DNA of 64,000 nt from Fidelibacterota bacterium (GTDB lineage Bacteria > Fidelibacterota > Marinisomatia > Marinisomatales > SCKK01), in NCBI GenBank assembly GCA_004124475.1, contig SCKK01000017.1, positions 1 to 64,000 of the forward strand. Direction: 5' to 3'. The notes beneath the pieces are model-generated. The model had not been told where the DNA came from. It made no database searches and worked only from the letters and a program-made list of their open reading frames with translations. A program made the translations under genes and the position numbers. Every line of letters starts with the position of its first letter. Position 1 is the first letter of the stretch. Positions 1 through 64,000 of the stretch are shown here, piece after piece.

Positions 1-360
1 GCTTGAACATCGATCCCAAACCCCTGGGTGTCGTGAATATTGGGTTGTGAAAATACGTAGTGACCATAAAAATGAAATCGTGTAGTTATTATTGGGCTTA
101 TGTAACCCATATGACAAAGTTGGGTTACGAACCGTCGGTCGGGAAACCTCAAAAAAGCGGGCAGTCTCAGACACGCCGGGATCAGGATGTCTAGTTTTTT
201 ACTTTTTGAAAATAATAAACCTGTCAATCTGAGCAGTGCTAGCCACTAAGTTAATAATAACTAACTTGATTAATTCATCAGAAAAATTCTTTATCTTCCT
301 TTATTATTTTAATTTACTCATTCTAAGCATTTGCTGATGGATTATTTAGGCTAAAAAAAA
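1..360. other. Gene-free left edge with a hairpin
   Basis: No reading frame here resembles a protein. The one clear structure is a perfect 8-bp inverted repeat, GTAACCCA (102-109) with TGGGTTAC (121-128), around an 11-base loop. It has no T-run on either side, so it is not a good intrinsic terminator. It could be a protein-binding dyad or a remnant. The stretch just before 361 is AT-rich and is the 3' flank of the minus-strand kinase gene. Confidence 0.4.
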
Positions 361-2646
361 TCAGTCAAGAGGAATGGAAGCTGTTATTTTTGTACCCACA
401 TCAGGTTGACTCGATAAAACCAATTCACCGCCCACTGAATAGGCCCGTTCATGCATACCTAATAGTCCCAGAGACTTTATACTATCCACTTTACTGGGTT
501 TAAACCCTTGGCCGTCATCCTGGACCGTCAGCGACATCATCTCCTGGGAGCGTTTAAGGGTGACTTTTACGTTTGTTGCGCCGGCATGTCTGGATATGTT
601 CGTCAATGCTTCCTGAAGGATGCGGAATAGAGTAACTTGTTTTTCTTTGTTAAGTCCCGATAGATCTTTCGATAACAAAGTCTTACACTTTACCCCATTG
701 TGCTTTTCAAAGTCCTCCAATTCCCACTCGATCGCCGCACCGAGACCCAGCTGGTCCAATACCCCGGGTCTAAGTTCAGTGGAAATTCTCTTTATCGTTT
801 GCAGTGATTCCTCAGTCAGGGAAATCATAGATTGCAAATCATCAGCTTGAGGTTTGTTTTTTATGAGTGGATCTTTTGAGAGCGCTATGAGGTCTATTTT
901 TAATGCCGTCAACAAATGGCCCATTACGTCGTGTAATTCACGGGAAATTCTCATCTGTTCTTCTTCACGGATTGAATGTAATCTTGCCGCCAGAGCCCGC
1001 AATTGTTCTCGCGATTGATAAACTTCTTCCTCTGCCTGCTTGCGCTCGGTAATGTCTTTTGCTACCAGTACTGCTCCATGAATTTCGCCGGATTTATCCC
1101 GCATCACGGCACCTGACATTAATACCGGGATTTTCTTGCCGTTCTTAGCCACCAAAGTCCGGTCCACATTCCAGAAAACTTCTTCATCTGTAAAAAGTCT
1201 TCCAAAACGGGTATGTTTGATGAACTCCCACCTTTCTTTGCCGGCGGGATCGCGAATAACGCTTACTACATGGGTATCACCATCAATCTGGAGTGGGACC
1301 AGACCCACTTCCACTTCAAACGTCGTGCCGTCCTTACGCTGTGCCTTGAGAATTCGCTCTTTCCCCATAAATCTGGGACTGGGACTGGCCATAAACTCCC
1401 CACGCACTTTTTCGTGAACATCACGAAGGTTAGCTGGCAGCAGGACATGTATCATCTCTCCAGCGAGTGCCCCTTTTCCATATCCAAAGACAGACTCTGT
1501 TTGTTCATTCACCATCACGATCTTTCCATCCGAACCGACAACGACTATTCCCAGGTGTGCCGTCTTCAGCAGCGACCAGAAATCTTCAGTATCACGATCG
1601 TAAACAGCCTGCAACTTCCATTCGACTATTGATAATACATATTTAGAGAAAACTTCTTCTTCTTTGTCAAAAAGCTTTCCAACTGACATGCCGGTCAGCT
1701 TCTCTTCGGTGTAACCAAGAATGGTCGTTGTGGCAGTGTTGACAGTCTGAATGATGTCATCGGTACCGATAACAAATAGTGCGTCAGTCATAGAAGTAAT
1801 GATATTCTCCAAGTAGAATTTCGATTCAACTAAAGCTTTTTCGGCTTGCTTGCGCTCGGCGATTTCAGCTTTCAGTTTTTCATTGGCCTTTGATAGTTCC
1901 TCTGTGCGTTCAGCCACTTGTACCTCCAGATGGAAGTAGCTGCGATTTATAACCCTCTGACCATGTATGACTATTCCCAATAGCGCCAAGAACAGACTAC
2001 CCATGGTGGCAATGGTCGCCATAATTTTCTTACGGGTAGTTCCCAGTACGAATACTTTCCCTGGTTCCTCTAAATAATGATATGTTTTTAGCACACCAAT
2101 AGGATTTTTCTTGTCATAGAGCTTGGCATAGATCGGTCTATAAATTTCAAAAAGTTTGACGATTCTGCCATCTTCCATAGGCATATCAACCAGATCCGTG
2201 CTGATTTGTCCCACCCTTGTTGATTCAAAGCCAGGGTGCTGCTTGTGAATCGTACCCCGAATTCCAGGAATGGTGCTGTATAGGATTTTTCTACCATGGT
2301 TAAGGACCGAGAAAAACGCGATATTAGCAGGCATACTTGGATGTAATACAATCGAATCCATAACGCTTTCGTCAGAGAGACGTTGCAAACTGAGTCTCGA
2401 GTCATGGGACTCCTGCAGCGTCGGTTGGAAGGAAATGATAGTATTCAGATGGTTAGCCTCTTGATTCGCTCTTCTCTCGGTCACTTGCAGTAGCCTTTCA
2501 AATTCGATTTCAGTGAAAATATAGTTGACCACGAAAGCGGCTATAGCAATTACAACTATACTCGCAAGTGTGTAGTACAAGACCAGGGGAAAACTCTTTT
2601 CACCTTTACGTCTAGCGATTTCCAGAATCAATGGAATTTTCCTCAT
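361..2646 (-). CDS. PAS-domain sensor histidine kinase (NarX/UhpB type)
   Basis: Membrane-bound sensor kinase of 761 residues. A first transmembrane helix lies near residues 22-42, an extracytoplasmic sensor region of about 160 residues follows, and a second helix is near 205-227. Then come a coiled coil ending in ERKQAEKAL, about three PAS units (roughly 275-345, 355-470 and 470-540), a HisKA_3 dimerisation domain with the phosphoacceptor in ELHDVMGH (His about 572), and a HATPase_c domain with QEALTNISRHA and the DDGQGF and GLLGMHER boxes. HisKA_3 kinases normally pair with LuxR-type regulators, but none is adjacent. The start is the ATG at 2646. A decayed transposase abuts it immediately upstream, so its native promoter may have been disturbed. 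The family call is firm; the signal is unknown. Confidence 0.93.
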   Translation of the reverse strand: MRKIPLILEIARRKGEKSFPLVLYYTLASIVVIAIAAFVVNYIFTEIEFERLLQVTERRANQEANHLNTIISFQPTLQESHDSRLSLQRLSDESVMDSIVLHPSMPANIAFFSVLNHGRKILYSTIPGIRGTIHKQHPGFESTRVGQISTDLVDMPMEDGRIVKLFEIYRPIYAKLYDKKNPIGVLKTYHYLEEPGKVFVLGTTRKKIMATIATMGSLFLALLGIVIHGQRVINRSYFHLEVQVAERTEELSKANEKLKAEIAERKQAEKALVESKFYLENIITSMTDALFVIGTDDIIQTVNTATTTILGYTEEKLTGMSVGKLFDKEEEVFSKYVLSIVEWKLQAVYDRDTEDFWSLLKTAHLGIVVVGSDGKIVMVNEQTESVFGYGKGALAGEMIHVLLPANLRDVHEKVRGEFMASPSPRFMGKERILKAQRKDGTTFEVEVGLVPLQIDGDTHVVSVIRDPAGKERWEFIKHTRFGRLFTDEEVFWNVDRTLVAKNGKKIPVLMSGAVMRDKSGEIHGAVLVAKDITERKQAEEEVYQSREQLRALAARLHSIREEEQMRISRELHDVMGHLLTALKIDLIALSKDPLIKNKPQADDLQSMISLTEESLQTIKRISTELRPGVLDQLGLGAAIEWELEDFEKHNGVKCKTLLSKDLSGLNKEKQVTLFRILQEALTNISRHAGATNVKVTLKRSQEMMSLTVQDDGQGFKPSKVDSIKSLGLLGMHERAYSVGGELVLSSQPDVGTKITASIPLD

Positions 2647-3162
2647 ATCTCTTCTCCAATGATATCACTATTATACTTTGGCAAGCTCCACCTTACTCCC
2701 AATGATGCAACGATTTTTCTCACCGGACTGATTATTATCTCATGCCTACTCACCTCTACCATATATGTGACCATCTCTGTCTGCTTGCCTGCCTTTTCGG
2801 GAGACAGACGCTTTAGTTTAATCCTAGCATTTACAGTTATAAAACGCCAGTCTACCTTGGCCTTGGCCGTATTACGTTCCCGTTGCCAAGTAGCAACCTC
2901 ACGAGTTAATACCGGTTTATCGGGGATACGACGATCCAGACACTGACGGGCGAGAACACTCAATTCAATCTCGGCCATATTCAACCAACTCCCATGTTTG
3001 GGGGGTGTAGTGAAACTCAAGCCGGTCAAACAGTCTGCGGGCTGCTTCGGGATGGGTGTTAAGATTATCCATAACCAAAACAATTTTATGTGCTGATGGT
3101 GTAGCGCACCTCCAAAAGGTTCCTAACCTGTATTGCCCAATAATATTATGTTGACGTGACAC
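2643..3162 (-). pseudogene. IS630-family transposase remnant, frameshifted
   Basis: This is the C-terminal half of a DDE transposase, split over two frames. The upstream frame (3162-2965) carries LVMDNLNTH, typical of the second catalytic Asp region of IS630 transposases, then LFDRLEFHYTP. The downstream frame (from about 3083) continues with TPPKHGSWLNMAEIEL and the Glu region and runs to 2643. The frames meet at a run of six G (3000-3005, plus strand). With five G they would join as HYTPKHGSWLN, so one extra base explains the break. The N-terminal half is missing and I could not define both ends. It lies between a kinase and its likely partner regulator. Confidence 0.85.
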
Positions 3163-3344
3163 TAGGAGGAATTGTTTTTTTTCTTATATTTAGAGCTTAG
3201 ATATTTCTTATCACAATCCGGGCAAATCCCATGGCTAAATTCTGCTTTAGAATGTGCTTGAACATAAGCTTCAACCTCATTCCAATATCCTTGGTCATCT
3301 CGTATCTTTTTACACCAAGCGCAAATAGGGATTAGACCGGTCAT
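3162..3344 (-). pseudogene. Detached Cys-rich C-terminal module of the upstream PAS response regulator
   Basis: This 60-residue frame begins GLIPICAWCKKIRDD and ends with HGICPDCDKK. That CxxC...CxxC tail is normally fused to the C-terminus of PAS or receiver proteins. It is in exactly the same frame as the gene at 3366-4853 and is separated from it only by the TAA at 3366-3368, followed by ALDKIDTMTG. In intact relatives the coiled coil runs straight into this module, so the TAA replaces what is usually a Glu or similar residue. It is either the severed end of a mutated gene or a product of readthrough. Independent translation from ATG 3344 is possible, but no good ribosome-binding site is seen. 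Confidence 0.75.
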
Positions 3345-3365
3345 TGTATCTATTTTATCAAGAGC

Positions 3366-4853
3366 TTACTGAAGCTGAACAATAAGTTTCTCTCTTTCCT
3401 CTTCTATCCGCTTGCGCTCGGTGATGTCCCGTGATACACCCATAACCCCCAAAAACTCACCGTTTTCATCCGATAGAATAGAAGAGGAAAGAAAAGAAGG
3501 GAATGTTTCGCCATTTTTACGTTTGTTCACTATTTCTCCAGAGAATCGACCTGTCTTTATTGATGTCTTATGAGCTTTCAACCCCTCCGCTGGATCAGCA
3601 TAGAGGAGGTTAATGTGTTTGCCCAGGACCTCAGCCTTACTGTAGCCAAACGCTTTCTGGGCTGCTCGATTGAACTCTATGATTCTGCGCTTCTTGTCTA
3701 CTGAGATGATCATATCCAGAGAACTGTCAATAAGGTTCCTGGCATATTCCTGAGCTACTTTCAACTCATCTTCCGCCCGCTTTCGCTCGGTGATGTCCTT
3801 CAGAGAAACAATGATGGCTTCTTCTGCAAAAAGTTTCCCGGCAAAATCAAATTCAATTATCAATTCTCCATCGCCCTTTCCAATTTCGACAATCCCCGAT
3901 TTCGTTTTACCGAAATGTTGTTTCAACTCTGAGAGAATGGTTGCCCGGAGTTCATCTTCAGACAAGCTCAGCTCAGGCGCATATTTGTTAATCAGTTCTG
4001 CAAAGGCTCTGTTAGAGTTCAATAAGTCTAATTGAGTATTTATCACAAGTAATGATTCCGGTACAGACCGAAATATGTTTCGGAAGTTTTTTTCGCTCTT
4101 AAGCAACGCCTGTTCTGCTCGCTTGCGCTTAGTGACGTCGCGGGTGTAGACAGCGACACTCGATACCTTTCCCTGGGCATCGAGTACGGGATACATGCTG
4201 TTCTCGAAATAGAGACCTCCTCGTTCATCTTCGAAATGAACAGGCTTGCCCGAGCGTACAACCTCTTCGTGCTGCGCCTTTCTCACCTTCGCCAGGTCGG
4301 GAGGGAAGAGATCATAGGCGTGTACGCCCACGATCTCAGCGGGCCTCTTGCCCAACCTTTGAGCGCCGGCTTCGTTTATGGCAAGAATAGTTCCATCGGT
4401 ATCTAACAGCGCCGCTGTCCCATCAGGAGCATTCAAGAGAACTTGCGCCGTTTCCTCACTCTCCCTCAGTCTTCTTTCTATCTTGTGCTTATAAAGGGCC
4501 ATTTCAATCGCAGTGCGTAGCTCATTCTCTTCGAAGGGTTTGATGATATAACCATAGGGCTCTGTTACCTTTGCCCGCTGTAGTGTCTTATCATCTGCAT
4601 AGGACGTGAGATAGATAACCGGAATATCGAAATGGGCACGGATCTGTTCAGCGGTTTCGACGCCATCTATATCTCCTTGTAACAGTATATCCATCAATAC
4701 CAAATCAGGGTGTGTGTCTCTCGCTTTTTGAATGGCTTCTTTTCCCGAAGCAGCAACTCCAGCAACCCCGTATCCAAGGCGTTTCAACCTATATTGTATG
4801 CCTTTGACGGCAATTCTTTCATCTTCAACAATTAAAATTTTTGTTTTTGCCAT
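3366..4853 (-). CDS. Response regulator with receiver and multiple PAS domains
   Basis: The 495-residue protein opens with a CheY-like receiver domain (about 1-125): acidic residues in VEDE, phosphoacceptor Asp55 in LVLMDILL, Thr83 in YLTSY, and Lys105 in IIKPF. Three PAS units follow, near 130-250, 255-355 and 360-485, each closed by an ERKRAE-type coiled coil. There is no DNA-binding or catalytic output domain. It probably relays between PAS-sensed signals and other partners, perhaps the histidine kinase at 361-2646, which is transcribed in the same direction. The protein stops at VQLQ, just before a conserved Cys-rich tail that lies in frame beyond the stop, so it looks truncated by a nonsense change. 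The start at 4853 gives an intact receiver. Confidence 0.9.
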   Translation of the reverse strand: MAKTKILIVEDERIAVKGIQYRLKRLGYGVAGVAASGKEAIQKARDTHPDLVLMDILLQGDIDGVETAEQIRAHFDIPVIYLTSYADDKTLQRAKVTEPYGYIIKPFEENELRTAIEMALYKHKIERRLRESEETAQVLLNAPDGTAALLDTDGTILAINEAGAQRLGKRPAEIVGVHAYDLFPPDLAKVRKAQHEEVVRSGKPVHFEDERGGLYFENSMYPVLDAQGKVSSVAVYTRDVTKRKRAEQALLKSEKNFRNIFRSVPESLLVINTQLDLLNSNRAFAELINKYAPELSLSEDELRATILSELKQHFGKTKSGIVEIGKGDGELIIEFDFAGKLFAEEAIIVSLKDITERKRAEDELKVAQEYARNLIDSSLDMIISVDKKRRIIEFNRAAQKAFGYSKAEVLGKHINLLYADPAEGLKAHKTSIKTGRFSGEIVNKRKNGETFPSFLSSSILSDENGEFLGVMGVSRDITERKRIEEEREKLIVQLQ

Positions 4854-5053
4854 TTTTTATTCCTTATCTTTTAATTTACTTCAATGAACCCAATAATAAT
4901 GGTCAGATTTTTTGTTTTGTCCGCAGGATGCTGTGCATAAGTAGTTGTATTATTTAACATTTTTTAGAACCTACGAAATAAATGAAGCACGTAGCTTTGT
5001 CTTCGGATGCCCCTGGCCAGGCTTTCTGCCGAAATCGTATTTCTTGAATAAAA

Positions 5054-5091
5054 ATGCCCTGATTTCCCAACTGATTAGGTTATCAGGGCAT
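5054..5091 (-). terminator. Hairpin, candidate minus-strand terminator
   Basis: A perfect 10-bp inverted repeat, ATGCCCTGAT (5054-5063) and ATCAGGGCAT (5082-5091), surrounds an 18-base loop. Read on the minus strand the stem is followed by TTTTATTC, so it could stop transcription coming from the broken gene at 5283-5670. The rest of the 4854-5282 gap is AT-rich and shows nothing I can name. Confidence 0.45.
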
Positions 5092-5282
5092 CTATCCCAC
5101 CTATCAGCCGCATTCTGGGGATAAGAGTATTATGTAAGCTATAACTTTGTTTTTTTTGTTCAAAATCATTTCCAATTACGCTCTATCTGTATTGACCACG
5201 ATGCTAAGATAATAAAATTTATCTGATTTAATCCATAGAAAATTGTTAAAAACAATTTTGACGTAAAATATTAAAACAAGAA

Positions 5283-5670
5283 TCATTGATTCGTATTGAT
5301 ATTCGGCTTTAGCAGATTTAACAGAGGCGATTCCCCAAAAATTCCTACAAAATTGTGAATTAAATGGGCTTCTATCGCTTTTTGATCGCTTGTTTTGTGA
5401 TAACGAATATGCAATGAATTATTTTTAACAAATTGCCTGATGTACTCCGTGTGAGTATAACCATTTGGATATACTAAGACCCTTTTTTTTCGTAATCTTG
5501 CCACCGAGATTCCAATCAGGCACGAAATTTATGAACTTCCACACGTGATGTTGATCCATTAGATACTTGTCATACACGAATGTGATCAACATGAGACCTC
5601 CCGACCGTGATTGCATCTTTTCACTCAAACTACCAAAAATATTAATACTCTCTTGTTTTATCTCGAACAT
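5283..5670 (-). pseudogene. Frameshifted gene, possibly GIY-YIG-like
   Basis: Two overlapping frames clearly form one gene. The first (from 5670) includes FVYDKYLMDQHHVWKFINF and DWNLGGKITKKK. The second (to 5283) continues as VARLRKKRVLVYPNGYTH and ends with EAHLIHNF and SPLLNLLKP. They switch at a run of eight A (minus strand, about 5483-5490); removing one A joins them. The ending (basic patch, HKT, E..LI..F, SPLLN) loosely recalls the C-terminal half of GIY-YIG-type nuclease domains, but I would not press that. The gene is probably dead, or the indel is a homopolymer sequencing error. It sits between the operator of the MFS gene and the 5054 hairpin. Confidence 0.5.
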
Positions 5671-5680
5671 ATTCTTATTA

Positions 5681-5708
5681 TATCGTATTCCGATATCGTA
5701 TCACGATA
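5681..5708 (+). promoter_or_regulatory. Tandem overlapping dyads, likely PadR operator
   Basis: Two 15-bp dyads of the form TATCG-N5-CGATA lie end to end, sharing two bases: TATCGTATTCCGATA (5681-5695) and TATCGTATCACGATA (5694-5708). They also form a direct repeat, ATATCGTAT, with a 13-bp period. They end one base before the ATG of the MFS transporter at 5710. Because the second gene of that operon is a PadR repressor, this is almost certainly its operator. The placement leaves no room for a Shine-Dalgarno sequence if 5710 is the start, so the mRNA may be leaderless. Confidence 0.75.
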
Positions 5709-5709
5709 C

Positions 5710-6879
5710 ATGAAACATTCAAGCAAGAATAAAAATATCCTCTTCCTCGGACTGGTTTCCCTGTTTACCGATCTATCCAGCCAGATGGTCTATCCTCTGA
5801 TTCCTGAATTTCTGGTGAGTATCGGTGCCAACAAATCAACCATTGGATTGATTGAAGGAACTGCTGAAAGCGTGGCTTCGGTATTCCGTACAATATTTGG
5901 ACGATGGTCAGATAGAATTAGGAAACGCAAGCTGTTTATTTTTTTCGGATACGGGTTGTCTGCAATATCCAAACCTTTTCTTTATTTTGCCAATTTCTGG
6001 ACCACCGTACTTCTGGTAAGATTCTTTGATCGTATGGGAAAGGCTATTCGCACTCCTGCCAGAGATGCTCTTATTTCCATGTCTGTATCACCACAATCAA
6101 AGGGGAAAGCGTTTGGATTTCATCGAGCTATGGACAGAATCGGTGCCATAGGTGGACCCGCACTGGCTATCATCTTGCTTCAGGTTTTCCATAATGACAT
6201 CCACCTAGTCTTTCTGGCGTCGGTGATACCGGGACTTATCGCCCTTCTGTTTGTTTTTTATGCACGTGAAACGTCTATACCAAGAAAAGAGGCCCAGAAA
6301 AGGAGAGAACATACAGGTATGAAGGATACATCATTCAAAATTTTTCTCGTTGCGAATGTTATGTTTACTCTTGGAAACTCATCGAACGCCTTCTTGATTT
6401 TAAAGGCACGTGAAACGGGGCTCTCGGTTGCCCTGATTCCAGCAATCTGGATTGTCTACAATATTTTTTGCACCCTTTCTTCACCGGTATTCGGGATATT
6501 ATCCGATAGGCTCGGTAGAAAGCCAATTATCCTAATGTCTTTCATCTATTACGCCATAATTTACTTTCTATTTGGTCTGGCAGAATCGCTCTGGATGGTT
6601 TGGATGTTATTTGGCGCTTATGGCATTTACTATGGATTATCAGAGGGAGTTTACCGTGCCTATATCGCAGATATGGTTGACGAGCAAAACCGTGCCACTG
6701 CCTATGGTATTTTCAATACTGCTATCGGATTGACCCTGTTACCTGCCTCACTAATCATGGGCGTCATCTGGGATCGACTTGGCAGTCAATGGGCCTTTTT
6801 TACATCGGCCTCTTTTAGTTTGTTTGGTTTCATTATCTTTTTAGTCAGTCTTAGTTTAACAAGCAAGAAAGGAAAGTAG
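5710..6879 (+). CDS. MFS transporter (drug/metabolite exporter type)
   Basis: Major facilitator superfamily protein of 389 residues with about twelve hydrophobic segments. The loop-2 motif appears as GRWSDRIRKRK (about residues 58-68) and is echoed in the second half as GILSDRLGRKP. The family resembles 12-helix exporters, so drug or small-molecule export is likely; the substrate is unknown. I chose ATG 5710 over the longer frame from 5611. The extra residues would overlap the divergent broken gene and the operator, whereas 5710 gives a normal short N-terminus before the first helix. It is cotranscribed with the PadR gene, which begins one base after its stop. This is one of the few plus-strand operons in the window. 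Confidence 0.9.
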   Translation: MKHSSKNKNILFLGLVSLFTDLSSQMVYPLIPEFLVSIGANKSTIGLIEGTAESVASVFRTIFGRWSDRIRKRKLFIFFGYGLSAISKPFLYFANFWTTVLLVRFFDRMGKAIRTPARDALISMSVSPQSKGKAFGFHRAMDRIGAIGGPALAIILLQVFHNDIHLVFLASVIPGLIALLFVFYARETSIPRKEAQKRREHTGMKDTSFKIFLVANVMFTLGNSSNAFLILKARETGLSVALIPAIWIVYNIFCTLSSPVFGILSDRLGRKPIILMSFIYYAIIYFLFGLAESLWMVWMLFGAYGIYYGLSEGVYRAYIADMVDEQNRATAYGIFNTAIGLTLLPASLIMGVIWDRLGSQWAFFTSASFSLFGFIIFLVSLSLTSKKGK

Positions 6880-6880
6880 T

Positions 6881-7192
6881 ATGAAAAACCAATTGATTAG
6901 AGGTTTTTTCCTTGGTTTCATAAAAATTCATATCTTACATCATGCCTCAAAAGAACCGATCTATGGAAAGGAATTTTCAGCAGAGTTACAGCGGCACGGG
7001 TATGATATTTCCTTTGGTACCCTTTACCCAATTTTCCACAAATTGGAGCAGAATGGACTTCTGACACGTCAGAAGAAAACCGTGGGTGGGAAAATACGTA
7101 AATACTACTCTGCTACCGAAAGTGGTAAGGAAATGTTAGAGGAAGCCAAAAGGAAATCCAGGGAGCTGGTCGATGAATTATTTGAAGATTAG
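6881..7192 (+). CDS. PadR-family transcriptional repressor
   Basis: A 103-residue PadR protein made of the winged helix and a short C-terminal dimerisation helix. Family hallmarks are seen in order: ILHHASKEPIYGKEF, then GYDISFGTLYPIFHKLEQNGLL (the recognition-helix region, where ISxGTLYP is diagnostic), and GGKIRKYYSATESGKE in the wing. It is the second gene of the exporter operon, and the tandem dyad before the first gene fits autoregulation. PadR proteins of this size usually bind the exported compound and derepress the pump. Confidence 0.92.
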   Translation: MKNQLIRGFFLGFIKIHILHHASKEPIYGKEFSAELQRHGYDISFGTLYPIFHKLEQNGLLTRQKKTVGGKIRKYYSATESGKEMLEEAKRKSRELVDELFED

Positions 7193-7272
7193 TGTTGAAG
7201 GAAGAATTAACCGAAATCTAGTCGGATACCACAAATCAACGCCAATGATAAAATTAGTCCGCTTCCAAAAAG

Positions 7273-7681
7273 TCACCCAGCCATCTTTCCCAATGCCGTG
7301 GTAATAGGTTCTCTTGACTCTTCAATTCCTTGCTCTCGAAGCTACTTTGCTATACTACCCCCAAAAAAACTGGCAAAGCCATCTGTTAATGCATCACCGA
7401 TGACTCCACCCACAATAGCCCCAGCAACACCAAACAATATCCCTCCCCATAATGCAGGTATGGTCAATAATCCCGTATAAAGGGCACCAAAGATAAAGTC
7501 GGGGATTTCGCCTTTGAAGGATCGCTAAGCAAAGAGCAATCCCGATAAGGGTATCAACGTCAAACCCCAAAACAATTGGGCCGATAGTAAGTCTATTTCG
7601 TCGAATGACCACTCCAGCTATTCCGACAGCAATTCCAATGAAGCCAACATATAATGCATGTTTGATTACAGATTTGGTCAC
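7273..7681 (-). pseudogene. Broken small membrane protein, glycine-rich
   Basis: A short membrane protein spread over two frames and one stop. The first frame (from 7681) has hydrophobic stretches VGFIGIAVGIAGVVI and TLIGIALCLAI. At about 7515 the frame must change to continue as GEIPDFIFGALYTGLL, then ALWGGILFGVAGAIVGGVIG (a glycine-zipper-like helix) and FASFFGGSIAK. An in-frame TAG interrupts it, and the frame continues to a TGA at 7273. Two lesions mark it as dead. I do not recognise the family. Confidence 0.6.
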
Positions 7682-7824
7682 AAGTTTATCTGTTCATATT
7701 TTCCCCAGCTTAAAAAATTTTCAAATGTTCAGTTGATAGCAAGATCATTTTAAGCTTTTAATCGGTCTGATCGCTATTGTATCCACTATAATCAAGAATG
7801 AAACCTTGGTGAAACACAATTAAC

Positions 7825-7953
7825 TCATCCAGCTTCAATTTCTACCCAGCTCTCATTATCCATAGTAGGATTTGTAGCGACCACGGCTACATACCGAGTT
7901 GTATCGACTTCCCCACAGAGACACTCCCTTAACACATAATGGAGCTCATCATC
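7825..7953 (-). pseudogene. Second copy of a class II glutamine amidotransferase C-terminus
   Basis: This 129-base segment encodes ELHYVLRECLCGEVDTT, then VAVVATNPTMDNESWVEIEAG and a stop. It is a diverged copy of the last 42 codons of the amidotransferase fragment at 9615-9957. Both copies keep the reading frame and the terminal stop, but this one has no gene upstream of it. The two tails flank the sugar dehydrogenase gene, which suggests a segmental duplication or a shuffled unit. Confidence 0.75.
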
Positions 7954-8127
7954 GTACTTATTCCTATCGTAGGTCCTCTTATTATGAATGTATTTACCGT
8001 TCCATTTTTTTGGATTCTCTATGGATTAGGTTACTTCGTTTCAGTGATTGCCATCAAAAACGGCTATAGCAAAGATCTTGTACGTTCAAGGGTTCTCACC
8101 ATTATCCTGTTGGTGGATGTGCTGTAG
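7939..8127 (+). CDS. Possible small membrane protein
   Basis: A 62-residue plus-strand frame with two hydrophobic segments (IIVLIPIVGPLIMNVFTVPF and ILYGLGYFVSVIAI) and a basic stretch SKDLVRSR before a third. Its first codons overlap the amidotransferase remnant on the other strand, so the true start, if any, may be ATG 7984. I find no family. It may be a remnant of a larger gene, since the region around it is decayed. Confidence 0.25.
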   Translation: MELIIVLIPIVGPLIMNVFTVPFFWILYGLGYFVSVIAIKNGYSKDLVRSRVLTIILLVDVL

Positions 8128-8257
8128 GGGTATGTTCTGGGGAAATTAATTCCGATTCGATAAATTACGGAATAGGGCATCTCCCCGCTAGCTCCCGATT
8201 CTGACTTTATCGTGAAAGGACAGGCAGGCCGATACCTTTAAATTATCAGGAGATGAT

Positions 8258-9370
8258 TCACTCCAAACTGTAAACTACTCGATAGATGCTCCCGGTATAA
8301 TCATCAGAAACAAACATGGCTCCATCTGGCGCGACCACGATATCCACAGGCCGTCCAAGGACCTTTTCCTTGCAAGTCAGAAAACCGGTGAGAAAATCAT
8401 CCATCCCAATAGGGACTCCGTTTTCAATTCTGATGCGGATGACTTTGTAGCCCACTTTCACAGAACTGTTCCATGAACCGTGGCAAGCTACAAATAAATC
8501 CCCATGATATTCTCTTGGGAATTGATTTCCAAAATAGAAGGAAAGTCCAAGGGGTGCCAAGTGTGCAGGTAGTTCAAATACTGGTGGTACCAACAAAATG
8601 TTATTTGGTGCCAGTTGACCATACTTGGGATCTGGTTCATTCTTACCGTAAACATAAGGCCAGCCGTAGTGTTTGCCTTTCTGAATGATGTTGATTTCCT
8701 CAAGAGGAAGATGATCCCCCAACCAATCTCGACCATTGTCAGTGCCCCATAGTTTGCCTGTTTCCGGATGAAAGGTGATACCCACAGAATTCCGTAATCC
8801 GCTGGCGAAAATCGTTTCTTCTTTTCCATCTGGTGTGTACCTAACCACGGCTGCCCTGCGAGTATCTTTCTCCTCACACACATTGCAACTCGATCCGATG
8901 GATACATACATCATAGAATCAGAACCAAAGACAATCGTCCGGGTGAAATGACCGCCACCCTCGGTCGGCAGATTCGGAACCACTATTTCAGGTGGACCAT
9001 CAGCAACAAAGTCACCGTCGTCGTCCTGAAACCGGACAACCCTGCCTTCCTCTCCCACATATAAGTATTCGTTGAAAAATGCAAGCCCATGTGGTCGATC
9101 CATGCCCTCTGCGAAAACGATCCGATCGTCAGCAACACCATCAATGTTTCTATCGGGCAGAGCATAAATTATTCCCCTCCGTATCGATGAAATGAACAAA
9201 ACTCCACCAGGACTAAAGGCCATGAAACGGGCTTTGCCGAGATCTTGTCCGAATATCGAAATTTCAAAATCGGTTGGGACATTGAGATGATTGATCGGTG
9301 ACTTCGCGTTTGCCACCACAAAAGAAATAAGGATGATATACCGCATTAGATAATTTGTCATGATCTTCAA
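8258..9370 (-). CDS. PQQ-dependent sugar/sorbosone dehydrogenase-type beta-propeller
   Basis: A 370-residue secreted protein with an N-terminal signal peptide (about 1-23, YIILISFVVANA). The body is a six-bladed propeller of the soluble glucose/L-sorbosone dehydrogenase family: PHGLAFFNEYLYVGEEG, GGGHFTRTIVFG, the GLRNSVGITFHPETG / WGTDNGRDWLGDHLPLEE block, NIIQKGKHYGWPYVYG, and GRPVDIVVAPDGAMFVSDDY. These are the signature blades around the cofactor. It would oxidise an aldose or similar substrate in the periplasm using PQQ; no PQQ synthesis genes are in the window. The 61-base segment before the gene shows no clear promoter. The family is firm, the substrate unknown. Confidence 0.88.
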   Translation of the reverse strand: MKIMTNYLMRYIILISFVVANAKSPINHLNVPTDFEISIFGQDLGKARFMAFSPGGVLFISSIRRGIIYALPDRNIDGVADDRIVFAEGMDRPHGLAFFNEYLYVGEEGRVVRFQDDDGDFVADGPPEIVVPNLPTEGGGHFTRTIVFGSDSMMYVSIGSSCNVCEEKDTRRAAVVRYTPDGKEETIFASGLRNSVGITFHPETGKLWGTDNGRDWLGDHLPLEEINIIQKGKHYGWPYVYGKNEPDPKYGQLAPNNILLVPPVFELPAHLAPLGLSFYFGNQFPREYHGDLFVACHGSWNSSVKVGYKVIRIRIENGVPIGMDDFLTGFLTCKEKVLGRPVDIVVAPDGAMFVSDDYTGSIYRVVYSLE

Positions 9371-9614
9371 TAGACGCCCTACTGTGTTTAAATTTATGTA
9401 TTAATACCGAAAAATAGACAGAAAATATCGTATGCAATAATACCATTAAATACCTGCTATTTGGCAGAAGATACAGCCAGGAAACCTGTCAATCCAAAAA
9501 TGAAAAGATGAAGATTGCCAGACCTTTGGTCTACATTGGATGAAGGACAGATGAGGAATGGATTCTACATAGACCGCTCATCGTTGTATATCTCCACCGT
9601 GGAACACAACTATC

Positions 9615-9957
9615 TCATCCGGCTTCCATTTCTACCCAGCTCTCATTATCCGTAGTATGATTTATAGCGACCACGGCTACATTCCGAGTTGTATCGTCTT
9701 CCCCACAGGGACACTCCCTTAACACATAATTGAACTCATCATCATCTCGATGATCATTGTAAGCAATGAGAAAGTTTGAATCGGAAAAAAGGCAATTAAA
9801 CCGTCCCAACTCAGCTATCTTTCGGGATATCTGATGGAGTTTAGCCTTTGAAAAGAAGCTGTTGTACTGTGAAAACCAATCTCTCAATCGGTCCATCATG
9901 AAACAAAAAGTGTACTCGGAATCTGTTTCACCTTTGGGGTGTACTTGGTAAATAATG
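9615..9957 (-). pseudogene. Class II glutamine amidotransferase, C-terminal fragment
   Basis: This is the C-terminal part of a YafJ/EgtC-type amidotransferase (GATase_4). Reading upstream of the Met at 9899 the same frame continues as HPKGETDSEYTFCFMMDRL, the conserved GETDSE block. Downstream are FNCLFSDSNFLIAYNDHRD and NVAVVAINHTTDNESWVEME. The N-terminal catalytic Cys2 and about the first 150 residues are missing. The sequence above about 9957 switches to an unrelated dispersed repeat. It cannot be an active enzyme. A second, shorter copy of its tail lies at 7825-7953. Confidence 0.8.
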
Positions 9958-10114
9958 GAATTACGAGTTTTAGATTCTCTTTAATGCTGAGGAGCTCTGT
10001 GTCTATTCTATATCCGACATACATCTAAAACAGGAAAAAAAACTACCAACTATTATTTTGGCAATTATTTTTGGTTTTTGTTACAACACACCTTATTAAT
10101 TTTTGAAATTAGGA
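9926..10114. repeat. 189-bp dispersed repeat, copy 1
   Basis: About 189 bp with high identity to 39519-39707, in the same orientation and 29.6 kb apart. Differences are scattered single bases. It overlaps the broken upstream edge of the amidotransferase fragment, so it marks a recombination or insertion boundary. On the minus strand it encodes a short open frame beginning MYVGYR, which is not obviously a gene. It carries no transposase. Confidence 0.8.
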
Positions 10115-10160
10115 GGAGTGGCTTTTATTCGAGTAGCACGCTATTTCCGAAGCCAAGAGG

Positions 10161-11444
10161 TCATCGCAATAGTACCATTTTGCGGGTCTTGGTGAAATCT
10201 CCTGTCTTGATCTGAAACAGGTAAACCCCGGCACTTACAGGTTTTCCAAGGTTGTCTGTCGCATCCCAAATGACTGACTTGTAACCCGGTTCCTCCAATT
10301 CCCGAACTAAAGTTCTGACCTGCCTACCCAGAATGTCGTATATCGTGAACGTGACGGCTGATCTCTCGGGGAGGTCATACCGTAATGTTGTGATTGGATT
10401 GAAGGGATTGGGATAAGGTTGGTGGAGAATGAATTTCGATGGAATTTGTGGTGCATCTTGGCTTATTGAAATTGTTCCAAACTCCAAGGCCCCCATATCT
10501 GGCGCAAAACCCGAATAATTATATGAACTCAGGTCTGCCAGAGTATCACCTCCCCAAATAAAGAATGTTGTGCCGGCATCAATGCAGGGGGAGCCTTCTT
10601 GAAGATGGAAGTCACCGTTCTCAGGGTCTACAAAAAGCGGGTCATTATCGATATTACCCTCCAGCCAATTAACCGTGCCGTTGTCGTTGGTTACAATGCC
10701 TGATTCACCCCCGTGCACATCAGAATAGGCAATTGTGATGGAATTGGGGTCACCAGACTGGACGAAATAAATTTCCTCTGGTGATTCGTTCCAGAGGATG
10801 GTATTAATTAAACTGGGGCTGCAATTAATCCAGCACCAAATACCGCTACCAACTTCAGCCATATTCTGACTGATGGTAACATTGACTAAACTCGGACTGG
10901 AAGAAAGACAGTGAATCCCGCCGCCAGAACCAGCCATATTCCCACTTATAATTACATTCACAAAACTCGGGTTGGAAAACTCACAAAAAATACCACCACC
11001 ATGATTTGCCGCGTTCCCGCTCACCCGTACATTCTCCAAACTTGGGTTGGAACTCGTAAAGGAAATACCTCCACCGATAGCCTGAGCGGTGTTCCCAATC
11101 ACCCTCACATTCACCAAACTTGGGTTGGATTCATAAATGTAAATCCCACCACCTCCAGAAGCGCTATTTCCACTCACTATCAAACCCACTAAACTCGGGT
11201 TGGAAGAAAAACTGCAGGAAATTCCACCACCCCAAGAAGCCAAACCGTTTGTAATGGTAAACCCACTCAAAACCGCTGTTGAATCTTCGCCATTCTCGAA
11301 CGTTACCACACTCCCGCTACTGTCGCCATCAATAACCGTCTGGGATATATAGGACGAATCCCGTGTCGTAAGAAATAGACTGCCAACCACAATATTCTTG
11401 CCATTAAAATTGATATTCTCTACATAGGTGCCTGTATCCACCAA
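10161..11444 (-). CDS. Secreted right-handed beta-helix protein with sorting tail (frameshifted N-terminus)
   Basis: The body contains about six tandem units of the type NPSLVNVRVIGNTA...GGGI, a parallel beta-helix (pectin-lyase-like) repeat. It ends in QPYPNPFNPITTLRYDLP and a roughly 80-residue FlgD/T9SS-like sorting domain closing with KTRKMVLLR. The frame is open upstream of 11444 (TTG) as INVPQDQPTIQSGIDSVSDG, which is the normal start of this family. The signal peptide, ILTTVLFLTSVSL, is encoded at about 11520-11570 in another frame ending at TAA 11510. So at least one indel near 11512-11530 separates leader from body. It was probably a cell-surface protein; expression is doubtful unless the indel is an error. 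Confidence 0.8.
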   Translation of the reverse strand: MVDTGTYVENINFNGKNIVVGSLFLTTRDSSYISQTVIDGDSSGSVVTFENGEDSTAVLSGFTITNGLASWGGGISCSFSSNPSLVGLIVSGNSASGGGGIYIYESNPSLVNVRVIGNTAQAIGGGISFTSSNPSLENVRVSGNAANHGGGIFCEFSNPSFVNVIISGNMAGSGGGIHCLSSSPSLVNVTISQNMAEVGSGIWCWINCSPSLINTILWNESPEEIYFVQSGDPNSITIAYSDVHGGESGIVTNDNGTVNWLEGNIDNDPLFVDPENGDFHLQEGSPCIDAGTTFFIWGGDTLADLSSYNYSGFAPDMGALEFGTISISQDAPQIPSKFILHQPYPNPFNPITTLRYDLPERSAVTFTIYDILGRQVRTLVRELEEPGYKSVIWDATDNLGKPVSAGVYLFQIKTGDFTKTRKMVLLR

Positions 11445-11639
11445 GACTGTATCCCCATCACTTACCGAATCAATCCCTGACTGGATGGTCGGCTGGTCCT
11501 GAGGGACGTTTATGATGGTGGCAGTGATACTGAAGTGAGGAAAAGTACTGTCGTTAGAATCTCTTTGAATGAATATTTGATTTGATCATCCTTTCTAAGA
11601 AAATGGGGTGTAACAGGTTGGTAGACCATTTCGCAAGGG

Positions 11640-11866
11640 GTCATTTTTCCCTCTTTTCTTCGTGAGCGATGGAGTCTGAATTCACCCTTGTTATCCAATT
11701 TGTGACCGTGAATGTTCCTGCCGACTCAACCGCTTTTATGACTGCATTCCTTGAAGCCAAGTTCTTCTTTACTCATTCATATGCTGCTCATGAACGAGGA
11801 TTAAATGAGAATACCAACGGTCTTATCCGTCAAAACTGCCCGAAAAAAAAGACTTCACATCTATAA
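11640..11866 (+). pseudogene. IS30-family transposase remnant
   Basis: A 65-residue plus-strand frame reads SEFTLVIQFVTVNVPADST, then FFFTHSYAAHERGLNENTNG and LIRQNCPKK. That is the region around the third catalytic residue of IS30 transposases, whose usual form is HPYSSWERGLNENTNGLIRQ with Glu catalytic. Everything upstream and downstream of the element is missing, and an internal deletion shortens it. It sits against the damaged leader of the beta-helix gene and may have caused the damage. Confidence 0.85.
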
Positions 11867-11972
11867 CTGAATAAGATATTAACCTAGCCATGAATCGGTT
11901 AAATAACCGCCCGAGAAAATGCCTTGGGTTTAAAACACACCATCAAGTATTTTTCGGAGGAACATCACGTGT

Positions 11973-11997
11973 TGCCTGTCTGCCGAATAGGCAGGCA
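11973..11997. repeat. Short GC-rich palindrome
   Basis: TGCCTGtcTGCC...GGCAGGCA forms an imperfect stem of 7-8 bp. It belongs to a family of short CCTGCC/GGCAGG palindromes seen in many gaps of the window (44.57, 48.8, 53.3, 54.0, 54.75 and 57.8 kb). The remaining 11867-12056 gap shows nothing else. Confidence 0.5.
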
Positions 11998-12056
11998 CTT
12001 ACAAGTTGAATTCACAAAGTTTTTTAATTAGGATATGAGATGAAATCGAAGGTAGG

Positions 12057-12695
12057 TCAGTGATCCATTCCTCCGTGGTCACCTGCTCCATCATCAGCAC
12101 TGCTGTGTTTAGAGCCGGTAACCAACGCAACCGTCCCTCCCACAACTGCCACTGCTACTCCCCAAACCCAGCCTCGCTTATACCAAGGGAACTTGGGGGT
12201 ATCGCCAGTGATAATGTTCACCGTTAACCTCCAGGCATGATCGGTTGTCGGTAAATCAAATGCGCCATTCTCGTTATCATCCGCATAAAAATCATCATGA
12301 TAGCTGTGCCCGTTAATAAGCCCTGAGACGGCGATAGAATAACTTGCCGATGGGATTGAACTGACCGCTGTGCGGTCCACCTCTTCCCCGTTTGACATAT
12401 CCCACACCCGGAGCTCAAAAAACTGCCCCACGTTAGCACTCATGCACGAAAGCTGAACTGTTAAGTTAGCGGGATGGATGGGAGAAAAAAGTCCCAAAAT
12501 CAAGAAGGAAACCATCCAGGGAACTATAGCTAAACGCGACAGTGTCACCACTCGCGGGCTCCCAGGATTGATCCATCCTCTCACTCTTCCCAAGAGAGAG
12601 TTCACGCTTTTCCAAATCATAAACAATTTGAGGTAGCTATCACCTGATAGTCGTCGGTACAGAATTTGTTCGGTTTCTAGTGGCTTATCGCTCAT
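12057..12695 (-). CDS. Hypothetical membrane-anchored protein with His/Asp-rich tail
   Basis: I do not recognise this family. From ATG 12695, eight bases after the stop of the TlpA-HMA gene, it encodes about 212 residues. There is a basic N-terminal segment, a hydrophobic helix VPWMVSFLILGLF (about 67-79), and an extracytoplasmic beta-rich domain of about 85 residues (SANVGQFFELRVWDMSNG ... NENGAFDLPTTDHAW). A second helix, WGVAVAVVGGTVALVTG, follows, and then a short tail rich in His, Asp and Gly (SADDGAGDHGGMDH) that could bind metal. As last gene of the cluster with the two TGA-containing HMA proteins, it probably shares their job. Confidence 0.65.
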   Translation of the reverse strand: MSDKPLETEQILYRRLSGDSYLKLFMIWKSVNSLLGRVRGWINPGSPRVVTLSRLAIVPWMVSFLILGLFSPIHPANLTVQLSCMSANVGQFFELRVWDMSNGEEVDRTAVSSIPSASYSIAVSGLINGHSYHDDFYADDNENGAFDLPTTDHAWRLTVNIITGDTPKFPWYKRGWVWGVAVAVVGGTVALVTGSKHSSADDGAGDHGGMDH

Positions 12696-12702
12696 CAAAG
12701 TT

Positions 12703-13503
12703 TCATCTTGATACTTTTTGCCAGTTGGTGGCAGTAAAATTTCCGGCACTTGAGACAGCCATTTTGATTTTTTCAGCAGAAACGTTCATCGGGTCATACG
12801 TGACCGAAAAGATCCCGCCATCTAAATTGAAATCATGTTTGATAACGCCCCTCAGCTCATCCAGAGCCTTGCCGATATCAGTCGGTCACCCCATTCAGAG
12901 GACGCCATTGCGAATGAGCATCCCTTCCACATTGAAGGTCGCCGTTACAGTACTCTCTCCAGGTCCAACATGCGTTTCCTTGACCCCCTCCTTCAATCCA
13001 AGAAGCTCCCGGATGTCATTTTCAAATGTCTCCGGGTACCGAAACCCGATATATTTCCGCACAATGGTGCCGGTGCTATCTACAACGAAAGTAGTGGGAA
13101 GAGCATTTACATCACCGAATGCCTTCCTGACTTTGGTGTCAGCCATTAAAACAGGGAAGCTTACGTTCAGCCCTTTCTCTTTCATAAAGCGCTTTACGTA
13201 ATCGGGGTCGTCTTCGGTACTGATGCTCACCATCCGGAAACCCTGGTTGTAGTACTTCTTGTACAGCGCTTCAAAATGTGGCATCTCCTTGAGACATGGA
13301 ATACACCATGTGGCCCAGAAATCGATGATTGTAACCACACCGGAAAGAGAGTCCAGACGGACCGTTTTCCCGTTCAGGTCAATCAGAGACAGCTCAGGGA
13401 GAGGGAATGGTTCCACAAATCCATCTGGGTCATCGTCTCCTCGCACCAGCATCAAACCTACAACCAGCAATCCGAAAAGCCACAAAGTCTCCGCCTTCTT
13501 CAC
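12703..13503 (-). CDS. Probable selenoprotein: TlpA-type thioredoxin fused to HMA domain with UxxU
   Basis: Starts with GTG 13503 (overlapping the previous stop as TAGTG, with GGAGG upstream). A signal peptide or anchor (about 1-22) precedes a TlpA/ResA-like thioredoxin domain with WCIPC near residue 50 and the cis-Pro loop ALPTTF. Conventional reading ends at TGA 12895-12897. The same frame continues through a second TGA (12886-12888) to a final TGA at 12703, giving 266 residues. The continuation reads VEGMLIRNGVL-U-MG-U-PTDIGKALDELRGV, then FSVTYDPMNVSAEKIKMAV: a full HMA fold in which both cysteines of CxxC are TGA. Seen: open frame and HMA pattern. Inferred: selenocysteine insertion. The thioredoxin could reduce the diselenide. 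Alternatives are pseudogene or termination at the first TGA. Confidence 0.8.
12854..12868 (-). promoter_or_regulatory. Candidate bacterial SECIS hairpin for the TlpA-HMA gene
   Basis: Downstream of the second TGA, GGCTC (12868-12864) pairs with GAGCT (12858-12854), counting one G-T pair, around the loop TGGAT. The loop begins 17-22 bases after the second TGA, in the range of bacterial SECIS elements. The loop shares UGG with the loop TGGTA of the neighbouring gene. A competing stem CCGA/TCGG lies directly after the TGA. The stem is short, so this is suggestive only. Confidence 0.4.
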
Positions 13504-14066
13504 TATTCGCCTCCTCCGGCACTATTTGCAGGTACGAACATTTCAATGGTGAAAGATCCAACCGGATTGTCAGGAACAGCTTCGCCCTTGGGCGGGGGAA
13601 TAACCACTGTACCAAGAATGTCGAATGGCTTATTTGTGTTCTGAGATTGATCGAGAAGTTTATTCAACATGTCATTTCGATTTAGAGAGTAACGAGCATT
13701 CGTTTCCCTTACTACGAACACGTATCCCGCACTCGTTGTCATCACTGTCCCGGTGGCCTTGATTTTCAGACTACTGATGGTAAATCCGTTGTCCCGCACC
13801 ACCTTGACAAGCTTGGGAACGTTTAGGTCGAAATCCCCACCAGGGATTTCCACTCGCCCTTCCAATACATCCACACTGATATTCTTAACGCCTACCAGGC
13901 GTTTGAGGCTCGTTTCGAGCCCTAACGCTCACTGGTTTCACGTCATGCCATAGACGCCGATAAGCACCTGTTCAAGCTGAGCGGAAACTAGAATCGGTGT
14001 CGACAAAGCAATTGCAGCCAAAATACGTCTAATGGATTTCTGTATTTTAATTTTTCTTTCCTCCAT
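13503..14066 (-). CDS. Probable selenoprotein: secreted HMA (MerP-like) metal-binding protein with UxxU
   Basis: ATG 14066 opens a frame that runs to TAG 13503 if TGA at 13938-13940 and 13929-13931 are read as residues (187 aa). It starts with a signal peptide (RRILAAIALSTPILVSA), then GVYGMT-U-NQ-U-ALGLETSLKRLVGVK and NISVDVLEGRVEI. This matches the HMA consensus GMTCxxC...I..L..L.GV...V exactly, with TGA at both cysteines. A C-terminal region of about 110 residues with FTISSLKIKATGTV and a beta-rich domain follows. Automated annotation would start at 13874 and lose the metal site. It is coupled to the TlpA-HMA gene (TAGTG). Role, by inference: periplasmic capture of a soft metal such as Hg(II) or Cu(I). 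Confidence 0.8.
13887..13921 (-). promoter_or_regulatory. Candidate bacterial SECIS hairpins for the HMA gene
   Basis: Two strong stems follow the second TGA inside the coding frame. The first is GGCTCG-AAA-CGAGCC (13920-13907 region). The second is AACGCC-TGGTA-GGCGTT (13903-13887), a perfect 6-7-bp stem with GGU in the loop. The first loop starts 13 bases after the second TGA, and the second about 30 bases after it. A larger alternative pairs GCGTT right after the TGA with AACGC. The density of stems here is unusual for this AT-rich DNA. Confidence 0.5.
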
Positions 14067-14084
14067 TCAAATTCTACCGATTGA

Positions 14085-15044
14085 TTAAAAGGCGTGCTGA
14101 AAGTGAACCCAGAAGGCCACCAGCGGTCCTTTTTCTCCCAGCTGTTCACCGTTCACGTTCTGCCAGATGGGCCAATCCACTTCATAATGCAGCATCAGCC
14201 AGACAAAAGGAACCCAATGTCCATCGGGAAGGATAAGGGAGAGCCGTTGTCCACCGCTATTCCTCAGCCGATCACCATTCTGATACGCCGAACCTAAGGA
14301 GATGTAGTTAAGACCACCACCGATTGCAAACTGGGGTCCGGGATAATTCTTTTGAACGACCCGGTAGTGCCATCCACCGTGGATCTCTACCCACGGAGAC
14401 CGGCGAAGGTCATCTACGTTCTCCCCGTACCATTTTGCTATGATACTCACCCCTTTTTCCACCCTTCCTCTCGGAAAAGCACCGGCAACTGAGGCAAGCC
14501 AGTTCCACGAACCGCTGCCGGATTGAAGAGATGGTGAATAGAAGGTCCCGTTTCCATCCTTCAGCCGTGCCGAACCTATTGGAATCTCAGGTCCGAAGGA
14601 AATAGAAATCTGATTCGTGCCAGACTGGATATCCTTGCGGTAGACGCGATAACGGGCAAGGAGAAGCAGGTCTCCAAGTCCACGCGTCTGTTCAGTGACT
14701 ATGTTTGAGCCGTCCAGGTAGCTCAGAGAATTAAGCTTCAGTGGCAGAGAAGCAAAAATCTGAAAGTCGGGGTAGGGGCTGTAGCCAACCTGGATAGGAA
14801 AACGATGCTGTCGAAACGTGGAATCCGCCGGATTCGCAATCTTACCGGTTCCGGAATAAAGGTCTTCATGAGCTTCCCGGACCCATATGACATTTACAGC
14901 AAGACTTTTAAACCAGACAACAGCACCCGACCTCGGACCAGGTTCCTGTGCCAGACCAACGCGTACCGCGCTAACAAGAAAGGCAAGCACAACAGAGCTC
15001 CATCCCACACCGTTCGCAATTGGACTCCGTCTGGAATCATGCAT
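14085..15044 (-). CDS. Outer-membrane beta-barrel (MetA/transporter-like)
   Basis: A protein of about 319 residues with a signal peptide (VVLAFLVSAVRVGLA) and a body of alternating beta strands rich in aromatic residues, ending FWVHFQHAF with the terminal Phe typical of outer-membrane barrels. The pattern FPIQVGYSPYPDFQIFASLPL, RGLGDLLLLARYRVY, and FGPEIPIGS is that of the phenol-degradation MetA-like / transporter family. A paralogue with the same layout is at 18501-19433 in the other metal cluster. I chose ATG 15044 over 15053 because GGAGG abuts the first ATG and lies 8-9 bases before the second. Presumably it passes metal or a ligand across the outer membrane for the adjacent HMA proteins. 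Confidence 0.75.
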   Translation of the reverse strand: MHDSRRSPIANGVGWSSVVLAFLVSAVRVGLAQEPGPRSGAVVWFKSLAVNVIWVREAHEDLYSGTGKIANPADSTFRQHRFPIQVGYSPYPDFQIFASLPLKLNSLSYLDGSNIVTEQTRGLGDLLLLARYRVYRKDIQSGTNQISISFGPEIPIGSARLKDGNGTFYSPSLQSGSGSWNWLASVAGAFPRGRVEKGVSIIAKWYGENVDDLRRSPWVEIHGGWHYRVVQKNYPGPQFAIGGGLNYISLGSAYQNGDRLRNSGGQRLSLILPDGHWVPFVWLMLHYEVDWPIWQNVNGEQLGEKGPLVAFWVHFQHAF

Positions 15045-15225
15045 GGTTGACATCCTCCTTCGAAAATTTCCTATCGTCCTTGACGCTCTCCAAAGCGGTT
15101 AGTACTATGAACACGCACCGCCAGAAGAAAAGCTTTGTGGCTACATGGCCACCGGTCAGGATTAGGACAACTCTCCCGAAACTGGAGCAGTCCGTGCTAC
15201 GCATTCGCGTTACCGTAAAAGGGGG

Positions 15226-15840
15226 CTAAATCCGCAGCAAGGACCGAATTCGGTTCAGTAGACCACCCTTTGGTTTATCAGAAGTCACTTCTCCGGCTTC
15301 CACCTTTTCAGGAATAAGGGTTGCCACAAAGTTGACTTTTTCAACGGCACGAGGAATATTGTCTAAAGCCTGAGACTTTTTAGAGACTATCACTGTAGCC
15401 GTCTGCGTGGCAAGGTCAACGTTGGGCACCGACACAACACCGTCAACACCCTCAAGGGCAGTCCTCACCCGTGCTGTGCAACCTTCGCAACGCATTCCTG
15501 CCATATCGCCCTTTCCGGTAATTTTATAGACGCAAACTAGGGCATCTTCACTTCCTGATGCAAGTCCTTTACCCATAGATTCTTGAGTCTGAGCTTGAAC
15601 AGCACTTAGGAACGTCAACCCTATCACCAATGTGCTTAACAGCCTTTTTATTGATGGTGTGTATTTCATTAGCATCTCCTTTCCTGCTTTTGGCTCACTC
15701 TTCGATTCGCGAGCATCATACCCTGAACTTTCACTGGCCTGTTTTTCTTTGGCCACCTGAATGTCTTTTTCATCAGAAAGATTTCTTCCAGCTTTTGTTT
15801 TATCTGCAGGAACATTCCCACATCCACACATTTCACACAT
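15226..15840 (-). CDS. HMA-domain metal-binding protein with Cys-rich N-terminal extension
   Basis: A 204-residue frame with two plausible starts. ATG 15840, four bases after the PadR stop with AAGGAGG, gives a protein beginning MCEMCGCGN and a charged linker of about 50 residues. ATG 15669, with its own AAGGAG, gives a signal peptide (LLSTLVIGLTFLSAVQA) followed by the HMA domain: AGMRCEGCTARVRTALEGV, DLATQTATVIV, VEKVNFVATLI. There is no stop between them, so both products may be made from one frame, a cytoplasmic Cys-rich form and an exported one. The CxxC here is normal cysteine, unlike the two genes downstream. It follows the Cys-rich PadR in one operon. Confidence 0.8.
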   Translation of the reverse strand: MCEMCGCGNVPADKTKAGRNLSDEKDIQVAKEKQASESSGYDARESKSEPKAGKEMLMKYTPSIKRLLSTLVIGLTFLSAVQAQTQESMGKGLASGSEDALVCVYKITGKGDMAGMRCEGCTARVRTALEGVDGVVSVPNVDLATQTATVIVSKKSQALDNIPRAVEKVNFVATLIPEKVEAGEVTSDKPKGGLLNRIRSLLRI

Positions 15841-15841
15841 G

Positions 15842-16309
15842 TCATACCTCCTTTTCGATTTCTTGTTCTTCCAAGTTGGAGTCAAATCCACCTTCGCAGA
15901 TCCCTTCGTGGTAAGCGGTGAGAAACCGGTCCAGTCGTTCCCTATCTTGCCGCACTGTGGAAACCCACGATTCCAGGTATTCCTTTCCCTTGTTTGTAAG
16001 GGAATAGCGCCGTCTGGCTGGTCCTGCCCGTTCCGTGTCCCAACGCGAATGAACGAGACCATCTTCTTCTAACGAGCGAAGCGTCCGGTAAAGAGCCGAT
16101 GTATCCGCAGAAACCTTGAAGTCATCCAACTGACTGAGCAGTTCGTAACCATGGGCTTCCCCCCGCGATAATAAAAGCATTAAGACTGGTTCCAGGAATT
16201 TACCACTTATGCCAGTGCTGCAGGGACATGCGTCAGGATCAAGATCCGGGGTACAGCAAGGACATGGTTCTTTTTTCAGAAACATTGTGTCATTTTCATC
16301 TATCTGCAT
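15842..16309 (-). CDS. PadR-family regulator with Cys-rich N-terminus (probable metal sensor)
   Basis: A 155-residue PadR protein. The winged-helix core is clear: FLEPVLMLLLSRGEAHGYELL, VSADTSALYRTLRSLEEDGLV, and RRRYSLTNKGKEYLESW. Before it lies an unusual extension with CPCC and, eleven residues on, CPC (about residues 16-32), five cysteines well placed to bind a thiophilic metal. As first gene of the cluster with HMA proteins and outer-membrane protein, it is likely their metal-responsive repressor. The next gene starts four bases on. The operator was not identified; a TGTACA palindrome lies just upstream of the gene. Confidence 0.85.
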   Translation of the reverse strand: MQIDENDTMFLKKEPCPCCTPDLDPDACPCSTGISGKFLEPVLMLLLSRGEAHGYELLSQLDDFKVSADTSALYRTLRSLEEDGLVHSRWDTERAGPARRRYSLTNKGKEYLESWVSTVRQDRERLDRFLTAYHEGICEGGFDSNLEEQEIEKEV

Positions 16310-16589
16310 TGTACATATAGGTTAATAATTCAAGTAATGGAAAACAAGGTTTTTTTCAAGATAATGAAATTCCTAGATATCAAATTTTATGCTATTTCAG
16401 TATTGTAATTGGGAAATCAACTACTGTAGTCACACCGTGTTTTTTGCATGTAAAGTCATATTTCTTGGGAAAATTCATTTTTGTTGCATTTTAGTAAGAG
16501 TCACTGCTTTTTTGAAGCCCCTTTGTATTCATGGTTCTGAATAATTTTTTACCCTATACATGTCTGTTTTCACAGTAAATGTTACCTAT

Positions 16590-16997
16590 TCACAGACTTA
16601 ATAAAGTAAGAACAATGCCCAACGTAACGAAACCGGTAAAAGCTAATTCCAGCAGTGGGGTTATGCCTACTTCAAAAATGGTAGGTATCTTCTTCACATA
16701 TTCCCACCGCCATTTTTTAATCGAAATCTTTTCTACAAGGAAGGAAAAAGTAACCGAGATCACCAAAAATGTTGAGATAGCCCTCGGGCGTGTAAACGGG
16801 GTTTCAGTTCTACAAAGCAGTACGGTTATAAAATAGAAAACTGTCAACGCCAGACCATCCTTGATAGACATCCAAACCATCAGGCGACAGTATTGGGGGA
16901 GTTTTAGTTCCAGACATGTTAGATACAGCGGACTGTGCAATACCTCCCATAATAGATTAACAAAAAAGCCAACTTAAAATATGTAGAGAAATTTCAA
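16590..16997 (-). pseudogene. Small four-helix membrane protein, broken by TAA
   Basis: This is a paralogue of the protein at 21970-22374. Shared blocks are VGFFVNLLWEVLH, CLELKLPQYCRLMVWMSIKDG, and the ending IPTIFEVGITPLLELAFTGFVTL. In the paralogue the N-terminus reads IFLVGFF; here the Leu codon is TAA (16974-16976), so the first few residues (LKFLYIF) are cut off. Translation could restart only at TTG 16940. The family is a conserved small membrane protein of unknown function. The surrounding gaps, 16310-16589 and 16998-17132, are AT-rich with nothing recognisable. Confidence 0.65.
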
Positions 16998-17132
16998 ACA
17001 TCCTCCAGTCGAGATGAAATAGTATCCAAGGGTTTTATCTTCACAATATTTAAGCACATGAGCAAACATTCATCGAAAATCTCACAACCCACCTATTCCA
17101 GTGGTTAATCAGATTCTAGGATAACACGGTCG

Positions 17133-17444
17133 CTAAATGGAAATCCACAGCCAAAGTCGCGGAGTCCAGAAAATGACTGAGATTATGGCTGCACCCCAAG
17201 TCGCCCGGCGGGCCCATCGCACACCCCGATGCCTCGCATACATCAGCCAGAACGCCCTTGCTAAAAGACTAATGCTAATGGGAAGCATAACCCAAGAAAA
17301 CTTTGTTAGCCAGACCTGTGCAAACATCGTTCCTGTCAAGGAAAGAAATGACAAAGAGGCTGGGAGGACACAACACCAGGGAATGGAACCCAGTACGGTA
17401 GAAACTATTGCTAAACCGCTATGATGTACCGGAGATTTCTGCAT
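17133..17444 (-). CDS. Small membrane protein with vicinal cysteines (MerT/MerC-like)
   Basis: A 103-residue protein with about three transmembrane helices. The first carries IPWCCVLPASLSFLSL, a CC pair inside a membrane helix like that in MerT and related mercury importers. The second, WVMLPISISLLARAFWLMY, is followed by a basic loop, and then a last helix. It lacks the second Cys pair of MerT. The start is ATG 17444 (AAAGGAGG seven bases before) rather than the TTG at 17465. It directly follows an HMA-domain gene, matching the MerP-MerT pairing. Substrate transport is inferred. Confidence 0.65.
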   Translation of the reverse strand: MQKSPVHHSGLAIVSTVLGSIPWCCVLPASLSFLSLTGTMFAQVWLTKFSWVMLPISISLLARAFWLMYARHRGVRWARRATWGAAIISVIFWTPRLWLWISI

Positions 17445-17461
17445 GGCATCCTCCTTTATGT

Positions 17462-18040
17462 TCAAAGAATGTGAAACGATTCGATGTCAACGATATAGGG
17501 ATGATGATCAGTATGTCCCAAGGGGGGTGCTTCTGAGGCTATACCCGTGATAAAAACCTTCTGCCCAGAGGATTTCACCGATGCTTTAAGTCGCTTTAAT
17601 TGGGAATTGTCTTTCAGTACATATATTGTCTTGACCTTCTTATCTTCCCTGCTTGTTGAGATGATTGAAAGGGCGGGTATGCCGTTCCATTCAATGAATT
17701 GGCCTGCTACGGCCACCTGGATCTCCCGGGGTGTGAAGCCTCCCGCTATGACTGCAGCTTTCACCTTGTCAATATCGATATGCTGCCCTTCTTTCGGAAT
17801 AAGTTCTGCCGTCCCTTTCTTCAAGTTGATGATTGATTGCTCCACAGCAGGAATCTCCTGGATTCGCTTTTCCAGCCCGTAAGCGCAAAAGGGGCAGGTC
17901 AACCCATCAACTTGAACGGTCACTCTGGGCTTCAAATCATCCTTACCGGCCGGTTCCCCAGCAAAAAGAAAGGGTGATATGAACAGAGTAGCCAAGATGA
18001 TCAGTGCTGATATCCGTAATCCTATGTTATTTGTTTTCAT
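17462..18040 (-). CDS. Secreted HMA-domain (MerP-like) protein
   Basis: A 192-residue protein with signal peptide (ALIILATLFISPFLFA) and an HMA domain: VTVQVDGLTCPFCAYGLEKRI, KGTAELIPKEGQ, DKVKAAVIAGGFTPREI. Metal ligands would be the Cys pair of GLTCPFC. A C-terminal extension of about 85 residues, including a predicted small beta domain and a His-rich spot (GHTDHHPY), follows. GAGGAG precedes the ATG at a good distance. It is between a MerT-like gene and a CC-containing membrane protein, so it probably hands a soft metal ion to one of them. Confidence 0.85.
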   Translation of the reverse strand: MKTNNIGLRISALIILATLFISPFLFAGEPAGKDDLKPRVTVQVDGLTCPFCAYGLEKRIQEIPAVEQSIINLKKGTAELIPKEGQHIDIDKVKAAVIAGGFTPREIQVAVAGQFIEWNGIPALSIISTSREDKKVKTIYVLKDNSQLKRLKASVKSSGQKVFITGIASEAPPLGHTDHHPYIVDIESFHIL

Positions 18041-18111
18041 AATGTATCTCCTCGTTTTTTGTTTTTGTTAAGGACTGGAAACCGCAAGAGCTGTATCATT
18101 TACGATTTCCG

Positions 18112-18462
18112 TCAAATTAAGCGTAATAAACTCATCATCAATGATGGAAATAGGATTCCCGCGATGGCAAAAGAAACAATGCCTGTTGCAAAAATCAGCA
18201 TCCAAATGGTAAATCTCTGGCCAACTAACCGGCATTGTGCTTGAGCGCAACGGCGCCTCTCGCGGAAGTAGAAGTATTAAGCAACTCCCAAAAAGAAAAC
18301 TCCTGTGGGAATGTTTAACCACTGATATCTCATCATTGTCATCATCCACCTGACACTCCCGATTCCTACAGCAATCAAAGCCAGCGGAATGAGACAGCAT
18401 GACGCTGCAAAAACAGCGGATAATAGCCCTGATGCTCCTGATTGAAATCCTCGTATTCGCAT
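18112..18462 (-). pseudogene. MerT-like mercury transporter interrupted by TAA
   Basis: From ATG 18462 (GGGAGG upstream) the frame reads GASGLLSAVFAASCCLIPLA, then a helix ending IPTGVFFLGVA, then TAA (18277-18279). The same frame continues with YFYFRERRRCAQAQCRLVGQ and a last hydrophobic helix to TGA 18112. In MerT the first Cys pair lies in helix 1 and the second in the loop before helix 3; here the second pair (CAQAQC) lies beyond the stop. Without readthrough the product would keep two helices and lose the cytoplasmic Cys pair. The change is a single base from several sense codons. Family call is good; function lost is likely. Confidence 0.75.
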
Positions 18463-18500
18463 GTTTTTAGCCTCCCTGTATTGGCAACATTTCTCGTTAA

Positions 18501-19433
18501 TCAAAAAATCAACCATCGTATCCCGAAGGTGGACGAAAAGTCAATTCCTAACTGTGTTCCGTTTAGGTCCTGAAAGATGGGAACCTGAAGGGAAGCTTCC
18601 ACCAGGAAGGTCCGTGAAAGGACGAATTGAATACCTGGGGAAAGCAATACGACCTTGCCACCCGTATCCTCTAACTCAACCCCGTTCTCCCGGTCTCTTC
18701 CCCTGAATTGGGAAAGCAACTCCAAGAATGCTGTAGCGTACGGGGAAGGATATGTCTCGTATACCTTGGGGAGGATCCGATAACCCAAGACAAAATTAGT
18801 GGACAGGATATCGCCAAATCGATAGTTATCAGCCTCTGTGTTCTTCCTGAAGCTGACTTCGGCATTGATCCCCAGTCGATTTCTCACGTAAGTGATTATA
18901 GGTCCGCCCAAAATATCAAAGGAGCCCGAGCCGAGCTGCAATGGCCGGGGTAGGGGTCCTTCGGCATCACTGGCATTGTATTTCCCCGTAGGCAGTTTGA
19001 TACCCCCCAAAAAGGTCATCCGCAACGTAGAACTTCTCGTGTCTTTTTGAAAGAATTGATATTTAGCGAGGAGCTTTAAATCTCCCCAGCCTGAATCACC
19101 TCTTGATTGCCGAGTTCCTTCTTTGGTCATATTCATCTCTTTGTTCAGAAAAGGGATGACACCAATAACCACCAGTTTATTAGGAATAACCTCGTAGGGT
19201 ACCATTATAGGGAGAGCAAAAACCGTTACCTGCTGATCAAGGTCGTTGGTAATTTTCTCTCCATTTTGATATAGACTTGCTTTACTTACCACCTTCCCAA
19301 AGGTGCGAATCGCTGTCCCTTCCAGTCCCACCACAAAAGCCGTATTCGTGTTGATCGGCGGCCCCTGACTGAAGGAGACCACAGGAATTATCGAGAATAA
19401 GATCAATAGCTTCAAAGTAAGTTTTATTTGCAT
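18501..19433 (-). CDS. Outer-membrane beta-barrel (MetA/transporter-like), paralogue of 14085-15044
   Basis: A 310-residue protein with signal peptide (LKLLILFSIIPVVSFS) and strands such as TVFALPIMVPYEV, GWGDLKLLAKYQFFQ, GGIKLPTGKYN, and a C-terminal strand ending RWLIF with terminal Phe. The strand order and the GDLKLLAKYQ / LPTGKY blocks match the phenol MetA-like transporter family and the protein at 14085-15044. Its gene starts four bases after a MerT-like gene, so it belongs to the sigma-54-linked operon. Two barrel paralogues, each tied to HMA genes, suggest a role in outer-membrane passage of metal complexes. Confidence 0.8.
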   Translation of the reverse strand: MQIKLTLKLLILFSIIPVVSFSQGPPINTNTAFVVGLEGTAIRTFGKVVSKASLYQNGEKITNDLDQQVTVFALPIMVPYEVIPNKLVVIGVIPFLNKEMNMTKEGTRQSRGDSGWGDLKLLAKYQFFQKDTRSSTLRMTFLGGIKLPTGKYNASDAEGPLPRPLQLGSGSFDILGGPIITYVRNRLGINAEVSFRKNTEADNYRFGDILSTNFVLGYRILPKVYETYPSPYATAFLELLSQFRGRDRENGVELEDTGGKVVLLSPGIQFVLSRTFLVEASLQVPIFQDLNGTQLGIDFSSTFGIRWLIF

Positions 19434-19437
19434 AACG

Positions 19438-19815
19438 TTAGGCCTCCAACCATCTGAGAATTGGCACTAAGGCGTAAGAAAAAAACGTACCTATCCCAAG
19501 AATGCCTATGGAAATCCAAAGCATTGACTTGCCGAAATTGCCTGCCACTTCACACCCTTTTCCGCCTGTAATGGAGCAAGCGACCTTTCCATGGGGCCTC
19601 AGAACCAGGACGGCATTCAAAGCAATCAAAACTCCGGCGACAACAAGAATCCACCCCTTGTGCCGCGACAGCGGAATGAGCCAGGGCAGAGCCGATAACA
19701 TAGTCCCTACTGCCGCTCCGCCTGCTACCGCCGCTACGGCCGCAGGGAGCGCACAACAAAGCAGCGTACCTGTTGAGCCAAAAAGAGCCAAGACACTAAC
19801 GACTTTCTCTCTCAT
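19438..19815 (-). CDS. MerT-like mercury/soft-metal transporter
   Basis: A 125-residue membrane protein. Helix 1 has FGSTGTLLCCALPAAVAAV with the vicinal Cys pair. A second pair appears as CSITGGKGC in the loop before helix 3, as in MerT. Three hydrophobic helices are clear. I chose ATG 19815, which overlaps the previous gene's stop as ATGA and removes an unlikely N-terminal extension. In the MerT model, periplasmic HMA protein passes Hg(II) to the first pair and the ion leaves at the second. The next gene starts five bases downstream. Confidence 0.8.
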   Translation of the reverse strand: MREKVVSVLALFGSTGTLLCCALPAAVAAVAGGAAVGTMLSALPWLIPLSRHKGWILVVAGVLIALNAVLVLRPHGKVACSITGGKGCEVAGNFGKSMLWISIGILGIGTFFSYALVPILRWLEA

Positions 19816-20102
19816 GATGACTTTCCAACTCCTTTCAACCTGCCTTTCAACAGTGACTTTATAGCCTTCCAACTTTCTAAGGCATTAACTAATTGTGTTT
19901 GATTCACCTTTCCAGGGACGTACTGTGTAGTTTCCGATCCGGTTTTCAGGTCAACGTCGACTTTGTTGACAGATGAAAATTTACCCTGTGCGGCTTTTAC
20001 CGTAGTCTGACAGCTCCCACAACACGTCTCGACATTCTGCTGTTTTACCTTTTTCATGTCTGAAGTTTCCTTTTCTATGGCGTTTTCTGTACTTGAATCC
20101 AT
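19812..20102 (-). CDS. Small cytoplasmic HMA-like metal-binding protein
   Basis: A 96-residue protein without signal peptide: ETCCGSCQTTVKAAQGKF, VNKVDVDLKTGSETTQYVPG, then VNQTQLVNALES. The beta-alpha-beta pattern is HMA-like, but the motif is CCGSC instead of GMTCxxC, giving three cysteines. The start at 20102 follows GAGGAGG, eight bases upstream, just after the thioredoxin stop. It is coupled to the MerT-like gene by ATGA. It may accept metal from MerT in the cytoplasm. Confidence 0.75.
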   Translation of the reverse strand: MDSSTENAIEKETSDMKKVKQQNVETCCGSCQTTVKAAQGKFSSVNKVDVDLKTGSETTQYVPGKVNQTQLVNALESWKAIKSLLKGRLKGVGKSS

Positions 20103-20106
20103 GAGT

Positions 20107-20379
20107 TTAACCCTCCTCAGATAATGCTTTAGTGATACTCTCCAGGAGGCGTTCCTTTGTTGGGATGCCACGCAGAAGGATCTCTTCACCAATCAAAATC
20201 GTGGGGGAGGTAATGACTCCGTATTTTATGGCAATATCGGGCCGCTCTGAGATGTTAATAATTTCGATCACAGATTCGTGCAATTCTGGTTTGAGAGATT
20301 CAACTAGATCAGTAAGATCTTGCATCACCCTTTTGCATTTATTGCAACCTGTCATCGTAAAAATCTTGATGTTTATCAT
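20107..20379 (-). CDS. Thioredoxin/glutaredoxin-fold small redox protein
   Basis: A 90-residue thioredoxin-fold protein: IKIFTMTGCNKCKRVMQDL with the redox CxxC, then YGVITSPTILIGEEILLRG with the cis-Pro loop. It resembles the small archaeal/bacterial thioredoxin-glutaredoxin hybrids often found with arsenic or mercury genes. It is the first gene after the -24/-12 promoter at 20412-20428. A likely role is to reduce Cys pairs of the HMA and MerT proteins downstream. Start is ATG 20379. Confidence 0.85.
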   Translation of the reverse strand: MINIKIFTMTGCNKCKRVMQDLTDLVESLKPELHESVIEIINISERPDIAIKYGVITSPTILIGEEILLRGIPTKERLLESITKALSEEG

Positions 20380-20411
20380 GGCCTGAGATTCCTCATTTCA
20401 TTCCGGTTAAT

Positions 20412-20428
20412 TACAATTAGCGTGCCAA
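20412..20428 (-). promoter_or_regulatory. Sigma-54 (-24/-12) promoter
   Basis: On the minus strand TTGGCACG-CTAA-TTGTA matches the sigma-54 consensus TTGGCACG-N4-TTGCA with one mismatch. Its distance to the thioredoxin ATG (20379) leaves a leader of about 20-25 bases. Three GTTCA/TGAAC dyads lie 90-150 bp upstream and a sigma-54 activator gene lies before them, so all elements of a sigma-54 control unit are present. Confidence 0.8.
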
Positions 20429-20514
20429 GAACTCCAAAACAGGGGGGGAAAAGTGGTTTCTCGACGATAAGATTATCAGGACATACACGGGTACAGATTA
20501 AAAAAGGTGCGAAA

Positions 20515-20565
20515 GTGAACAGTTTCTAAGTGTTCAGTGAACAAGAAATCTGTTCATGTGAACAG
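20515..20565. promoter_or_regulatory. Enhancer sites for the sigma-54 activator
   Basis: A perfect 16-bp palindrome CTGTTCATGTGAACAG (20550-20565), a 13-bp palindrome TGTTCAGTGAACA (20531-20543) and a half site GTGAACAG (20515-20522) are spaced along the region between the activator gene and the -24/-12 promoter. Spacing of the centres is about 20 bp, so the dimers would lie on about the same face of the helix. These are typical upstream activating sequences. Confidence 0.8.
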
Positions 20566-20589
20566 TAGCGGTGAGTAAACGGAGATTAC

Positions 20590-21966
20590 CTATTCTGCCT
20601 TATACTCTTTGATCTTTTTCCAAAGGGTTGTCCGTCCGATACCAAGTAGTTTGGCAGCTCTGGTCTTGTTTCCTTTTGCGTCTTCTAGAGCTTGTTTGAT
20701 TAACTGTCTTGGGTCGCTGGATGAATCTCTAAGAGAATATTTGCTGAGTAGAGCATCAGTGCCCTGCACCGACCGAATTTCCTTTGGTAGATCTTCGACA
20801 GTCAAATGCTTTACATCGCAGTGAACGAAGGCATATTCAATTGCATTTTCAAGTTCACGTATGTTACCGGGCCAGTCATATTCCAGAAATGCTTTTCTCA
20901 CCTGAGGTGATACAGAATCAATCCTTTTCCCTGTCTTATTGTTAAACTTTTGGATAAAACGATCCAATAGTAGCGGAATGTCCTCCCTTCGCTCCCGTAG
21001 GGGAGGTAGCGTAAGAGGGACGACGCGTAACCGATAATACAAATCTAGCCGAAATCTTCCAGATTCCACCTCTTTTTTTAGATTTTTGTTCGTAGCAAAA
21101 ATAAATCTGACATCCACTTTCTGTGTCTGGTTGCTACCCACTTTTTCGAACTCTTTCAATTCCAGGACCCGTAACAACTTCAATTGAATAAACGGACTAA
21201 TGTCCCCGATCTCATCTAGAAATACGGTCCCCCTATCGGCTGCTTCAAAACGTCCAATTTTGTCCCGGATAGCACCCGTAAATGCGCCCCTAACGTGACC
21301 GAAAAGTTCACTTTCTAACAAGGTCTCAGGGAGAGCAGAGCAATTTACCACGACGAAAGATTCGTCCGCTCTGGGAGAATTGTAATGTATGGCGTGAGCC
21401 ACAAGCTCCTTACCAGTACCACTTTCACCCTCTATGAGTACGTTGGCTGTTGATTGAGAAACCTGGACGATAATCTGGTACAATTCCTGCATGAGCTTGC
21501 TCTTGCCAATGATGTTTCCAAACCGGTACCTACCCTTGATCTCCTCCTTCAACAGTTTGATTTCAGAAATGTCACGGAAGGTGATAACATATCCGGCAAA
21601 ATTATTGCTGTCATCATTAAGTAGCGACAAGTTCAAAATTATGTCTTTCAGCTCGCCATTCTTCGTTCGAATTTTCGTTTCCATAGAGTCGATCATCCGT
21701 TCACTTTTTAGGGCACGAGCAAAAGTTTGAGCGTCGGAATCTTCTGATATCGCAAAGATATCAAAGAAATCCATGCCAGCAATCTCAGTTCTTGAGAACC
21801 CCATACCTGTATATGCTGCACGGTTGAAATTGGTAACACGCATGTCAGCATCCAGAGCAATTATTCCATCGGATACACTGTCAAAAATTGCCTCCAGTTT
21901 CAGGCGTTGGATACGGCACGCATCATACTCGTGACGTATAGAAGTCTGGTAATCCATACTACTCAA
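20590..21966 (-). CDS. PAS-domain sigma-54-dependent activator
   Basis: A 458-residue NtrC-family protein. An N-terminal PAS domain (about 20-135, with [21 protein letters not shown]) replaces a receiver. The AAA+ domain (about 150-385) has Walker A GESGTGKE, the sigma-54 contact loop GAFTGA, Walker B FLDEIG, and the R-finger region. A Fis-type helix-turn-helix ([21 protein letters not shown]) ends it. Lacking a receiver, it probably senses ligand or redox state through PAS. It would bind the GTTCA/TGAAC palindromes just downstream and activate the thioredoxin-HMA-MerT operon. Confidence 0.92.
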
Positions 21967-21969
21967 AAT

Positions 21970-22374
21970 TTAGGCGAAATCGCGGGATACGACCCGTAAA
22001 GTAATGAAACCTGTGATAGTCCGTTCCAAAATGGGACTGATGCCAACACTAAAAACGGTTGGCATTTTGTCTGCATACCGCCATCTCCCTTTTGCTATGG
22101 AAATTCTTTCAACGATAAATGCAAATAGCACCAAAGTAACTAATAATGTAAACAAACTCTCTAACCTTGTGAGTAGATCGATAGATCCCCATATCAACAT
22201 CGAAATTAAGTAAAAAACTGTCAGCCATACACCATCCATGATAGACATACGTATTATTAATCGACAATATACAGGGAGTCTCATTTCAAGACAAGTTTGA
22301 AAAAAAGGGCAGTGCAATATTTCCCAGAGCAAATTAATAAAAAAGCCAACCAAAAATATGTAAAGGAAAATCAC
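21970..22374 (-). CDS. Conserved small membrane protein, paralogue of 16590-16997
   Basis: A 134-residue protein with four predicted helices: IFLYIFLVGFFINLLWEIL, a region CLEMRLPVYCRLIIRMSIMDG, LFTLLVTLVLFAFIVERIS, and a last one near FSVGISPILERTITGFITL. Conserved Trp-Glu in helix 1 and Cys residues after it are seen in both copies. The family is unknown to me. It begins the transcript containing the sigma-54 activator, ending three bases before that gene. Proximity of both copies to metal genes suggests a linked function. Confidence 0.6.
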   Translation of the reverse strand: MIFLYIFLVGFFINLLWEILHCPFFQTCLEMRLPVYCRLIIRMSIMDGVWLTVFYLISMLIWGSIDLLTRLESLFTLLVTLVLFAFIVERISIAKGRWRYADKMPTVFSVGISPILERTITGFITLRVVSRDFA

Positions 22375-22803
22375 CGGACTTCCGGTGAAAGAGTAAGCAT
22401 ATACCAGTGTGCCTTATTTTGACAGCGGGGACCGTCGGGGAAATATTCATCACGTGTAACTTGAATCTGCGTAATTAAACCCACATCACAACACCCATAG
22501 CATTGGTAGGTTGCAGTCCTCAAGGCACGCTGGACCGGGTAGCCACACTAAGTTTGTTGTAATGATGGTTATAGTTGTGACCAAGTAGGGAATAACCGGT
22601 GTTAGCATAATCTGAATTATCTCTGTTTACGTAAAGCGCCATGAGAAGAAAGAGTGAAAGTGATTTATCAGAATTAAAACACACCCGACAATGCACCCTA
22701 TTATAAATGATTTTTTCACGACCTGTGCACGGCAAGCAATAATCAACCAATCTCACAACAAAAATCGGTGCTTATTCATTTGATGCATTTCATAGGCCAT
22801 AAA
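22375..22803. other. Gap without recognisable gene
   Basis: No frame on either strand of this 429-base gap looks like a known protein. It presumably holds the promoter for the DUF/activator transcript at its left end. A tentative -24/-12-like match near 22410 has the wrong spacing. Confidence 0.4.
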
Positions 22804-25800
22804 TTACATTTCGTTCCTGTGAACTTTTTGTTCAAGCGAAGATGCGTTATGGTCACTTTCAGAAAATTGGGATATGAGATGGGAAACTTCGTCGGCAAGC
22901 CAGTCACCTTGAGAAGAATTCCAATTTCTATCTTCTGCAAAAGCGTACAATAACTCAAGAGCATTTTCAGGTGAATTCATTTGTTGAGCCAGTGCAAGAT
23001 AGTAGAATATCATAGAGCCAGGATCAGACTTGCGCAGGGATTCCCCAGCCTCCTGAAGGACAACAGAGGCTTCCTCGGGACGACCGCTGAAAAGAAAACT
23101 AACCCCCTGGTAATATTTTTCCAGTGGATTGTAGAGTTCGGTCATGAGCCAGTACTCCACCTGCTCTCGCTCCCGAGCGGCGAGCCACGGAGCACTTCCA
23201 CGTCCGAAAACCTCCACAACGGTGTCGATGCTGGGGAGCCGTTCGTCTCTCTCCGCAGCGCGCCTTAGCTCCCTTAGCTCGTCAACAAACATTATTGCGT
23301 AGCGTTCAGTGGCAATTGGGTCCCCTGTTCTGACAGCAGTCAACCAACGATAAAAGGGCAACAAAGCATGCAATTCTTTGAGCGAATCCTTGGATACGAG
23401 TTGAAAATACGTCTGGGCTTGAGCTAATTGACCCAATTGAAGAGCCACAATTCCCCTTAAATAATCGTATTTTGCCAACTCATACCGTGGCTGGAGGTGA
23501 CTGAGTATAGTATCAGCAGCCAAATAATTATTCTCATGAACCTCCAATTCGGCAAGACGAATTGCCGCCTTCTCGCCCCACAGTTCCGATTCAACTATCG
23601 ATTGCCATTCAGTTCGAGCGTTTTCAATACTCCCTATCTCTAATGCCATCGCGCCACGTATATATGCCGCAGCATCGCTTTCCCCTTCTTTCTTCAAAAC
23701 TGCAACCAATTCTGAAGTAAGCTCATATCGTCCTTTCTGCAACGAAGCTTTTGCGGCATCAATCAGTAGCTTGGCCCACTGATTCATTTCGGAATCAAGT
23801 TCAAGCAAGGTTACTAACTCACGCGCCGAATACGCACTTTCAATGACAGAAAGATTTTCTGAAAGAATGGATTTGTGAAGATAGCCTGGAGCGCCAAATT
23901 CAACGAACCCGTTGTCATCCGTATTGAACATGGCATCTCCACCTACCAATTTTAGCGTTTCGCTGGCTCCCTGCCAATATGATAATAGATCACCTGCCGA
24001 CTTGATTCCAACCCGCTTAAGATCGGCCCTCACCTGGGACAGACGAAACATCTGCTCCATCGCATCGGTCGAAATCACAAGAGGCTGAAGTCCACCGATT
24101 AAAAGAAGATCCCCATCCGATACACGAAACACAACGGAGTGAGGAAAAACCTCTAGGAATGAACGGACAAGAGACCTTAAATGCTCTGGCCCCAGTCCAT
24201 ATAGAGGAAGCCACTGGACGAAAAGTCCTCCTGGATTGAGGTGAGATCGAGATAGTTGGAAGAAATCGAGTGTAAAGAGCCTGGAGGGTCCACTCATCCA
24301 CGGATTCGACGGTTCTGATATGATAAGATCAAAAGACCTTTTCGTAACATGCAGATAATGACGACCATCGTCGAAAACGAGGGTTACTCTTGGGTCATCC
24401 AACACTCCATTGTTGAAGGAATCGAAAATTCGTGCAGCCTGCTTCATCGAAGGTTCAATCTCAACACACGTAATGCTACTGACCGGATGAGTTGCAACTG
24501 ATCCCATAGTTATCCCGCTAGCAAGTCCGATAACTAATACACTATCTGCCTTAGGATGAAAGACAAAAGGTAAATGACCCGAAAGTACCTGAGTGGACAT
24601 GTCTCGGCCCGTAGACGCATCCACTTTCCCATCTACAGCCAGAGCCAAATATGGAATACGGCCAAGTGTCGGCATCTGAACCACAGAGACTACGCTTTCA
24701 ATACCTTCGCTGTAAAACCTCATGCGGTAGAGGTCGAGAATTCTTTGAAGGCGTGCATCAGAACCGGTAAGTTGCCGGAATATGGGAGCCTTTGCGTAAA
24801 CCCCGCTGGTCATTACAACGGGGTCCCATCTTGGGTGAAAGATCCACAGTACTATGAAAGCTGCCAGTGCAATGGCAACAGTTTGCATTCTGTAATGAAT
24901 CCTTGGATGAGACATGGCAACGATGAGACCGGACCCGATATTGGCCAAAGCAAGGGCTGCAATACTGCCTTGAAGCCCCAGCTTAGGCATTAATAGGAGA
25001 CTGGCTGCAAGCACACCAACAACATTTCCAGCCGAAACCCAGCCAAAAGTAAGACTGAATGGCTTTCCGACTTTCATAGATGCTCGTCCCTCAATAATTC
25101 GCACTGCCAATGGAAAAGAGACTCCGATAAGGAAGGTGGGAGGAAGCATTACTACTCCAACTAGAAGAAATTGCAGGAATAATATACCACCCGAACTTTG
25201 AAAAGAATCAAACAATCGAAGGTAGAGCCCCGGTAGGTGCCCATAGAGATAAAGGGAGGTGAGAGCCAACAATCCTATGGCTACTTGGAGGTGCGAAAAG
25301 ACCACTGCTGGTGAGCGCAAGCGTCTGGCTTTGCTCCCCATATACAAGCTTCCCAACGAAGTTCCAAGGATAAACACTCCGACAGTCAGCGAGAATGCAT
25401 AAGTAGAAGACCCAATGATTAAAATTAGAATACGCGTCCATATTAGCTCGTATCCAAGAGAACAGGCACCCGAAAGAAGTAAAACTCCAAGAAATACTCT
25501 CTGCCAGGGATTCACCACTATTTTTTTTGAATGTGGTATCACGTACGTTCTCACTGGCCGGATATTTAACGAGAGGGCAAGCCCCACAGTGATTAGGCTG
25601 AGGATAACCGCAATACCAAGTGTACCTTGCATACCAACCGAGGGAAGAAAGAAGAATCCTGTTCCAACAACCCCCGCAACCGCACCTAGCGTATTTAATC
25701 CATAAAGCATGCCAGGGATAGTGGCACGTTTTTCTTCTCCAAAGGATTCTTCGGACAAATTCTCAAAAGCGAATGCCAATAGTGGCAATGCCACCCCCAT

Positions 25801-26205
25801 AGCCACAGTAGGCAAGATGAGACTCGCCCCTCCAACAAAATGCGGAATTCCATGGAAAACAGGGATGAATACGACTTGTCCTGATGCTACCAAACTATTA
25901 ATAAAGTCCAATAATTTGCTAAATACGATTGCATAGAGGGCAATGCCTCCTTCAACGACTGCATAAAGTTTGAGTGGCGATGTTATTCGAGCCCCCCAGC
26001 GTGCGATAAGGGCTGACCCAAGAGCAAGACCTGTCATAAACGCAGCCAGTAATCCGGCCGTAGAATAGGTGGTCGAGCCGAAAACCAGAAGCAAATTGCG
26101 ATTCCAGAGAATCTCATAACTGAGCCCAGCGGCTCCTGAGAAGAATGCGCATGCGAGGAGTAATATCCTAACCCTCTTTGTACTTTGTGTATAAGGAACA
26201 ATCAT
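22804..26205 (-). CDS. Fused MFS-like / spermidine synthase-like protein with TPR region
   Basis: A 1133-residue fusion. The first ~460 residues hold about fourteen hydrophobic helices in two similar halves, each beginning with a GLSYEILWNR / SLGYELIWTR motif. The middle (about 500-750) is a spermidine-synthase-type methyltransferase-fold domain: YLALAVDGKVDAST, VLVIGLASGITMGS, the acidic CVEIEPSM, and DLIISEPSNPWMSG. The last ~300 residues are helical repeats of TPR type (LQKGRYELTSELVAV, YDYLRGIVALQLGQLAQA). Such fusions are widespread in environmental bacteria; their product is not established and may not be a polyamine. It overlaps the next upstream gene by four bases. Confidence 0.88.
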   Translation of the reverse strand: MIVPYTQSTKRVRILLLACAFFSGAAGLSYEILWNRNLLLVFGSTTYSTAGLLAAFMTGLALGSALIARWGARITSPLKLYAVVEGGIALYAIVFSKLLDFINSLVASGQVVFIPVFHGIPHFVGGASLILPTVAMGVALPLLAFAFENLSEESFGEEKRATIPGMLYGLNTLGAVAGVVGTGFFFLPSVGMQGTLGIAVILSLITVGLALSLNIRPVRTYVIPHSKKIVVNPWQRVFLGVLLLSGACSLGYELIWTRILILIIGSSTYAFSLTVGVFILGTSLGSLYMGSKARRLRSPAVVFSHLQVAIGLLALTSLYLYGHLPGLYLRLFDSFQSSGGILFLQFLLVGVVMLPPTFLIGVSFPLAVRIIEGRASMKVGKPFSLTFGWVSAGNVVGVLAASLLLMPKLGLQGSIAALALANIGSGLIVAMSHPRIHYRMQTVAIALAAFIVLWIFHPRWDPVVMTSGVYAKAPIFRQLTGSDARLQRILDLYRMRFYSEGIESVVSVVQMPTLGRIPYLALAVDGKVDASTGRDMSTQVLSGHLPFVFHPKADSVLVIGLASGITMGSVATHPVSSITCVEIEPSMKQAARIFDSFNNGVLDDPRVTLVFDDGRHYLHVTKRSFDLIISEPSNPWMSGPSRLFTLDFFQLSRSHLNPGGLFVQWLPLYGLGPEHLRSLVRSFLEVFPHSVVFRVSDGDLLLIGGLQPLVISTDAMEQMFRLSQVRADLKRVGIKSAGDLLSYWQGASETLKLVGGDAMFNTDDNGFVEFGAPGYLHKSILSENLSVIESAYSARELVTLLELDSEMNQWAKLLIDAAKASLQKGRYELTSELVAVLKKEGESDAAAYIRGAMALEIGSIENARTEWQSIVESELWGEKAAIRLAELEVHENNYLAADTILSHLQPRYELAKYDYLRGIVALQLGQLAQAQTYFQLVSKDSLKELHALLPFYRWLTAVRTGDPIATERYAIMFVDELRELRRAAERDERLPSIDTVVEVFGRGSAPWLAAREREQVEYWLMTELYNPLEKYYQGVSFLFSGRPEEASVVLQEAGESLRKSDPGSMIFYYLALAQQMNSPENALELLYAFAEDRNWNSSQGDWLADEVSHLISQFSESDHNASSLEQKVHRNEM

Positions 26206-26498
26206 AAGTTAGGTTTATTGGTTTGGGGAAAACGCTCATCCTTTTTTAGAAATACTTCATGCCAGTCCTTTGCGCCCAGTGGAGGAGGACAGATGCTTCT
26301 CCATTCCACGTATTTATATTCGTTAACACACTCTATAACCAAGACGAACTCAGCTTTGCCTATTGGGAAATAAATGTCTTTGAATTCCACCCCGTCAACT
26401 TTGGATGTTGTTTTTCTCAGATGATTCAATAGCTTTTCCAATTCGCTTGAATCCTTGATATTGTATTCCACGTGTTTCAAAATTATCATCTCAATCAC
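26202..26498 (-). CDS. Hypothetical alpha-beta protein (Dabb/ABM-like fold?)
   Basis: A 98-residue soluble protein whose pattern of beta-alpha-beta-beta-alpha-beta (EYNIKDSSELEKLLNHLRK, VEFKDIYFPIGKAEFVLVIE, YKYVEWRSICPPPLGAKDW) suggests a dimeric alpha-beta barrel. I cannot name the family. It overlaps the MFS/spermidine-synthase fusion gene by four bases (ATGA type), implying coupled translation. The CPPPLGAKDWHEV segment is distinctive and could serve as a search probe. Confidence 0.55.
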   Translation of the reverse strand: MIEMIILKHVEYNIKDSSELEKLLNHLRKTTSKVDGVEFKDIYFPIGKAEFVLVIECVNEYKYVEWRSICPPPLGAKDWHEVFLKKDERFPQTNKPNL

Positions 26499-26620
26499 CT
26501 ACTATTTCTAAAGGCTCTCAGCTAGAGTCATTTCTAATTCATCCGGATCAGTTTTTTGCATTCTATAACCCGGGATCTACAGGTAGTTGGAATGATGCAA
26601 AACTATAAAACGTTAGACCC

Positions 26621-27751
26621 TTAGCGTATAGACTGATATCCGTTCAGCACCCCTATCTTGGACAGTACTATTTGCCACAATTGAATCCTTCGAGTCCTGG
26701 CTGAACCGGCATTTGTAAGCAAGAAGTACTTCCACATCCTATAGAATCGGTCACCATACTGGGCTATTATATTATGCCAATTAGTATCAAAATTCTCAAA
26801 CCATGCCATGAGAGTTTTATCGTAGTCAACACCGAAATTATGCCAATCTTCCATAACGAATAGGTCTTCTATGGTCTCTCCAATCTGCTTGATAGTAGGG
26901 AGTGCATAGCTAGGAAAAATATACTTATTCAACCAGTGATCTGGAGGGATAGGGGACGTGTTTTTCCCAATCGTGTGCAGCAAAAATAGGCCATCACCGG
27001 ATAAGCACCGATGAACGATCTCCATGTAGGTTCTATAGTTCTTTGGACCCACATGTTCAAACATCCCGATGGAAACGATGTGGTCGAAGGTTCCATTGAC
27101 ATCCCTGTAGTCCTGTAATCTTATTTCAACAGGAAATCCCTGACATGACTGTCTACAAAGGATTACCTGCTCCTTGGACACGGTGATTCCTACAACTTTC
27201 ACCTTGTATCTCTCTGCTGCATATTTAGCAAAACTTCCCCAACCACAGCCAATGTCAAGAACAGATTGGCCGGAATGTAGTCCCAGCTTCTTGCATACAA
27301 GCTCCAGTTTTGCTTCCTGAGCCTCATCCAGAGTCAATGCATCTTTCCAGTAGCCGCAGGAATATACCATACGCTTATCAAGCATGTTTATGAACAGGTC
27401 ATTGCCTCTGTCGTAATGTTTTTCTCCGATATTGAAAGCCTTCGATTTTCTTTGAGGGTTGAAGAGCCTTTTTCTGAGAACACTGAACTTCAGCTTCCAG
27501 GAAGAAGTAACTTTCTTGTTGAGATTGGCCCTCAAGACTTTGTAGAAGAACTGATCCAATTTTTCACAATCCCACCACCCATCCATGTACGACTCACCCA
27601 AACCAAGGGATCCTTCCGCCAACAGCCTTTGATAGAAATTCTCATTATGTACCTGAATATCCCAGGGGCGGTTGCCATTTATTCGCACATCCGCATAGGA
27701 CATGAGTCTTTCCACTACACTCTTTGCATAGCGTGCACTGACAATTGTCAT
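26621..27751 (-). CDS. cfa: Cyclopropane-fatty-acyl-phospholipid synthase
   Basis: A SAM-dependent enzyme of about 376 residues adding a methylene to double bonds of membrane phospholipids. Seen: GLGESYMDGWWDC near the N-terminus, HYDRGNDLF, the SAM site VLDIGCGWGSFAKYAAE, GITVSKEQ, the RLQDYRDV block and SIGMFEHVGPKNY, and a C-terminal FPSYALP and WHNFG. I preferred ATG 27751 to the longer frame from 27820, whose added residues are not family-like. It follows the LCAT-type gene at 27834 with 82 bases between. Confidence 0.93.
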   Translation of the reverse strand: MTIVSARYAKSVVERLMSYADVRINGNRPWDIQVHNENFYQRLLAEGSLGLGESYMDGWWDCEKLDQFFYKVLRANLNKKVTSSWKLKFSVLRKRLFNPQRKSKAFNIGEKHYDRGNDLFINMLDKRMVYSCGYWKDALTLDEAQEAKLELVCKKLGLHSGQSVLDIGCGWGSFAKYAAERYKVKVVGITVSKEQVILCRQSCQGFPVEIRLQDYRDVNGTFDHIVSIGMFEHVGPKNYRTYMEIVHRCLSGDGLFLLHTIGKNTSPIPPDHWLNKYIFPSYALPTIKQIGETIEDLFVMEDWHNFGVDYDKTLMAWFENFDTNWHNIIAQYGDRFYRMWKYFLLTNAGSARTRRIQLWQIVLSKIGVLNGYQSIR

Positions 27752-27833
27752 GACTGAAAAGAATACAACGATTGAGACAGGTGGTGAGTTAGTAATCTCA
27801 TATTGGATTTTGGAATACAATCAATATCAAGTT

Positions 27834-29216
27834 TCAACGACGCGTCCGCAAGTTCTCAATAATCATTTGCTGAACATCGGGATAGCTGGGCATCTTCCAG
27901 TGCGCAAAACAGCCAATCAAAACACCGCTTGCCGAGTCAATCTCCGACAGTTGGTCACGATACAACACAGTGTAGTCGCCCTTGTCAGTAAAATAGTACC
28001 GTTCCCTGAGTAATTTCCTTTTGACAGCACGAATTTCGGCCTTCCCAGACTCGAGTACCCGGAATTCGATGGCACTCAAGGTGGGGTTGCACTTTCCAGC
28101 AACAATGTAATACTCCGTCTCCATCTTCCCCCAATTCATCTTCGCCACTGCGTACTGGAAGCGCTTTCCTCGCTCGAGGGCCGCTTGAACAAAGTCCCTG
28201 AAATCGAGCCACTTCTCATGAGCAAGATCCGGCGACCGGTTTGGAAAAAGAATGGCACACTCACGCTCAAATGATTCCCATTCGGACTCACTAAAAATGC
28301 CTATGCCGTACTGTGTCCAGGTTTCAATGTCAAAGACGTCGAGGGCGACTGGATTCCCAAGAGGATCTACAAACAATGACTTTGAATCCAGTGGCAGCAT
28401 CTCGTATATAGCGGGCATGGTGAACGTGGCCCAACTCGAGGCGGATACAAAGGGCATCAAGTATTCACCCTCGTGCAACGCCTTGAAGGCGTGAGCAGAA
28501 CCCTGGTGAGGTGTCCCCAGGAAGAAGACCTTGTCCACATTCCTTGCTCCGGAATAATCGGGCTCAGGCAATTGATCTAGTTCACTTACATTAGTAATCA
28601 CATCTTTCTTCCCATACATCAAATAGTATTTCGCAATCATACCACCCATGCTGTGTGCAATGAGGGTCACTTTCAGCCCGGGATTCTTGTAGACTCTCTT
28701 TATTTCGTCAATACGTTCACCCAGAAGAATGGCCGACTCCACAGGATCCCTTTTCCAGTCATAAGGGAAAAAGAAAAGGTTGGCATCAATTGAGCACTGA
28801 CGAATATTCCCCTCTTTTAGCCCACACGAAGAAAGTGATTTGAAAAGCTTCCGGTAAACTTTTACTTCCAAGATCCTGTTGATCATTTGAAAGCTGGTCA
28901 ATTCCGATATAGGGACAAGCCTATCCCTGTTTTCATGGATAGGCCTGGCATCTATGGGGAATTCAAGCCCATCCACTTGCGGGTTGATGAGTGCCTCATG
29001 GGGATTCATGGCTTTTAAATCAAGAATCTTCCCCCAAACCACCTTACCGGTCTGGGGATCCATCAATTGAGTACCCATGGCACCCGGAATAATGATGACA
29101 GGACTCTCAAGGTGGAGTGGTGGAATGAATTCCTGTGAGAGAGGCGGGGGAGCACAATTCCACGCACCCATGACTATGAGTACTACCAAACTGACTTTTG
29201 CCACTGATTTCTTCAA
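27834..29216 (-). CDS. Lipoprotein lecithin:cholesterol acyltransferase-type lipase/acyltransferase
   Basis: A 460-residue protein with a lipobox (VVLIVMGAWNC, about residues 12-22). The LCAT fold is shown by SPVIIIPGAMGTQLMDPQTG near the N-terminus, the Trp-type lid region VVWGKI, FPYDWKRDPVESA, and the nucleophile elbow LIAHSMGGMIAKYY (Ser about 205). It would hydrolyse or transfer phospholipid acyl chains in the envelope. Placed between DUF302 and Cfa genes, it may form part of a membrane-lipid remodelling set. Substrate is not deducible. Confidence 0.85.
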   Translation of the reverse strand: MKKSVAKVSLVVLIVMGAWNCAPPPLSQEFIPPLHLESPVIIIPGAMGTQLMDPQTGKVVWGKILDLKAMNPHEALINPQVDGLEFPIDARPIHENRDRLVPISELTSFQMINRILEVKVYRKLFKSLSSCGLKEGNIRQCSIDANLFFFPYDWKRDPVESAILLGERIDEIKRVYKNPGLKVTLIAHSMGGMIAKYYLMYGKKDVITNVSELDQLPEPDYSGARNVDKVFFLGTPHQGSAHAFKALHEGEYLMPFVSASSWATFTMPAIYEMLPLDSKSLFVDPLGNPVALDVFDIETWTQYGIGIFSESEWESFERECAILFPNRSPDLAHEKWLDFRDFVQAALERGKRFQYAVAKMNWGKMETEYYIVAGKCNPTLSAIEFRVLESGKAEIRAVKRKLLRERYYFTDKGDYTVLYRDQLSEIDSASGVLIGCFAHWKMPSYPDVQQMIIENLRTRR

Positions 29217-29357
29217 CTCGTACTGCCTTTACATCTTACCTTTTATTCAAGGAAAGAGAGGGAAAAGTCATTAGTTTTTCATGCTTAACCGCTTCATTAA
29301 TCCGGTTACTGGCTTTAATTCAGTGTCCAAATGGTATCCTCCTTCCAGCCAAGAAAC

Positions 29358-29858
29358 TCACCCTGTTGCACTTTTCACGATGTTTTCTAAGAGTTTGTCC
29401 AGTTCCTTTTTGGTCTTCTTCGGAACATCGTAGTCAGAGAAAACCTCCGAAGGCTTCTTGTAACCCACTACGACTTTTTTCCCGCGTTCCTGGACGATAA
29501 TCTGAAGAGGCACCGCAGCAAAAGCGTCAGGATCGTTCTCGTAGATCACCTTCCCGTACCGGGGATGGAAGATAGCAAATGTCATTGACTGCTTTGACTT
29601 TACACCCACCATTTTTATCATCATCTGGACGTTGTAATCTTTCAGAAGGACCAGTTTCTGGGCTGAGACTGCTTGCTGAAGTTTCTGGACTGTTGTGGCA
29701 AAGTCATTCCTGGATGTTTCAAGGACGAAGCCATTCTTCCCCTTTGCCAACGCAACATCCGGAACCATGAGGTATCCTGCCATCAGGATAGTCAAGAGGC
29801 CCCTCAGAACACTCAGACGCCAATTTTTATGTGTGATATTCGACGTTTTCATCATCAT
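29358..29858 (-). CDS. DUF302-domain exported protein
   Basis: A 166-residue protein. A signal peptide (LRGLLTILMAGYLMVPDVALA) precedes the DUF302 domain: TSRNDFATTVQKLQQAVSAQ, MTFAIFHPRYGKVIYEND, AFAAVPLQIIVQE. The family binds no known ligand for certain but is common beside efflux and metal genes. It follows the RND pump gene by 46 bases and ends 141 bases before the LCAT-like gene, so it is probably cotranscribed with the efflux system. Confidence 0.85.
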   Translation of the reverse strand: MMMKTSNITHKNWRLSVLRGLLTILMAGYLMVPDVALAKGKNGFVLETSRNDFATTVQKLQQAVSAQKLVLLKDYNVQMMIKMVGVKSKQSMTFAIFHPRYGKVIYENDPDAFAAVPLQIIVQERGKKVVVGYKKPSEVFSDYDVPKKTKKELDKLLENIVKSATG

Positions 29859-29904
29859 TTTCCTCCATTTTCTGTTTGTGTTTACGATTCCACTAACCTT
29901 GGAA

Positions 29905-32900
29905 TCAGTCTACTGTTTCTCTCATAACATTGAGATCTTGTTCTGTATAAAATCTCTTCAACCAGACTATGAACCCATGCATCAAAAAATAGGCAACAGG
30001 AATAACAATTAATGTCATAATCGTAGAAGAAGCAAGGCCGCCCGTAATGGCGGTAGCGATATTTCTGAACTGCTCCGTAGCAGGAGGGGGATATAAAGCC
30101 ATAGGCATCATAGCAATTCCAGTGGTTATGGCGGTCATCAGCACCGGACGCAGCCGAACAGCACTGGCAAAAGGGATTGCTTTTCTAATCGACCATCCGG
30201 CTTTCCTTAGCTCTTCAATTTTATCTACCATCAAGATTGAGTTTGAGAGGACAATACCTCCTAAGATAACCAATCCCCAAAGCACCGGCGGCGACCATGC
30301 CATCCCTCTGAACCACAAACTAAATATGGACCCCAGTCCTCCCAGGGGGATCGCCAGCATAAGGACTACACCGATTGCGAAGGAACGGAAATAGACCACC
30401 AACAAGAGATAAACCGCAATCAAGCCAATTTTAAGACCTTTATTCAACGTGTTGAACGCATCCAGCATGGTAATCATCATTCCTGCCGGATTCAATTGCA
30501 CGCCTTTGGGTTGGGCTAATTGCATTTTCGCCGGCATCAAAGCGCTCATAGTGGTAGCTTTTAACCCTAACTCTTTGTAGTAACCAAGTAAGCTCGCCGC
30601 ATAGAGTGTATTAAATGTGTGCAGGCGGTCATATCCGGTCACTCTTTTAATCTTGGCAATGGCGCTCAATGGCACCGACTTTCCTTTGGGTGTTTTGATG
30701 ATAATACTGGATAAATCGTTCACGTCTTCGCGGTATGGATTACTGTAACGGATCAACAGTTTACTATGTTCATAAACTTCCGGATATGGCTGAAAGAACC
30801 AATTCGATTTGACCCCGTACAGAGACATCATGGTCTGGCTGATAACATCAGCCACATTCAATCCCATCTGAGCTGCTTTGGGTTCATCTACTTTTAAGCG
30901 CCATTTCTGCAACCCATATGTCTGATCGATGTAGGGGCTATGTAGTCCTTCGGCCTGAGTTCGGGCAATGTAAAGCATCTTCTGACTATGACCGTATACC
31001 AAATCTTTATCAAATCCGCGAACGAATATCTCTACGGGAGCGCGGGCACCAGCTACTGGTGTTGGAGGAACCGGCTGCAATAAGAAGGCATCCAATTCAG
31101 GAATCGTCTGGTATGCCTTTTTACGAATTCTGTCATTAATATCCCACATGGTTTCCTCTCGTTCCTGTCGGGCAATTGTGAAATTCATGATTATCATTGC
31201 TTCATTGTGGTTATTGATTTCGTATCCAGAAAAGAATTGTCCCCACATGGGCGCCTTCCCGGTCATCATGGATATATCAATCACGTTTTTTTCTTCTTTA
31301 ACGATAGCGGAGATTTCACGAGAGATTTCAAACATACGTTCAGGTGTAACGTTGGGGTCAACCCGAACATACCCGATGGCAATGGAAGTATCCGTGAGCG
31401 GCATTTGTTCTTCATCCAGACTTTTAAAGATGCCCATGGTAATCCACAAAGATGCACCCATAAAAGCCATCACGATGAGAGTATGATCCAGGCTCCAGGT
31501 AGCCAGACGGCCAAATACTTTTTCCATGCGGAAAAACGGTCTTAGAAAGAAGCGGGTTAAAAGCGTTCCTAACCAACCTTCGAGTTCCATAAAAACACCC
31601 AGTTCCTCGGTGATTGGCAGACTTCTCGCTTTTTCTTCATCTGTAACGGCATCTTTTGGGATGCGCATATAATGAGCTGCCATCAAGGGTGTTAGAGTTA
31701 CAGACAATACTAAAGATGCCAGAATAGTTACAATCATTGGAGTCGTCATGCTCCGAAATCCGGAACCCATGTCACCTGATAATTGAGTCATTGGAAAAAG
31801 AACGACTACGAAGGTTAATGTTGCTAGTGTGATAGCTGGCATAACCTCTTCTGTACCGATAATGGCGGCTATCCGTGGGTGTATTCCTTTATCGATATAG
31901 CGCCTAATTACTTCCATAACTACTACGGAATCATCTACTAATTTCCCGACGATGAACACCAATCCCATTACTATTCCGAAGTCGCGCTGGAAACCCATCA
32001 TATCTAAAACAAAAAACCCGAATGCCACTGAAGATGGAATAATGGCAAGAGCGATCATGGTTCCACCTAATTCGCCCAGTAGCAACAATATTACAAACCC
32101 TGCCAAAGATGCGGCCAGAAAGAACTCTATTATAGCGTTCTTATCATTCAGTCTCATCAACCTTGTCTTAGAAAATGCCTTTTCTATTTTCAGTCCCGGG
32201 TATTCATTCTCCAGCAGCGCTGCGAACTCAATGGCTTTTTCGTCAATTTCGTAAAAATCTGCTTCAGCCATAGGTTGAATACCGAGCCAGATTGCTGGCT
32301 TCCCGTTATAAAAGAAATCTCCATACATTTCCTGGACTGTGTCCTTCACTGCAGCAACATCCCTGAGATAGATATTTCTCCCTTTTTGTGAAGCCAGGAC
32401 GACGTCGGGTAATTCCCGAAGCACATTTTCTACATTGATTTCATTGGACAAGAATACGGAAGCCAATTCCTCAGTGGTATTATTCAAAAGTGGACCACCA
32501 GCCATAATTACTCTGGACTTGTCAATTGCCATTTTGACCTGCCGGATACTCAGGTTACGCGCTTCTAATTTATTTCGGTCCACGCTAACCTGAATTTCTC
32601 GTACTGGACCTCCAAAAGTCCCTACAGCCTGCACGTTCGGTATTTTCTGGAATCGACTCACGACTAAATTATTGATAAATTCTCGCAGGTCTTTTCTAGA
32701 AACGCTCTCACGGGTGATCGCGAACTGCACAACAGGGACATTTTGTTTGTCCACTCTCACAACTCTCAAAGTGAGGGGCTTCCCCATCAATTTCGGCAAA
32801 TCCATAGCAGCCACAACATCCGCGAGATTTTTCAACTCGGTTTTCTTGGCATCGAGATTAACGCCCTCCTTAAAGTAGAAAACGACCATACACCAACCCT

Positions 32901-33171
32901 CTTGGGAAACACCAGTAGTATATTCGACATCTCCCACAATTTGCAGTTTCTTTTCAAGGGGCTGGGCAATAAGCTTTGACATGTCCTCTGCCGGCAATCC
33001 CGGATACATACACATGACACCGAGATTTTTTGCCGGGATTTTTGGCGCCATACGAGCCGGCATACTCAAGAAAGAAACAATACCTAGCACCAGCAAGAGT
33101 AATGTCAAAACAATAGTAAAATGAGGGTGTTCAATCGAGAATCTTGGAATGCTGAATTTCTCCTTTTGCAT
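29905..33171 (-). CDS. RND-family efflux pump, inner-membrane permease
   Basis: A 1088-residue RND permease with twelve helices in the 1+5 / 1+5 arrangement and two large periplasmic loops. Seen: PRFSIEHPHFTIVLTLLLLV (helix 1), the helix-4 region LVFIVGKLVDDSVVVMEVI with the Asp pair of the proton relay, and ALPLGGLGS-like repeats in the second half. Residues SLDEEQMPLTDTS open the second loop. It forms a tripartite pump with the adaptor (33176-34582) and TolC-like protein (34741-36126), all in one direction. The gene lies downstream of mer genes; the class (drug or heavy metal) is not settled by sequence. The Asp pair is also typical of the multidrug class. Confidence 0.93.
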   Translation of the reverse strand: MQKEKFSIPRFSIEHPHFTIVLTLLLLVLGIVSFLSMPARMAPKIPAKNLGVMCMYPGLPAEDMSKLIAQPLEKKLQIVGDVEYTTGVSQEGWCMVVFYFKEGVNLDAKKTELKNLADVVAAMDLPKLMGKPLTLRVVRVDKQNVPVVQFAITRESVSRKDLREFINNLVVSRFQKIPNVQAVGTFGGPVREIQVSVDRNKLEARNLSIRQVKMAIDKSRVIMAGGPLLNNTTEELASVFLSNEINVENVLRELPDVVLASQKGRNIYLRDVAAVKDTVQEMYGDFFYNGKPAIWLGIQPMAEADFYEIDEKAIEFAALLENEYPGLKIEKAFSKTRLMRLNDKNAIIEFFLAASLAGFVILLLLGELGGTMIALAIIPSSVAFGFFVLDMMGFQRDFGIVMGLVFIVGKLVDDSVVVMEVIRRYIDKGIHPRIAAIIGTEEVMPAITLATLTFVVVLFPMTQLSGDMGSGFRSMTTPMIVTILASLVLSVTLTPLMAAHYMRIPKDAVTDEEKARSLPITEELGVFMELEGWLGTLLTRFFLRPFFRMEKVFGRLATWSLDHTLIVMAFMGASLWITMGIFKSLDEEQMPLTDTSIAIGYVRVDPNVTPERMFEISREISAIVKEEKNVIDISMMTGKAPMWGQFFSGYEINNHNEAMIIMNFTIARQEREETMWDINDRIRKKAYQTIPELDAFLLQPVPPTPVAGARAPVEIFVRGFDKDLVYGHSQKMLYIARTQAEGLHSPYIDQTYGLQKWRLKVDEPKAAQMGLNVADVISQTMMSLYGVKSNWFFQPYPEVYEHSKLLIRYSNPYREDVNDLSSIIIKTPKGKSVPLSAIAKIKRVTGYDRLHTFNTLYAASLLGYYKELGLKATTMSALMPAKMQLAQPKGVQLNPAGMMITMLDAFNTLNKGLKIGLIAVYLLLVVYFRSFAIGVVLMLAIPLGGLGSIFSLWFRGMAWSPPVLWGLVILGGIVLSNSILMVDKIEELRKAGWSIRKAIPFASAVRLRPVLMTAITTGIAMMPMALYPPPATEQFRNIATAITGGLASSTIMTLIVIPVAYFLMHGFIVWLKRFYTEQDLNVMRETVD

Positions 33172-33175
33172 GTTC

Positions 33176-34582
33176 TTACTCCTTGCGGTCCAGCACCAAG
33201 ATAGATTGCTGTCGAGCCAAATTCTTCATTCCAACATAAACCACATATTCACCGGGTTCCACCCCGGTAAGCACTTGGGTGTAAGTAGGGCTCATGAGCC
33301 CTATTGTTACTTCCCGTTCTTCAGCAAATCCCTGTTCCGTTAACGCAGGAGCTATATAGACAACAGTTTTTCCGTCAGGTGTATCGAGAATGGCCTTCGT
33401 TGGTATGCGGATAGTGCTGTCCACCCGCGCTACAGCAAATTTCCCCACCGCATACCCATTACTCTTGAGAAGATAGCCCGGATTTGATAATCGCACTTCT
33501 ACTGTGCCTGTTCGAGTTATTGGGTCTTCGGCTGGGTAAACCACCGAATTTTCCACGAGCATACCGGGCAACATATCGGGATACATAATTCTTTCAATAT
33601 GATTGTTGTTATTTCGCACGTACTTCGAGAGGTCACTTTTTACCCATATGTTGGTTTGGTCATTTTCTGACAAAAAATGTATTCGATTCCGCCATCCTTC
33701 ATAAAACTCAAATACGGTGGGTGAGAATTGGGGGAATTCGATCAACACAGGATCGCCTTGTTTAATGAATGGAAGGTCTTCATCAGACACCGCGAACTTA
33801 ATCCGAACCCTATCCAACTGATCCACCCGAAAGATCTTCTGCCCCTTTTTTACGTATTGTCCCGGGTAAATATGACGTTCCGAAACGTGTCCGTGAATGC
33901 CAGCACGGATCGTGGTATACCCTACCTTGGCTCGCATCAATTGCACCTGTGCCACTGCCTGTTGATACATTTTATTGACTCGATCGAATTCAGATGGCGT
34001 TATGATACCATCCTGATGAAGTTGAGTCGATCTCTTCAGTTCAGCATGCAGGAAAGTAGAGTCAGCAAGGGCTTTCACAAGTTGTGGGCGAACGTTAGAA
34101 AGGTCCAATTGTGCAAGTACTTGACCTTTCTTGACATAATCCCCTTCATAAACATACATCTTTTCCACGAAGCCATCCACGCGGGCGTAGACATCATTGC
34201 TCTGGTACGGTTCGATCCTTCCCGTATAAGTGGCCATATTTACAACGGGTCCCTGATCTACTTTCCAGGCTTTTACCGCTACAGGACCTGTAAACTCCGG
34301 AGGAAATAAATCAGCGGGGGTGAGGGCCGGTTGAATCCAATTGATATAGAAACTGGCAAACCAAAATATGAAAGCTGCACCAAGAATATTGATTGTCCAT
34401 TGACGAAGAACCAGTTTCGATAAATAGAATTGTCGAATCGTACTTAGCCATTTTAAAAGATTTAATTTCGAAAGTGGGCGTATCCTCTTACTTTTCCGGC
34501 CTATCCGAACGATAAACACAAGAGCAATAACGATCAATAAACCCACAAGCAATTGCGGCCAACTCTCTTGAATGAATTCCAT
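33176..34582 (-). CDS. RND efflux membrane-fusion (adaptor) protein
   Basis: A 468-residue HlyD/AcrA-type adaptor. Unusually it starts with two hydrophobic segments (WPQLLVGLLIVIALVFIV and WTINILGAAFIFWFASF), where most adaptors have one anchor. The lipoyl/hairpin part is split as usual: IEPYQSNDVYARVDGFVEK, YEGDYVKKGQVLAQLD, a coiled coil, then GYTTIRAGIHGHVSERHIY. Beta-barrel and membrane-proximal parts (RVDSTIRIPTKAIL, VEPGEYVVYVGMK) follow. It precedes the permease gene by four bases. Confidence 0.92.
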   Translation of the reverse strand: MEFIQESWPQLLVGLLIVIALVFIVRIGRKSKRIRPLSKLNLLKWLSTIRQFYLSKLVLRQWTINILGAAFIFWFASFYINWIQPALTPADLFPPEFTGPVAVKAWKVDQGPVVNMATYTGRIEPYQSNDVYARVDGFVEKMYVYEGDYVKKGQVLAQLDLSNVRPQLVKALADSTFLHAELKRSTQLHQDGIITPSEFDRVNKMYQQAVAQVQLMRAKVGYTTIRAGIHGHVSERHIYPGQYVKKGQKIFRVDQLDRVRIKFAVSDEDLPFIKQGDPVLIEFPQFSPTVFEFYEGWRNRIHFLSENDQTNIWVKSDLSKYVRNNNNHIERIMYPDMLPGMLVENSVVYPAEDPITRTGTVEVRLSNPGYLLKSNGYAVGKFAVARVDSTIRIPTKAILDTPDGKTVVYIAPALTEQGFAEEREVTIGLMSPTYTQVLTGVEPGEYVVYVGMKNLARQQSILVLDRKE

Positions 34583-34740
34583 AATTATCTTGATTCCTTA
34601 ATCATTTTATGTTTTTGATTTTGTTCCTGATATTTGCCCTCGTTAGATACATCTACTATCTCTCCTTCATCCTCCTCAAGGAAATTCCTACAGTGCAATA
34701 ACACGTTTTCCATTCACTCACTATCTACCCCAAAATCGGT

Positions 34741-36126
34741 TCATTCTTTGCTAGTATATATCGTACCTATAGTTTTCTTTAGTGCCATGACTGCAACATT
34801 ATAATCAGAAAGCGCACGATAATATTTAACCTCTGTTTTAAGATGATCTACCTGAGCATCCAGCACGTCTTTAACAACCCCTTTCCCTTGTTCCAGCCTC
34901 TGTTTTTCAATGCGGAGACTCTCCTCCGTTTCGAGAATTGCGATTTCTGTCACTTCTATCTGCTTTTCAGCTTCATTGATTCCAAGGTAGGCCGAATAAA
35001 CCTCTTGAGAGATTCTCTGTCCTAATGCTCTCTGTTTGGCCTCTATTTTCTTGAGAATAAGCTCTTCTCTCTCGATCTTGGATCGGACAATACCACCAGT
35101 GAAAAGAGGAACCGAAATATTTACCACGACCGCAGCGTCATCCCGAAAATCGGGAGAGATGTCGCCATAAGCTCCTTTGTAGAACCCCATAAGCGACAGA
35201 TTGGGCAATCGTGCGGATTTGGCTATCCTTACTTTCTGAAGTTGTGACACCCCTAGAGCTTGAATAGATAGATATTCGGGATTGGATTGTAACGCCTGAT
35301 CAATGCTTTCCTGCAGCGAGAATTGGGTGGGGCCGTATTGAAGCACTCCAATGATATGTAATTCGTCGGTCACTTTCCTACCCATGAGTGAATTCAGAAG
35401 ACCATGAGTCCTTTCGATGCTAAAACGAGCCTTGATCAGATTCTGTTCGATATCTGCCAACCTTGCATTGATCCGAAACACATCTACATTCGTTGCTTTG
35501 CCGACCTCCAGCTGCCTCTCCACAATGCGCTTGGCTTCTGTTAAGCTTTCCACCGCCTTCTGATTGGCTTCAACCACTTTCTGCAACTGCAGGGTCTTGT
35601 AGTAAGCCCTGACTATGACAAACACGAGGTCGTTAGTTTTACTTTTGAGATCAAGTTCAGCTTGATCCATCATTGCTTCCTGAAGCTCTATCCCGGCTCC
35701 AATTCTCCCGCCGGTATAAAGGGGCAACTTAACCTTGATACCGCTATTGAAAATGTTTGTATTGAATTGTTCCTGGAAAAAATCCAGCATACCCTGAGGC
35801 ATTGGAAGAACCTGTTCAGCCGTAGGGATATCCATATGTCGAGGTAAAAGCAGTTTATCTTCTACGGGAAATACTTCATAGCTGGCAAATAATTCTAATC
35901 GCGGTAATCGTTGTCTTGCCGCGACAGTTCGTCCTGTTTCCACCACTTCCACGTTGATCTTCGCTGCAGTTATGCCTGCATTATTCACCAGCGCTTCCCT
36001 AATAATGTCCCTTAAATCCATGGGAGATTTGTCTACTTGGGCATGGCTCGCGTTTAAGAAAATAAATGTAAGAATCATCGTTGGAATTAGCGGCGAAAAC
36101 CGATTTTGTACCCTTAATTTCTTCAT
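34741..36126 (-). CDS. TolC-family outer-membrane efflux protein
   Basis: A 461-residue outer-membrane factor with signal peptide (IPTMILTFIFLNASHA). Two homologous halves of long helices and beta strands are visible: DIIREALVNNAGITAAKINVE, and in the second half SIDQALQSNPEYLSIQALGV, with LPLYTGGRIGAGIELQEA and VPLFTGGIVRSKIEREEL marking the two beta-strand edges. It would be the exit duct for the adaptor and RND pump encoded next. There are 158 bases between it and the adaptor. Confidence 0.92.
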   Translation of the reverse strand: MKKLRVQNRFSPLIPTMILTFIFLNASHAQVDKSPMDLRDIIREALVNNAGITAAKINVEVVETGRTVAARQRLPRLELFASYEVFPVEDKLLLPRHMDIPTAEQVLPMPQGMLDFFQEQFNTNIFNSGIKVKLPLYTGGRIGAGIELQEAMMDQAELDLKSKTNDLVFVIVRAYYKTLQLQKVVEANQKAVESLTEAKRIVERQLEVGKATNVDVFRINARLADIEQNLIKARFSIERTHGLLNSLMGRKVTDELHIIGVLQYGPTQFSLQESIDQALQSNPEYLSIQALGVSQLQKVRIAKSARLPNLSLMGFYKGAYGDISPDFRDDAAVVVNISVPLFTGGIVRSKIEREELILKKIEAKQRALGQRISQEVYSAYLGINEAEKQIEVTEIAILETEESLRIEKQRLEQGKGVVKDVLDAQVDHLKTEVKYYRALSDYNVAVMALKKTIGTIYTSKE

Positions 36127-36289
36127 TAGACTCTACTCGCAATAAAAATAACATTCAGGGTCATTAGATAACCTCCCCAATTGAGTTGTAATTTAAGAGT
36201 TCTACCCTCCTTATCGAAAAAACTATGGTGATACTTAAAGAGTATAAAAAATGGCATAAGTTAATGTGTACTATATTAGGGAACATCTT

Positions 36290-36679
36290 TCATTGATGAG
36301 ACCCAACCTGTACTTCTTTCGGAATCATGTTATCATTTTTCACAACTTCCGAATCGTTACTGTTCAAGGTCAGCTTAAACCCTATTTCTTCGACAGCTTC
36401 GATCAGTGTCTCTGAACTTACTTTGGATTCGTAATATTCAATGACAACCATTCCCAAGGCAGACAAGTCTGTCACAGATTTGACTCCAGGAATCTCTCTG
36501 ACTTTCACGGTAATAAAACACACGCAACATTCGCAATCAATTCCATCTATCTGCAATATCCGAGACTTTTCTTCACTAAGATCAGTGTCCGGAGTTTCTG
36601 TTATTTTGCTTTGCTGCTGCGCGGAAATGCAGCTGACCCCAAACATGAGAAACAAGGAAACCAATATCACTGTTTTCAT
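36290..36679 (-). CDS. Secreted HMA-like (MerP-like) protein with CECC motif
   Basis: A 129-residue protein with signal peptide (VILVSLFLMFGVSCISA) and an HMA domain: RILQIDGIDCECCVCFITVK, VKSVTDLSALGMVVIEYY, and LIEAVEEIGFKL. The motif is DCECCVC, four cysteines in five positions, instead of GMTCxxC. It starts 15 bases after merA. It is possibly a periplasmic Hg(II) carrier, or for another soft metal, added to the mer operon. A Cys in the signal peptide (FGVSC) could be a lipobox alternative. Confidence 0.82.
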   Translation of the reverse strand: MKTVILVSLFLMFGVSCISAQQQSKITETPDTDLSEEKSRILQIDGIDCECCVCFITVKVREIPGVKSVTDLSALGMVVIEYYESKVSSETLIEAVEEIGFKLTLNSNDSEVVKNDNMIPKEVQVGSHQ

Positions 36680-36694
36680 TTCAACCGCATGATG

Positions 36695-38338
36695 TCAAAT
36701 TGCGCAGCAAGAGAGTTGTGCCACATCCTTTCCAAATGTGATGGCAGCCAACTTGATGCCTTCTGCCATGGTCAAATAGGGATGGAACATATCCACCAAT
36801 TCTCTGACTGTTATACCATACTTGATGGCCAGACTGACCTCCATGATAAGTTCAGCACCCTCTGGAGCTAGAATCCTTGCTCCGATCAACTTATCCGTAT
36901 CAACATCTCGAATCAGCTTAATGAACCCTCTTGTATCGCGAGCTGCGATGGCCCGGGGTACATAATCAAGTGATAGCGTTGATGTTTCCGCATTAATTCC
37001 CCGAGCTTTCGCTTGATCTTCATCCAGCCCGACACCCGTGACTTGAGGATCCGTGAAGATCACCCATGGTAAAACTGTGTAATCACTTTTCACTTGATCA
37101 CCAGTGAGCGCGTTTCGTGAAGCCAACTGGCCTTCGTATGCAGCTGTGTATACAAACATATTCTCACCGAGAACATCACCAGCTGCATAGATACCGGGGA
37201 CAGAGGTTTGAAGTATATCATCCACGATGATTGATTTATTCCCCTTCAGCTGTACACCTATCTCCTCCAAACCCATGTGAGCAGTATTAGGGGTGCGACC
37301 CGTGGCGACAATGAGTTTTTCAGCCATAAATGTTTTGAATTCACCCCTCACTTTTGAATCCACTGCTATATCGCCATCCTGTTTGTAGACTCTCAAAAAA
37401 TTGTTCCCCGTAACGATATTCAATCCTTCTTCACGCAGATATTCCGTCAGAGCTTCTGTCAAATCAGCAGCTTCGGAGGGCAGGATACGGTCAGAACGTT
37501 GGAGGATGGTCACGTTGCTTCCAAAACGAGCGAACATCTGAGCTGTTTCCAAAGCGATATAGCGCCCTCCCATTACGATAATCGACTCAGGCAGTTTATC
37601 CAATTCGAAGGCTTCCTCGTTTGTCAGGTAGGGAACATCATTCAGGCCTTCAATCTCCGGGATATGTGGGCGAGCTCCAGTCGCAATAAGGATCTTATCT
37701 CCTTCAATTATTTCACCATTGACTGTAATTGAGGTTGGTGAGATTACTTTGGCTCTTCCCTTAACCAGCCGAAAGTTTTCCATGTCTTTGATTATGTTGA
37801 TGTACTTTTCCTGGCGTAAGTCCTGAACCATGGAATTTTTCTGGTTTATCACAGCTCTAAAGTCGTTGATTGAGCCATCCGTCTGAATTCCAGGAAAGGG
37901 ATTGTTTTTTGATCGGTGTAAGGTTTCGGCTGCCCGGATCAGATTTTTGGATGGTACACAGCCTACATTCACACAGGTTCCGCCAATGGGTAGACCGTCA
38001 TTAATCATGGTTACTCTTGCACCTTGCTCCTGAGCTTCAATGGTCGCAGCAAAAGCAGCGGATCCACCACCAATTATAATCAGGTGTTTTGGTGATCCAT
38101 TTTCCACGTTGTCCTCTTTGAGAAAATTAGTGACCTGGTATTGCCCCGTATCATTAACCATCCCAGTGATTTCTTTAGCGGATATTTTATCAGTTGCATA
38201 ACTCACTTCAGCTGATCCATTTCTAAAGCTGACATTCTTTTCCACAATGCCATCTGCATTCAGGATCTTAGCAATGCTAGTGGCACAATGGTCACAGGTC
38301 ATACCTTTAATATCCATTTTAATCGTATTTATCTTCAT
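36695..38338 (-). CDS. merA: Mercuric reductase
   Basis: A 547-residue flavoprotein that reduces Hg(II) to Hg(0) with NADPH in the cytoplasm. Domains: N-terminal HMA (about 1-70, IKGMTCDHCATSIAK), FAD-binding GGGSAAFAATIEAQEQGA, redox-active disulfide in GGTCVNVGCVPSKNLIRAAE, NAD(P) binding VMGGRYIALETAQMFARFGS, and the pyridine-nucleotide-disulfide dimerisation domain. The C-terminus ends QLSCCAI, the vicinal Cys pair needed to receive Hg(II), diagnostic for MerA. It follows merT-HMA by 26 bases. Confidence 0.97.
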   Translation of the reverse strand: MKINTIKMDIKGMTCDHCATSIAKILNADGIVEKNVSFRNGSAEVSYATDKISAKEITGMVNDTGQYQVTNFLKEDNVENGSPKHLIIIGGGSAAFAATIEAQEQGARVTMINDGLPIGGTCVNVGCVPSKNLIRAAETLHRSKNNPFPGIQTDGSINDFRAVINQKNSMVQDLRQEKYINIIKDMENFRLVKGRAKVISPTSITVNGEIIEGDKILIATGARPHIPEIEGLNDVPYLTNEEAFELDKLPESIIVMGGRYIALETAQMFARFGSNVTILQRSDRILPSEAADLTEALTEYLREEGLNIVTGNNFLRVYKQDGDIAVDSKVRGEFKTFMAEKLIVATGRTPNTAHMGLEEIGVQLKGNKSIIVDDILQTSVPGIYAAGDVLGENMFVYTAAYEGQLASRNALTGDQVKSDYTVLPWVIFTDPQVTGVGLDEDQAKARGINAETSTLSLDYVPRAIAARDTRGFIKLIRDVDTDKLIGARILAPEGAELIMEVSLAIKYGITVRELVDMFHPYLTMAEGIKLAAITFGKDVAQLSCCAI

Positions 38339-38364
38339 CTTTATACCAATACCTTTTCCAAATG

Positions 38365-38979
38365 TTAATGAACCGTTGATTCGTAACCAGCGTTCCTGGT
38401 TGCTTCAATCAGGTCTTTAGTAGACACTTTCGTCGGATCATATCTGACAATAGCATTCTTGTTCTCGAAGCTTGCACTCGCTTCGATAACACCTTCGACG
38501 CGGGCCAGACTCTTTTGAATTGTCACAGGACAGGTCGCACAGGTCATTCCAGGCACATCCAGAACCACCTCTCTTGTATGAATATTCAATACCACTGCAT
38601 CAGCATCACTTGCAAACAATACAGGTGTTAAGTACGGCACTGCAAGTAAACCTAGGACTAGAATCGTAACTATCCATAATGAGATCTTGTTGATCTTATC
38701 TGACTTTGGATTGGCACAGTAGCTGCCCGGTTCACAGGCTTCAGCTTTTGGTTTGCTGTAGATACTATAAAAGGCGTATCCAAGTAAAGCCAGGGTGATA
38801 CCCATTAAGTAGGGACGGAAGGGTTCCATTGCAGTTAAATTGCCTACCCAGGCACCGCCGGCTCCTAATCCGAGCAACAGCAATGGTCCCACACAACAAA
38901 CCGAAGCTGCAATCGCAGCAAGGATAGCACCAACCAGTCCTTTGTTAGATGATTTTATTTGTCTTGAATCATTTTTCAT
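38365..38979 (-). CDS. merT: MerT-type mercury transporter fused to a C-terminal HMA (MerP) domain
   Basis: A 204-residue protein that imports Hg(II). Helix 1 has AILAAIAASVCCVGPLLLL with the CC pair. The loop before helix 3 has CEPGSYC, the cytoplasmic Cys pair. After helix 3 a MerP-like domain reads VLDVPGMTCATCPVTIQKS, FENKNAIVRYDPTK, LIEATRNAGYE. Such MerT-P fusions pass the ion without a separate MerP. ATG 38979 (GAGG seven bases before) is preferred to TTG 38991. It is the first gene of the mer operon after merR, with a MerR-type dyad at 39020-39039. Confidence 0.93.
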   Translation of the reverse strand: MKNDSRQIKSSNKGLVGAILAAIAASVCCVGPLLLLGLGAGGAWVGNLTAMEPFRPYLMGITLALLGYAFYSIYSKPKAEACEPGSYCANPKSDKINKISLWIVTILVLGLLAVPYLTPVLFASDADAVVLNIHTREVVLDVPGMTCATCPVTIQKSLARVEGVIEASASFENKNAIVRYDPTKVSTKDLIEATRNAGYESTVH

Positions 38980-39019
38980 TTTGTACCTCAATTTTCAGTT
39001 ACATTTTATTGGTACTACT

Positions 39020-39039
39020 CCTTGTACTAAGGTACAGGG
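39020..39039. promoter_or_regulatory. MerR-type operator before merT
   Basis: The dyad CCTTGTACTAAGGTACAGGG has TGTAC and GTACA arms around a 4-base centre, just like the GTAC-N4-GTAC core of merO. It lies between the end of merR (39052) and the merT start. A possible minus-strand -35, TTGATA, overlaps the merR stop, with TTAGTA 19 bases on as a weak -10. The 19-base spacing is typical of MerR-controlled promoters, but the dyad is not centred between these boxes, so the promoter itself is uncertain. Confidence 0.7.
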
Positions 39040-39051
39040 TTCCCTGGTTTA

Positions 39052-39456
39052 TCAAATTTCTTTTTCAAAGGCATCTAAAATCGGACAATCACCTTCCGGA
39101 CCAACCCCATGACAACTTGCGACCAGGGTTGATAAAGCTCTCTTGATTTGTTTTAACTCCCGGATTTTATCTGAAACAACTTTTATTTTTTCTTCTGCTT
39201 TTTTTCGTACATCTTCACACGTTGAAGAAGGATCTATACGTAAATCCAACAACTCCCTTATCTCTTTTAAAGAAAAGCCGTGCCGTTTTGATATCACAAT
39301 AAAGTGGAGGCGATTAATATCTTTATTAGTATAGAGGCGATAACCTGCTTGTGTGCGTTTTGGTTCTGGAAGCAACTTGTTCCGCTCGTAGAAGCGGATT
39401 GTTTCTATGTTTAATTTTGTTTCTTTTGCAAGCGTTCCAATCGTGAAACTGTTCAT
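39052..39456 (-). CDS. merR: MerR-family mercury-responsive regulator
   Basis: A 134-residue MerR protein from ATG 39456 (GGAAGGAG upstream). The helix-turn-helix and wing are typical: FTIGTLAKETKLNIETIRFYERNKLL and RTQAGYRLYTNKDINRLHFI. A long dimerisation helix follows. The three Hg(II)-binding cysteines are in the right places: Cys in SSTCEDVRKKAEEK, and Cys residues in VASCHGVGPEGDCPILDAF. It bends the merT promoter open on binding Hg(II). Confidence 0.95.
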   Translation of the reverse strand: MNSFTIGTLAKETKLNIETIRFYERNKLLPEPKRTQAGYRLYTNKDINRLHFIVISKRHGFSLKEIRELLDLRIDPSSTCEDVRKKAEEKIKVVSDKIRELKQIKRALSTLVASCHGVGPEGDCPILDAFEKEI

Positions 39457-39481
39457 ATTGATCTCCTTCCAATAGTACAAT

Positions 39482-39510
39482 ATAATACCCTGTACTATAC
39501 TACAGGGCAA
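39482..39510 (-). promoter_or_regulatory. merR promoter with MerR box
   Basis: On the minus strand TTGCCC (39510-39505) and TATTAT (39487-39482) are separated by 17 bases, a good sigma-70 promoter. The dyad CCCTGTACTATACTACAGGG (39488-39507) fills the spacer, with CCCTGTA and TACAGGG arms resembling those at 39020-39039. MerR therefore probably represses its own gene here. Confidence 0.75.
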
Positions 39511-39518
39511 GAAGAATC

Positions 39519-39707
39519 TTTCACCTTTGGGGTGTACTTGGTAAATAATGGACTTACGAATTTTACATTCTCTTTAATGCGGAGGAGCTCTGTGTATGTT
39601 CTATATCCGACATACATCCAAAACAGGAAAAACACTACCAACTATTATTTTGGCAATTATTTTTGGTTTTTAATACAAAACATCTTAATATTTTTTGAAA
39701 TTGGGAG
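39519..39707. repeat. 189-bp dispersed repeat, copy 2
   Basis: Matches 9926-10114 in the same orientation with scattered mismatches and equal length. It abuts the merR promoter, so the region left of merR may be a recombination point, and the mer block may have been inserted beside this repeat. The remaining bases to 39798 show nothing else. Confidence 0.8.
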
Positions 39708-39798
39708 ATTAGGGAAAGAATCAAAATAGAGCACAGAAAGCGTAAGAAGAGTATTTTTGCCGAGCAGAGCAACGACCTTTTAAGTCTATGTGATCATT

Positions 39799-40755
39799 TT
39801 ATTCCCTTCCCATATTCCTCATCATTCCCGGACCTCTTCTACCCATCATCCGTGCTCTGGCGGCAGGCATATCAATCTGCATCCCGATACATTCCTCTCC
39901 CACCATATCCATCATCCGCCCCATCATACCCATGCAATTCTCTCTTCTGCCGGCGACAATAGATTCAAGATAATAGACAACAGCCCACAATTGGGATTCG
40001 TCCAGCACATCATAATAAGATGGCATTGGAGTCCCCTCCATTCCTGTCACTAATAACCGGTAAATATCTTCCGGTTTATCTCCCATCTTTCTCGGCATTT
40101 TTGTTAAGTCTGGCATCAGCACGGAGTTTCCTTGACTGTCGCGTAATTCATTAGCGGAAGGACCGTCACCTTTACCACTTTCACCGTGACATTTCACGCA
40201 TCCAGCATCTCGATAAAGTTGACCACCGGAGGATATCAATTCAGTTGTCCTTCCTGGCGGGTCTGGAACAACAATAGCTTCGTTCATCGATATTGCCTTA
40301 CCTTCAAAACGACCGGAAAATGTTTTAATGTATTCAACCACTGCCCACCGTTGTTCATCTGTAAGGTGCAGTTGTGCCAGCATTGCAGTGCCTCTGACTC
40401 CGTTTGTAATACTATGGTATAGATCACTACTGAAAGGCAGGGAACCAGGATAGGTACTCTTGAATTTATACTCGCCCCGCGTGAAGTTTCCGGGTTTAGT
40501 CTCAAACCGATGTGCTTCCTTGCCGTTCCCATCCCCATTCGGTCCATGACAAACAACACAATTCTGATCATAGACCTGCTGACCTATCTTGAGATCGGTA
40601 GTTCTGTTGTTACTCCTCAGAAATGACTCGTTATCCGCTTGAACAAATACAATTGTGGATACACTAATGAAAATCACAATGATTATCCATAGGATCCTTT
40701 GGAAAAGTAGGTAGATCAGTCCCTTTTTCGTACCCCAATAGTTTCCATTTGACAT
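39799..40755 (-). CDS. Dihaem cytochrome c with Met-rich tail
   Basis: A 318-residue protein. An N-terminal hydrophobic helix (IIVIFISVSTIVFV, about 23-37) is anchor or signal. Two cytochrome c domains follow, with haem sites CVVCH (about residue 66) and CVKCH (about 189) and possible axial Met in GTAMLAQ and GTPMPSY. The last ~55 residues are unusual: many Met and Arg (MGMMGRMMDMVGEECIGM, RARMMGRRGPGMMRNMG), maybe a copper site. It overlaps the DsrE-like gene by one base (TAATG). It probably accepts electrons from sulfur oxidation. Confidence 0.85.
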   Translation of the reverse strand: MSNGNYWGTKKGLIYLLFQRILWIIIVIFISVSTIVFVQADNESFLRSNNRTTDLKIGQQVYDQNCVVCHGPNGDGNGKEAHRFETKPGNFTRGEYKFKSTYPGSLPFSSDLYHSITNGVRGTAMLAQLHLTDEQRWAVVEYIKTFSGRFEGKAISMNEAIVVPDPPGRTTELISSGGQLYRDAGCVKCHGESGKGDGPSANELRDSQGNSVLMPDLTKMPRKMGDKPEDIYRLLVTGMEGTPMPSYYDVLDESQLWAVVYYLESIVAGRRENCMGMMGRMMDMVGEECIGMQIDMPAARARMMGRRGPGMMRNMGRE

Positions 40756-41075
40756 TAGAATGTCAACAATCGATCACTGTGACGAACGATTTCATACAGA
40801 TCTCTCATCGTTGACAGCGGACAAATCTCTGACCCTTTTTCATTTCTGATTTTCAGACAGGTACCACAGGCATAAATCCTGCCTCCCTTATCGACAAATT
40901 TCTGCATCTGTATTGCGACCACAAACTCTCCCTCATGTAACGATTCACATTCTACACCCCTGGCGAGTAAAAATACTTTGACATCATCGCCTTCCTTTAA
41001 GGCAAATACTCCCAGCCTGAAGACATTCCAGACTATTTCAGCGTCATTTGAGGTGATCACTATTCCCAGTTTCAT
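40755..41075 (-). CDS. DsrE-family sulfur-relay-like protein
   Basis: A 106-residue DsrE/DsrF-fold protein: KLGIVITSNDAEIVWNVFRL, GDDVKVFLLARGVECESL, and GGRIYACGTCLKIRN with a Cys-x-x-Cys pair near residue 76-79 where DsrE-like proteins carry the sulfur-binding Cys. It is located between an SQR-like gene and cytochrome c, so it probably carries sulfane sulfur. It is coupled by one-base overlap to the cytochrome gene. Confidence 0.8.
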   Translation of the reverse strand: MKLGIVITSNDAEIVWNVFRLGVFALKEGDDVKVFLLARGVECESLHEGEFVVAIQMQKFVDKGGRIYACGTCLKIRNEKGSEICPLSTMRDLYEIVRHSDRLLTF

Positions 41076-41135
41076 TAATATTTCCTCTTTATCAAGATTT
41101 CCCTGTGTCTCAGTGACTCTGTGGCTACATAAACA

Positions 41136-42290
41136 CTAAAACCATCTGCGAAGCCAATCCTTCTCAAAAAGTACCTTTCCTGCATGCCAGTATCTGCCTG
41201 GTCTGTACATCTTAACTTGAGGCAGAGGTTCAGCGTAGAAATTTCCCCGGGCAAACCCAGCTTTTCCATCACCTATCTCGACAAAGCATTCACCTGCACC
41301 CGAAAATTGTTTCGGTTTCCCTTTTCCGGTAATATCCACAGCAATGTTATGAGCTACCACTTCTGCCTGGTAATGGGCAAACACTCCAGCTTTGGGAAGT
41401 GGCTTACCCAGCGCCAGAGAAATACCCGTCACATCACCTATGGAAAATACACCGGGAAACTCCGTCTCCAACCTGTTGCGATCCACCTTTACCCAGCCAG
41501 ACTCTCCAACCAGTCCCGCCTCACGAACCACTTCAGGGACTTCATGTTTGGGGACGTATGCCAAAAAATCGAAGTGAGCTTGTGCACCATTTGAAAAATA
41601 TAGTATTTTCTCCTTCGTGCCTACGCTTTCAAGGTGATGCTCCGGATAGAAATGGATGCCCTTGTCTTCGACCATCTTTCGCACCGCTGCGGACAGTTCC
41701 TTCCCCGCTACTCCCATGGGACCCGGCTCTGCGGCATAGAGAGAAATGTTCACATCATCCCGTATTTTCCTCTTACGACAGTCGTATTCTAAGAGCATGG
41801 CTGCCTCATAGGGAGCTGCAGGACATTTGTATGGGATGGAGGTTATGAGAACCACAAGATCTCCTCCCTTAAAATTCCTCAATGCATCTCTGAGACCCGC
41901 AGCCCCTTCCATGGTATAGAAGTTATGTCCTGTAGTCTCCAACCCAGGGATGGAATCGGGAACCAAATTAGCACCAAGAGACACAACTACATAGTCCCCG
42001 GAAAACTGACGGCCATTCACTTCGACGGTTTTACTTTTGGCGTCAAACTGTGCTATCATTCCTTCGACAAATTCGATTCCCTTTTTCCTAAGACTATTCA
42101 AATCCCGGCAAATCTTCTCCGGTTTTCTAAGCCCCGTCATCAACCAGAGAAACGAAGGGGCAAACCTGTGCTGTCTATCCTGGTCAATAACAATGATTCT
42201 GTGTTCCTTCCCAAGTGACTTCCTCAGGTCATTAGCAGTTACGAGTCCACCTACTCCTCCACCCAGAATTAATATGGTTTTATGTTCCAT
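41136..42290 (-). CDS. FAD-dependent oxidoreductase of the sulfide:quinone reductase group
   Basis: A 384-residue flavoprotein. The FAD site is ILILGGGVGGLVTANDLRK, followed by IIVIDQDRQHRFAPSFLWLM typical of SQR/FCSD proteins. Cysteines in YKCPAAPYEAAMLL (about 160) and YDCRKRKI match the SQR area. GVFSIGDVTG is the second FAD contact. It would oxidise sulfide and pass electrons to quinone or cytochrome c. ATG 42290 is preferred to the TTG/ATG starts a few codons up. Neighbouring DsrE, cytochrome c and ArsR genes fit sulfide detoxification. Confidence 0.85.
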   Translation of the reverse strand: MEHKTILILGGGVGGLVTANDLRKSLGKEHRIIVIDQDRQHRFAPSFLWLMTGLRKPEKICRDLNSLRKKGIEFVEGMIAQFDAKSKTVEVNGRQFSGDYVVVSLGANLVPDSIPGLETTGHNFYTMEGAAGLRDALRNFKGGDLVVLITSIPYKCPAAPYEAAMLLEYDCRKRKIRDDVNISLYAAEPGPMGVAGKELSAAVRKMVEDKGIHFYPEHHLESVGTKEKILYFSNGAQAHFDFLAYVPKHEVPEVVREAGLVGESGWVKVDRNRLETEFPGVFSIGDVTGISLALGKPLPKAGVFAHYQAEVVAHNIAVDITGKGKPKQFSGAGECFVEIGDGKAGFARGNFYAEPLPQVKMYRPGRYWHAGKVLFEKDWLRRWF

Positions 42291-42301
42291 TGTTAAAATC
42301 C

Positions 42302-42460
42302 TCATTCGATTATTATTATTTGTTCGCTTTGTACCATCAAATACGCTTTGCGCAAGGTCTCATCAGTAATCTCGAATTTGTCAAGTAACGGAGGCGGAAT
42401 GAGCCACAGCATTGAAGATACCTTGCCTTCCGGATGTGCAAAAACGAGGCAAAAACTCAT
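42302..42460 (-). CDS. Small hypothetical protein
   Basis: A 52-residue frame starting with ATG that overlaps the previous stop as ATGA, so it is translationally coupled. It reads FCLVFAHPEGKVSSMLWL, then PPPLLDKFEITDETLRKAYL. It ends 12 bases before the SQR-like start, so it is within the operon. No family is recognised. It may instead be the rest of the preceding 39-residue frame if there is an indel. Confidence 0.45.
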   Translation of the reverse strand: MSFCLVFAHPEGKVSSMLWLIPPPLLDKFEITDETLRKAYLMVQSEQIIIIE

Positions 42461-42576
42461 AATTGGTCATCCTTGGTATCATTCTTGGCGTAATTCCTCC
42501 ACACCTCCTGTCCATGCAGAACACCCCACAAGCAGGCCAAGGTGACTAACATTAAGGAACTTAACAACTTGCTCAT
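42457..42576 (-). CDS. Small secreted peptide
   Basis: A 39-residue frame with a very good ribosome-binding site (AAGGAGGG, eight bases before ATG 42576) and a clear signal peptide (LLSSLMLVTLACLWGVLHG) followed by only about 16 residues (EVWRNYAKNDTKDDQL). It either is a tiny periplasmic peptide or lost its downstream part to a frameshift at the ATGA overlap with the next frame. It lies between the TVP38 gene and the SQR-like gene. Confidence 0.5.
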   Translation of the reverse strand: MSKLLSSLMLVTLACLWGVLHGQEVWRNYAKNDTKDDQL

Positions 42577-42602
42577 CCCTGATACCCTCCTTTTGTTTCT
42601 GA

Positions 42603-42797
42603 TTATCTTGCCTCAGGAGCTTGAACCAGCCCATTGACATGACCTGAAATTCCTTTTGACAGGGAATCTCTTGCCCATCCATTTTTCATGGCACCCAAGG
42701 TAATCCATATCTGTTTGAATCCTGATGTTTGAAGTAGGTCAGCTCTCTCATTCCGAGTGCCCCATGAAATAACAATAAATATACGCTTAAGTCTCAT
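42603..42797 (-). CDS. Small hypothetical protein overlapping the TVP38 gene
   Basis: A 64-residue frame from ATG 42797, overlapping the TVP38 stop by eleven bases. It reads KRIFIVISWGTRNERADLL, FKQIWITLGAMKNG, then SLSKGISGHVNGLVQAPEAR. The arrangement in the operon suggests it is real, but I do not recognise it. It could be a worn sulfur-relay or rhodanese-like piece. Confidence 0.35.
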   Translation of the reverse strand: MRLKRIFIVISWGTRNERADLLQTSGFKQIWITLGAMKNGWARDSLSKGISGHVNGLVQAPEAR

Positions 42798-43449
42798 CGT
42801 CAACCCACGTGTTTTCATCTGGGGAGAGGATTTGTGCTTCCGACGGAGAATGGATACTGTAGAACCGCCGAACCAAGCTAGGTAGCAAAGCCAGTCCCGC
42901 CAACAAACTCAAGGCTAATAGACCTTTTATAATCAAACTCTCGCCCCCACCCACAGCTTCACGCCCTGTATATCCGAGATAGGAGTACGCAAATGCACCC
43001 GGTATCATGCAGACAAATGTAGCAACCACATAATGGTAACCCCGAATTTTAGTTAATCCCATAGCGTAGTTGGACAGGTTGAAGGGAAATATAGGAACCA
43101 AGCGGACAAATGCCACAAAGCGCCACCCCTCAGCATTAACCCCCTGTATTAACTCTTTTAGTTTCCCGCTGATCTTGCCCATCACCCAATCGGATATCAG
43201 ATAACGAGCAATAAAGAAAGCTACTGTCGCCCCGGCTGTCGCCGCAGTCAAGCTATAAACTGTTCCCCACATGGGGCCGAACAATGCACCCCCCGCCAAA
43301 GTTAATATTGAACCGGGCAGGAAAAGAGCGGGGCCAATGAGATATACTGACATGAAAACCAGAGGCGCCCACAATCCAAATCCATGAACCCAAGCTTCTA
43401 TGCTCTCTACCGTCAGATTTGCACGAAAATGAACAATGGTAATAATCAC
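42787..43449 (-). CDS. TVP38/TMEM64-family membrane protein
   Basis: A 220-residue DedA-like (SNARE-associated) membrane protein with about five helices. Diagnostic block: GPALFLPGSILTLAGGALFGPMWGT, then GATVAFFIARYL and FPFNLSNYAMGLTKI. In many bacteria this family is next to SQR or mercury genes, but its transport function is not proven. It follows the ArsR gene and is the first structural gene of the operon. Confidence 0.88.
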   Translation of the reverse strand: MIITIVHFRANLTVESIEAWVHGFGLWAPLVFMSVYLIGPALFLPGSILTLAGGALFGPMWGTVYSLTAATAGATVAFFIARYLISDWVMGKISGKLKELIQGVNAEGWRFVAFVRLVPIFPFNLSNYAMGLTKIRGYHYVVATFVCMIPGAFAYSYLGYTGREAVGGGESLIIKGLLALSLLAGLALLPSLVRRFYSIHSPSEAQILSPDENTWVDDET

Positions 43450-43572
43450 AACTACCAGGAGAAATGCAGACAGGACAATTCGAAATATGTTTGATCGTTT
43501 CAGGCTACCCTACCTTCATTCTGAAGTTATATCGCCCCATTTACCCTCTAAGAAACATCGGTTTGTCTTGCC

Positions 43573-43899
43573 TCAGAGTTCACTATACTCTTCCCGCAAC
43601 TTCGACATATCTTCCAATTGTTCCAGCAACACCGTCCGCATCAATTGACATGCAGCCACAATCTTCGGATTTGAGATTCGATAAAAAATCGAAACACCTT
43701 CTCTCCGGCTCAGCAACAACCCCTTCGATTTCATCACCTGAAGATGCTGCGAGAGATTAGCCTTTGTAATCCCCATTTCAATTACAAGAGTTCCAGCGGT
43801 TTTCTCGCCATCCTGAAGCAGATCAATTATTTGAATTCGCTTGGCATTACCGAGGGCAGCGCATACACTTGCCTGCATTTCATAAAGACGTCGGTCCAT
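43573..43899 (-). CDS. ArsR-family regulator
   Basis: A 108-residue winged-helix repressor: LGNAKRIQIIDLLQDGEKT, then IEMGITKANLSQHLQVMKSKGLL (recognition helix) and GVSIFYRISNPKIVAACQL. It has just two cysteines, 13 and 84, a pattern compatible with a thiol/persulfide switch as in SqrR/BigR repressors but at different positions. No CVC metal motif of classic ArsR is present. It probably controls the downstream TVP38-SQR-DsrE-cytochrome operon. The dyad TTAAC-AA-GTTAA lies 37 bases upstream. Confidence 0.9.
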   Translation of the reverse strand: MDRRLYEMQASVCAALGNAKRIQIIDLLQDGEKTAGTLVIEMGITKANLSQHLQVMKSKGLLLSRREGVSIFYRISNPKIVAACQLMRTVLLEQLEDMSKLREEYSEL

Positions 43900-43935
43900 A
43901 TTTACACCTGAGTTGTTTATTAGTTTCGTAGTATC

Positions 43936-43947
43936 TTAACAAGTTAA
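43936..43947. promoter_or_regulatory. Small dyad, possible ArsR operator
   Basis: TTAAC-AA-GTTAA, a perfect 5-bp inverted repeat, is 37 bases before the ArsR start in a promoter-like AT-rich zone. ArsR operators are often imperfect 12-2-12 repeats, so this could be the core of one. Because the region is AT-rich, chance cannot be excluded. Confidence 0.4.
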
Positions 43948-44565
43948 TTTATTGATTATCCCATTTTTTGACAAGGAAAAGTTTGCCTATTGTCTCAGAG
44001 TCATAGAACGGGAATCTTCCTGAGAAAATAGGAAAAATCGATAGAGATGCAGTATCCATTTTTGTTTAAATTACGTCTAAACAACAACGGGTAATCAATC
44101 AGAGATGACAAGCAGAGAGATTGTGCCAGCACCAGTAACAATAGGATAAGACTATGACTCCAGATGTAGTGGAGATTGTTAATCTTAACATTGGGCAATG
44201 CTCCTGTAAAATGGGGTGGAAAGATTCCATCCGTCAACTGGTGGATGGAAGGATTGTACTGTAAAAAGCCGTAAACGGCATAAAGTTTTTACACATATCT
44301 CTATAATCCCAGCCTTGAATAAATGGGTTATTAATCAGTTTTATTTGAGTTCTAGCCCAGTCCTTTCCTACCAGGAACTCCTTTCGGAGCACTACCGAGT
44401 ATCACCGCCCTGCCGGGCGCATATAAAAAAAGCCCAGCCAGGAACAGCCTGACAGGGCGTATCTTTCCTTTGAGAAAACATAAGCCGGATCCAATTCCCA
44501 AATCGGATCAGTTACATTTTAATCGGTGGGTTTTAGGGGTATTGGGTTTAAAAATGAAAATTCCC

Positions 44566-44720
44566 TGCCTGACGGCAGGCAGGCTACCCGCCTGAACTAC
44601 ATAGTCTGGCAGACCCGCCTGCTTCCCCGCCTACCCTCCCGACACGTCGGGATGGGTGCCGGCAGGCGAAGAATGAAGGCGGGCCCCGTGGAATGGATAT
44701 TCAACGGGGCGGGCAGGTAA
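44566..44720. repeat. GC-rich REP-like palindrome cluster
   Basis: Several short inverted repeats lie close together: CCTGCC-TGAC-GGCAGG, TCCCGACACGTCGGGA, and GCCTG / CAGGC arms around them. The same words occur at 48.80, 53.33, 54.0, 54.75 and 57.8 kb in gaps only, never in genes. This is the pattern of repetitive extragenic palindromes. Confidence 0.6.
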
Positions 44721-44843
44721 AATCAAGCTATGAAGGATTTTGGATCCCTCTGCTTGAGGTAATATGATCAGGTTGTCCAGTGATTACCTTAAAATGTATC
44801 AGCAACACCAGAAGTTGCAGTTAATGTTGTAATGGCACCTAAT

Positions 44844-44872
44844 CTAGGCGACTTAGACGATCTTATAAAAAA
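44844..44872. repeat. 29-bp repeat, copy 1 (other copy 51544-51572)
   Basis: CTAGGCGACTTAGACGATCT followed by TATAAAAAA is identical at the two places. Each copy lies 3' of a Wzi-like gene, 209 bp and 25 bp beyond the stop. The second copy is preceded by TTGACATGACACTAGG; a near match, TTGACGTGACACTAGG, lies beside the IS630 remnant at 3150, so this may be a terminal sequence of an IS or MITE. Confidence 0.6.
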
Positions 44873-45081
44873 ATAAGGATGTTTTTGGGGAGTGAGGATC
44901 TAGGTAAAAAATATATAATGTGGGATTATGAAAATATCAAGAAGTATTCGTGGTGAAAGCCTGCCAGAATCGCAATTAGCACAATTAATGGGCTAAACCA
45001 AATAAAATAGTAATTCTTCTTTACACCCGAATAGGTAACGGGAACGAGAATAGCACATAGAATGAAGAGAGATACGGGGAA

Positions 45082-46437
45082 CTATTCATAATGAATTCTA
45101 TTTCTTCCTGGATAATTGAAATTGTAGGAAAAACCAATGATAAGAGAGATTTTTTCCACATCTTCCACAGATTCCTCAGGATTAAACGGATCGAAACCAG
45201 CATTATTCCATAAGAGGTGGCTCACACCCGCCTCTATTATGAGACCACTAATAATTTTACGTTTCACTAACAAATCAATTGTTTGTAGATGTTCATAATT
45301 GACCGGACCTGAAAAACGTTGGTATGGAACCGTATTATATTGGTCCTCCAACATTTGGTCTGTAAGCTGACCACGTTTTGTATTCGAGTAACTCAGGATA
45401 ATCCTGGTGTCGTAGAGGACAAGGCTATATTCTATGAATAATTCTTCTGCGTGTGGTCCAGCCCAGAATCCCAAGGGGTAACCGTTGCTATAATAATCGT
45501 TAATTGAAAAGCGATGTCTATAAACACGATGGTCCGTCCATGTCCATTCAATCGTCAATTGATCTGATTTCTTGAATAATCGTTGCCATCTCAGACCAGC
45601 CTGCCAAGTGACATCAGCACTCATTTGAATATTATCCGTATCTCCCAAATAATGCTGCAATGACCAGAACGGTATGAAAGGTAATAAGTAGTGGACATCA
45701 ACTCCACGAGTGGCATAGATCACTAATTCTGTCGCACCAAATTGAATCTTATCCCAGGGGGTCCACTCAATACGATGAGCAGCAATAGTACGACTCACAT
45801 CGATTCTTCTTTCCCCAACCTGCTGATATAATAATGTCCGGATAGAGTCCGGTATTCCACTCTTAAGGAATCCATGAAAATATTTCAGACGAAGTTGATC
45901 ATTTATCTGCCAATCAAAACCAACTTGTGGATAAGAAGGGGGTTTTTCCGAAAAGATGAGCGATGAAAGACCTGGTCCCCAATGACGATCAAACTTACCA
46001 AACTCGAAGTCAATGTTTACTACTGTGTAGGAAACTTTCATGTTTGAAAGATCGAACCAAGATGTTTTTTTAATATCTCTAGCATGCTGGAAGCCCTGAA
46101 GTCCCTGCTCAGGAGAAAAGCTAAAAGGATCACCTGCGACGCCAAAAACTCCATTGTTGATAAACTCCCCCATCAATTCCCAGCTCTTAAATTCACCCTT
46201 TGCTTTTACCCCCCAGCCAGCTATTGTCATCGGGGCTTTTTTAGGATGCCAACTACCTCCAGCAGTTTTGTGCGTGGCGTAAATAATTGGCTTGAAAACC
46301 AAATTACCTCCAAGAACAATATTTACTATCAGTGCAATACATACGAATGAAGAAATAAAACCGTGTCGAACGTAAAAATAACCAGTTAATCGAGTGAAGT
46401 AATACCCACAAAATTCAGGATAGCTTTTTATCTTCAT
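45082..46437 (-). CDS. Capsule-assembly Wzi-like outer-membrane barrel (1)
   Basis: A 451-residue beta-barrel of the capsule assembly Wzi family. A hydrophobic N-terminal segment (FVCIALIVNIVLG, about 32-44) may be a signal. Characteristic parts: FGKFDRHWGPGLSSLIFSEK, LRLKYFHGFLKSGI, IEWTPWDKIQFGATELVIY, LPFIPFWSLQHYLGDTDN, and HPLGFWAGPHAEELFIEYSL-like blocks near the end. Its first six residues, MKIKSY, lie within a 216-bp repeat and are identical to the start of a different gene at 48520, so the true start may be a later codon. Wzi proteins hold capsule polysaccharide at the surface. Confidence 0.85.
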   Translation of the reverse strand: MKIKSYPEFCGYYFTRLTGYFYVRHGFISSFVCIALIVNIVLGGNLVFKPIIYATHKTAGGSWHPKKAPMTIAGWGVKAKGEFKSWELMGEFINNGVFGVAGDPFSFSPEQGLQGFQHARDIKKTSWFDLSNMKVSYTVVNIDFEFGKFDRHWGPGLSSLIFSEKPPSYPQVGFDWQINDQLRLKYFHGFLKSGIPDSIRTLLYQQVGERRIDVSRTIAAHRIEWTPWDKIQFGATELVIYATRGVDVHYLLPFIPFWSLQHYLGDTDNIQMSADVTWQAGLRWQRLFKKSDQLTIEWTWTDHRVYRHRFSINDYYSNGYPLGFWAGPHAEELFIEYSLVLYDTRIILSYSNTKRGQLTDQMLEDQYNTVPYQRFSGPVNYEHLQTIDLLVKRKIISGLIIEAGVSHLLWNNAGFDPFNPEESVEDVEKISLIIGFSYNFNYPGRNRIHYE

Positions 46438-46636
46438 TTCAATCCCCTTTACATATTATTTGTACTGGTTTCATTTAGTTCCTAATTCCAAGTTCCCAGT
46501 TCCTAATCAAGATCAAACCCAAAAACCACCCATAGATGATATTTATAACTATTCGGTGATCTGGGATGAGGGGCTAGGATATAGGGGTTAGGATCTAGGG
46601 ATTAGTTATTTGTGTAAGACAGTTACTTGAGTGATT
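46421..46636. repeat. 216-bp direct repeat, copy 1
   Basis: This segment and 48504-48719 are of equal length and nearly identical. Each holds the stop-end of a four-helix-bundle gene (CTTGAGTGATT), about 190 bp of gap sequence and the start MKIKSY of the next minus-strand gene. They record a tandem duplication of a gene-plus-leader unit. The IS lies between the copies. Confidence 0.85.
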
Positions 46637-46829
46637 TCTTGAGTCCGGTAAGCATGCGGCCAATTTCATCAGTTCGATCAAACAAATTATGAATAGTGTT
46701 AGGATCTGTGTAATTAAGTCTCCGCGCGATTTCCAAGTGCGTTTCTAATTCAGCAAGGGATCCTAAGGAAATCGCTATGTGGTGGAGATACCCGCGCGAT
46801 TTTTTAACTGTGTCGTATAATAGAAAGTT
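46623..46829 (-). pseudogene. Four-helix-bundle protein (S23 type), C-terminal half
   Basis: Reads LLYDTVKKSRGYLHHIAI, LAELETHLEIARRLNYTD, and EIGRMLTGLKKSLK then stop. It continues exactly from the N-terminal part ending EYRQNF at 48320-48520; the two halves are separated by the IS at 46830-48316. Proteins of this family are often encoded in 23S rRNA intervening sequences or stand alone, with unclear function. Confidence 0.85.
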
Positions 46830-46913
46830 TAATAAGCTCTAACTTTGGAATTGTAATGCGAAGAGAGTATTACAATTGCCGGTAAGACCACTTCATAAAC
46901 ATGGAGTCAATAC

Positions 46914-47225
46914 ATGAGTGACATAAAGAAACGCAGACGATTAAGCGCTGATCAGAAATGGCAAATCTATCAGGAATGTCAACAACCGGATGCCAAGGTC
47001 GGAGAGATATTAAGAAGATATGGATTGTATTCATCTGATCTGGTACGTATTCGAAAAATAGTTGAAGAAGGCGCCATAGAGGCCTTGGCCAACAGTGTTC
47101 CTGGGCGTAAGAGAATAAAGACAGTTCCCAAAGAGCAATACAATCATTTACAGGATGAACTGGATGAGAAACAGAAAGCTCTGGCAGAGATGTCGGTACT
47201 GTTTACTTCACTTAAAAAAAAGTGA
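46914..47225 (+). CDS. IS transposase OrfA (helix-turn-helix)
   Basis: A 103-residue basic protein with a helix-turn-helix: RRRLSADQKWQIYQEC, then VGEILRRYGLYSSDLVRIRK, and a C-terminal coiled coil (LQDELDEKQKALAEM). It ends SLKKK at a run of eight A followed by TGA. The catalytic OrfB overlaps in the +1 frame. With seven A the two proteins would be fused, so slippage at the run could make an OrfAB product. Confidence 0.85.
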   Translation: MSDIKKRRRLSADQKWQIYQECQQPDAKVGEILRRYGLYSSDLVRIRKIVEEGAIEALANSVPGRKRIKTVPKEQYNHLQDELDEKQKALAEMSVLFTSLKKK

Positions 47226-48285
47226 ACTTGGAATAGAAGGCTCTTTCCCTTCAAATCCTTTACCGGTAGAAGTAAAAGAGGCTGTAGTCAGTGTTATTTT
47301 CTATGCCAAGTCCAAGGGGATACCCAAGGTCAGGACCTGTGTCTTATTACAGATCAATGTCCGTCGCATAGAACGCTGGGTCTCAATGAGAAAAACAACG
47401 GGTAACATGAATAATTATAAACCGGGGCCAAAACATTCAGTCCATGCCCTAATGCCAAGTGAAAAACAGGCTGTTCTCAACTATGTTCAACTGGAAGAGA
47501 CGACAGACTATTCACTTCATGTTTTAGCCTGCAAAGGTGCGGAACAGGGTTTATTTTATGTATCTGCAAGTACGATACGGTGGATCCTGTTTGATGAAGG
47601 TATATTGTCTGACAGAAGGCCGCTATTCAGACGTACAGGCGCCGGTAAGAAACCAGACAGGCCTGATGAAATTACCGGTCCGAACCAATGCTGGTGCTGG
47701 GATTTAAGCTACATAAAAACGGATATGAAACGAATGTTCTGGTATCTGTATGCTATGCTGGATGAATGGAGCAGAAAAGTAGTTGCCTGGCGTATTTGTC
47801 CAAGTCTCGTGCAATTGGAAGCAAAGGCTTTAATTGATTCAGCTTACCTTGCTGAAGGATTATTGGATGTACCCAGAAACCTGCTGCCGGTGGTTGTGAA
47901 TGATCGTGGGGTTCAGATGAAAGCAAATCCGGTTAAACAGATGATGCGTGATCTTGGATTAACACAGACGTTTTCTCGTCCCAGAACACCGAATGACAAT
48001 CCGTTTATTGAATCATTGTTTTCAACAGTAAAGACCGCTCCTGATTATCCCGGCTGGTTTCCCGGCAGTTCAATCCAAGTTGCCCGGGATTATTTTGAGC
48101 ATTATTTTCACTGGTATAATAATGAGCATTTTCATTCCGGCATTGGATATATTCATCCAATTGATAAACATGAAGGACGGGCTGAAGAAATATTGAAAAA
48201 AAGAAAGGAATATGTGACCAATCAACGCAGATTGCGTAAATTGTATTGGTCAAGTAAAAATCAAATAACCGGAAGTGGTTTGTAG
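47155..48285 (+). CDS. IS transposase OrfB (rve integrase core)
   Basis: Listed from ATG 47155 (376 residues), though the conserved part starts around 47230. The DDE integrase core is intact: NQCWCWDLSYIKTDMKRMFW (first Asp), VVNDRGVQMKANPVKQMM (second Asp), and RPRTPNDNPFIESLFSTVK (Glu). The end WYNNEHFHSGIGYIHP is typical of IS3-type elements. It may be expressed alone or as a fusion with OrfA. Confidence 0.88.
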   Translation: MNWMRNRKLWQRCRYCLLHLKKSELGIEGSFPSNPLPVEVKEAVVSVIFYAKSKGIPKVRTCVLLQINVRRIERWVSMRKTTGNMNNYKPGPKHSVHALMPSEKQAVLNYVQLEETTDYSLHVLACKGAEQGLFYVSASTIRWILFDEGILSDRRPLFRRTGAGKKPDRPDEITGPNQCWCWDLSYIKTDMKRMFWYLYAMLDEWSRKVVAWRICPSLVQLEAKALIDSAYLAEGLLDVPRNLLPVVVNDRGVQMKANPVKQMMRDLGLTQTFSRPRTPNDNPFIESLFSTVKTAPDYPGWFPGSSIQVARDYFEHYFHWYNNEHFHSGIGYIHPIDKHEGRAEEILKKRKEYVTNQRRLRKLYWSSKNQITGSGL

Positions 48286-48319
48286 CGAATTAAATTCTGT
48301 TTTGCGACATCGATTAAAA

Positions 48320-48520
48320 ATTTTGCCGATACTCCTTCGTATATCCACGATTATGTCCCTCTGATATGTTCGCAGGAATTGACACCGCAGCCCTTTGTAG
48401 TTGACTTACCAATCCATATATCTCACTCTTTGGAAAGGATTTTGTTAATTGGTAACAATCCACGACTAAATCCATTGATTTTCTCCATACATCTAAATCC
48501 CGGTAGCTTTTTATCTTCAT
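48320..48520 (-). pseudogene. Four-helix-bundle protein (S23 type), N-terminal half
   Basis: From ATG 48520: YRDLDVWRKSMDLVVDCYQL, SEIYGLVSQLQRAAVSIPAN, then ISEGHNRGYTKEYRQNF, where the frame runs into the IS and a stop. AAVSIPANISEG is the family signature. The remainder of the gene is at 46623-46829. Confidence 0.9.
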
Positions 48521-48719
48521 TTCAATCCACTTTACATATTATTTGTACTGGTTTCATTTAGTTCCTAATTCCAAGTTCCCAGTTCCTAATCAAGATCAAA
48601 CCCAAAAACCACCCATAGATGATATTTATAACTATTCGGTGATCAGGGATGAGGGGCTAAGATATAGGGGTTAGGATATAGGGGTTAGTTATTTGTGTAA
48701 GACAGTTACTTGAGTGATT
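48504..48719. repeat. 216-bp direct repeat, copy 2
   Basis: Partner of 46421-46636. To its right, 48720-48938 is gene-free and contains a GC-rich palindrome (CCCGCCTG...GGGCGGGCAGG near 48802-48836) and the presumed promoter of the AbrB/MazF pair. Confidence 0.85.
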
Positions 48720-48938
48720 CTTTTATTACGATCGTGGATAAATCAATATTTTCATCAAACTTATTGGGTGATGGAAGGAAAACCAAACTCTCTTCACAAA
48801 CCCGCCTGCTCCCGAAGAATGAGGGCGGGCAGGCAAGATGTTTATGCTACAGGAATCACTCAATTTAGATCTTAATAATAACGATTGGTAAATAATAATT
48901 ATTTCCTTACATTCTTACAGTCATAATAAGGAAACCGG

Positions 48939-49163
48939 ATGATAATCAGCAAATTAACTTCAAAGTCTCAGACGACTATTCCAAAGGAAATACGGGAAAA
49001 GTTGGATCTTCACGCCCATGATACTATCGTCTACATGGTCGAGGGAGATCACGCTATTTTTAAAAAAATAACATTGGTGGATGACAGCTATTTAAGAGCC
49101 CTCGAACATACCTTAGAGGAATGGAATTTACCGGAAGATGAGGAGGCTTATCATAACCTGTAA
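48939..49163 (+). CDS. AbrB/SpoVT-type antitoxin
   Basis: A 74-residue protein with the swapped-hairpin AbrB fold: ISKLTSKSQTTIPKEIREKL, then HDTIVYMVEGDHAIFKKI. A C-terminal part with acidic residues (LEEWNLPEDEEAYHNL) would wrap the toxin. The MazF-like gene overlaps its 3' end by 26 bases, the usual order antitoxin then toxin. Confidence 0.88.
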   Translation: MIISKLTSKSQTTIPKEIREKLDLHAHDTIVYMVEGDHAIFKKITLVDDSYLRALEHTLEEWNLPEDEEAYHNL

Positions 49164-49485
49164 TCAATGGGATGTAGTCGTAGTGCCTTTCCCTTTTGTG
49201 GATGTGCCCAAGGCGAAACACCGGCCTACATTGGTTTTATCTGTCTCCGATTTTAATCAATATGGATTGGTTATCTTGACCATGATTACAACTGTAAAAT
49301 CAATACAGCATACACGTGATTACGCTATCACTGATCTTGATGCAACGGGATTATCCAGACCGTCTTTAATCCGTTGGAAAATCTTCACTTTGGATTCACA
49401 AATTATTAAACGGAAAATTGGTCACCTAGCACTTATTGATCAAACCAAGTGTCAAAAATTGCTAAAATCCATATTTCAACTTTAA
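49138..49485 (+). CDS. MazF/PemK-type toxin
   Basis: A 115-residue protein (ATG 49138), probably an mRNA interferase. Family blocks: NQWDVVVVPFPFVDVPKAKHRPTLVLS, VILTMITTVKS, and LSRPSLIRWKIFTLDSQII. The first eight residues (RRLIITC) are not conserved, so translation may start nearer to NQWDVV, but no ATG is there. It forms a pair with the AbrB-type gene. Confidence 0.87.
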   Translation: MRRLIITCNQWDVVVVPFPFVDVPKAKHRPTLVLSVSDFNQYGLVILTMITTVKSIQHTRDYAITDLDATGLSRPSLIRWKIFTLDSQIIKRKIGHLALIDQTKCQKLLKSIFQL

Positions 49486-50418
49486 TAGTGGCAAATAAAT
49501 AATGATGAGCTGATAATAAATTTTTCTTTGCTCTATCAAGTAAGCAATCTTACCTATTCGACTTTATCGGGGTCATTTACCCCTCAGGGGTGTCATTTGG
49601 CTTCGCCGTCATTAGCTTGCTCATCGTAACGTAGTGTAGATGAGTCCATTGTCGGAGCGGAGCGTTCCGGAGGAACTCCTCTGGAGAAGATCCCATCAAT
49701 AGCATGTCGGATGCGGGGGCCTGCCCCCCCCCCGTCTGACCGACGGCCAGGCCCTGATAGGGGGAACTGCTATAGGCAATGTCTGAAGCCAAATGACTCG
49801 TTGAATTAGTCGGCTTCGAGAATGCCGTACTTTGCATGCCAGGAGATGGAAATAGTGGTGAATTGGTAAGTGCCTGCCCCATAAGGAGGTACGACTGTAT
49901 CGGGGGTGATGGGTGGAGTTGGGAAGGGGACATCCTTTGTACCTGGAGAAGCCCACTCCGTCTGAAGCGTATTGGCACCTTTTTAAAGGTGGGTTGGGTC
50001 GTGTGGTGGGATTGGGAGGGAGTTAGAATATAAAAAAGTGACTAAACAGGTAAAAAAAACAAGCGCTTACGGAGACCAATTTCTCCGTAGGAGATCCTTT
50101 GGATTAATTTTGGATTTTACCGTTGGGATCCGTTAGCTGACGGACCGCTTTTGGCTTTGTCTTCCAGTTTCCCCGCCTTTGGCGGGACAGGTTAGTCTCA
50201 TCTGTTTTTCTTTGATATAGAGACAACTATTGATACGAATTTATTAGCCGCTCCCTTAGGGGTTCCTTTGACCCGTAGGGTCTCTAGGGAGGAGTAAGGT
50301 ACGCAAATCCGCCTCTATATTTGTGCCACATGGTAATACCTACCGGCGTGTAATGTTTCTCCGGATCCTGTAGGGATCAGGTTAGAATATTCCATATATG
50401 ATCATATCTTTACAATAT
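49486..50418. other. Gap with gene debris and repeats
   Basis: About 930 bp with no intact gene. On the minus strand 49985-49810 encodes KGANTLQTEWASPGTKDVPF and later YQFTTISISWHAKYGILEAD before a stop, a protein-like fragment of unknown origin. A run of nine C lies at about 49727-49735. From 50044 a 95-bp repeat starts (second copy at 51235). The 50140-50400 part has palindromes such as CGGAGACCAATTTCTCCG. Confidence 0.5.
50044..50138. repeat. 95-bp direct repeat, copy 1 (other copy 51235-51329)
   Basis: AAACAGGTAAAAAAAACAA then CGCTTACGGAGACC and a hairpin GGAGACCAATTTCTCC, ending near GGGATCCGT. The second copy at 51235-51329 differs at a few bases. The two copies flank the HEPN/MNT gene pair, as if that pair had been inserted or duplicated as a cassette. 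Confidence 0.8.
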
Positions 50419-50820
50419 TCAGGTAATCCATTCTTTTAGTTTCTTTACAGCTCTAACAACAATTTCAACATCTCTTTGTGTAGGCTCACCTTTTGGCAGT
50501 AATCCAACATCAGGTGGATATCGAATGTCAATATAAATGGAAGATAGAAATAAAATTTCATTTTCTTTTAAAGGAACATTAAAATTTAACTTAGCAACTC
50601 GTTTTACGAGTGCATTTATATCATGGATTCTCGGAGGAGAAAGACCCGCTCCTTCTCTAATCCCTTTTAAAACCTTTTCAATAAACTGATGAGCATGAAA
50701 ACAAATTGATCTGTAAAACTTATTTTCTTTATTCCATAAAAAGGTGACCAATCTGTAATCCTCATCAGCAAAATTCAACCATTTTTCAGCAATATATAGA
50801 GACGTTTTATTTTTTTTCAT
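50419..50820 (-). CDS. HEPN-domain protein (toxin of HEPN/MNT pair)
   Basis: A 133-residue all-helical HEPN protein. The RNase-type motif appears as RSICFHAHQFIEKVLKG (R-x4-H), and RIHDINALVKRV follows. I preferred ATG 50820 over 50841. Its start overlaps the end of the nucleotidyltransferase gene by 14 bases. HEPN/MNT systems are type II or VII toxin-antitoxin modules in which MNT modifies and silences the HEPN toxin. Confidence 0.87.
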   Translation of the reverse strand: MKKNKTSLYIAEKWLNFADEDYRLVTFLWNKENKFYRSICFHAHQFIEKVLKGIREGAGLSPPRIHDINALVKRVAKLNFNVPLKENEILFLSSIYIDIRYPPDVGLLPKGEPTQRDVEIVVRAVKKLKEWIT

Positions 50821-51130
50821 ATATAACCCTACCCTCGTCAAGAATCTCTTTTATAAAAGCGCTTTCCGATTCTTTCAGGTGATCAAATTCACGAGGGGTA
50901 TATACGATAACATCCAGGGGTATTTCTGTTGACAAGATTTTTCTCACTTCTACACGCCGCCATAAAGGACTTTTTTTTGTATTCTTGACAATTAACAGGT
51001 CTAAGTCACTCTCTTCACTAAACTCACCGCGTGCTCTTGAACCAAAAAGTATTACCAAGTCAGGTTTGTAAAACTCTTTTAACCTGGCAACTAAATTATC
51101 AATTATATTTAAAGATTGAACATTCTGCAT
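50807..51130 (-). CDS. MNT-domain nucleotidyltransferase (antitoxin of HEPN/MNT pair)
   Basis: A 107-residue minimal nucleotidyltransferase: DLVILFGSRARGEFSEESDLDLLIV has the GS...DxD active site, and IPLDVIVYTPREFD carries the third acidic residue. It precedes and overlaps the HEPN gene. Known relatives adenylylate a Tyr in HEPN. Confidence 0.9.
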   Translation of the reverse strand: MQNVQSLNIIDNLVARLKEFYKPDLVILFGSRARGEFSEESDLDLLIVKNTKKSPLWRRVEVRKILSTEIPLDVIVYTPREFDHLKESESAFIKEILDEGRVIYEKK

Positions 51131-51234
51131 TCAACTTTTCCTTCAATATCAAGTAATATAAAACACGAAACATGCCTGCCCCGTAAAGAACGAAGTGATC
51201 GTACGGGGAACCATTGTCCGAAGGACTCTTTGAG

Positions 51235-51329
51235 AAACAGGTAAAAAAAACAAACGCTTACGGAGACCAATTTCTCCGTAGGAGATCCTTTGGATTAATT
51301 TTGGTTTTTACCGTTGGGATCCGTCAGCT
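51235..51329. repeat. 95-bp direct repeat, copy 2
   Basis: Partner of 50044-50138, on the other side of the HEPN/MNT pair. Immediately after it begins the 149-bp repeat 51341-51489, which carries part of a DUF2283 gene. Confidence 0.8.
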
Positions 51330-51340
51330 TTTGGATTTTG

Positions 51341-51489
51341 GCTTTGTTATCATTCTGAACAATACTCTCTGATATAGTGACAAGAGTTCATCAAACAGAA
51401 AGTGGCAATTCCTGCTCCTCACCGCTGAGACTAGTTTTTAGCACGGAGGTCAGGAACTCGCTGGCATCAAGGATTTCCAACAACAGAAG
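51341..51489 (-). pseudogene. 149-bp repeat with truncated DUF2283 gene end
   Basis: Nearly identical to 54105-54253. On the minus strand it encodes the end of the DUF2283 protein (LEILDASEFLTSVLKTSLS and the rest to the stop), but the front of the gene is absent here. It is therefore a severed copy of the 54155-54373 gene plus about 50 bp of downstream sequence. Confidence 0.8.
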
Positions 51490-51543
51490 ATGCCAGGGTT
51501 AAGCTAAAACGTCTCTACCCGACACTACAGTGTTGACATGACA

Positions 51544-51572
51544 CTAGGCGACTTAGACGATCTTATAAAAAA
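51544..51572. repeat. 29-bp repeat, copy 2
   Basis: Identical to 44844-44872. It begins 26 bases after the stop of the second Wzi-like gene and follows TTGACATGACA, a sequence also near the IS630 remnant at 3150. Confidence 0.6.
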
Positions 51573-51597
51573 TAGAGGCAGGTAAAAAGGCGCAAAA

Positions 51598-53220
51598 TTA
51601 TATGCCAATTGAGATCTTGAGCCTCCCATACCATTTGCGAAGGGTATAACGCTCTGGAGAGTTCTCATCAGTAGGTTCCTGATTAAGATTAACCTTCTGT
51701 TGCCACAAGACGTGGAAGATGTCAAATTCCACTATCACAAAGTTAGCAAATCTCGCCTCCCCCCGAACACCAAATAAGGTTTTGTTTTCAGCTTCCCCTT
51801 CGTACGTAGGGTGATCAAGAAATGGAATGTGTTTAGTTTGGTATTGAAGCACTACAGTTGAGTCGCTGACCTCCCCACGTCTTGAATACTGTCCGTAGAA
51901 TTGTAACCACAGGCCATCCATCAGAGATCCTTCTACTGCAAAAAACAGGTTGTCTGAATTCGGTCCGGTCCAGAAACCAAGAGGGTGCCCCCAATGCTCA
52001 AAGGTATTTATACGGTTTCTGTGAACATAAACATAAGGTGTAAGAAACGTATATTCTGCTCTCAGCGTAGTTCCACCAGATTTCACAACTGGTAAGCGAT
52101 AACTTGCACCCACCTGATATGCGAACCAGTTTCGGCTTTTATCCTTATCAAAAGTTTTACTCAAATGCCATTCATCCAAAAAAAAAGCACCGTATAATCG
52201 CCCAACATTTTTCATCACAATATCAAAATCTGCAAACCACTGAACATTATCTGGATCACTTAAATCATGTTGAATTGACCAGTACGGTACGACTGCCAAG
52301 AGGTAACCCAACTCTATTCCTCGAGCACCGTATATAACAGATTCACCCAATCCCAGACGGAAACTTTTTTTTATGTGGAAATCAAGTCTATGTGCAACCA
52401 CATATTTCCTCACACGGGGAAAGCCTGGATTTGACAAACCAGGTACACCAAGATATTTATACGTCAAGTCTTCATATGTGGAATTGAGGAAACCGTGAAG
52501 AAACGTGAAATTCCACTTATCGCTGATTCTATGATGCACCTGAATAAAAGAAAAACTAGGCGATTTATTAGAGAACAACAATTGTCCAGCATACCCGGGT
52601 CCCCAGATAGGATTCGATTTAACCAATGCCACTTCTCCAGCTGGGTAATTGATCACTATTCCACCATCACCAATATCATACTCTTTCCACTTATCGCTCT
52701 CTACACTTTTTGAATAACCTACTTCTTTATGAGAATCAAAATCGTAACCAAAATTAGCGATAGTCTTGGTACTGAGTAACCTATGCGACTCAAAATTCAT
52801 CCAAAAAGTTATTCTATATTTTGCAAAGGGAAACCCTTTGTAATTTGCCACTATGAACACCGCTGGGGCTCGGTCAACATAGGAACCGTCCTCCTGTATG
52901 GAACCCCCATTGATAGAAGCATCAACCGAGAAATATGGATATAACTTTAAGCGATTCTCTCTTAACCTACCATCTCCGATGTTTGTAGTCAGCAGGTCAT
53001 TTCGATTTTCTATTAAACTTTCAAGCCAAAAATGTGAGAAGCGGGTGGTAAGATATTGCTCTGCTCTTCCACTCTGGATTGCTTTTGATTCAAGAAAATA
53101 GAAATTTGAGTTAGACTCCCTAAACAATATTTGAGCGGTTAATATCAAAGGACAAAATAAATAACTTAAGAATAGCGCATAAAATAGTTTGCAATAATTG
53201 GTGGTAAAGTAGGTAATCAC
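51598..53220 (-). CDS. Capsule-assembly Wzi-like outer-membrane barrel (2)
   Basis: A 540-residue barrel with signal peptide (LFYALFLSYLFCPLILTAQ). It shares with the first copy: NPIWGPGYAGQLLFSNKSPS, WNFTFLHGFLNSTYED, FRLGLGESVIYGARGIELGY, VVPYWSIQHDLSDPDN, and HPLGFWTGPNSDNLFFA. It is longer at the N-terminus. Together with the polysaccharide operon at 54.9-64 kb, it likely holds capsule or exopolysaccharide at the cell surface. Confidence 0.85.
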   Translation of the reverse strand: MITYFTTNYCKLFYALFLSYLFCPLILTAQILFRESNSNFYFLESKAIQSGRAEQYLTTRFSHFWLESLIENRNDLLTTNIGDGRLRENRLKLYPYFSVDASINGGSIQEDGSYVDRAPAVFIVANYKGFPFAKYRITFWMNFESHRLLSTKTIANFGYDFDSHKEVGYSKSVESDKWKEYDIGDGGIVINYPAGEVALVKSNPIWGPGYAGQLLFSNKSPSFSFIQVHHRISDKWNFTFLHGFLNSTYEDLTYKYLGVPGLSNPGFPRVRKYVVAHRLDFHIKKSFRLGLGESVIYGARGIELGYLLAVVPYWSIQHDLSDPDNVQWFADFDIVMKNVGRLYGAFFLDEWHLSKTFDKDKSRNWFAYQVGASYRLPVVKSGGTTLRAEYTFLTPYVYVHRNRINTFEHWGHPLGFWTGPNSDNLFFAVEGSLMDGLWLQFYGQYSRRGEVSDSTVVLQYQTKHIPFLDHPTYEGEAENKTLFGVRGEARFANFVIVEFDIFHVLWQQKVNLNQEPTDENSPERYTLRKWYGRLKISIGI

Positions 53221-53465
53221 AGTAGTACTTTTTTTAAAGTGAATTACTTTATGGCCTTTTTAAAACTCTTATGATCCCAGATTATGCATATACCACGGAG
53301 GCACCCCGATACGGTCACAGGCTCCCTACCTGTCCGCCGTTTCACTCCGGCAGGCGGGCGAGGCAGGCACATTTCTAGTTTCCCTGGTACGCTCCGCTAC
53401 GGGGCAGGCTGATTTCTTTCTTTTCATAAAGATGCTTTGCACATATTTCAAAACCGGTTTTTACC

Positions 53466-53687
53466 TTACACTAATTCGATGAATTCTCCTAAACCGATTT
53501 CAGCCTTCCTTAGCAGACTCCTCAAGAGTCCTGGACCAAGCTCCTTATGTTGAGGGATAGAAATGGTATAGATTGACCCTTTTTTAGTTAGCACAACATG
53601 GCTTCCCCGTTGCCGTGAGATTTCCCATCCTGCTCTCTGAAACGCTTTTACAGCTTTTTTTCCAGAAATCCGGGGCAGCTTAGGCAT
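53466..53687 (-). CDS. hicA: HicA-type toxin
   Basis: A 73-residue mRNA interferase of the HicA family: PRISGKKAVKAFQRAGWEIS, RQRGSHVVLTKKG with the catalytic His, and ISIPQHKELGPGLLRSLLRKA. ATG 53687 gives a normal length. It follows the hicB gene by 16 bases, so antitoxin precedes toxin here. The upstream bases 53285-53450 contain GC-rich palindromes. Confidence 0.93.
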   Translation of the reverse strand: MPKLPRISGKKAVKAFQRAGWEISRQRGSHVVLTKKGSIYTISIPQHKELGPGLLRSLLRKAEIGLGEFIELV

Positions 53688-53703
53688 GCCCCGATACGCC
53701 ACG

Positions 53704-53919
53704 CTACAGGGCAGGTACCAGAACTTCTATTTCTTCGCTTTTTATCGTCACCGGCAACCTTTTCTCCTTACGCACCTCCAAACAGAGTTTGATGGCTTCC
53801 CGGATATTCTCCATGGCATCTTCTTCCGTCTTACCTTGACTCATACATCCAGGAATAGCGGGACATTCGACCACATACCATCCCTCCTCATCCTGATAAA
53901 TAGTTATAGTAAACTTCAT
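53704..53919 (-). CDS. hicB: HicB-type antitoxin
   Basis: A 71-residue protein with the partial RNase-H-like HicB fold: KFTITIYQDEEGWYVVECPA, IPGCMSQGKTEEDAMENIRE, and AIKLCLEVRKEK. It lacks a long C-terminal DNA-binding domain. ATG 53919 (GAAAGGAG upstream) is preferred to 53958. Confidence 0.92.
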   Translation of the reverse strand: MKFTITIYQDEEGWYVVECPAIPGCMSQGKTEEDAMENIREAIKLCLEVRKEKRLPVTIKSEEIEVLVPAL

Positions 53920-53984
53920 CGTACTCTCCTTTCTCTTCTCAATTACATACTCCCCCAATACAGTCCCCGAAACGCTTTACTACC

Positions 53985-54045
53985 TGCCTCCCGATCCCCC
54001 CGACAAGTCGGGGTCGGGAGGACCATTCAAGCGGGCGGGGTAAAC
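53985..54045. repeat. GC-rich palindromes
   Basis: CCCCGAC-AA-GTCGGGG forms a perfect 7-bp hairpin inside a longer GC-rich block (CCTGCCTCCCGATCC ... GGAGG). It is the same family as hairpins at 44.64, 56.71 and 57.87 kb. Confidence 0.6.
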
Positions 54046-54104
54046 TGATTTCAGCTTTTCCTCCACAGGAGACCCTACGGGTCCATAGTGAAGACTGTGG
54101 CATG

Positions 54105-54253
54105 GCTTTGTTATCATTCCGAACAATACTCTCTGATATAGTGACAAGAGTTCATCAAACAGAAAGTGGCAATTCCTGCTCCTTACCGCTGAGACTAGTT
54201 TTTAGCACGGAGGTCAGGAACTCGCTGGCATCAAGGATTTCCAACAACAGAAG
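54105..54253. repeat. 149-bp repeat, copy 2
   Basis: Covers the last third of the DUF2283 gene and 50 bp after it. Partner is 51341-51489, where the rest of the gene is missing, so this is the source-like copy. Confidence 0.8.
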
Positions 54254-54373
54254 CTGTCCCTCCTTACTAAAATGAGCGATGAACGGTTCCGTATGCTCAG
54301 CATGATCAATAGTGCCTTCACTAGACGTTTCGATCATCAAAATGTCTTCTTCTCGATCATAGTTAATTTTCAT
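54155..54373 (-). CDS. DUF2283 protein (putative antitoxin)
   Basis: A 72-residue protein: KINYDREEDILMIETSSEG, then EPFIAHFSKEGQLLLLEILD. Pattern YDxExDxL is the DUF2283 signature. It overlaps the DUF4258 gene by eleven bases. DUF4258/DUF2283 pairs commonly neighbour one another and are suspected to be toxin and antitoxin; that function is inferred. Confidence 0.85.
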   Translation of the reverse strand: MKINYDREEDILMIETSSEGTIDHAEHTEPFIAHFSKEGQLLLLEILDASEFLTSVLKTSLSGKEQELPLSV

Positions 54374-54620
54374 ATCTCTCTTTCCTTCCCGGGTAAAATG
54401 TGATCACAATTATGTTGTTATTTTCTTCCCTGTATACAACTCGAAGAACATGTATATCGGTAATTCTCTTCTGAGCAATCAATCTACCTCTTGATTGTTG
54501 TATCACCTTGTCAGGATTTAATAAAGTCTCATCAACCTGCTTATGATCTATGATGAACCCATGTGATTTAAGTATTTTAAATTTAAGCTTAGCATGATTG
54601 GTATACTTAACTTTCTTCAA
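54363..54620 (-). CDS. DUF4258 protein (putative toxin)
   Basis: An 85-residue basic protein: KYTNHAKLKFKILKSHGF, VDETLLNPDKVIQQSRGRLI, then LRVVYREENNNIIVITFYPG. Motif H...R/K..ER and VVYREE...VIT are those of DUF4258, a RelE/BrnT-like fold. It is the first gene of the pair with DUF2283. Confidence 0.85.
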   Translation of the reverse strand: MKKVKYTNHAKLKFKILKSHGFIIDHKQVDETLLNPDKVIQQSRGRLIAQKRITDIHVLRVVYREENNNIIVITFYPGRKERYEN

Positions 54621-54926
54621 TTCTTTTTATCACACTGATTTCAGCTTTTCCCATAGGGATGCCTGTGGCATAGCTTTCCCCGTACAGTCGCTCCGAAGGA
54701 GTGTCTACGACACAAGCTCCCTACCCCGCGCTCTCTATGTTCGTGCCTCACTACCTGCCTGCGCTGACGCTACGTCAGACAGGCGGGGCGGGCGGGGCAG
54801 GCAGCTTTTGGATTTTCCCATAGGGATGCCTGCAGCATAGATTTCAGCTTTGTCATCACTTCCAATAGTCTCTCCAGCTACTTTTACCAGAAAAGTTGAT
54901 TTAGATGACGAACTTTTATGCTTACA
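54621..54926. repeat. Gap with GC-rich palindromes
   Basis: Contains TTTTCCCATAGGGATGCCTG twice (about 54648 and 54808), CTGCCTGCG ... CAGACAGGCGGGGC stems around 54762-54800, and runs of GGCGGGGCGGGCGG. No gene is seen. It separates the toxin-antitoxin area from the polysaccharide operon. Confidence 0.6.
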
Positions 54927-56315
54927 CTAGTGCGTATGCCCACGAAACACCCAAAAAATCGTCATAAATATAATAACTATATCCAAGGTTACGCTACGAT
55001 TTTCGATATAATAGAAATCGTATTCCAAATTGTGGCTGATCTCAGAATTTCTAGTGGGACTAATTTGCCATAAACCTGTGATACCGGGCTTAACACTTAA
55101 CCGCTGCTTTTCAATATCATTATATTCATCCACGATAAAAGGCATCTCAGGTCTGGGACCTACTACGCTCATGTTTCCTTTTAGTACATTGTAGAACTGT
55201 GGTATCTCATCAATGCTCAATTTTCGTAGCCATTTCCCCACCTTCGTGATTCTAACATCGTCACTACTATTAGGACAATGGGCGTACCTGTCAGTATCTA
55301 TATACATAGTACGAAGTTTATAAATATTAAAATGTTTACCATTTATACCACTTCTCTTATGTTTGAAAATGGCTGGTCCTGGAGTTTCAAACTTGACCAA
55401 AAGTAAAAAGATTACAAAAAAGGGCATAAACAATACAAGCACAACTGTAGAGATTATTATGTCCAAAAACCTCTTTATAGAGTTGTAAAATGGGGTATTC
55501 CTGTGCCACACTCCAGGCTCTAAAGTTATTCCGGCAAAATCTCGCATTTTAACTGGACTTTGTACTAAAAACTCAAGCCTAGGAACATAACTCAAATTTA
55601 CTTTTAACTGTTTAGCTCTAATCTTAAGACTTTCCATTTTCCTACGAGAAAGATGACGAACCGCAACAATTACCCTTTCAATGGAAAACTGTACCACCAG
55701 TCGATCTAGATCATCAAGTGTCCCCAATATGGGAAAAGGATTTAGTACAGTTTTTACAAGCTCCGGATCATCGTCAATATATCCAACCACGTCAACAGTC
55801 GTGTCACTTTGGCGAAATGTCTTTACGAAAGACACCCCAATTTCCCCCACCCCATAGACAAGTGCTTTTCGTTTCGGAGGATAAGAAAAGTATCTTTTCA
55901 AAAGTGAACACAGAAATAAACGGCTAAGCGGAGGCAAGATAATAATTGATATAGCAAAAAACACTATCAAGAGCCGGGGAACAATCAAGTTGAAAAGAAA
56001 AATAAGTACTACAATAAGAACCAACGTCTGAAATGAAGCTTTTAACACCCTTGTCATCTCTGACAGGCGGGCATAATCGAAAAAGTCTCGATAACTACCA
56101 CAGTTCCATACAACAGAAAGAAAAACTATTTGACCAAATACAATAAACAAAGCGTTGTTATCCCAGACACTCTGAGATAGACCAATGATATCAGAATTGT
56201 AGGTAGCTATGGCGATAAATACCGCACAATAATAGGCTAAGGAATCGAATATAATCTTAATCGCAACGATCACATACTTACTTATAATTGAATTTGTTTG
56301 AATAGGTCTCTTCAC
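54927..56315 (-). CDS. Polyprenyl-phosphate glycosyl-1-phosphate transferase (initiating enzyme)
   Basis: A 462-residue WbaP/WcaJ-type enzyme that transfers the first sugar-1-phosphate to undecaprenyl phosphate. Five N-terminal helices, a CoA-binding-like region (RKALVYGVGEIGVSFVKTF), then a catalytic domain starting at RFLDIIISTVVLVLFMPFF, with FKHKRSGINGKHFNIYKLRTM, LSIDEIPQFYNVLKGNMSVVGPRPE and KPGITGLWQIS. It is the last gene of the polysaccharide operon. Confidence 0.93.
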   Translation of the reverse strand: MKRPIQTNSIISKYVIVAIKIIFDSLAYYCAVFIAIATYNSDIIGLSQSVWDNNALFIVFGQIVFLSVVWNCGSYRDFFDYARLSEMTRVLKASFQTLVLIVVLIFLFNLIVPRLLIVFFAISIIILPPLSRLFLCSLLKRYFSYPPKRKALVYGVGEIGVSFVKTFRQSDTTVDVVGYIDDDPELVKTVLNPFPILGTLDDLDRLVVQFSIERVIVAVRHLSRRKMESLKIRAKQLKVNLSYVPRLEFLVQSPVKMRDFAGITLEPGVWHRNTPFYNSIKRFLDIIISTVVLVLFMPFFVIFLLLVKFETPGPAIFKHKRSGINGKHFNIYKLRTMYIDTDRYAHCPNSSDDVRITKVGKWLRKLSIDEIPQFYNVLKGNMSVVGPRPEMPFIVDEYNDIEKQRLSVKPGITGLWQISPTRNSEISHNLEYDFYYIENRSVTLDIVIIFMTIFWVFRGHTH

Positions 56316-56763
56316 AACCTTGTTCCTTTTAAAACGGAATCTACAAAACTACGATGATTGGAAAAACATATACTATGATTTTGTTAGCATAAAGGACAAG
56401 CATAGTACAACCTACGATAAAGATAATACAGTTTAGTATTATGAGCAAAAAGTAAAAAAGGTATATTAATAGAGTTTAGCATTAGAAAATTAAGCAGAAA
56501 TTTTCATCTACATTCAGACAGTATCAACTTTGGCACCCCCACTCCAGGGTTTCACAAGACAACTATTTTCCAAGCTTATCATATGGATACCTTAACCTAT
56601 GAGGCGGGGAAGGATGAAAATTCGAATGCAAGAACCAAGAGCCAAATAAAATGAAATAGGAATATGAAGTCAAGGAATATTCAATACTTTGGGATTTGTA
56701 GTTTGGGTCTTGTCCCGAAACTTCGGGATGAAAGTATTTTCAGGTGAAAATTCCTTACAAAAG
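56316..56763. other. Gap with a hairpin
   Basis: No gene is seen in 448 bp. TCCCGAA-AC-TTCGGGA (56713-56728), a 7-bp palindrome of the same family as others in the window, lies 36 bp downstream of the 3' end of the decarboxylase gene. It may stop or slow transcription between that gene and the initiating transferase, though there is no T-run. Confidence 0.5.
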
Positions 56764-57708
56764 TTATTTCATCCGAAGCAGCTCATCGAAATAGTCAATA
56801 GTTTTTTCCAGACCCTCTCTAAGTTGAGTTTTCGGTTCCCAGTTCAGTCTTTCTTTTGCCAGTGAGATATCAGGTTGACGTTGCTTAGGATCGTCATTTG
56901 GCAATACCTTAAAAACCAATTTTGATTTAGAGTTGGTTAATTCCAAGACCACTTCTGCGAGACCCAGTATACTATATTCTTCCGGATTACCAAGGTTTAT
57001 TGGACCGGTAAAATCTTTCGCCGTGTTCATGAATTTCACAATAGCTTCAATTAAATCGTCCACATAACAAAATGCCCTGGTTTGAGAACCATTGCCGAAT
57101 ATGGTGATTTCATCTCCCTTTAACGCTTGTACTATAAAATTGGATACGACCCTTCCATCATTAATGTGCATTCTCGGACCATAAGTATTAAAAATTCTTG
57201 CAACTTTAATTTCCAGATTGTGCTGGCGGCGATAGTCAAAAAACAAGGTTTCCGCACATCTTTTACCCTCATCATAACAAGCACGGAATCCAATCGGGTT
57301 CACATTCCCCCAGTAGTCTTCAGTTTGCGGGTGTATAATTGGATCCCCGTAAATTTCGCTGGTAGACGCCTGAAATATTTTTATTTTTAGTCGCTTGGCC
57401 AAACCTAGCATATTAATGGCACCATGAACACTGGTTTTTGTTGTCTGGACCGGATCCCATTGGTAGTGTATGGGAGAGGCAGGGCAGGCAAGATTGAATA
57501 TTTCATCTACTTCAACATACAGGGGGAAACAGATATCGTGCCTTAGCACTTCGAACATCGGATTATTTAGTAAGTGGATAATATTTCTTTTAAACCCGGT
57601 AAAAAAATTATCTACGCAGACAATCTCATTTCCTTTAGATAGTAAACGTTCGCAAAGGTGAGAGCCCAAAAATCCCGCACCTCCTGTGATTAATATTTGT
57701 TTCTCCAT
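56764..57708 (-). CDS. UDP-glucuronate decarboxylase (UDP-xylose synthase)
   Basis: A 314-residue extended short-chain dehydrogenase. NAD site: [17 protein letters not shown]; the family block [51 protein letters not shown]; catalytic Tyr-Lys in [14 protein letters not shown]; and [20 protein letters not shown]. It converts UDP-glucuronate to UDP-xylose. Start ATG 57708 fits family length. The longer frame to 57786 is not conserved. Confidence 0.93.
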
Positions 57709-57868
57709 ATAATCGAAATTTCCTTCCATTATTGAGCTCACTCCAAAAAGGGGTTCCTGCCCGTCCGGCAGGCGGGAAAAACTCAAAATTGTGTTTTTTG
57801 AACCTTATCCCCGCCCTAAAGGACGGGGCAAGTGATTTTTCCTATATTACTGTTAATTCAGATAATTA

Positions 57869-57888
57869 CCCCGACATTTATGTCGGGG
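57869..57888. repeat. Strong palindromic hairpin
   Basis: CCCCGACA-TTTA-TGTCGGGG is a perfect 8-bp stem with a 4-base loop. Around 57760-57790 another GC-rich block (CCGTCCGGCAGGCGGG) is found. These are members of the palindrome family between genes and lie between the two epimerase-type genes. Confidence 0.6.
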
Positions 57889-58022
57889 GTAAGAATAACA
57901 AAATAAATGGCATTTATGCCGATTGGACCTTTCCGGAGCGGACTCATTATTAATACATGAATGTATAGTTATTTATTTCCTAATTTCATGTTGTAAACAA
58001 GTGATCTTCTTTAATTTTTTCA

Positions 58023-58991
58023 TTAATGACCAGCTTGTTTAACTTGCTCCTTAATCCATGGATAGGTTTTCGCCAACCCATCCTTAAGAGTATACTTCGG
58101 TTCCCACCCTAACTTCTCACGGATTAGATTGTTGTCCGAGTTCCTACCCCGTACGCCCAGGGGGCCAGGAATATGCTTAATTGCTAGATTTTTCCCGGCA
58201 ATACTCATGACGATGTCTGCAAGCTGATTGATTGTAACCATATCTTCAGAACCAATGTTGACCGGACCAATGAAAGTTGACTCCATCAACGCGCGCACAG
58301 CATCCAAGCAATCGTCAATATACAAGAATGACCGGGTTTGCTCACCATCCCCCCACATCTCGATTTCACTTCCGTTCCGAGCCTCAGCAACCTTGCGACA
58401 GAACGCCGCTGGGGCTTTCTCGCGACCATCTGTCCATGTTCCTTCCGGACCAAAGATATTGTGAAACCTAGCTATCCGTACTTCCATGCCATAGTTCCGA
58501 TGAAAAGCCAAATAAAGCCTCTCGCTAAACAGTTTCTCCCACCCGTACTCGCTATCAGGCGCTGCTGGGTAAGCAGAATCCTCAGAGCATTTTGGATTAT
58601 CAGGATCCATCTGGTTGTATTCGGGATACATGCAGGCTGAAGAAGAATAAAAAATCTTTTTCACTCCAGCTTGATAGCAAGCCTCGATCATATTAAGATT
58701 GATAAGGGCCGAATTATGCATGATATCAGCATCATTATCGCCAGTAAAGACAAATTCAGCACCACCCATATCAGCCGCCAATTGATAAACATCGTCAAAG
58801 GGTTGATCGGTCACATCACGACAAATAACAGAATCTCTAAGATCGCTAATAACGAAGTCATCAGCAACAGTTTCACTGAACTCCGTATGTTTAAGATCCA
58901 CTCCCCGAACCCAATATCCCTCCTTTTTCAATCGTTTAACTATATGGCTACCAATGAAACCACCAGCGCCACAAACAAGTGCCGTTTTCAT
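58023..58991 (-). CDS. NAD-dependent epimerase, GDP-mannose 3,5-epimerase-like
   Basis: A 322-residue sugar-nucleotide epimerase. It reads ALVCGAGGFIGSHIVKRLKK, GYWVRGVDLKHTEF, DDVYQLAADMGGAEFVFTGD, SSSACMYPEYNQ, Tyr-Lys in YGWEKLFSERLYLAFHRNYG, and ARFHNIFGPEGTWTDGREKAPAAFCRKVA. The AADMGGAEFV and GPEGTWTDGREKAPAA blocks are typical of GDP-mannose 3,5-epimerase. It follows the next epimerase gene by nine bases. Confidence 0.88.
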   Translation of the reverse strand: MKTALVCGAGGFIGSHIVKRLKKEGYWVRGVDLKHTEFSETVADDFVISDLRDSVICRDVTDQPFDDVYQLAADMGGAEFVFTGDNDADIMHNSALINLNMIEACYQAGVKKIFYSSSACMYPEYNQMDPDNPKCSEDSAYPAAPDSEYGWEKLFSERLYLAFHRNYGMEVRIARFHNIFGPEGTWTDGREKAPAAFCRKVAEARNGSEIEMWGDGEQTRSFLYIDDCLDAVRALMESTFIGPVNIGSEDMVTINQLADIVMSIAGKNLAIKHIPGPLGVRGRNSDNNLIREKLGWEPKYTLKDGLAKTYPWIKEQVKQAGH

Positions 58992-59000
58992 TTATTTCCT

Positions 59001-59957
59001 TTATTCTAGTTTATATTTACCACAATCATTGTACCAGTCTTTCATGGCTAATTCTAACGTGTAGTTCAACTTATACCCATGATCCAGTAATTTCTGACCA
59101 TTAATATTAGTTGAAACCATCAGTTTATTCACACGATCAGGATGGATACCATCAAATGATTTTCCTAGAATTTTACCAACCCCATGAATAGTAAAGGCCA
59201 CACTTTTTAGGATGCTTGCAGGAATAGTTAAACGTGGTTCTTTTATTCCAGTAACCTTTGCGATAGTTTCACATATTTTTTCAATGGAGTGATTTGGTGT
59301 ATAAACTGTATTATACACATGAACCCCGGGGGGTTCTTTTTCTGCCATTTCAACCATGAGACGAACTAAATCCTTTACGTAAATCGCTGCTTTTCTGGTA
59401 TCTTTTCTGCCAGGATAAAAGAACCAACCTGATTTTATTGACCTATAAAGCCTGGTAAAATTTCCACCTTCATTCTTACCAAAGACCACGCCGGGTCGAA
59501 CAATAATTAGCTTTTGCACATTCGGTTTTTCTGCTTGCCAGCGTTTGTGGATTTCTTCAGCAACAAGTTTTGAAATACCATATGCACTAGTCGGTAAAGG
59601 TAATGATTCTTCTGTTTTTTCATTTTCCCATGTGCCATAGGGTGCTATGGAACTGGTAAAAACAATAGTATTTATATTTTTCTCCCTGGCAAAATTACAG
59701 ACATTTTCTGCCCCTTTGATATTGGTTTCAAAATATTCATGGTAATCGTGGCCAGGAGTTTTGTGAATGGCAGCTAAATTATAGATGACATTAATAGGTT
59801 TTGTAGATTCAAAAGCAATTTTCTCACGAACATCGCATAACTTGAAAAAATCATCATTTGATCTAATATCTAAATTAATATATTCGGATTTGATTACTGC
59901 CTTTAGATGATGACCAATAAAACCGGATCCGCCGATAATAATATTAGTTCGATTCAG
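59001..59957 (-). CDS. NAD-dependent epimerase/dehydratase with probable CTG start
   Basis: The conserved protein is about 318 residues, longer than the 172 residues from the first ATG. Upstream of 59519 the frame stays open and reads NIIIGGSGFIGHHLKAV (NAD site), AAIHKTPGHDYHEYFETNI, VFTSSIAPYGTWEN and SAYGISKLVAEEIHKRW (Tyr-Lys). The only start-like codon before the NAD site is CTG at 59957-59955, giving LNRTNIIIGG, with TGA two codons further up. So translation starts at CTG, at ATT, or a start was lost. It overlaps neither neighbour. The reaction is not specified by sequence. Confidence 0.8.
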   Translation of the reverse strand: MNRTNIIIGGSGFIGHHLKAVIKSEYINLDIRSNDDFFKLCDVREKIAFESTKPINVIYNLAAIHKTPGHDYHEYFETNIKGAENVCNFAREKNINTIVFTSSIAPYGTWENEKTEESLPLPTSAYGISKLVAEEIHKRWQAEKPNVQKLIIVRPGVVFGKNEGGNFTRLYRSIKSGWFFYPGRKDTRKAAIYVKDLVRLMVEMAEKEPPGVHVYNTVYTPNHSIEKICETIAKVTGIKEPRLTIPASILKSVAFTIHGVGKILGKSFDGIHPDRVNKLMVSTNINGQKLLDHGYKLNYTLELAMKDWYNDCGKYKLE

Positions 59958-59964
59958 TTTTCAA

Positions 59965-60876
59965 TTATCCCTGATAATACTTTGAATACCAATAATAATC
60001 TTGGCCACTAAGAAATTTCTTAATCCACTTCGGAAACTTTAGTGCGTTAAATCCAATTTTGTATCCAAGATATTTCATTGCAGTTTGTATAATTGCATAA
60101 GGAACTAATAAACAGTTTTCCTTATATAATTTTTTTATTAGGGCTAAAAAATATGCTTTGCCTCTATTCTCTGCATTTCCGACTGCATCCTGTATCCAAG
60201 GCCTTTCAGCTCGCACATAACCAGTATCAAACATCCTTCTAAATTCATCAGCTAAAGAATAATTATGAGAGTGTTTTACAATAGCGTCCGCCACATAAGC
60301 TACCTTATATCCTTTCAATAATAATTCAGCACATGCAAAATAATCTTCGTTTGTTAAAGTAGGCTTGAATCCTCCAATCTCATCTAACGCACTGCTTAAC
60401 CATGCTGCACATGAATTTGGACAGAAAAATGTATATACACCATATTTATGGATGTCTTTTATTGAACGAATCTGAGCTTTATCACCATAATTAAACAACC
60501 GTGGGAATGACTCAAATATTCCTGCATTTTGATGTAGTATCTGCCTCGCATAAGAAGCAGAGGCTTTACCTTCTCTTATGGGTTTAATCAATTTACCAAT
60601 CGTTTCTCTATTAAAAGAAATTGCGTCCTGTGTAAGAAATACGACTATATCAGAATCAATGAGTTTTCTCGCCATTTCTCTTGTGGCACCATGATTAAAA
60701 TTAGACTTTGGAATGGTTTTTATATAACAATCATATTTTCTACAAATGTCCAGGGTTTTATCATTAGATGAAGAATCAATAATAACGATATTATATTTTT
60801 CTAGATCAATTTTACTTAAAATCAAAGATATTGTTTTTTCAGCATTTAGAGTTAGAATTATAACTGTAGGTTTCAT
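59965..60876 (-). CDS. Glycosyltransferase family 2 (rhamnosyltransferase-like)
   Basis: A 303-residue GT2 enzyme: TVIILTLNAEKTISLILSKI, IVIIDSSSNDKTLDICRKY, FNHGATREMARKLIDSDIVV and FLTQDA, where the second Asp is the metal ligand. The second half has FFCPNSCAAWLSSALDEIGG and NEDYFACAELLLKGY. The NHGATRE / FLTQDA pattern is that of dTDP-rhamnosyltransferases. It adds a sugar to the lipid-linked unit in the cytoplasm. Confidence 0.9.
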   Translation of the reverse strand: MKPTVIILTLNAEKTISLILSKIDLEKYNIVIIDSSSNDKTLDICRKYDCYIKTIPKSNFNHGATREMARKLIDSDIVVFLTQDAISFNRETIGKLIKPIREGKASASYARQILHQNAGIFESFPRLFNYGDKAQIRSIKDIHKYGVYTFFCPNSCAAWLSSALDEIGGFKPTLTNEDYFACAELLLKGYKVAYVADAIVKHSHNYSLADEFRRMFDTGYVRAERPWIQDAVGNAENRGKAYFLALIKKLYKENCLLVPYAIIQTAMKYLGYKIGFNALKFPKWIKKFLSGQDYYWYSKYYQG

Positions 60877-60898
60877 ACTTACTTTTGTAAATAATCAT

Positions 60899-61726
60899 TC
60901 ATTTAATTTTTTTAAAGAAGTGTACTACCAATAATCTTTTTAAATATCTTATTAAAGATAGTAGGCTTAAAAATATATAAACTAATAATGGTATCTTTTT
61001 GTTAATATAAAGATATTTGTAATTGAAGAAATGACCTCTTTGCATTTTCCACATTTTTGAGCTTAGACCAGATTCTCCATATTCATGTTTATAAATATTT
61101 GCTAATGGAAGTTGTATTGCATGTATAGGTCCCAAATTATTGGAAATTTTCATTAGAAACAGATGATCTTCAAAACCATTACTCCCCTTTAAAAATCTAA
61201 AATCAATATTTTTTTTTACCATAAAACTGGGTGTAATAATTGGGTTTTTTAAAAAAACGTATTTATATGAAAAAGTTTTTACCTTATAATCGGAAGAATA
61301 AAATTGATTTTGAGTTAATTGTTTATCTTGAGATAAAATCTTATTGTATCCATGACCTGTGATTGCTATGCTGGGGTATTTTTTCATGTAATTATACTGT
61401 ATATCAAGTTTTTGTGGATGCCATGTATCATCACTATCTAAAAAGGCTATATATTCACCCTTTGCGCTTTCCCAACCACTATTTCTAGCGATAGATACAC
61501 CCATATTGTGACTCAGTTCAATTATATCTATCCAATAATCTCCATATTTTTTTTGAAGTTGGTACATAAGCTCCAGAGTTCCGTCCGTACTACCATCATC
61601 TACCAATATTAACTGTAATGGCCTCAATGTTTGACCTACGACAGATTTCACAGCACGCTCTAATATTCTAATTGAATTCCAACAGGGTATTATTACAGAG
61701 ATTGGAGCTGTATTAAGTTTGGACAA
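60899..61726 (-). CDS. Glycosyltransferase family 2
   Basis: A 275-residue GT-A enzyme: ISVIIPCWNSIRILERAVKS, LILVDDGSTDGTLELMYQL, GVSIARNSGWESAKGEYIAF, and LDSDDTWHPQKLDIQYNYM with the DxD-like DSDD. The C-terminal part has a basic hydrophobic tail. Sugar specificity unknown. It lies nine bases after the acetyltransferase-like fragment. Confidence 0.92.
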   Translation of the reverse strand: MSKLNTAPISVIIPCWNSIRILERAVKSVVGQTLRPLQLILVDDGSTDGTLELMYQLQKKYGDYWIDIIELSHNMGVSIARNSGWESAKGEYIAFLDSDDTWHPQKLDIQYNYMKKYPSIAITGHGYNKILSQDKQLTQNQFYSSDYKVKTFSYKYVFLKNPIITPSFMVKKNIDFRFLKGSNGFEDHLFLMKISNNLGPIHAIQLPLANIYKHEYGESGLSSKMWKMQRGHFFNYKYLYINKKIPLLVYIFLSLLSLIRYLKRLLVVHFFKKIK

Positions 61727-61735
61727 ATCAGAAAA

Positions 61736-62146
61736 CTAAATTTTAGCTCTTGTTTTTTTTAATATGTTTAAAAGCAACTTCCTGATAGCACGTAATAAAG
61801 TAAGTTTTGATAGCATCGGAAATATTTTTTCCTCAAAATATCTGATCAACTTTCCTAAAAATATAGAATTATAATTTGAAAATTGGTATATATTAGTTTC
61901 ATCATTTGTATATTTATATTTGTATTGCTCGTCACCATTTAAAAAGTCATATTTTTTTAGTTTTAATTCGAATGCTTCTTTAATGGAATTTTCCATCAAC
62001 AACCGCCCCACTGAATATGAAAAGAATTTGGGGTTAAAGGATGGAAGGTAATAATAGTAATAACCATTATAAATAAATCCTAAATGTCTAGCAAATGTGG
62101 TGTTTTGAAAGTAAAACGCGTTTAATGAAAGGAAACCACGGCGAAA
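61736..62146 (-). pseudogene. CelD/BcsL-type acetyltransferase, C-terminal fragment
   Basis: The listed Met (62011) is not the real edge. The frame is open to 62146 and reads FYFQNTTFARHLGFIYNGYY, SVGRLLMENSIKEAFELKLK, then YDFLNGDEQYKYKYTND. The final FDFLxGDExYKxxW-type block is diagnostic of GNAT-fold proteins of the CelD/cellulose-biosynthesis acetyltransferase group. The first ~200 residues are missing and a TGA stands at 62147-62149. It is therefore a remnant. About 50 bases separate it from the FemAB-like gene. Confidence 0.7.
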
Positions 62147-62197
62147 TCACTGTACGAAGACACCGGAATTTCCAAACAATACGTGTGAATCTCATAG

Positions 62198-63232
62198 TTA
62201 ATTGTATAGGTTCTTTGTTTTCTGCAGCTGGTATAAATTTAGAATTAGCTTTAGCAACCAAGAACTAACATATTCCCATTCTCCTTGATATGCAATTAGT
62301 TTTCCGCCAACACCCTTTTTGAAATTGTACCCCCCCCAGTTTGCGATCGGATCAATTCCTGACATATCCAATTCTGATATACCTATTTCATTGAGTTTTT
62401 CAATTAATTTCCATATCATAGCGTTTGAGAAATAGTATTTACGTCCAATACTATTTGCCGCAGCATAATAGTAAAATGCTTTTTCTCCTAATGTTATGAC
62501 AAGACAACCACAAACAGCTTGATCGTCATGCTTACCTATCAAGAAATGTATATTATCTGAAAGCATTTCTCTCAGCGAAAAAAGTTCTTCTCGTGAAATA
62601 CTATAATTTTGCATGGATTTAAGCTTGCACATGGAATTATGAACTTTCACGTAGGTATTCAATAAGTCTTCACTATTTCCCCAGGTGAAGACTGGTCTCA
62701 ATGACTCTGCTCGACGAAGCTGATTTCTCCACTTTGAGTGAAACAATTTACTATTTTTTAATATGTCCTTCTCAATGGTCACCACTGTTGTTAGATGTGG
62801 CGAACGTTCTAATAAAGGTTTAGTGAATCCCGCCTCACGGATTGCGATTTCGCAAGTGACAGATCTTTCATTCGGAAAGAGACAATTGATATACAGTAAC
62901 TTATTTCTTGCTCTAAAATAACTGATCATAAGCCTTAGAAAGGTTCTCAAATTATTCAGATTAGCCTTCTCACTATCTGTTGCTTGATAAACTGGACCCC
63001 TCCTTATTGTCAATAATGAGAAATAAGGGAAAGGTCTACGTAGAATACCTTGCCCCATAACAACTGACTGCCCACCCTTGAAAAGCACTGCTCTAAATAT
63101 CTCTTGACCTTTCGACTTCTCATACTCACCGAAGCTATATTTTTGCTGAAAGTTGTAATCTCGGAAACAAATTAGCATTTTATCCCAGGCACGACCCTCG
63201 TCTTTTGATCTGAAGATTTCAAAAGTATCCAT
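62198..63232 (-). CDS. FemAB/CelD-like GNAT-fold protein
   Basis: A 344-residue protein of two GNAT-like halves. Features: WDKMLICFRDYNFQQKYSFGEYEKSKG, RGPVYQATDSEKANLNNLRTF, LFHSKWRNQLRRAE, and FYYYAAANSIGRKYYFSNAM with MIWKLIEKLNEIGISELDMSGI. Pattern matches FemAB / peptidoglycan-bridge type transferases, which in polysaccharide loci may attach amino acids or acyl groups. Exact substrate unknown. Confidence 0.8.
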   Translation of the reverse strand: MDTFEIFRSKDEGRAWDKMLICFRDYNFQQKYSFGEYEKSKGQEIFRAVLFKGGQSVVMGQGILRRPFPYFSLLTIRRGPVYQATDSEKANLNNLRTFLRLMISYFRARNKLLYINCLFPNERSVTCEIAIREAGFTKPLLERSPHLTTVVTIEKDILKNSKLFHSKWRNQLRRAESLRPVFTWGNSEDLLNTYVKVHNSMCKLKSMQNYSISREELFSLREMLSDNIHFLIGKHDDQAVCGCLVITLGEKAFYYYAAANSIGRKYYFSNAMIWKLIEKLNEIGISELDMSGIDPIANWGGYNFKKGVGGKLIAYQGEWEYVSSWLLKLILNLYQLQKTKNLYN

Positions 63233-63255
63233 ACGATACTAGACCATTAAATATT

Positions 63256-63858
63256 TCATTGATTCCAGTAAGCCACCTTCCAGTTTGCCGTACTACCGTG
63301 AATCACCTCATACTTTACTCCTTCTATTGGCTCGATAAATCTGCCAAAAACACTCTCGTGTGACTCTAGATAAGTAACAAGGCAATATCTTCCTAAGTGA
63401 GACATGAGTTTAATTGCTTTTTCTATATCCTTCAAGTAATACAATATTTCGCATGCGACAACTAGTTCATACTGTTGTTCTTTAGGGTCTACGTTAATTA
63501 TGTCAGCAACTTCAAAAATACCGGTTGGGCATTTTCGCTTTGCTGCTTTTATTGCAATCTGACTAATATCAATGCCATAAAGTTTGTCGCATAGTTGACT
63601 AAGGTATACAGATTGGTGCCCTTCCCCGCAGCCTATCTCTAAAATAGAGTCTAGATGCTGCATTGACTCACTGATAATCAGATTTGTTTTCAGAAAGCGA
63701 TATTGCTCTTTTTTGCTATCCATATTCCATGGATCTTTTAGAAAACTATATATCAACTCAAATCTTTTTTTCTTACCCAAATTTACAGTTTTTAGCTGTA
63801 GCAATCTAATGAGAATACCCTTTAGGCGTGTTTTTACCACCTCTATAAAATATTTCAT
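63256..63858 (-). CDS. SAM-dependent methyltransferase
   Basis: A 200-residue class I methyltransferase: LDSILEIGCGEGHQSVYLSQL (SAM site), LYGIDISQIAIKAAKRKC (acidic loop), EVADIINVD, and ELVVACEILYYLKDIEKAI. It overlaps the previous gene stop by four bases (ATGA). In this operon it may methylate a sugar or be a nodulation-S-type acyl/sugar methyltransferase. Confidence 0.88.
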   Translation of the reverse strand: MKYFIEVVKTRLKGILIRLLQLKTVNLGKKKRFELIYSFLKDPWNMDSKKEQYRFLKTNLIISESMQHLDSILEIGCGEGHQSVYLSQLCDKLYGIDISQIAIKAAKRKCPTGIFEVADIINVDPKEQQYELVVACEILYYLKDIEKAIKLMSHLGRYCLVTYLESHESVFGRFIEPIEGVKYEVIHGSTANWKVAYWNQ

Positions 63859-64000
63859 TTATCCAAGGTAGTGCTAAATATCTTTTCTAATCTATATACA
63901 CAGTAGCTTGGCCCATCGAAACCTTGATAGATTGGCAAGAATAAGAGTGAACGCATTACGCTAGCTGCTCCATAAAGATCCTGGTTGATGACCTTACACG
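63855..64000 (-). CDS. Partial gene, C-terminal end of probable DegT/DnrJ-type aminotransferase
   Basis: The frame runs off the window edge. The visible 47 residues include INQDLYGAASVMRSLLFLPIYQ, then FDGPSYCVYRLEKIFSTTLDK and TGA. The LxLPIYQGF...V..I..I pattern resembles the end of sugar aminotransferases of the DegT/DnrJ/EryC1/StrS group, a common member of such operons. The identification rests on few residues. Confidence 0.4.
   Translation of the reverse strand, partial: CKVINQDLYGAASVMRSLLFLPIYQGFDGPSYCVYRLEKIFSTTLDK

Follow-up and report, generated by a model that had tools for sequence, protein, structure and literature searches.

Two overlapping genes on the minus strand of the window (the whole 64,000-nucleotide stretch analysed here, from a marine bacterium of Neomarinimicrobiota type), called genes A and B, carry four in-frame TGA codons at the metal-ligand positions of their HMA domains, and these codons almost certainly encode selenocysteine (Sec). 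In the reading that we favour, with a probability of roughly 60%, the resulting pair of diselenol HMA domains would capture a soft metal or metalloid, and the thioredoxin domain of gene B would keep the site reduced.

Direct reading of the minus strand bore out, base for base, the original prediction that four TGAs stand at the metal-ligand Cys positions of two HMA genes. The frame of gene A runs GVYGMT-U-NQ-U-ALGLETSLKRLVGV and that of gene B VEGMLIRNGVL-U-MG-U-PTDIGKALDELRGV. In gene A, the HMA domain covers residues about 31-103 with TGA at codons 43 and 46, and these are the only in-frame stops upstream of the TAG at 13505-13503. Gene B had also been described simply as an HMA protein; both products do contain this domain, but the N-terminal two thirds of gene B, overlooked at that time, are TlpA/ResA-like, which makes it a thioredoxin-HMA fusion. 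Its thioredoxin domain (residues 35-167) has an ordinary WCIPC motif, its HMA domain (residues 186-264) has TGA at codons 203 and 206, and its ordinary stop is the TGA at 12705-12703. Apart from the ligand codons, both genes are free of lesions, as had been claimed, each having two internal TGAs in an otherwise open frame. When U was read as C, both HMA domains passed the PF00403 gathering score of 24.8 bits (35.1 bits for gene A, 35.9 bits for gene B). In AlphaFold2 models, gene A has an HMA fold and a C-terminal beta domain (pLDDT 79.5), and gene B a thioredoxin and an HMA domain (pLDDT 81.1). Foldseek grouped the modelled HMA part of gene A with CopZ, MerP and Cu-ATPase domains at TMt 0.65-0.83, values that refer to small targets, the whole-model E-values being 2e-3 or weaker. 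The GTG start of gene B overlaps the TAG of gene A by one base, and 7 bases separate the TGA of gene B from the ATG of the next gene. Since the genes of this cluster all run in one direction, we infer that A and B are co-transcribed.

Table 1. Coordinates of the two genes, their Sec codons, candidate hairpins and neighbouring features in the window.
Feature	Position	Strand	Remark
Membrane-anchored protein, no assigned family	12057..12695	-	directly downstream of gene B
Gene B	12703..13503	-	TlpA/ResA-like thioredoxin and C-terminal HMA domain with UxxU
Gene B hairpin, candidate SECIS	12854..12868	-	GGCUC-UGGAU-GAGCU
Gene B small hairpin	12872..12885	-	directly after UGA 2
Gene B Sec codon 2, TGA	12886..12888	-	
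Gene B Sec codon 1, TGA	12895..12897	-	
Gene A	13503..14066	-	exported HMA domain (predicted) with UxxU, plus C-terminal beta domain; start codon putative
Gene A hairpin 2, candidate SECIS	13887..13903	-	AACGCC-UGGUA-GGCGUU; apical loop about 31 nt after UGA 2
Gene A hairpin 1, candidate SECIS	13906..13922	-	GGGCUC-GAAAC-GAGCCU-type; apical loop 21 nt after UGA 1
Gene A Sec codon 2, TGA	13929..13931	-	TGT (Cys) in the G192 orthologue
Gene A Sec codon 1, TGA	13938..13940	-	TGA also in the G192 orthologue
Probable outer-membrane protein	14085..15053	-	no Pfam match; equivalent gene in G192
HMA protein, ordinary Cys ligands (GMRCEGC)	15226..15840	-	equivalent gene in G192
PadR-family regulator, Cys-rich N-terminus	15842..16309	-	probable cluster regulator
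Gene A paralogue, Cys-Cys (CPFC)	17462..18040	-	in neighbouring mer-like cluster

All four components of the Sec machinery named in the original prediction, selA, selB, selD and tRNA-Sec, were found in the source genome (77 contigs, 3.15 Mb, 95% complete). SelA, SelB and SelD scored 530, 349 and 387 bits, respectively, and SelD is itself the Sec form, with an in-frame TGA at its GSG-U motif. The tRNA-Sec is above the Rfam cut-off and was confirmed by ARAGORN with the anticodon TCA. Furthermore, TGA ends 20 of the 45 main ORFs of the window and thus serves as an ordinary stop, which argues against a genome-wide code change, in line with the initial expectation. Only one ORF has a long extension beyond its TGA, MerA with 134 codons, and this extension corresponds to the following gene, which lies in the same frame.

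Gene A has a single clear orthologue among the 245 genomes of the phylum, in genome G192, with 68-70% identity and the same surrounding gene order as in the window. This orthologue reads MT-U-NL-C: the first TGA is kept and the second is TGT, giving UxxC. Four more distant relatives, the paralogue in the window and those at loci L160, L165 and L166, have the same two-domain layout, and all four carry invariant cysteines at the Sec columns of gene A. Judged from the aligned sequences, the U/C orthologue and the Cys-Cys relatives are a classic Sec/Cys pairing. The UGAs of gene B align with conserved Cys as well, here through the CxxC columns of PF00403 and the Cu-ATPases. A separate scan of the loci examined for Sec-HMA motifs included one clearly false match, at L166, which was discarded.

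Used alone against the 130 genomes of the order, the HMA part of gene B has complete homologues in 12 other genomes, at 41-54% identity, and 11 of these contain exactly two TGAs, one at each ligand column; a look at these columns in homologues had been proposed at the outset. The remaining homologue (L065, genome G026) has TGA and then TGG, reading UMGW. At about 80-120 aa, these relatives are small; they are predicted to be exported or resemble lipoproteins, and have the core L-U-[ML]-G-U-P. A profile search of the 245 genomes of the phylum added one copy only, in G094, which leaves its contig right after the UxxU motif (L131) and was omitted from the covariation alignment. A scan of contigs with alignment A1, U being back-translated as Cys codons, returned zero loci, and a DNA pattern containing TGA found 10 loci. 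SelA was above cut-off in 13 of the 14 carriers of the UxxU domain, source genome included, the exception being a draft (G049); in family f15 of the same order, neither SelA above cut-off nor a UxxU homologue was found. Most carriers are labelled Candidatus Neomarinimicrobiota. One UxxU homologue (L111:2469-2531, + strand) lies on a contig labelled as an Alphaproteobacteria MAG (SZUA-1021). In G192, the gene B homologue consists of the thioredoxin only, without the HMA tail.

With the hairpin model of PMC13188914, an in-range candidate hairpin was found for each of the four UGAs, whereas none that qualified as SECIS-like lies downstream of the terminal TGA of gene B. An Rfam gathering scan of the window gave no match; therefore, no curated family covers these hairpins. 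The two gene A hairpins are better than those of 97.2% and 99.4% of the TGAs in the window (2.8% and 0.6% are as good), and the region folds better than all of 200 shuffles (z -3.4), its single-sequence minimum-energy fold connecting the two hairpins differently. Hairpin 2 is identical in the G192 orthologue, where a run of 11 identical codons spans it (run-length shuffle p 0.018). The loop of the main gene B hairpin follows UGA 2 by 22 nt and UGA 1 by 31 nt, distances at which a single element could act on both codons. Taken alone, this hairpin is unremarkable, with 9.9% of the window TGAs being as good and z ranging from 0.03 to -1.4 (the 45-nt core, folded as a single sequence, has z 0.03 and no excess stability), and the case for a gene B SECIS is therefore built on covariation in the family. 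Indeed, across 14 sequences the UGGAU loop is invariant, 98.6% of the stem positions are paired and two pairs have changed on both sides. In the small hairpin, pair 15-24 of alignment A2 is seen as GC, AU, CG and UG, at third codon positions. Family covariation is 0.320 versus 0.178 in shuffles (0/500), a comparison in which the relatedness of the sequences limits trust in the shuffles; sliding the hairpin partners abolishes it, and RNAalifold recovers the same structure. These compensatory stem changes support a putative bacterial SECIS in the gene B family.

Could the TGAs instead be real stops, or reassigned codons, produced by decay, sequencing or assembly error or a changed code? The genome is a draft and the genes lie on a single contig, L065 has a Trp codon at one of the positions, and a nearby MerT-like ORF contains a premature TAA. 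Against this stand the conservation of the TGAs in 11 of the 12 complete homologues, the compensatory stem changes, the Sec machinery, the Cys codon of the G192 orthologue and the 20 of 45 ORFs that end in TGA. Pseudogenes, sequencing error and genome-wide reassignment were thus rejected on TGA stop usage and the TGA/TGT state in G192, and an origin of this kind is very improbable. Decay, which the original prediction had found hard to reconcile with the pattern, is effectively excluded, and its selenocysteine reading is strongly supported by the machinery, the conserved TGAs, the Sec/Cys pairs in relatives and the covarying SECIS-like hairpins.

Genes A and B lie in a region rich in metal-related genes. 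A mer-like cluster at 17.1-20.4 kb contains HMA and MerT-like genes, the likeness to MerT being judged from sequence. Two further groups are an RND efflux set (29.9-36.1 kb) and MerR, MerT-MerP and MerA (36.7-39.5 kb). In G192, a protein with a C-terminus like that of the membrane-anchored protein downstream of gene B comes after the gene B homologue. Elsewhere in the family, the UxxU gene comes after a CusA/CzcA-type RND gene at L112, and at L163 (genome G057) the UxxU lipoprotein gene adjoins ArsS (TIGR04167, 455 bits, above cut-off), with ArsM-, TIGR04282- and TIGR04283-like neighbours (two glycosyltransferase genes among them) below their cut-offs. The UxxU gene at L116 (genome G085) appears to sit in an arsenosugar locus as well, judging by a gene order that matches G057. 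Beside several UxxU copies there is a redox gene related to SelL, a glutaredoxin gene or one for a TrxR-like flavoprotein.

Some other features of the window were recorded alongside. The PadR-family regulator begins with a Cys-rich leader, MFLKKEPCPCCTPDLDPDACPCSTG, and is possibly a metal sensor. The in-frame N-terminal extension of the GMRCEGC HMA gene (15667-15840, minus strand) begins MCEMCGCG. Because the ATG near 15666, which comes with a signal peptide, is a better start, this stretch may be a short metal-binding leader of its own. The MerT-like ORF at 18068-18463 (minus strand), MRIRGFQSGASGLLSAVFAASCC...FLGVA*YFYFRERRRCAQAQC, is broken by one in-frame TAA near 18277; its counterpart in L165 (2288-2638) is unbroken. 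The genes at 36290-39510 (minus strand) are standard mer genes with Cys, comprising an HMA gene, MerA (TIGR02053, 557.7 bits), a MerT-MerP fusion and MerR; MerA ends in TGA and the adjoining HMA gene shares its frame. Finally, 41136-42305 (minus strand) encodes a relative of the selenoprotein subtype of type III sulfide:quinone reductase (NF049943, 251/525 bits), with Cys in this case.

Aligned to solved structures, both genes have their U columns at the CxxC metal ligands of copper-ATPase metal-binding domains; MerP and CopZ were also matched. Selenols are tight ligands for soft metals, and their diselenides have low redox potentials. We propose that A and B form a coupled selenoprotein pair, probably exported, whose UGAs would be decoded by SelA, SelB, SelD and tRNA-Sec under the guidance of the hairpins just downstream. 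Each HMA domain would then present Sec-x-x-Sec where relatives have Cys-x-x-Cys metal ligands and could capture, outside the cytoplasm, a very soft ion such as Hg(II), As(III) or Cu(I) in this metal-resistance region. A diselenide would form easily at such a site; the thioredoxin domain of gene B, presumably acting as a reductase, would return it to the reduced state and make the site ready for another ion. A role as soft-metal trap or metallochaperone is suggested by the fold, the ligand position and the neighbouring genes, and capture is favoured because the ligand position and the mer, RND, Cus and arsenosugar contexts point in this direction. Several observations speak against this explanation: the complete mer genes of the window use Cys, several stand-alone relatives adjoin redox genes, gene A has a single TGA-bearing orthologue, the gene B hairpin is unremarkable when taken alone, L065 has Trp at the second site, and SelA was not detected in one UxxU genome (G049). 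The more elaborate proposal, namely a diselenol HMA capture system with a dedicated diselenide-recycling thioredoxin, whose LU[ML]GUP domain would have been recruited in Neomarinimicrobiota, as a lipoprotein, to arsenosugar and Cus-efflux loci, is tentative.

The main rival to metal capture is a purely redox function, in repair or in defence against oxidants, in which the Sec pair of the HMA domain would cycle through a diselenide that the gene B thioredoxin reduces. The thioredoxin fused in gene B would fit such a cycle, as would the SelL-related protein, glutaredoxin and TrxR-like flavoprotein adjoining stand-alone relatives, and catalogued selenoproteins are mostly redox proteins (PMC9312934). 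However, HMA domains are known metal binders, Sec occupies precisely their metal-ligand positions, and the neighbours belong to mer, RND, Cus and arsenosugar systems; we regard a redox-only role as rather unlikely. Another possibility is a selenium switch, compatible with the capture explanation, in which UGA 1 of gene B would act mainly as a stop, so that low selenium gives the thioredoxin only and ample selenium the full fusion. The thioredoxin-only homologue in G192 implies that a truncated gene B would be a viable protein, but UGA 1 comes after the start of the HMA motif, which would leave the short form with a useless tail, and the stand-alone relatives lack any upstream domain. Such a switch is improbable.

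The original prediction knew of no well-described HMA selenoprotein family; on this point it needs amending, since UxxU metal-binding selenoproteins, though little studied, are already catalogued as NF041115, besides Sec-containing MerP, MerT and cation ATPase. Sec forms of MerP and MerT are on record (PMC2398784, PMC9312934), as are a UxxC form of a cation ATPase and, with UxxU, the 'metal-binding protein' modelled as NF041115 (PMC13188914). A 2026 review gives candidates for Sec metal ligation and states that direct Sec-ligand interactions still await confirmation (PMC13188914). NF041115 (UxxU_metal_bind, 'putative mercuric reductase', two Sec) resembles A and B in its HMA-type fold with Sec at both ligands and is the best-scoring selenoprotein model for A, B and all members of alignment A1. 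Its cut-off of 95 bits is nevertheless far above the scores of gene A (30.3), gene B (35.3) and the gene B HMA domain alone (38.6), and none of the 245 genomes of the phylum reaches it; we therefore claim that A and B work like this family, not that they belong to it. Unlike NF041115, gene B is a thioredoxin fusion and gene A a C-terminally extended form. NF045683 (MerT_CopZ_Se) likewise has an HMA-like part within a heavy-metal selenoprotein, but gene A reaches only 17.3 bits against its cut-off of 375, and A and B are without the MerT part. The HMA domains of MerP, CopZ and Cu-ATPases (PF00403, TIGR02052) share the fold and ligand position with A and B, whereas they have Cys-Cys in place of Sec-Sec; A and B fall below the curated MerP and CopZ cut-offs (for MerP TIGR02052, 31.6 and 20.1 bits, respectively, versus 92.55). 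The N-terminal domain of gene B scores 96.7 bits with TlpA/ResA (NF002854, cut-off 170) and has the normal WCxxC, and gene B adds the C-terminal UxxU HMA domain, so ResA too is a works-like comparison only. The Cys-Cys relatives of gene A, an HMA domain followed by a C-terminal domain, have its layout at 23-27% identity, but carry CPFC versus UNQU and sit in a separate, mer-like cluster.

A further protein of another family in the phylum (L173, G152:C32, about 10755-10946, plus strand) has an HMA domain with GMT-U-HSC (UxxC) fused to a rhodanese, and a hairpin GUGC-GGUCU-GCAC about 22 nt after its TGA; it looks like an additional Sec-HMA architecture. As far as the literature and databases compared show, this UxxC HMA-rhodanese fusion, the thioredoxin-UxxU fusion, the coupled double-Sec HMA pair and the LU[ML]GUP lipoprotein subfamily with its covarying SECIS are new.

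Standard gene calling, which takes TGA as a stop, would truncate or miss such genes. In the gene B family, one message combines two UGAs with a covarying SECIS. With two compact proteins, a Cys-Cys paralogue within the window, the U/C orthologue and UxxU or near-UxxU domains in 13 more genomes, the use of Sec as a metal ligand becomes a directly testable question. These genes bear on whether bacteria use Sec as a metal ligand outside enzyme centres: if the diselenol capture reading is true, Sec would act here as a metal ligand instead of a redox catalyst.
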